Shown: piece after piece, positions 1 through 21,508 of the stretch | Position numbering within the stretch: the first letter of the stretch is position 1 | How the letters are laid out: the number at the start of each line of letters is the position of its first letter | Made by a program: the position numbers and the translations under genes | IMG/VR virus record: IMGVR_UViG_3300027797_000166 | Coordinates: 1 to 21,508 of that record | DNA from: a virus | Strand: one strand, 5' to 3' | DNA: 21,508 bases | The notes under the pieces: model-generated | Database searches by the model: none | Told to the model about the DNA's origin: nothing | What the model saw: the letters and a program-made list of their open reading frames with translations, nothing else

Positions 1-1
1 A

Positions 2-1951
2 AGACCACAACATATGTATATGAGGGTTTCATTATGGGTTACAGATAACTTTGTAGATGCGGTTGAGTACTACAAATCATTGTCAAATCAACTTATTTCT
101 AAGGCAACACCAATTATGATTAATGCAGGTACAAAAGTACCTCAATTAGCATCTTGTGTTTTACATTACAATAATTCAGATTCAAGAAGTGGGTTGTTAA
201 ATACATTAACTGACATATCAACTTATTCTTCAGATGCTGCAGGGATTGGGTTATCAATGTCTAATATTAGAAGTAAAGAAAGTAGAATATCAACATCAGG
301 TGGATATGCTGGTGGATTATTAAAATATCTTAAAATAGTTAACGAATCTTTACGTTTCTTTAACCAACAAGGTCGTAGACCAGGGTCAGCGGCAATTTAT
401 CTTGAACCTTGGCATAAAGATATTTTTGATTTATTGGATATTAAAAAGAATACAGGTGCTGAAGAATTAAGGGCTCGAGATTTGTTTACGGCACTTTGGA
501 TCCCCGATAATTTCATGAGAGCGGTAAAAGACAATACTGAATGGTATTTGTTCTGTCCTAATGATATTATTACTGCGGGTATCAAACCATTACAAGAGTC
601 TTTTGGTGATGAGTATGAAGAAAATTATAATAAGGCGGTTTCTTTAGGTTTAGGTAAAAAAGTTAAAGCACAAGACATTTGGTCCAAAATTATTGAATCA
701 CAAATTGAATCTGGTATTCCTTATTTATGTTCTAAAGATAGTGCAAACAGAAAGACTAACCACCAAAACATTGGGGTGATTAAACAATCTAACCTTTGTA
801 ATGAGATTTACCAATACACAGATGAGGAAACCACCGCAATATGTACATTATCTTCAATTGTCCTTAAAAACTTCATTACAAATGGTAAATTTGATTTTCA
901 ATTGTTGTTTAGTGAAGTAAGAAAAGTAGTTAGAACTTTAAATAAAGTTGTAAATATCAATAATTACTCAACACAAAAAGGATTGAAAGGTGGTTTAGAT
1001 CAACGTGCAATTGCTATCGGAACACAAGGTTTAGCTGATGTGTTCTACTTACTTGACTTAATCTTTACTGATGAAGAGGCAAAGATCTTGAACAAACAAA
1101 TCTTTGAAACCATTTATTATGGGTCTATCTATGAAAGTAATCAGTTATGTATGAATGGCAAACATGAACCATACAAACACTTTAAAGGTTCACCAATGTC
1201 TAACGGAATTTTCCAATTTGATATGTGGGGGTTAGACAGTAGTCAACTTTCTGGTATGTGGGATTGGGATAAATTGAAGAAAAGCGTTATTGATTATGGA
1301 GTTTGTAATTCACTATTTACGGCACAAATGCCGGTAGCGTCTTCGGCTAAGATTACAGGATCATTTGAGATGACGGAACCTGCTCACTCAGCGTTATTTA
1401 ACAGAAGAGTTGTTGGTGGTGAGATTATGATTGTTAACAAATACTTAATTTCTGACTTTGAGAAAATTGGAATATGGTCTGAAGATTTAAAAAATGAAAT
1501 TATAATTAATGAGGGATCAATTCAAAACATTAATTTCAATAACTACTTAGATTCTGAAGACAAACATTATAATAAGAAAGTTAAAAGAATTGAGCATTTG
1601 ATACCTAAATATAAAACAATTTGGGAGATATCACAAAAAGAACTTATCAACATGGCGGCAGACAGAGCACCATTTATTGATCAATCACAATCAATGAATA
1701 TCTATATGTCAAATCCAACTTTATCTAAGATTACCTCATCACACTTCCACTCTTGGGAGAAAGGTTTGAAAACACTTTGTTATTATGTAAGAACAAAGGC
1801 AATTTCAACGGGAGCAAAACACTTAGCATTGGACATGACAAAAAGAGAACCAATTAAAAAAGTTGAAACACCTAAAGTAGACTTTTCAGATATTTCATTA
1901 CCACAAAAACCTGATAGTTCAGAGTTTGAGTGTTTTGGATGTTCATCTTAG
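2..1951 (+). CDS. nrdA: Class I ribonucleoside-diphosphate reductase large (alpha) subunit, 5' end cut by window
   Basis: This subunit reduces ribonucleoside diphosphates to deoxyribonucleotides for phage DNA synthesis and works with a radical-generating beta subunit not seen here. The frame is open from base 2, reading RPQHMYMRVSLWV, so the ATG at 14 is internal; about 100-150 N-terminal residues (ATP-cone side) are missing. Counting from that ATG, the redox cysteine pair is C48 (QLASCVL) and C277 (AICTLSS). The thiyl-radical site is N260-L-C262-N-E264. The tyrosine pair of the radical path is in TLCYYVRT, and the substrate-binding loop is MPVASSAK. The protein ends in a C640-x-x-C643 pair (FECFGCSS), the usual shuttle cysteines. 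Stretches such as LWIPDNFM and NEGSIQNI resemble the eukaryote-like class I enzymes also found in Bacteroidetes. All key residues are present, so it should be active. A terminator separates it from the structural genes. Confidence 0.96.
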   Translation, partial: RPQHMYMRVSLWVTDNFVDAVEYYKSLSNQLISKATPIMINAGTKVPQLASCVLHYNNSDSRSGLLNTLTDISTYSSDAAGIGLSMSNIRSKESRISTSGGYAGGLLKYLKIVNESLRFFNQQGRRPGSAAIYLEPWHKDIFDLLDIKKNTGAEELRARDLFTALWIPDNFMRAVKDNTEWYLFCPNDIITAGIKPLQESFGDEYEENYNKAVSLGLGKKVKAQDIWSKIIESQIESGIPYLCSKDSANRKTNHQNIGVIKQSNLCNEIYQYTDEETTAICTLSSIVLKNFITNGKFDFQLLFSEVRKVVRTLNKVVNINNYSTQKGLKGGLDQRAIAIGTQGLADVFYLLDLIFTDEEAKILNKQIFETIYYGSIYESNQLCMNGKHEPYKHFKGSPMSNGIFQFDMWGLDSSQLSGMWDWDKLKKSVIDYGVCNSLFTAQMPVASSAKITGSFEMTEPAHSALFNRRVVGGEIMIVNKYLISDFEKIGIWSEDLKNEIIINEGSIQNINFNNYLDSEDKHYNKKVKRIEHLIPKYKTIWEISQKELINMAADRAPFIDQSQSMNIYMSNPTLSKITSSHFHSWEKGLKTLCYYVRTKAISTGAKHLALDMTKREPIKKVETPKVDFSDISLPQKPDSSEFECFGCSS

Positions 1952-1974
1952 TATAGATTGTATATTACGATGGG

Positions 1975-2006
1975 AAATCACGGCTTAGGTCGTGATTTTT
2001 TATTTT
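1975..2006 (+). terminator. Intrinsic terminator after nrdA
   Basis: AAATCACG (1975-1982) pairs perfectly with CGTGATTT (1991-1998). The stem extends by one G-T and one C-G pair to a 4-base loop and is followed by the T-rich tract TTTTTTATTTT. It starts 23 bases after the nrdA stop. It is the only GC-containing hairpin with a T-tract that I found in an intergenic gap of this window, and it marks the boundary between the nucleotide-metabolism gene and the tail genes. Confidence 0.85.
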
Positions 2007-2011
2007 ACATG

Positions 2012-2044
2012 TATTTATTCAAAACACATAGATACTATATTTAT
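2012..2044 (+). promoter_or_regulatory. Candidate late promoter region before gene 25 (two TATTTAT copies)
   Basis: The gap between the nrdA terminator and gene 25 holds TATTTAT at 2012-2018 and again at 2038-2044. The same heptamer occurs in three of the four other gaps. The first copy is followed by TCAAAA, close to the copy before the 4427 gene (TATTTATCAAAA). A promoter is expected here because a terminator lies just upstream. The assignment rests on recurrence and position only. The second copy, TATATTTAT, could also be read as a weak Bacteroidetes -7 element (TAnnTTTG). Confidence 0.4.
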
Positions 2045-2049
2045 TAGAT

Positions 2050-2508
2050 ATGGCGAATGGAATAACATATGGAATAAATTTTCCCTTCAGAGAATCATTT
2101 GTTGGTAGGTATTTAGATGCCTCAGACACAAGTGAAGAGGAGGTAAGAAGTAATTTAGTTCACTTATTATTAAGTAAGAAAGGAACTAGATACTTTCTTC
2201 CTGATTTTGGGTCAAGATTATATGAATATATTTTTGAACCATTAGATGGACCTACCTTTAGTGAAATTGAAAGTGAAATAAGGGATTCGGTTGGTAAATA
2301 TATGCCTGGTATTCTAATAACAAGTATTAAAATTACCGACGCATCAATGGGGGATGAAAATAAGGGGACATACATTAATCAATATGGTGAAAAAGAGTTT
2401 ACAGTTCCTAATATTGCACAATTAGAACACACCGCAAAAATTAAGATTGATTATAGAAATACTAATAATGCCTTTAACCCAACTGATTTTGTAATTATTA
2501 ATATTTAA
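2050..2508 (+). CDS. gp25: Baseplate wedge protein, T4 gp25 / P2 W (GPW_gp25) family
   Basis: This is a small wedge subunit of contractile tail baseplates and the sheath-initiating partner of gp6. At 152 aa it is slightly longer than T4 gp25 (132 aa). The family signature is clear: VRSNLVHLLLSKKGTRYFLPDFGSRLYEYIFEP at about residues 32-64, written here only to name the region, contains the conserved R-x-N-L-x-x-L-L-L, the G-T/E-R turn, the PDFG motif and the following L-x-x-x-x-F-E-P. It is followed by an amphipathic segment (EIESEIRDSV) and the I-x-I strands at the C-terminus. An acidic insertion near residues 97-115 explains the extra length. The ATG at 2050 is the first start after the terminator. 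The next gene, also a wedge protein, begins 6 bases after the stop, so the two are probably cotranscribed. Confidence 0.92.
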   Translation: MANGITYGINFPFRESFVGRYLDASDTSEEEVRSNLVHLLLSKKGTRYFLPDFGSRLYEYIFEPLDGPTFSEIESEIRDSVGKYMPGILITSIKITDASMGDENKGTYINQYGEKEFTVPNIAQLEHTAKIKIDYRNTNNAFNPTDFVIINI

Positions 2509-2514
2509 TAGTAT

Positions 2515-4353
2515 ATGGCAAATAAAAAAATATCGTACACAACAAGAGATTTCGCAGGTATAAGATCTGAGTTGATAAACTTCACAAGAACTTATTATCC
2601 TGATTTAGTCCAAAACTTTAATGATGCTGGTGTATTCTCAGTATTATTGGATTTAAATGCTGCCGTAACGGATAACCTACAATTCCAAATTGATAGAAGT
2701 ATTCAAGAAACCGTATTACAATACGCACAACAAAAATCATCAATTTATAATATTGCAAGAACATATGGTTTAAAGATCCCAGGATCAAGACCATCAGTTG
2801 CCTTAGTTGACTTTTCAATTACAGTTCCCGCTTTTGGGGATAAAGAAGATTTAAGATATTGTGGAGTATTGAGAAGAGGATCTCAATTAAACGGTGCTGG
2901 TCAACCATTTGAAACTGTTTATGATATTGATTTTTCTTCTTCTGTAAATGCGGAAGGTTCACCTAATAGATTAAAAATCCCAAACTTTGATGCTAATGGT
3001 AACATTTTAAATTATACTATTACAAAAAGAGAAGTTATTGTTAATGGGATAACAAAAGTTTTTAAAAGAGTAATTACCCCAAATGATGTTAAACCTTTCT
3101 TTGATTTATTTTTACCTGAAAAAAATGTTTTAGGCATTACTAGTGTTTTATTAAAGGATGGAACACAATACACTTCTCCACCGGCACCACAAGAATTTTT
3201 AGGTTTAAATAATAGATGGTATGAAGTGCAAGCGTTGGCTGAAGATAGAGTATTTGTGGAAGACCCAACTAAACCATCAGATCAACCTGGTATTAAAGTT
3301 GGTAAATATATTGTTACTAATAATAAATTTATAAGTGAATATACACCGGAAGGATTTACTAAATTAACGTTTGGTGGTGGAAATGTGTCTGCAGATGAAC
3401 AATTAAGAGAGTTTGCTAGAGATGGTGTTGGTTTTGACCTTAACAAATATGTTAATAATTTTGCTTTAGGTAGTGCATTAAAATCAAATTCAACATTATT
3501 CATCCAATACAGAGTTGGTGGTGGTCAATCAACTAACTTGGGGGTTAATATAATCACTCAAGTTGGTACCGTTTCATTTTTTGTTAATGGACCATCAGAT
3601 TCGGTAAATGCGAGTGTTGTGAACTCTTTAAGGGTAAACAATGTAACTGCGGCAATTGGAGGGGCAAACCCACCCACAACCGAAGAGGTTAGACAATATG
3701 TAACATATAACTTTGCGGCACAAAACAGAGCGGTTACAGTCAATGACTATGAATCTATAATAAGAACAATGCCATCTCAATTTGGTGCTCCGGGTAAAGT
3801 TTCAATTGTTGAAGAAAACAATAAAATAAAGGTTAAAATGTTGTCTTATGATGTTAATGGTAACTTAACTGAGATAACATCAAACGTATTAAAAAGTAAT
3901 GTTGCAAATTACCTCTCTAATTATAGAATGATTAATGATTACATATCTGTGGAAACGGCAAATGTAATTGATTTGGCATTTGAAATTGATGTTGTTTTAG
4001 ATGCTAGCCAAAATCAAGGATCTATTGTTTCTAAAATTATCAATATTGTTACAACATATTTTAGTCCTACTGTTCGAGGGTTAGGTCAGAATGTTTATAT
4101 TTCCGAAATTAAGAGATTAATACAAAGTGAAAATGGGGTGATATCTATTTCTGAAATCAGAGCATTCAACAGAGTGGGTGGTCAATATTCTTCATCACAA
4201 ACATCTCAAAAATATTTAAATAATACAACAAAACAAATCGATTTAGTTGCCGACACAATTTTTGCTGAACCAACTCAAATATATCAAATTAGGTTCCCAA
4301 ACAAAGATATTAACGTGAGTGTGCTTAACTTTAAGACTATTAATTTCTCTTGA
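2515..4353 (+). CDS. gp6: Baseplate wedge protein, T4 gp6 / P2 J (Baseplate_J) family
   Basis: This is the core wedge subunit that forms the inner baseplate ring and passes the trigger for sheath contraction. Its length of 612 aa is close to T4 gp6 (660 aa). The N-terminus (ISYTTRDFAGIRSELINF, then DAGVFSVLLDLNAAVTDNLQFQ) is the typical opening of gp6-like proteins. The Baseplate_J hallmark NRAVTVNDYESI lies at about residues 404-415 and is followed by alternating strands and helices, with an ISEIKRLI segment typical of the C-terminal third. It sits directly after gene 25, as W and J do in P2. No Shine-Dalgarno sequence is seen; the leader is AT-rich. The large gene downstream starts after a 73-base gap that contains a TATTTAT motif. 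Confidence 0.9.
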   Translation: MANKKISYTTRDFAGIRSELINFTRTYYPDLVQNFNDAGVFSVLLDLNAAVTDNLQFQIDRSIQETVLQYAQQKSSIYNIARTYGLKIPGSRPSVALVDFSITVPAFGDKEDLRYCGVLRRGSQLNGAGQPFETVYDIDFSSSVNAEGSPNRLKIPNFDANGNILNYTITKREVIVNGITKVFKRVITPNDVKPFFDLFLPEKNVLGITSVLLKDGTQYTSPPAPQEFLGLNNRWYEVQALAEDRVFVEDPTKPSDQPGIKVGKYIVTNNKFISEYTPEGFTKLTFGGGNVSADEQLREFARDGVGFDLNKYVNNFALGSALKSNSTLFIQYRVGGGQSTNLGVNIITQVGTVSFFVNGPSDSVNASVVNSLRVNNVTAAIGGANPPTTEEVRQYVTYNFAAQNRAVTVNDYESIIRTMPSQFGAPGKVSIVEENNKIKVKMLSYDVNGNLTEITSNVLKSNVANYLSNYRMINDYISVETANVIDLAFEIDVVLDASQNQGSIVSKIINIVTTYFSPTVRGLGQNVYISEIKRLIQSENGVISISEIRAFNRVGGQYSSSQTSQKYLNNTTKQIDLVADTIFAEPTQIYQIRFPNKDINVSVLNFKTINFS

Positions 4354-4403
4354 TAATTTATTTTTAGTAAAAAAGAATTATTTTTTGAAAATAGGAAATA
4401 AAC

Positions 4404-4410
4404 TATTTAT
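4404..4410 (+). promoter_or_regulatory. Candidate late promoter motif TATTTAT before the 1861-aa gene
   Basis: TATTTAT followed by CAAAAAA lies 16 bases upstream of the ATG at 4427. The 73-base gap is otherwise A/T-rich, with no convincing terminator. If this is a -10-type element, the transcript leader would be very short. The evidence is recurrence of the heptamer in other gaps. Confidence 0.35.
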
Positions 4411-4426
4411 CAAAAAAGAGTAAATA

Positions 4427-7400
4427 ATGCCAAAATCATATAGAATAAGGACTACCCCTGGTAGTGACAAATCAATAAAGATTGAGTTAGAACAAGATTT
4501 TGAATTTTTGGAGATTTTATCTTTAAAGATAAATCAAGGTGACATATACTCAAGAATGTGTGCCGATTATGGTGTTATTATTGGTAGAGTTTTGGTTAAT
4601 AATGGGTATGGTTTGCCAAATGCAAGAGTTTCTGTTTTTATACCTATTGAAGATGCCGATTTAGAAAACCCAATTATATCTGAATTATATCCATATAAAT
4701 CAATTTCGGATGTCAATGAGGATGGTTACAGATATAATTTATTACCTAAAGAACCTTCTTATGCTGGTCACGCAGCAACTGGAACATTCCCAACAAAAAA
4801 TGAAGTATTAACAGATCAATCTTACGTTGAGGTTTATGACAAGTATTATAAGTTTAGTGTAAGAACAAATGATAGTGGTGATTATATGATTTTTGGCGTA
4901 CCAACAGGTACTCAAACATTATTAATGGATGTTGATTTATCTGATATTGGATGTTTTTCATTATCACCACAAGATTTAATTACCGCTGGATTAGGCGTTG
5001 AATCACAAGTTAATGGGTCAAGTTTTAAAACATCGACTAACTTAAATGAATTACCACAAATTGTTTCCTTAAATAAAATTATTGAGGTTGCTCCATTATG
5101 GGGGGAACCTGAAATTTGTTTATTAGGGATTACAAGATCGGATTTTGATTTAACGGCTAGTGCCAATATAACAATTAAACCAACATCTGTTTTCATGGGT
5201 TCATTAGTGGCCACAACAGATGATGATTCGGTTAAAGTAAGTTGTAAACCAAAAAATAATACGGGAAATTTATGTGAATTGGTTTCGGGACCTGGACAAA
5301 TTCTTTCAATAAGGCAAACAATTGAGGTTGATCAATATGGAAGACCTATACTTGAGGTTCACGAATTAGAAGAAAATGGAAAAGTAATTGATTCAGATGG
5401 GGTATTTTTAATTAATGTACCAATGAATTTAAATTATATTGTTACCAATGAATTTGGGGAACAAGTTTTATCGGACGACCAAACAAAGGGTATTCCGACA
5501 AAAGGTAAATATAGATTTAAATTTAAGTGGCAAAACGAACAAGGATTACAAAACCCATTTATGAGGGGCAACTACCTTGTTCCAAATATTAAAGAGTATG
5601 GGTGGACAAACTCCACACTTGATCCGCTACAACAATCATCAACAGGAATTCAATTAACAATACAACCATTACCACAACCTCCTGTTGGAACTATTAATAT
5701 TTTTTTATCAACTGGAGGTTTAGTTTTAGACAACCAAGCAAATATAAGTAGTTTTTCTGTTTTACTAAATGGTCTTCCTTATTTTGGAGATGTGACAAGT
5801 ATTCCGATTAATACGGTTCCAATGATTGTGACAATTAGTCCATTGTTAATTGATGTTACGTCTGCTGGTGTTTTAGATTTTGTATTTTATCAACAAGATA
5901 CGTTTGATGCCTTAAGATCATATGCCTTTAGTTTGGATTGGGATGATTATATTGATCCTCAAGAGGCAATAAATTGTGATGATACATTTTATGAGTTTAA
6001 TTATAATAAAGTATATACTACTGCAATGTTTTTGGACAGATTTAAATATGGTGCTGGTAGAGCGAGACATTTAGGGATAAAAGAAATTGACGATAGGACT
6101 TGTAAAACTACTGTTAATACATTTCCAACTAATGATATTATTCGAAATTTTGATTGGATCTTTTTCTTATTCAATTTATTATTAAATATATTGATTATAC
6201 CTCTTTTAGTTTTACTTTGGGTGGCTCATTTTGTTGCGTTTACGTGGAGAGTCCTTAAATATATGTTAATTTTTTATGCTATATTTTTAGGAATAGAGGC
6301 AATTGTGATTGCAACACAAGCGACATTGAGTTTAATTCAGGCAAGTACCACATTTAATCTTGGTGGTCCAGTAATAAGTCCTGGGTTAATATTAACGGTT
6401 GTTTATCAGTATTTTGTTGCGACAATAAAGCTAGCACTTTCAATTACATTTGCGTATTTTGTGAATAAATATGTAAATGCGAATTTAAACAACTTCCCAA
6501 GACTTGGTTTACCAATGATATCATCACCGGAATGTACCACTTGTGATTGTGAATGTAACAACGCAAACATTGATGATGTTACTACAGATTCAGTACAACA
6601 AGGTATTAATGATACGGTTTCTTCTCTTAGTTCAAGTTCAGAATTTGCACAATCGACCTCATTCTTAGCACCATTAAATTTGCCGGGAACATATGATGTT
6701 GAACACCCAAATTTTAAAATAAGACCGAATTATGATTTTGATGATAGTGGAAATGGTTATTTTGATTGTGGTGATCAATATTTATCTTTAACCTATTCTG
6801 TTAGTCAAAATGATATTGTTTCAGATGTTATTGTTAGATCAATTTTAGATTTTAAAAGACTTTTTTCTGGTTATGATGTGTTAACAGGTTTCCATGAATA
6901 TGAAAAGTTTCATGCTCCACAACCATTTCTATTCGCTGGTGATAAAAGTAGTGGTAATGATGATAGATGGTTTGGATATCCAACAAAGGAAACATTTCCA
7001 CAAAAACTTAATGAATTTAACACAAGAGATAAGTACTTTAATAATATTGGGTCTGGCGCTAATCAAGTAAAAATAACTGTTAATCCACAGTTAAGTTTAC
7101 CACCATATAATTTAGGGACACAACCATCATATAATGATCAAATTATTGTGTTATTAGTAAGATCTGGTACTGCTGCTCAAATTGGGGTTGGGAATTTAAT
7201 GACTTTCCAAGATCCAAATTATACACAACCAAATTCTTTAGTTTCAAGAAGAATTAATTTAACTGGTGGAACAATTAATCAATTTAATAATGGAGCAGTT
7301 ACAGGTACGACTCAATTGTCATCATTCCCTATTGGTGCGACTATCCCAACCCCAATATCTAAAATTGTTAATTATGCAAATCCCGCGAGTCCAACCTTAC

Positions 7401-10012
7401 CTCAATTAACGACAACCATTAATATAATTCAAACTGGTTATACCCAATCAAATGCAATCCAACAAGATGATTTCTTGAAGTATGATACTGATATGGAATA
7501 TTTTCAGTTAATAACTGGTTTAACAGTTAATGACTTTTATGGTCTTGACGATGTCACAAATACAAATCTATTTCCGGCAAAATACTTAAGACATCAAATA
7601 CAATATGTAATTACAGATCCTTGTAGTGTTAGTAATTCTAACCCAAATCAATCAGTTGCTTATTTTATACCAACGTTGGTAGGTAATCCTCCGATTCAGG
7701 CAAATAATTATGTTGCAATAGAAAATGTGTCGGATTATAAAAACTATGAGATTATATTTGTTGTAAAAGGTGTTGACCCACACACCTCAAAACAAAAAAT
7801 AAGTTATGATCTTTCTAGAATATTTGGATATAATTATAATCAACCTGGACTAACAATAACGGGTAATTATTTTTTAAATGTCCCGATACAGTCAACAGGT
7901 AGTGTTTTACCAAAAAGTCATAATACCACAACTAACACATCTCCAAATTTATATTTCCCATCATACACATTTAGTATAAGCCCAGCGATACCGGGTAATC
8001 AAAATTATACTGCGTTTACTTCTAACTTACCATATTATTATTTATCAACAGATGATACGTCATTAAATACTTTTTCTGAGGGTGGTTTATTTTATAAACC
8101 GGTGGGAAACTTCCCAATAATATCATCGTTAGGGACTAATGCGATTAATTCATCAAATGATTTTACATTACCTAGACAACAACCTGATTATATTGTTGGG
8201 GGTACATTTATTGCAGCAAATTTTAATGCACCATATAATGGAATTTCATATTATGATGGTGTTTCCGCAATTAATCAGTATGGTTATCCATTACCTACCT
8301 TGTTTGACATATTTTCTCTTTATTCTCCGGCGTATTATAGATATACAAATCCCGCGGCCTCAGGAGGTGTTAACTTTAATGATAGATCAAATTTGATAAT
8401 GAGAAGTGATAGATTACCAACATCAACTTGTGTTGAAAATGGTTTTGGAAGTAGAACTGGTTTTGCATTATTTCAAAATAATAATTTCTGTTATTATAGT
8501 TCAAAAGGTCTTGGATCGGTGCCTACATTTTCATTTGCGAGTAATTATGAGGTTTATGAATTGTTTGACCAATATAGTGGAACAACCTCGTTAACAGAAA
8601 CACTTACTTGTGAGAATCTAGTCCCGTTAAGTAGTTATTCTGGATCAGGAACAAATGTTGGTGTGTTACCTGTTAGTCAATGGTCTATACCTGAAGATAG
8701 GGTTGTAAAAGGTTGCTATTGTTTATTAAATAAAGATAATGACCCTAATGAAACTACTCATTATTATTTAATTAATGGAGCATATTCCGATGATGCTAGA
8801 TTATTATTAGAATGGAAAACTAGATTTACATTAGTGTTTGCCTCTTGTAGGGGGGTGTTTGCCCAAGTGTTCCAAAATAATTGGATTAATGGTACTTTAT
8901 ATATGCCATCATTTAATAAAAGATCAATCTACCCAATAAATAACATAACAACCCCAACTTATTTATATTGTAAAGATATGGTTGTTTATAATAATATCAG
9001 TAATAATTTTTATTACAGAAGTTCTCCTTGGTCAGAAAATGTACAACAATTCATTGGTAAAAAAATTAATCAACCATTAAATTGGTTTGGTATTAATGCT
9101 GGATATAATGACAAACAAATACTTTTCCCAACAACTGTTGTTGATATGGGACCAAGAGATTCCTTTGTTACCGAAATATGTGGAAATCCTAATTTTAAAG
9201 GTTATATGTCAAACCAATTTCAATCGACTAGTTATAATGAGAATTCTGATTTAATACAAATAGGGTTTTTATCAAGATTACTTAATGAAAATATCAGACA
9301 AGCAATGATACCGATTACGGTAAACGGAAATTCAAGTGAAGGAAAGGGTGTTAGTCAATTTTTTAATAGTAATAGAGGTGGGGAAAGAATAGATGGGGAT
9401 TTTGCTCAAGCTTTATCGATAAACTCTGAGTTTAAGATAAATCCATATATTGATGAAAATTATGCTAATAATGAAATTTATATTGGTGATGATGGTCAAT
9501 TGCCCTTCCCGTACAAACCTATTTTTGGGATATTCTATAAATCAAATGATCCTGAATATCGTACAAGAAGAAAATTCAGTCCGGGTATTGAAATCTACAA
9601 TACCTCACCATTAATACAAGATTCTTTTGGTTATCCAACAACTCAAGATGTACCAATGTACAGATGGAAATTAGAAACGTCTAATGTTATCTTTGGGTCA
9701 GAAGATAATAATTGGTATACAACGACATCTTTTTCGGGTGGATTCACGGTAAAAGGGTACCAAAATTTAGATTTTAGTTCAGATCCATATTTCATTTCGA
9801 ATACTTTAATTCCCGGTAACCAATTACCTAATGTACCACAAGGATTCATCACTAATTTTGATGTAAATGGTAATCCATTACCTAGTAATAGTAATGTCTT
9901 AAATAATAACGTATTAGTTGGAGGACCAAATCATTTTTATTTTGGTTTAAATAATGGTAAAACCGCGATAAATAGATTCATAAAAAAATACATTAATACT
10001 ACAGAAGAATAA
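4427..10012 (+). CDS. Giant tail/baseplate structural protein (1861 aa) with Ig-like N-terminus and central hydrophobic segments
   Basis: I do not recognise a T4 counterpart; the call rests on its place between gp6 and a gpI-like gene and on its composition. Residues about 49-175 look like a carboxypeptidase-regulatory/Ig-like fold (VIIGRVLVNNGYGLPNARVS, then SGDYMIFGVPTGTQTL). Residues about 410-510 look like an inserted beta-rich domain. Residues 575-683 hold three long hydrophobic stretches (about 578-604, 612-637, 652-679), followed by a cysteine cluster C703-x2-C706-x-C708-x-C710 and a Ser-rich linker. The remaining roughly 1150 residues are Asn/Tyr/Gly-rich and beta-type, as in virion surface proteins, and end near HFYFGLNNGKTAINRFIKKY. 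The stop overlaps the next start (TAATG), so translation is probably coupled. It could be a gp7/gp10-like wedge, a fibre anchor or a membrane-active tail protein. A tape measure is less likely, because it lacks long helical repeats. Confidence 0.7.
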   Translation: MPKSYRIRTTPGSDKSIKIELEQDFEFLEILSLKINQGDIYSRMCADYGVIIGRVLVNNGYGLPNARVSVFIPIEDADLENPIISELYPYKSISDVNEDGYRYNLLPKEPSYAGHAATGTFPTKNEVLTDQSYVEVYDKYYKFSVRTNDSGDYMIFGVPTGTQTLLMDVDLSDIGCFSLSPQDLITAGLGVESQVNGSSFKTSTNLNELPQIVSLNKIIEVAPLWGEPEICLLGITRSDFDLTASANITIKPTSVFMGSLVATTDDDSVKVSCKPKNNTGNLCELVSGPGQILSIRQTIEVDQYGRPILEVHELEENGKVIDSDGVFLINVPMNLNYIVTNEFGEQVLSDDQTKGIPTKGKYRFKFKWQNEQGLQNPFMRGNYLVPNIKEYGWTNSTLDPLQQSSTGIQLTIQPLPQPPVGTINIFLSTGGLVLDNQANISSFSVLLNGLPYFGDVTSIPINTVPMIVTISPLLIDVTSAGVLDFVFYQQDTFDALRSYAFSLDWDDYIDPQEAINCDDTFYEFNYNKVYTTAMFLDRFKYGAGRARHLGIKEIDDRTCKTTVNTFPTNDIIRNFDWIFFLFNLLLNILIIPLLVLLWVAHFVAFTWRVLKYMLIFYAIFLGIEAIVIATQATLSLIQASTTFNLGGPVISPGLILTVVYQYFVATIKLALSITFAYFVNKYVNANLNNFPRLGLPMISSPECTTCDCECNNANIDDVTTDSVQQGINDTVSSLSSSSEFAQSTSFLAPLNLPGTYDVEHPNFKIRPNYDFDDSGNGYFDCGDQYLSLTYSVSQNDIVSDVIVRSILDFKRLFSGYDVLTGFHEYEKFHAPQPFLFAGDKSSGNDDRWFGYPTKETFPQKLNEFNTRDKYFNNIGSGANQVKITVNPQLSLPPYNLGTQPSYNDQIIVLLVRSGTAAQIGVGNLMTFQDPNYTQPNSLVSRRINLTGGTINQFNNGAVTGTTQLSSFPIGATIPTPISKIVNYANPASPTLPQLTTTINIIQTGYTQSNAIQQDDFLKYDTDMEYFQLITGLTVNDFYGLDDVTNTNLFPAKYLRHQIQYVITDPCSVSNSNPNQSVAYFIPTLVGNPPIQANNYVAIENVSDYKNYEIIFVVKGVDPHTSKQKISYDLSRIFGYNYNQPGLTITGNYFLNVPIQSTGSVLPKSHNTTTNTSPNLYFPSYTFSISPAIPGNQNYTAFTSNLPYYYLSTDDTSLNTFSEGGLFYKPVGNFPIISSLGTNAINSSNDFTLPRQQPDYIVGGTFIAANFNAPYNGISYYDGVSAINQYGYPLPTLFDIFSLYSPAYYRYTNPAASGGVNFNDRSNLIMRSDRLPTSTCVENGFGSRTGFALFQNNNFCYYSSKGLGSVPTFSFASNYEVYELFDQYSGTTSLTETLTCENLVPLSSYSGSGTNVGVLPVSQWSIPEDRVVKGCYCLLNKDNDPNETTHYYLINGAYSDDARLLLEWKTRFTLVFASCRGVFAQVFQNNWINGTLYMPSFNKRSIYPINNITTPTYLYCKDMVVYNNISNNFYYRSSPWSENVQQFIGKKINQPLNWFGINAGYNDKQILFPTTVVDMGPRDSFVTEICGNPNFKGYMSNQFQSTSYNENSDLIQIGFLSRLLNENIRQAMIPITVNGNSSEGKGVSQFFNSNRGGERIDGDFAQALSINSEFKINPYIDENYANNEIYIGDDGQLPFPYKPIFGIFYKSNDPEYRTRRKFSPGIEIYNTSPLIQDSFGYPTTQDVPMYRWKLETSNVIFGSEDNNWYTTTSFSGGFTVKGYQNLDFSSDPYFISNTLIPGNQLPNVPQGFITNFDVNGNPLPSNSNVLNNNVLVGGPNHFYFGLNNGKTAINRFIKKYINTTEE
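6149..6475 (+). other. Membrane-type hydrophobic region inside the 1861-aa protein
   Basis: This codes residues 575-683. Three stretches of 25-28 residues are almost free of charge (the first runs WIFFLFNLLLNILIIPLLVL and onward), separated by short linkers with R608/K611 and a Gly-Pro turn at about 646-653. By eye they would score as transmembrane helices. The stretch lies in one open frame with its flanks and has no stop or frame change, so it belongs to the protein. It is followed by CTTCDCEC at residues 703-710 (bases 6533-6556), a possible metal-binding or disulfide cluster. Confidence 0.75.
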
Positions 10013-11778
10013 TGGGGGTTAACGATACAACACAAATAGTATTAGGGTCATTAAGATATAAGTCCGCACCAAACACAGTTTTGTCTGTAAATGTAGATTT
10101 AAATCAAAATGAAAAAGAAATAATAGAGTTTGATAGGAATGTTGATTTAGGTTTACAACAGGTTTTTGATGATGAAAGACAATCGTCAACGGTGTTTAGA
10201 CCTGTAACAAAATATTCCATTATTTTTGAAAATGCGTATAGTGGATCAACTAATTATAATCCATTTAAAAATAATTTATATTATACTAACGCCGTACAAA
10301 ATACGTTGAACGTATTTCCGGGTGGTAACCAACCACCTGCAATACCTTTAAATTTACCTTGGGACGGTCTTCCACAATATTATGAATTTGATTTTATAAG
10401 ATTGGATAGTAATGTGGTTGGTTATACACAACCACCAAATAATCACATCAATTTTGTTACAAAAAGTGCCAGCACATATAATTGGACTCATTACATGAGT
10501 TACGCGTTTGAAAACGATTATTATAAACAAATGTATGCCATTGATACGGTAACTAACGCAAGTTGGTCTTGGGTGTCTTCAGATGGAATTCCATTTATTA
10601 TAGTGATTGGAAATGATGATTATGGTGATGTTATATCATTTAGATGTCCTATGAAACATGGTGTTTTAGTAAATGAATTTGTTGAGCTATCCTTTTCATA
10701 TAATGGAAATAATATATTCCAAGTTAGTAGTTTAGGAGATGCGGCGTTTGGGAGTGACGAATACATTTTTAATATATATAATGTTGGGTATATTGGTGGA
10801 ACATTTAACAATGGTGTTACAGGCACTTTTAAAAGGATCATTAATAAAAGTAACCCAACAGAAACAAGATCAAAATATTATGTTAGAAGGCATAAAATTA
10901 TAACAAATGTTGAGGATGCTGTTTTGGTAAAGGCGGGATTTGAACAAAATAGTTATAGTCTTAAAAGTAAAACTGAAATTGCGGCTTTAACCCCAAATAA
11001 TGTTGCAAGAACATCAATAAAAGAGAATGGTCAGGCGTATTCATTATCATTTAATGTCGATATTGATGTAAAACCATTAAGGGATAATCAAAATAGACCA
11101 ATAACAGAACTTTATTTTACGACAATATGGAAGGGATATTTTGGTTGGACAAAGAAATTAAAACAAGGTTGGGATTTTAATTTACCATTAGTTAATTCAT
11201 TACCTAATCCTTGGTGGGACATAACTAACCCATTATCAAATACTACGATTTTAAACTCTTCTTACAATAGTTTAACATTGCCACCATCTGGACCATTTAA
11301 ATATAATCAAAATTTAGTATCGGGGGATACAATTGATGGTGATTATTGTGAGTGGAATGATTATGAACAAATAGAAAGAGTTATTTCTGAATATAACCAT
11401 AAAATCACATATAATTCAGTATGGTTTTATTTGCAAACTATAGCATCACAAAATAATGAGTTTGGGTATTACTATAAACCACACGCACCAATTGTAATAA
11501 GAGATTATTCAACATATATTGAAGAGGGTGACCCATTAAAAGTAATTAATGTTCCTGACTATTCTTTTTACTCGAATTTATCAAATAGTTTTAGATGGAG
11601 AGATATATATCCATATGGGTTTATTGATAATGATGGTGTTGGTGTTGATTATCCATTTATAAATGCAAAACATTATCCATATGTTAATACAATATTTAGA
11701 ATAACACCCGAAAGTAAAAACCTTGGGGTTCAAAACATAACCGTAATAGCAGAACCAATAGTAGATGATTGTGAATAA
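10012..11778 (+). CDS. Uncharacterised tail/baseplate-region structural protein (588 aa)
   Basis: I cannot assign this to a named family. The protein has no signal peptide or membrane segment and is rich in Asn, Tyr, aromatic residues and beta-type strands. Visible blocks are an N-terminal region with FRPVTKYSIIFENAYSG at about residues 62-78, a PQYYEFDFIRL block near 121-131, a central HGVLVNEFVELSF strand region, and KYYVRRHKIITNVEDAVLVK before a segment rich in conserved-looking polar residues (SIKENGQAYSLSFNVDIDVKP). The ATG at 10012 shares one base with the upstream stop, and the 3' end overlaps the next gene by 14 bases. This tight coupling to the 1861-aa gene suggests that the products assemble together. 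T4 gp8, gp9, gp10 and gp11 were considered by position, but no sequence match is evident. Confidence 0.65.
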   Translation: MGVNDTTQIVLGSLRYKSAPNTVLSVNVDLNQNEKEIIEFDRNVDLGLQQVFDDERQSSTVFRPVTKYSIIFENAYSGSTNYNPFKNNLYYTNAVQNTLNVFPGGNQPPAIPLNLPWDGLPQYYEFDFIRLDSNVVGYTQPPNNHINFVTKSASTYNWTHYMSYAFENDYYKQMYAIDTVTNASWSWVSSDGIPFIIVIGNDDYGDVISFRCPMKHGVLVNEFVELSFSYNGNNIFQVSSLGDAAFGSDEYIFNIYNVGYIGGTFNNGVTGTFKRIINKSNPTETRSKYYVRRHKIITNVEDAVLVKAGFEQNSYSLKSKTEIAALTPNNVARTSIKENGQAYSLSFNVDIDVKPLRDNQNRPITELYFTTIWKGYFGWTKKLKQGWDFNLPLVNSLPNPWWDITNPLSNTTILNSSYNSLTLPPSGPFKYNQNLVSGDTIDGDYCEWNDYEQIERVISEYNHKITYNSVWFYLQTIASQNNEFGYYYKPHAPIVIRDYSTYIEEGDPLKVINVPDYSFYSNLSNSFRWRDIYPYGFIDNDGVGVDYPFINAKHYPYVNTIFRITPESKNLGVQNITVIAEPIVDDCE

Positions 11779-12586
11779 ATATAAAATATTATTACCTAAT
11801 AATGATCAATACCTTAATGTTCCAATTGAAATGAATTGGGATTTTATTGGTAGGGACGATAGTATTGATGATTATCAAGAGACCATGGTCAAAGAAGTTA
11901 TCGGGGGAGTTAATGACTTTGAAATAGTTCAATTTTCACATAAAGACTACATCACACAATTAAATGCGAATAAAACGAGTATACAATACAAATTTAATTT
12001 TTATGATAATTTACTTCCTGTGACTAATCCGGGGGTTACAATAACAAATTGGAATAGTAATTATATCAATGAAGGATTTAGTGTTAATGAAATATATTAT
12101 TATACAAAATCATTCACAAAATCATTTTTTAAGTTGGACCTATATGATACTGATGATGATAAAACTCAAGTATTATATTTAACTATCATTTTACCCGTAC
12201 AACAAGGGTTAACTCTAAGCTATCAACTATCGACGCTTTTACCTTATGTTGATATTAGAATGCCAAATTTTGTTTTGGATTTTATTGGTGATAAAGAAGG
12301 GTTTTTCATTTATTGGTTAAGAGAGAGATCATATATCAATATCGATGAGTTTTATATGTCGGCAAAGTTTTTTAACGCAAAAACAGGGGTATATGTTAAA
12401 ATGACCAATACTCCACAATCAAATATACCTAATGTATTCACATTTAAACCCGAAGATTATTTTTATTACAAAGTTAAATTAGATTATTTAAATAAAATGT
12501 ATGAAGTTTATCAAACCTCAAATCCAACACAAAGAGTTGGGGTTGCGGGTTCTCCGATACTTTGGTACGAATATATTAACCCATAA
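11765..12586 (+). CDS. Uncharacterised tail/baseplate-region protein (273 aa)
   Basis: I do not recognise this family. It is a mostly beta-type, acidic and aromatic-rich protein without signal peptide or membrane segments, consistent with a virion component. The ATG at 11765 lies inside the last codons of the 588-aa gene (14-base overlap). A GTG two codons later (11771) is an alternative start and would still overlap. The N-terminus MIVNKYKILLP resembles MAVNKYKCPP of the 1005-aa protein encoded 3 kb downstream. Near the C-terminus, PEDYFYYKVKLDYLNKMYEVYQ is the most ordered-looking block. Its position in an unbroken run of overlapping genes suggests a small partner or chaperone-like accessory of the adjacent large proteins. 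Confidence 0.6.
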   Translation: MIVNKYKILLPNNDQYLNVPIEMNWDFIGRDDSIDDYQETMVKEVIGGVNDFEIVQFSHKDYITQLNANKTSIQYKFNFYDNLLPVTNPGVTITNWNSNYINEGFSVNEIYYYTKSFTKSFFKLDLYDTDDDKTQVLYLTIILPVQQGLTLSYQLSTLLPYVDIRMPNFVLDFIGDKEGFFIYWLRERSYINIDEFYMSAKFFNAKTGVYVKMTNTPQSNIPNVFTFKPEDYFYYKVKLDYLNKMYEVYQTSNPTQRVGVAGSPILWYEYINP

Positions 12587-12587
12587 C

Positions 12588-13790
12588 ATGGAAGAACAAA
12601 AATATTATTTTAAGATATCTCCTGAAAATATTAAAGGTGACATTGTTACAGTAAGTTATACCGGTAACACTGAATATATATTAACTGAAGATCCGTGTTG
12701 TTTAATCACCGCTATAACCGAAAATACAATAACTGGAATAACAGGTGTGTATTCTGGTATGACAAATATTTTATCGGGAGGAACAAATGGGCAATCTCTT
12801 TTAACGGGTTTAACAATACCAATATTATTGACTGAAGTTGCGACTGATATTGGTTATTATTCTGTTTTTGATGGGGCTGTTTTACAAAAGGATGTAATTA
12901 CTAATTTTTTATTTTCAGCAACTACGGGAACATCAATGTTTTGTCCAACACAATCTTTATGTCCATATACTTATTTTTTTTATAACACATCTGATCTTGA
13001 GTTTAAGAAATTTTTATCTGTCTCAACATATACCGTTGATTGGGGTGACGGATCACCAATACAGACAATTACATCTCCAATAGTCTATACACATACTTAC
13101 CCAATAGTTAATCAACAATATACTATAACATTAACGGCTAATTCACCTTGGGGTATTTCTATCGTTACAAAAACAGTTACGGTACCCTACATAGATGTTC
13201 AAATAACAAATCCAAACGGTACTGCAACATTTACACCTGCTGGTGGTAGTTGGGCAAACACATCATTTAGTTATGATTATATCTTTACCGGTGATTCAAA
13301 CACAAATATTAACGATTTCTATAGTTACAATTATACTACAGTACCATTCTTAATTTCTGGATATACCCAATCAACAATAAATGATTTATCGGTTTACGGG
13401 CCTAAATATGCTTTATTAGGTGGTAACTTTAAGGTTGGCATTCAAGTTACGGGGACTTCACAAACGGTGGGTACTGTTTGGGGTCCTGATCCAACAAATA
13501 CGTATACCGCCTATACAATTAATAATATTAATTACTATGATTATAATGACGGTACAACAATATATTTTTTGTATTCGTCAGGATTTACACAGAATGATTT
13601 AATTCTTTCAGCAATAACAAAAAATGAGGCATTGATTAATGTTATTGATCAACCTGAGGTCCAAACGGATATATACGTAGAGAGAGGTAAGAATTCGGCG
13701 TTAGAGAGGGTTGAAAGACTTGGTGAGGTTGATAATGTTGGGGACTTACAAAAATATGGATACGGATTTTTTAATGTTGAAAAACAATGA
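12588..13790 (+). CDS. PKD-domain tail protein (400 aa)
   Basis: The start is placed at ATG 12588 (MEEQKYYFKIS), one base after the preceding stop. An in-frame ATG at 12501 would force an 86-base overlap and add a basic stretch that reads like out-of-frame sequence. Residues about 125-200 form a PKD-type Ig-like domain: YTVDWGDGSP with W152-G-D-G, then YTHTYP and QYTITLTANSPWG. Such domains bind other proteins or glycans on cell or virion surfaces. Residues 1-110 are Thr/Gly-rich strands, and 205-340 a second beta-rich, Tyr/Thr-rich region. The last about 45 residues (TDIYVERGKNSALERVERLG, then EVDNVGDLQKYGYGFFNV) are charged and probably helical, unlike the rest. I infer they anchor the protein to the baseplate. 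A role as fibre or baseplate decoration is likely; the exact role is unknown. Confidence 0.7.
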   Translation: MEEQKYYFKISPENIKGDIVTVSYTGNTEYILTEDPCCLITAITENTITGITGVYSGMTNILSGGTNGQSLLTGLTIPILLTEVATDIGYYSVFDGAVLQKDVITNFLFSATTGTSMFCPTQSLCPYTYFFYNTSDLEFKKFLSVSTYTVDWGDGSPIQTITSPIVYTHTYPIVNQQYTITLTANSPWGISIVTKTVTVPYIDVQITNPNGTATFTPAGGSWANTSFSYDYIFTGDSNTNINDFYSYNYTTVPFLISGYTQSTINDLSVYGPKYALLGGNFKVGIQVTGTSQTVGTVWGPDPTNTYTAYTINNINYYDYNDGTTIYFLYSSGFTQNDLILSAITKNEALINVIDQPEVQTDIYVERGKNSALERVERLGEVDNVGDLQKYGYGFFNVEKQ

Positions 13791-13797
13791 TTTTAAG

Positions 13798-13804
13798 TAT
13801 TTAT
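13798..13804 (+). promoter_or_regulatory. Candidate late promoter motif TATTTAT before the 302-aa gene
   Basis: TATTTAT lies in the 52-base gap, 38 bases before the GTG start, and is the same heptamer as in three other gaps. The surrounding TTTTAA...TTTAAAA forms a weak AT-only inverted repeat that is unlikely to terminate transcription. Confidence 0.35.
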
Positions 13805-13808
13805 ATTT

Positions 13809-13831
13809 AAAACAATAAACAAAACAATAAA
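13809..13831 (+). repeat. Two-copy 12-base direct repeat in the leader of the 302-aa gene
   Basis: AAAACAATAAA occurs at 13809-13819 and again at 13821-13831, giving a period of 12 bases. It lies between the TATTTAT motif and the GTG start. A-rich leaders are usual for Bacteroidetes translation starts, so this may be an unstructured ribosome-loading leader or only low-complexity sequence. Confidence 0.5.
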
Positions 13832-13842
13832 AACTAATAATT

Positions 13843-14751
13843 GTGGCAACAGGTAGTTACGGAACAATAAGAAGTGCAGATGTTAGTCCTGATGATGTTG
13901 AAATAATTTTAAATTATACACCATCAAGAGACGAGACAGACAATTTTGTATTAACAAAATTAAATGCTAGTACGGTATTACGGCCATATTATCATAATGC
14001 AAATACCGGTGGTAATGCAAATGTTGAAATCCTTGGGGGTTTATATAACCTTAAATTACCAACCGATCAGTTTAATAAATTAGGTATTTATACCTTATAT
14101 ATTAGACCTGCGGAGATAAGAACTAAAATTTTGGATTGTGGTATTTTATCTGCATTACCAAATGTAAAAGGTATTGTAATCGATATTAATAATGTACCAT
14201 CTAATTTTAGAAATAAGTTCATTAATCAAGGGTTAGTAGGGTTTAGGGTTGAATACTTAAATTCTAATGGAACAAAAATACCTAATTTCTTTAGAATAAT
14301 AACATCGTCATTTTATTGTGAACCTATTTTTGAAAACTTAACAAACACTTCACAAAAATCTATTAGATATAGATACATTGAATCATCTACAAATTTAATT
14401 TTTTGTACCTTATCACCATCTTCTTCCCCAACTAATAAACCAAACGCAACTCCGTTTATTGGGCAACCAGATCAAAACATAATAATTTCGAACACTTATT
14501 TTAACCCAACAACTGTTGAGATTGAGATTGTTGAAAATGACATATCAACACTTGCAATTGCATTGTACGGTAACCAAACAAAATCTATGGATGACGGAAT
14601 TTACACGGTATACGATAGTGATAATAATATTTATAAACAATATAACCTTTATGAAATAAAAGATCAATTTAATAATCTATTGTATGAGGTAAAACAAGAT
14701 AGAGGTGATAATATTGACTTTAGTAAAAACTTTTCAAACATAACTTCATAA
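13843..14751 (+). CDS. Uncharacterised structural-region protein (302 aa), GTG start
   Basis: I do not recognise this family. GTG at 13843 is the only plausible start, because the same frame has a stop at 13828-13830 and no ATG between. The A-rich leader with no Shine-Dalgarno sequence fits a Bacteroidetes host. The protein opens MATGSYGTIRSADVSPDDVE. It continues as beta-type sequence with LGIYTLYIRPAEIRTKILDCGIL at about residues 86-108 and VVIDI-like strands. It has a Ser/Pro/Asn-rich loop near 192-210 and a C-terminal segment (GIYTVYDSDNNIYKQYNLYE) ending in polar residues. It has no signal peptide or membrane helix. Its stop overlaps the start of the 1005-aa gene (TAATG), so the pair is probably translated together and the products may bind each other. 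Confidence 0.6.
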   Translation: MATGSYGTIRSADVSPDDVEIILNYTPSRDETDNFVLTKLNASTVLRPYYHNANTGGNANVEILGGLYNLKLPTDQFNKLGIYTLYIRPAEIRTKILDCGILSALPNVKGIVIDINNVPSNFRNKFINQGLVGFRVEYLNSNGTKIPNFFRIITSSFYCEPIFENLTNTSQKSIRYRYIESSTNLIFCTLSPSSSPTNKPNATPFIGQPDQNIIISNTYFNPTTVEIEIVENDISTLAIALYGNQTKSMDDGIYTVYDSDNNIYKQYNLYEIKDQFNNLLYEVKQDRGDNIDFSKNFSNITS

Positions 14752-17700
14752 TGGCGGTAAATAAATATAAATGTCCTCCTCAAACGGCAAGCGGTCAAGG
14801 GACTTTTTCTGACAACATAGTTGGTTTCCAATTAGTTGGTGGGGGAGGTCTGACGCAAGCAAATTTTGAGTTTACGACAAGTATTACCGAAAAACAAGAT
14901 AGAACTTTTACAATTGGTTCGTTCTCCGATCCAATATCATTAGACACGTTAAATATGGCTAATGTTGAACAATCAAGAATATTGGTTGCAAATAACTTTA
15001 GAGTTTATCCAAATTTTGATTTAAGTCAGGTTACTAATTTTACGTTATTTGGGTCATTAGTAAAAAGATTATCTAGTTCTATTACAAATATAATAAGTTA
15101 CTTTCCTGCGGCATTAGATGTTAGGTCAACACAAACAAATTTTGTTGTGGGTGAGACGGCACAAAATGTGTCTTTTGATAGTGTTCAAAACGAAACTTAT
15201 TTTGAAATTCCAATAACAAAGATTATTAATCCATTTAATATAGATTATAGTGTTAATGCTACAAGAAACTTAGAATTAAGAGAAGTGCAAGTTTCATATT
15301 TAAGAAATTTTACAACACAATATACAAAATATTCGGTTTTTATAAATGAAAACGAATATCCGGTTACAGATATAATACCGGTTGAGGAAAATGATACGGT
15401 TTTAAAATTATATGTTGATGGAAATCCATTTTTGGGTACCCCCTCAAGTATGGAAGATTTTTTAATAAAACCAAAAGAATTATACACCAATAAGACATTT
15501 AACGAAGACTTAGATCCAGTTGAAAACTTTTTATTAAATAGGGAGATTGTTCCAAAATATAGTTCATACTTCCAAACACCAAAAGAAGCGGACGATGGTA
15601 ATTATTATTTTACACAAGAAGTTGCAATATTCCCATTAAATGGTGCTTGGAATTTAGATATTACAACAAACAAGTTTACGCAATATTTAACTAAGTTAAA
15701 TGATATTGGTGAAAGTTTAGATTCGTATAAAACAAATTTAATTGTTAGATTTTTAACTGCTGACGCTATTAAAGAATTTGACACCCCTGATCAAAAAATT
15801 CAAAAAGTATTACAAATATATGGTAGAAGTTTTGATGAAACAAGAACATTTATTAGTGCTCTTGCTAATATGAATTCTGTTAACTATACGATCAAAAATG
15901 ACATACCATCTCAATTACTTAAAAACTTAGCACAAACTTTGGGTTGGAACATTAATATTTCCCCAATTACAAATGATGAGTTATTAAGTTCTGTTTTTAG
16001 TAATGGTAGTAATTCGTTTACGGGTTTACCTATGGGTCAAACACCGGAAGAATTAAATTACCAATATTTTAGAAATTTAATTCTAAATTCCGCATATTTG
16101 TTTAAATCAAAAGGTACTCGTAAATCAATAGAAATTCTTTTAAGAATGGTTGGTGCCCCTGAGGCCTTAACTGAATTTAATGAACATATTTATCTTGCGG
16201 ATCAGAAAATTAATCTGAAACAATTTAATCAACAATATTTACAAATATCTGGAGGTACATACAGTCAAGAAATCCCTATTTTAGATACGAATAATTTATT
16301 TTCAATACAAGGTGTCCAATATACGGGATTTACAACAACAACTATAACCCAAGATGTTGGGTTAACATTGGAGGACTATCCTGTTGATAGTTATGGTTTT
16401 CCGAGTATGCCAGTTGAGACTGAGAGTTACTTCTTCCAAATTGGTGGAGGTTGGTTTGAGTCAACACCACAACATAGGATGCCGGCTAAGGTTGATTTAA
16501 CAAATAGTGTTTTCACTGGTAATAATCCTAATTATCAAACAAAACTTTTACCATTTAATTACGGTCAAGAATATTTAGATAGATATAGAGAATTCCCATA
16601 TATGAATGTTGGGTTTAATCTTATAAAAACTATAGATAATAATAAATCTTGGACTAATAGTGAAAAATATTTAAGAAAAAATAGTGATGGTAACTTTAAT
16701 GCTTATTATGGGACATCTGATGATAGGTTAGTTATAAATGTTAAGAATGTTGATTTATTTATGAATCCGGCACAAGGTCTACTATATGATGTGTGGACAA
16801 TGTCAAGAAGATATAATTACCCAATTCCTGAACAAGGTCTATTTTATGTTGATCCAACTTATTGTAATCCATACCCAAATCTTCAATATCCGCAAAGGGG
16901 GGGTATTGACTGGACTGAGATAATACCAAAACCAAAAGAAAAAACATTTTTTGAATTTGCACAAACTTTTTGGAAGAATATGATTAATGTTAGAAATAGA
17001 CAATTTATTACTGACGGTAAAACAAGTGGGTACCCAACACTATCCTCAATCTATTGGAAATACTTAGAATCTGAAGGATCAATAAATATCCCTAATGATA
17101 ATTTCACATATCAAACAATGATTGATTATGTAAATGGTATGGGGGATTATTGGGTAAGATTGGTGGAACAAATGATTCCGGCAACAACAATTTGGAATAC
17201 GGGAGTTAAATATGAAAATTCAATTTTTCATAGACAAAAGTTTGTTTGGAGAAGACAAAGAGGGTGTGAAATTGTTCCAATACCTTGTAAACCTTGTAAA
17301 TTAATAAGTCAATTATTTGCATATGATTGTCCTGTACAACAAACAATAATAGGTCTTTATCCTTGGGATACAAATCCATCAATTACATCTTTTGGGGCAT
17401 TATTAGGTGATACTTTAACAACTTATGGGGTAAATAATAATGTAGACATTAATAATGACTGTTTATTAAATACACTTGAAAGTGAGTGGTATATTGATGT
17501 AAGAGTAGATGGTGTTTTAATTTTAATATATGAATTTTTTAATGGTATTGGATATTCAAACCCATCATTAAGTGTCCCAACACAAAATGATTGGGTTGAT
17601 GCGTTAAACACTGGTTTAGTTGGTTTACTTGATTATGGTTTGGACTATCTTATAAATGAAACAGATCAAACAATAACAATATATAATAATAATTGTTTGC

Positions 17701-17768
17701 CGCTTAATGTAACCCAAAATTTTGAATTAAATGTGGGTATAAACTTTGATATTTTATGTAATCCGTGA
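14751..17768 (+). CDS. Large baseplate protein (1005 aa) with a P2 gpI-like (gp7-role) central domain
   Basis: Residues about 385-470 carry the pattern of the phage tail protein I family. LLKNLAQTLGWNI is followed by an aromatic helix (YFRNLILNSAYLFKSKGTRK) and SIEILLRMVGAPEAL, with the K-G-T turn at 454-456. In P2-like baseplates gpI follows gpJ and plays the T4 gp7 wedge role, so this is the best gp7 candidate here, although separated from gp6 by four genes. The N-terminal 200 residues are beta-rich, with a glycine run VGGGGL near residue 28. A cysteine set C839-x6-C846-x2-C849 precedes a C-terminal module (about 835-1005; cysteines C904, C982, C1003) that recurs at the end of the 723-aa protein. 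The 3' end overlaps the next start by four bases (GTGA). A structural role is likely; the gp7 role is inferred. Confidence 0.7.
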   Translation: MAVNKYKCPPQTASGQGTFSDNIVGFQLVGGGGLTQANFEFTTSITEKQDRTFTIGSFSDPISLDTLNMANVEQSRILVANNFRVYPNFDLSQVTNFTLFGSLVKRLSSSITNIISYFPAALDVRSTQTNFVVGETAQNVSFDSVQNETYFEIPITKIINPFNIDYSVNATRNLELREVQVSYLRNFTTQYTKYSVFINENEYPVTDIIPVEENDTVLKLYVDGNPFLGTPSSMEDFLIKPKELYTNKTFNEDLDPVENFLLNREIVPKYSSYFQTPKEADDGNYYFTQEVAIFPLNGAWNLDITTNKFTQYLTKLNDIGESLDSYKTNLIVRFLTADAIKEFDTPDQKIQKVLQIYGRSFDETRTFISALANMNSVNYTIKNDIPSQLLKNLAQTLGWNINISPITNDELLSSVFSNGSNSFTGLPMGQTPEELNYQYFRNLILNSAYLFKSKGTRKSIEILLRMVGAPEALTEFNEHIYLADQKINLKQFNQQYLQISGGTYSQEIPILDTNNLFSIQGVQYTGFTTTTITQDVGLTLEDYPVDSYGFPSMPVETESYFFQIGGGWFESTPQHRMPAKVDLTNSVFTGNNPNYQTKLLPFNYGQEYLDRYREFPYMNVGFNLIKTIDNNKSWTNSEKYLRKNSDGNFNAYYGTSDDRLVINVKNVDLFMNPAQGLLYDVWTMSRRYNYPIPEQGLFYVDPTYCNPYPNLQYPQRGGIDWTEIIPKPKEKTFFEFAQTFWKNMINVRNRQFITDGKTSGYPTLSSIYWKYLESEGSINIPNDNFTYQTMIDYVNGMGDYWVRLVEQMIPATTIWNTGVKYENSIFHRQKFVWRRQRGCEIVPIPCKPCKLISQLFAYDCPVQQTIIGLYPWDTNPSITSFGALLGDTLTTYGVNNNVDINNDCLLNTLESEWYIDVRVDGVLILIYEFFNGIGYSNPSLSVPTQNDWVDALNTGLVGLLDYGLDYLINETDQTITIYNNNCLPLNVTQNFELNVGINFDILCNP

Positions 17769-19495
17769 GTTGTGGTCTAATAACATATAATCTTTTTATT
17801 ACCGGTGATTGTACAAATACAAATGTCGGTGAAATTTATATTGAAATAACGGGGGGTAGTGCCCCGTATACCGTTTATGAATCGTCAACTACCGGGGTTT
17901 TACCAACATCAGCGGCAACAACCACATATTATTATAGTGGTCTTTCTGCCGATACCTATGTTTTGGCGATACAAGATTCTTGCATTTCTGGGGTGTCTAC
18001 CGTATATCTTAATATACCGATATCTTCGGGAACATCAATAAGTATAGTTGATTCTAGTGGTACAACTTGTAATCAAGATAATGGACAAATAACATTTGGG
18101 TTTTCACCTTTTTATGGTGTTGGTGAAGCGTATCTATATGAAACAACTAATGGGTATGTGGCGAGTGCAATAACGCCAACAAATACTGTATCATTTGGGT
18201 CACTTTCGGGTGGGACATATTATATTGTTGGTGATGATGGTGCGGGATGTACCGGAACTAGTGCTAGTTGTGTTATCTTACCCTCAACTCAATTAACTTA
18301 TGGTTTTTATATTGTAGATGATGCGAGTTGTTTGATTAATAGTGGATCGGGTAAAATATTTGTTACGGGAGAAACAGGTGTTTCACCATATACATATTTA
18401 TGGAGTAATGGTCAAACGGGATCAACAATAACCGGATTAACTGCGGGTTTTTATACCGTTACAGTTACCGACTATAGAGGATGTTCGGTTACTCAAAGTG
18501 GTTATGTTAATAATGTACCACCTGTTGGTATCTCGTCCTTTTTAACAACGGGGAGTACTTGTTTTTCAAATGATGGGTCGGTTGAGGTTTTTGTTACAGG
18601 AGGTACCCCACCGTATTTCTTTTCTGGGTCAAATGGTGATACAACAATAACATTTGGTAATAGTTATTTATTTGAATTTTTACCTTCGGGCACTTTAACG
18701 GTTACTGTAACCGATGCCGGATTATGTACGGACACACAAAGCGTAAATCTGTTAACACCAAATGGTTTTACAATAGCGACAATATCAACATCAAATTCTA
18801 TTTGTAGTAATAATGCTGGATCAATAACCATTGTTGTTAATACTGGATCACCAAGTGCCACATTTATTTATACATTATTAGATTCTTCGGGAAACACTGT
18901 TAGTACTGTCAGTCTTGGTGCGTTATGTGTATTTAATGGTCTACCATCTGACACATATAGCATATCTATTGATAATAATTCTGGATGTGTATATAATGGA
19001 ACTGCAACAATATTTAACACTAATCTTTTTACTATAAGTGCGGTTACAACAAATACGACTTGTGGATTGAACAATGGTTCCGTTCAGTTACTTGCGAGTA
19101 GTGGAGGAACCTTACCTTATAGTTATCAAATTACGGGTTTCGGAGCTGGACCTGTATCCACATTTACTAATTTACCGTTTGGTAACTATTTAGCGACTGT
19201 TTCGGACGTTAATGGATGTGTACAAACACTTTCATTTACAATCCAACCATCAAGTAATGTGTACTTTAATTTATTTGTAATACAACCCATTGTTGGTAAC
19301 GATGGTCAAATAACCACATTAATTAGTAGTGGTACTCCACCATTTACTTACAATTGGAGTTCAAATGTTAATGGTCAGACAGGTTCAACACTAACTAACT
19401 TAACTGCCGACACATATACTTTACAAGTTATTGACTCATCTGGATGTACTTTTACAAGAAATGTTATTTTGGGTGGAACTTTTTTAATAAATTCA
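17765..19495 (+). repeat. Seven divergent SprB-like protein repeats
   Basis: Units begin near residues 1, 93, 181, 258, 339, 427 and 503 of the 723-aa protein. Each unit has a cysteine near its start and most have a D-x-x-G-C near the end. The repeats are recognisable only at the protein level; DNA copies are strongly diverged, so recent slippage expansion is unlikely. Unit 2 and unit 5 are the most divergent, and unit 7 lacks the first cysteine. Confidence 0.7.
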
Positions 19496-19936
19496 TATCA
19501 ACTATATAATATTAGTAATACAACATTTACTAATAGTAATATTGTGGGTAAAAGAGGTGTTGGGCAAATGTTTAATGAAGGGTTTTTTGATTTAGTGTTA
19601 GATGATGACAATTGTATTATTAATAGTGCTAATTTTATTGCTGAGGTGAGTGTAAATGGTGAGGTTAAACAACAAGAATTTTATGTTTCTTCAGGGATTT
19701 ATGATTATCCTAATGATTTAGAATGGGCAAATACTGTAAAAGACTTGGCGTTGTCTTTTCCCGATATTGGTGAAGTTGATTTTGACCTAACAAAAAATAA
19801 AATTACATTAGTAAACAATTGTGGTAATGTAAAAAAATTCTGTAAACCAACATTTTATAACAACTTATCAGATGCTAAAGTTGAAATATCATTAATTATA
19901 AATTACGATATTTCTTGTGTTAGTTGTAATGTATAA
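17765..19936 (+). CDS. SprB-repeat tail fibre/adhesin-like protein (723 aa)
   Basis: The gene starts at a GTG that overlaps the previous stop (GTGA), so it is probably coupled to the 1005-aa gene. Residues 1-577 are about seven Ig-like repeats of roughly 75-90 aa, each with the SprB-type pattern: a cysteine near the start, N-G-S/Q as the next strand opens, a G-G-T-P-P-Y-like turn, a G-L/P-x-A-x-x-Y-T-V strand, then D-x-x-G-C. The clearest is repeat 3 (SPYTYLWSNGQTGSTITGLT followed by AGFYTVTVTDYRGC). SprB is the surface adhesin of flavobacterial gliding, and such repeats occur in many Bacteroidetes cell-surface proteins. Residues 578-723 are a different, acidic module with cysteines C617, C686 and C718 that matches the end of the 1005-aa protein. 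No signal peptide is present, as expected for a virion part. It is likely a host-binding fibre or baseplate adhesin. Confidence 0.75.
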   Translation: MSCGLITYNLFITGDCTNTNVGEIYIEITGGSAPYTVYESSTTGVLPTSAATTTYYYSGLSADTYVLAIQDSCISGVSTVYLNIPISSGTSISIVDSSGTTCNQDNGQITFGFSPFYGVGEAYLYETTNGYVASAITPTNTVSFGSLSGGTYYIVGDDGAGCTGTSASCVILPSTQLTYGFYIVDDASCLINSGSGKIFVTGETGVSPYTYLWSNGQTGSTITGLTAGFYTVTVTDYRGCSVTQSGYVNNVPPVGISSFLTTGSTCFSNDGSVEVFVTGGTPPYFFSGSNGDTTITFGNSYLFEFLPSGTLTVTVTDAGLCTDTQSVNLLTPNGFTIATISTSNSICSNNAGSITIVVNTGSPSATFIYTLLDSSGNTVSTVSLGALCVFNGLPSDTYSISIDNNSGCVYNGTATIFNTNLFTISAVTTNTTCGLNNGSVQLLASSGGTLPYSYQITGFGAGPVSTFTNLPFGNYLATVSDVNGCVQTLSFTIQPSSNVYFNLFVIQPIVGNDGQITTLISSGTPPFTYNWSSNVNGQTGSTLTNLTADTYTLQVIDSSGCTFTRNVILGGTFLINSYQLYNISNTTFTNSNIVGKRGVGQMFNEGFFDLVLDDDNCIINSANFIAEVSVNGEVKQQEFYVSSGIYDYPNDLEWANTVKDLALSFPDIGEVDFDLTKNKITLVNNCGNVKKFCKPTFYNNLSDAKVEISLIINYDISCVSCNV

Positions 19937-19979
19937 AAAACAAATTCACTTTTATAAAATATTAAGTATCTTTTAGTTT

Positions 19980-20960
19980 ATGAAAGATATTATTTTTGTT
20001 ACGGCACAACCTGATGTACCATATTTTCATTGGCAGGTTAAACTTTACACACATAATTTTATTGAAAAAGGAATAAATCCTTGTCAAATCCATGTAATTT
20101 TTGGTTTAATGAATAATCAAAAAGAACCATCGGAAGGGGCGTTGGAATTATGTGATTATGGATATAATGTATATTTTTATGATGATCGGAGGATTAATAA
20201 ATCATACATCCCAAGTATAAAACCATATTTAGTTTCACAATGGTTATATGAAAACCCCCAATATGGTAAAACCTTCTTTTTACATGATGCGGATATTATT
20301 TTTAAAGAGTTACCCGATTTCAATTCAATGATGGGGGATGACGTATGTTATTTATCTGATACTATTGGGTACATTGGGTACAATTATATAATGGATTGTT
20401 GTGAGAGATATGAAAAAAACCATCCTAATTCTGAAAAGGGTCAATTATTAAAAGAGATGGCAAATGTTGTTGGTTTAGATGTTGAAAAAATAAAACTAAA
20501 TCAGGACAATTCCGGTGGGGGACAATATTTGTTAAAAAATATGACATATGAATTATGGGAAAAAATATATTTAGATTGTGTTCCTTTATATCATCAAATG
20601 CACAATTATAATAAAAGGTTCCCAATTAGTCCTGGGGAAATTCAATTTTGGACTGCGGAAATGTGGTCATTATTGTGGAATTTATGGTTATCGGATTTTA
20701 AAACAAAAGTTGTTCCTGAACTTGATTTTTCTTGGGCGACTGATGATTTAAAAATATATGAAAAAAAACCAATATTACACATGGCTGGAGTAACGGATGA
20801 TTTAAAAAATACAAAGTTTTATAAGGGGGAATATATTAATGTTGACCCAATAAAAAGATTAATTGAGAATGAAAACCATTTCGATTATGTTGATAAAAAT
20901 AGCTCAACAATAAAATACATTGAAGTCATGAAATCATTTATACAAAAAATGAAAATTTGA
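19980..20960 (+). CDS. Probable GT-A fold glycosyltransferase (326 aa)
   Basis: It likely transfers a sugar from a nucleotide-sugar donor. The N-terminus (MKDIIFVTAQPDVPYFHWQV) opens as a GT-A beta strand. The metal/donor-binding D103-x-D105 lies in FFLHDADIIF after a hydrophobic strand. Downstream are a Gly-rich acceptor loop G179-G-G-Q and ILHMAG near the C-terminus, where many such enzymes have a metal- or phosphate-contacting histidine. YFHWQ at 15-19, KPYLVSQWL before the strand and DAD together resemble peptide O-glycosyltransferases of the plant hydroxyproline arabinosyltransferase / serine galactosyltransferase type, but this is by eye. There is no signal peptide or membrane helix, so it would act in the cytoplasm of the infected cell. 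It sits 43 bases after the SprB-like adhesin, so a virion protein or host surface sugar is a plausible acceptor. Function is moderately supported; the acceptor is unknown. Confidence 0.6.
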   Translation: MKDIIFVTAQPDVPYFHWQVKLYTHNFIEKGINPCQIHVIFGLMNNQKEPSEGALELCDYGYNVYFYDDRRINKSYIPSIKPYLVSQWLYENPQYGKTFFLHDADIIFKELPDFNSMMGDDVCYLSDTIGYIGYNYIMDCCERYEKNHPNSEKGQLLKEMANVVGLDVEKIKLNQDNSGGGQYLLKNMTYELWEKIYLDCVPLYHQMHNYNKRFPISPGEIQFWTAEMWSLLWNLWLSDFKTKVVPELDFSWATDDLKIYEKKPILHMAGVTDDLKNTKFYKGEYINVDPIKRLIENENHFDYVDKNSSTIKYIEVMKSFIQKMKI

Positions 20961-20961
20961 T

Positions 20962-20968
20962 TATTTAT
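20962..20968 (+). promoter_or_regulatory. Candidate late promoter motif TATTTAT before the last gene
   Basis: TATTTAT lies 20 bases upstream of ATG 20989 in a 28-base gap. The spacing is similar to the copy at 4404. The support is recurrence only. Confidence 0.35.
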
Positions 20969-20988
20969 ATAGTAAAGAAATAAATTAA

Positions 20989-21508
20989 ATGGGTATTATA
21001 TATAAAGTACAAAATACTGGCACGGTACCATATAATGGGTTTACATTTACTGACGCTAATAGTGTCGTAAAAGTAATTGATCTGCAACCACTATTAACGT
21101 ATTATGTTGATGGTAATAGTGTTATTTCCCCCTCGGCGTTAGTTACGGTTCTGTACATGGATAAAACTCAGACAAAATATTGTTTCCAAAGTTGTTGTGG
21201 GACATATGTTTTTAGTTTTAATGGTGTTGGAACTATTGAAACGTTTGGTAACTATTCTCTTGGGGATGTTATAAATTTTGGGGAGGCAATATCTTCAGCA
21301 AATCCAACTGAAATTAGATCTGGTTGTTTTGAATTAATAAGTAGTGGTGTTACAGGGACATATTCTTGTGGTTTGATTGATAATAATTATACAACTGTTA
21401 GTATTGATAGTAGTTACACAAAGTGTAGTGATTGTCTTACGGATGTTTCTTGTTGTACACAATATCAAGTAACTAATCAAAGTTCTATTGGTTTGGCAAG
21501 CAAAATAG
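20989..21508 (+). CDS. Cysteine-rich structural-type protein, 3' end beyond window
   Basis: An ATG at 20989 (MGIIYKVQNTGTVPYNGF) opens a frame that stays open for 173 codons to the window edge, so the gene is partial. It continues the + strand series after a 28-base gap with an A-rich leader. The protein is beta-type and rich in Ser, Thr, Val, Gly and cysteine. Cys pairs appear as YCFQSCCGTY at about residues 63-72, and later as CFELISSG, TYSCGL, CSDC and SCCTQY, giving roughly eleven cysteines in 173 residues. The opening segment (residues 1-55) looks like a small phage-style domain with NGFTFTDANSVV. Such cysteine-rich repeats could hold Ig-like fibre domains, as in the neighbouring SprB-like protein. 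I do not recognise the family. Confidence 0.6.
   Translation, partial: MGIIYKVQNTGTVPYNGFTFTDANSVVKVIDLQPLLTYYVDGNSVISPSALVTVLYMDKTQTKYCFQSCCGTYVFSFNGVGTIETFGNYSLGDVINFGEAISSANPTEIRSGCFELISSGVTGTYSCGLIDNNYTTVSIDSSYTKCSDCLTDVSCCTQYQVTNQSSIGLASKI

Follow-up and report, generated by a model that had tools for sequence, protein, structure and literature searches.

A hydrophobic block linked with a cysteine element in a giant protein of a phage baseplate operon: a candidate membrane module

The window analysed here, the whole 21,508-nt stretch of IMG/VR virus record IMGVR_UViG_3300027797_000166 (positions 1 to 21,508), carries gp25-like and gp6/Baseplate_J genes that are recognized by profiles and stand next to each other, thus identifying a contractile-tail wedge operon (Table 1). 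Placement of the giant 1861-aa protein in the baseplate region, as proposed in an initial sequence-only reading of this DNA, is borne out by the position of its gene in that operon and by the order gp25-gp6-giant, which is near universal and found in nearly all relatives. Directly upstream of gp25 lies a gene (14-1951) that by eye resembles the ribonucleotide reductase large subunit, and its relatives occupy this position in many of the related loci. The baseplate operon ends with a gene (17765-19936) whose 723-aa product contains five SprB repeats (Pfam E 3e-21), which are typical of surface adhesins of Bacteroidota.

Table 1. Genes of the baseplate operon and parts of the giant protein, in coordinates of the window
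Feature	Position (nt)	Strand	Evidence
gp25-like baseplate wedge protein	2050..2508	+	PF04965 E 4.8e-10; phrog_261 E 4.9e-14
gp6-like (Baseplate_J) wedge protein	2515..4353	+	PF04865 E 1.9e-6; phrog_219 E 2.1e-24
gp6-giant gap, 73 nt; site of the small Cys-TM gene in distant relatives, empty here	4354..4426	+	
Giant baseplate-operon protein, 1861 aa	4427..10012	+	ORF; relatives; no Pfam/PHROG/PDB family
Family-defining N-terminal region, residues 1-390	4427..5596	+	E 3e-120 to 2.5e-49, distant relatives
Beta-sandwich, residues 403-490, in a stretch variable between families	5633..5896	+	AlphaFold2 DSSP; 9f4b_F2 Z 7.8, weak
Conserved stem preceding the block, residues 505-572 (YNKVYTTAMFLDRF...HLGIKEIDDRTC...NTFPTND)	5939..6142	+	Identity 80% near, 28% far
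Hydrophobic helix 1 of the block, residues 577-641	6155..6349	+	AlphaFold2; hydrophobicity
Hydrophobic helix 2 of the block, residues 652-686, reached via a loop with conserved GP	6380..6484	+	AlphaFold2
CxxCxCxC cluster (CTTCDCEC), residues 703-710	6533..6556	+	Invariant, near clade
Clade-specific insert, about residues 713-1470, separating the cysteine cluster from the C-terminal core	6563..8836	+	Missing from compact relatives
C-terminal core, residues 1475-1861 (NNWINGTLYMP to HFYFGLNNGKTAINRF)	8849..10009	+	HMM match, distant compact relatives
1005-aa protein, leading candidate for a wedge partner of the gp7/P2 gpI type	14751..17768	+	Weak Tail_P2_I signal

The giant fits none of the sequence families of Pfam, PHROGs or the PDB, tblastn gave it no relative among 50,697 phage records, and no match to solved wedge proteins was obtained. 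In the T4 gp6-gp7 and P2 J-I arrangements, gp7 or gpI stands directly after gp6, as the giant does; here, however, it is the 1005-aa protein and not the giant that shows a Tail_P2_I signal, albeit a weak one, Tail_P2_I being the Pfam family matched by the most relatives of this protein (3/19, best E 0.017). The assignment of the giant as gp7 was set aside on this weak preference for its neighbour. Between the giant and gp7-like proteins there was no sequence match and none by Foldseek, the lack of a fold match being in itself no exclusion. With the 1005-aa protein as the better gp7 candidate, the giant is best placed as an extra component beside gp25, gp6 and the gp7-like protein. Homology to the downstream proteins of Flavobacterium phage immuto, Microcystis phage Mel-JY01 and the 484-kb uncultured phage LR756508 was also considered and rejected: their gp6 matches, and the N-domain and core profiles give no hit. 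In the viral structure library (BFVD), the model of the giant has a single clear match, Myoviridae sp. ctPuP5 A0A8S5LA66 (E 4.2e-42, 39% identity), itself uncharacterised.

Within the giant, nt 6149-6556 encode residues 575-710 of the 1861-aa product, exactly as the sequence-only reading had placed its hydrophobic block and cysteine cluster. Residues 575-683 are indeed nearly uncharged (only one Asp, one Glu, three Lys, one Arg and one His, hence 7 charged/His in 109 positions), and CTTCDCEC follows at the expected residues. The best 19-aa Kyte-Doolittle mean in the giant is 2.76, at residue 578; other window proteins have no segment above 1.52 and, in an approximate biological-scale scan, no predicted transmembrane segment. 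The same scan predicts two strong transmembrane segments in the window giant, at 577-599 and 612-630; in some relatives, L001 and L049 for example, the later one is stronger. Hydropathy and the approximate energy scale thus predict a capacity to span the bilayer. Judged by composition, the single hydrophobic peak is moderately unusual (mean of shuffles 1.92, top of 2000 shuffles 2.91, observed 2.76), and CxxCxCxC was met by chance in 1/20,000 shuffles. Since the peak is just moderately improbable by shuffling, the case for a real feature rests on conservation.

Such conservation is complete among the closest relatives. A scan of viral contigs yielded 597 relatives, the 80 closest of which were retrieved and examined, and in 80/80 of these best 80 of 597 a hydrophobic block is kept in the same place, along with a CxxCxCxC motif. 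The cysteines C703, C706, C708 and C710, together with C559, are invariant in an alignment of 29 sequences. In this near clade, which includes contigs of 290 kb and 273 kb, the block sequence is less conserved than its flanks, with little or no variation at the polar and aromatic positions N583, N587, H601, W607 and K611 and likely kinks of helix 1 at P592 and 607-608.

By sequence comparison, the giant is a member of an undescribed family distributed over hundreds of uncultured phage contigs of up to 412 kb. Its N-terminal 260-390 residues are shared by four contigs from prokaryote genome bins, and searches with two of these four gave 160 further loci, many of them from jumbo phages of up to 412 kb; a viral-contig scan from L084 gave no match. 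A cellular origin was rejected: GTDB genomes yielded 4 MAG-derived contigs, and among 296 genomes of its phylum the query's own MAG alone was found. The family core of ~750-1200 residues comprises N-domain, stem (NKVYT...GIK...NxFPxN), block slot, a strand motif (FxNDWxNGxLY) and a C-terminal motif (FYFGLxxGxTAxxxF). Family members range from 728 to >3000 aa, and the window protein carries an extra ~760 residues that separate its core from the cysteine cluster. Built from the compact relatives, an HMM of the core matches the window protein at 1482-1498 and 1837-1858 (whole-protein E 4.8e-9). For the N-domain, matches to PF13620 are sub-threshold only (E 0.0037-0.27), and a hit to KimA permease (E 0.07) was set aside as generic hydrophobic similarity. 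The shortest complete block-bearing version seen, L251 (G010:C55; bin labelled Bacteroidota), has 809 aa, is accompanied by gp6 and a small MCC-TM gene, and so retains both block and partner in compact form.

Across this wider family, a 19-aa hydropathy of at least 1.6 is reached by 226/230 relatives of at least 640 aa as compared to 16/680 other ORFs of at least 400 aa from the same loci, and a value of at least 2.0 by 210/230 as compared to 4/680. In the far families, the N-domain is 42% identical to that of the window protein, the stem 28% and the block, where the alignment itself is uncertain, 9%. With hydrophobicity retained as identity falls to 9%, it is the property of the block that is conserved, not its sequence. 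All predicted transmembrane segments of the family lie within residues 400-700.

The far families place a small ORF (~66-150 aa) between gp6 and the giant gene (e.g., L205:7755-7988, L109:6556-6987 and L251:9228-9434). Its product has an N-terminal M-x-C-x-C-K or M-x-C-x-T-C-K/N in which M1, C3 and C5 are invariant, one very hydrophobic segment (2.3-3.7) and a basic tail; no consistent Pfam or PHROG match was found for it. The stop codon of the small ORF lies at most 20 nt from, or overlaps, the start of the giant gene in 114/133 cases. In the window's clade the gene is absent from the flanks, and the 290-kb and 273-kb contigs gave no significant match to it. Counted under relaxed motif rules and with an upstream scan to 900 nt, 98 block-bearing relatives have a cis PxCxxC after the block and no small gene, and ~128 have the small TM gene; 4 of the 128 also fit the cis pattern, within a cysteine-rich stretch. 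The cis motif reads PxCxxCxC in the sister clade and PxCxxC in L135/L167, and the window has SPEC where others have YPEC. An ORF inserted into the gap of L171 and L175 may have moved their small gene beyond the 900-nt limit, and L208 has too little upstream sequence for a call; L177, in which the block is present and neither cis cluster nor small gene was found, is a real exception as far as the data go.

Homologues without the block, named in the sequence-only reading as evidence that would count against its proposal, do exist; they are a few exceptions (L082, L084, L091, L217, L220, L221 and possibly L085, which is truncated), and in none of the first six was an intact partner found. L220/L221 keep a small ORF with M(A/S)CNCK and a degenerate TM segment (1.3), and their sister L217, whose contig is cut at residue 499, shows no block and no small gene. 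In the tree, the cis group is a single clade (100/100) and L217/L220/L221 nest within the small-TM clade (100/98), from which it appears that block and partner TM were lost together. Resting on few independent clade-level events, the cis/trans linkage is suggestive and not statistical proof.

Several further features of these loci were noted. The giants of L092, L094, L096 and L109, which form one clade, have a long cysteine-rich stretch after the block (~residues 520-700), in addition to the small CxxC protein. Inserted ORFs that by eye are endonuclease/TnpB-like occur in the gp6-giant gap or nearby in L171, L175, L176, L177, L183 and L221 (4115-5260), and the gap is possibly an insertion hot spot. 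ORFs inserted beside the giant gene in L035, L037 (near clade), L169, L170 and L185 start with a similar tag, approximately (K)xxIRLTExDLxRIVKxxVxR, which possibly is an N-terminal signal shared in these phages.

Structure prediction refined the picture of the block. The AlphaFold2 model of residues 1-760 (pLDDT 78, pTM 0.64) replaces the three helices initially suggested by a two-helix hairpin (577-641 and 652-686), and around the cysteine cluster it shows disorder (pLDDT <50). The core model of L205 (pLDDT 83, pTM 0.83) has one 39-aa hydrophobic helix (467-505, pLDDT ~90) between strands. In the blockless L220, a short linker joins the stem to the FYNDW strand; the flanks of the block are thus probably on the same side of any membrane, which favours an even number of predicted crossings, as in a hairpin, rather than three. 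Prediction of the protein alone gave no confident model that places the helices inside an ordinary soluble bundle. That they are packed into a bundle between copies, or with helices of gp6 or the gp7-like protein, and never meet lipid is nevertheless a reading to be weighed, for the AlphaFold2 helices exceed one membrane span (65 aa), the polar residues among the fixed positions (N583, N587, H601, K611) are conserved in the near clade, and helical bundles join the wedge subunits in T4-like baseplates. We regard it as improbable, given a block that at 9% identity stays hydrophobic across families with conserved flanks, that is linked to a separate TM protein, and that is lost in some relatives while the core is retained.

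The models of the window protein and of L205 are beta-rich, in agreement with the earlier argument against a tape measure. The N-domain, earlier called Ig-like, is nearer to a transthyretin/carboxypeptidase-regulatory fold (residues 49-248: VIA-align to 2nsm Z 8.6 over 76 residues at 2.0 A; L205 Z 6.5); Foldseek and VIA searches of the PDB gave no whole-protein relative, their matches falling mainly on the N-domain. Tape-measure and ejection proteins are virion-encoded, with hydrophobic segments thought to enter host membranes, and they differ from the giant in fold, place and gene order. Were the giant a tape measure or another protein of the tube lumen, with the membrane-penetrating segments usual in such proteins, this would account for hydrophobic segments, which are common there, and for the finding of no tape measure in the possibly related moraphages (PMC12619734). 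This reading is hardly credible in view of beta-rich models with a transthyretin-like domain, where an extended helical fold filling the tube would be expected, of family lengths from 728 to >3000 aa, and of a gene fixed beside gp6.

Hydrophobicity kept without sequence, together with the linked small Cys-TM protein, much strengthens the membrane role first suggested for the block. We read the block, which stands beside gp6, retains its hydrophobicity across the family and is linked with a cysteine element, as forming with the cis cluster or the small protein one membrane module of the baseplate. The block would be the part by which the giant, a baseplate-associated protein over and above gp25, gp6 and the gp7-like protein, interacts with the membrane. 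It would be a hydrophobic helix or hairpin that separates two portions of a beta-rich core and may work with a cysteine element provided in cis as CxxCxCxC (the window's clade) or in trans on a small single-TM protein (most other clades). Giant and small protein would form a complex, and copies would be arranged around the baseplate. Our leading, still tentative interpretation is that the module inserts into the host envelope at infection; shielded in the virion, it would enter the envelope on tail contraction and then anchor the baseplate or line the path taken by the tube. A role of the cysteines in binding metal or locking the module is a further guess. Support is better for an interaction with a membrane than for the time at which it occurs. 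Against insertion at infection, hydrophobic segments on the virion surface need shielding, for which the models show no means, and a small TM protein synthesized in the infected cell would end up in that cell's own inner membrane, which fits docking during assembly at least as well.

In this docking scenario, module and small TM protein would keep baseplates under construction attached to the inner membrane of the infected cell, and virions would be set free at lysis. In favour of this, the small protein plausibly crosses a membrane once and is encoded together with the giant; tethering of a baseplate to a membrane is known from the thylakoid contractile injection system (CIS) of Anabaena, where the fibre-like Cis13 carries a TM domain whose deletion detaches the CIS from the membrane (PMC8894136); and procapsid assembly of SPP1 is reported to be membrane-associated (PMC13212656). 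Virions leaving the membrane would, however, carry exposed hydrophobic hairpins, and in the window's clade the module, being covalently part of the giant, cannot be left behind. To our knowledge, no phage baseplate assembles in this manner, and docking seems to us possible though doubtful. The thylakoid CIS (Cis12/Cis13) and the docked baseplates of T6SS resemble the giant in having baseplate-linked parts that contact a membrane; the TM domain of the CIS is on a tail-fibre-like protein of a bacterial injection system, whereas the phage protein studied here is beta-rich, encoded next to gp6 and combined with a cysteine element, and no sequence or fold link to Cis12, Cis13 or T6SS was found.

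Moraphages, jumbo phages of aquatic and mostly freshwater Bacteroidota (200-307 kb) with gp25 and T4-like tail genes (PMC12619734), resemble the window's clade in size (contigs of 290 and 273 kb), and the available portion of their description mentions no such membrane protein. From the SprB-repeat protein and this resemblance, the host is probably a member of the Bacteroidota. Returning to insertion at infection and carrying it further, one may speculate, with considerable reserve, that in huge contractile phages of a widespread group the giant copies and their partner TM element form a ring or anchor around the tail tube in the host envelope, held by a cysteine (possibly metal) latch that is built in or supplied separately.

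It is still little understood how contractile phages pass large genomes across two membranes after sheath contraction, and as a rule baseplates are regarded as soluble machines. A conserved, putative membrane module next to gp6, occurring with natural cis/trans and loss variants, renders the question testable. The study adds two families that Pfam and PHROGs lack, one of widespread baseplate proteins and one of small membrane proteins, and the pattern they form suggests a built-in device to grip or cross the bacterial membrane.
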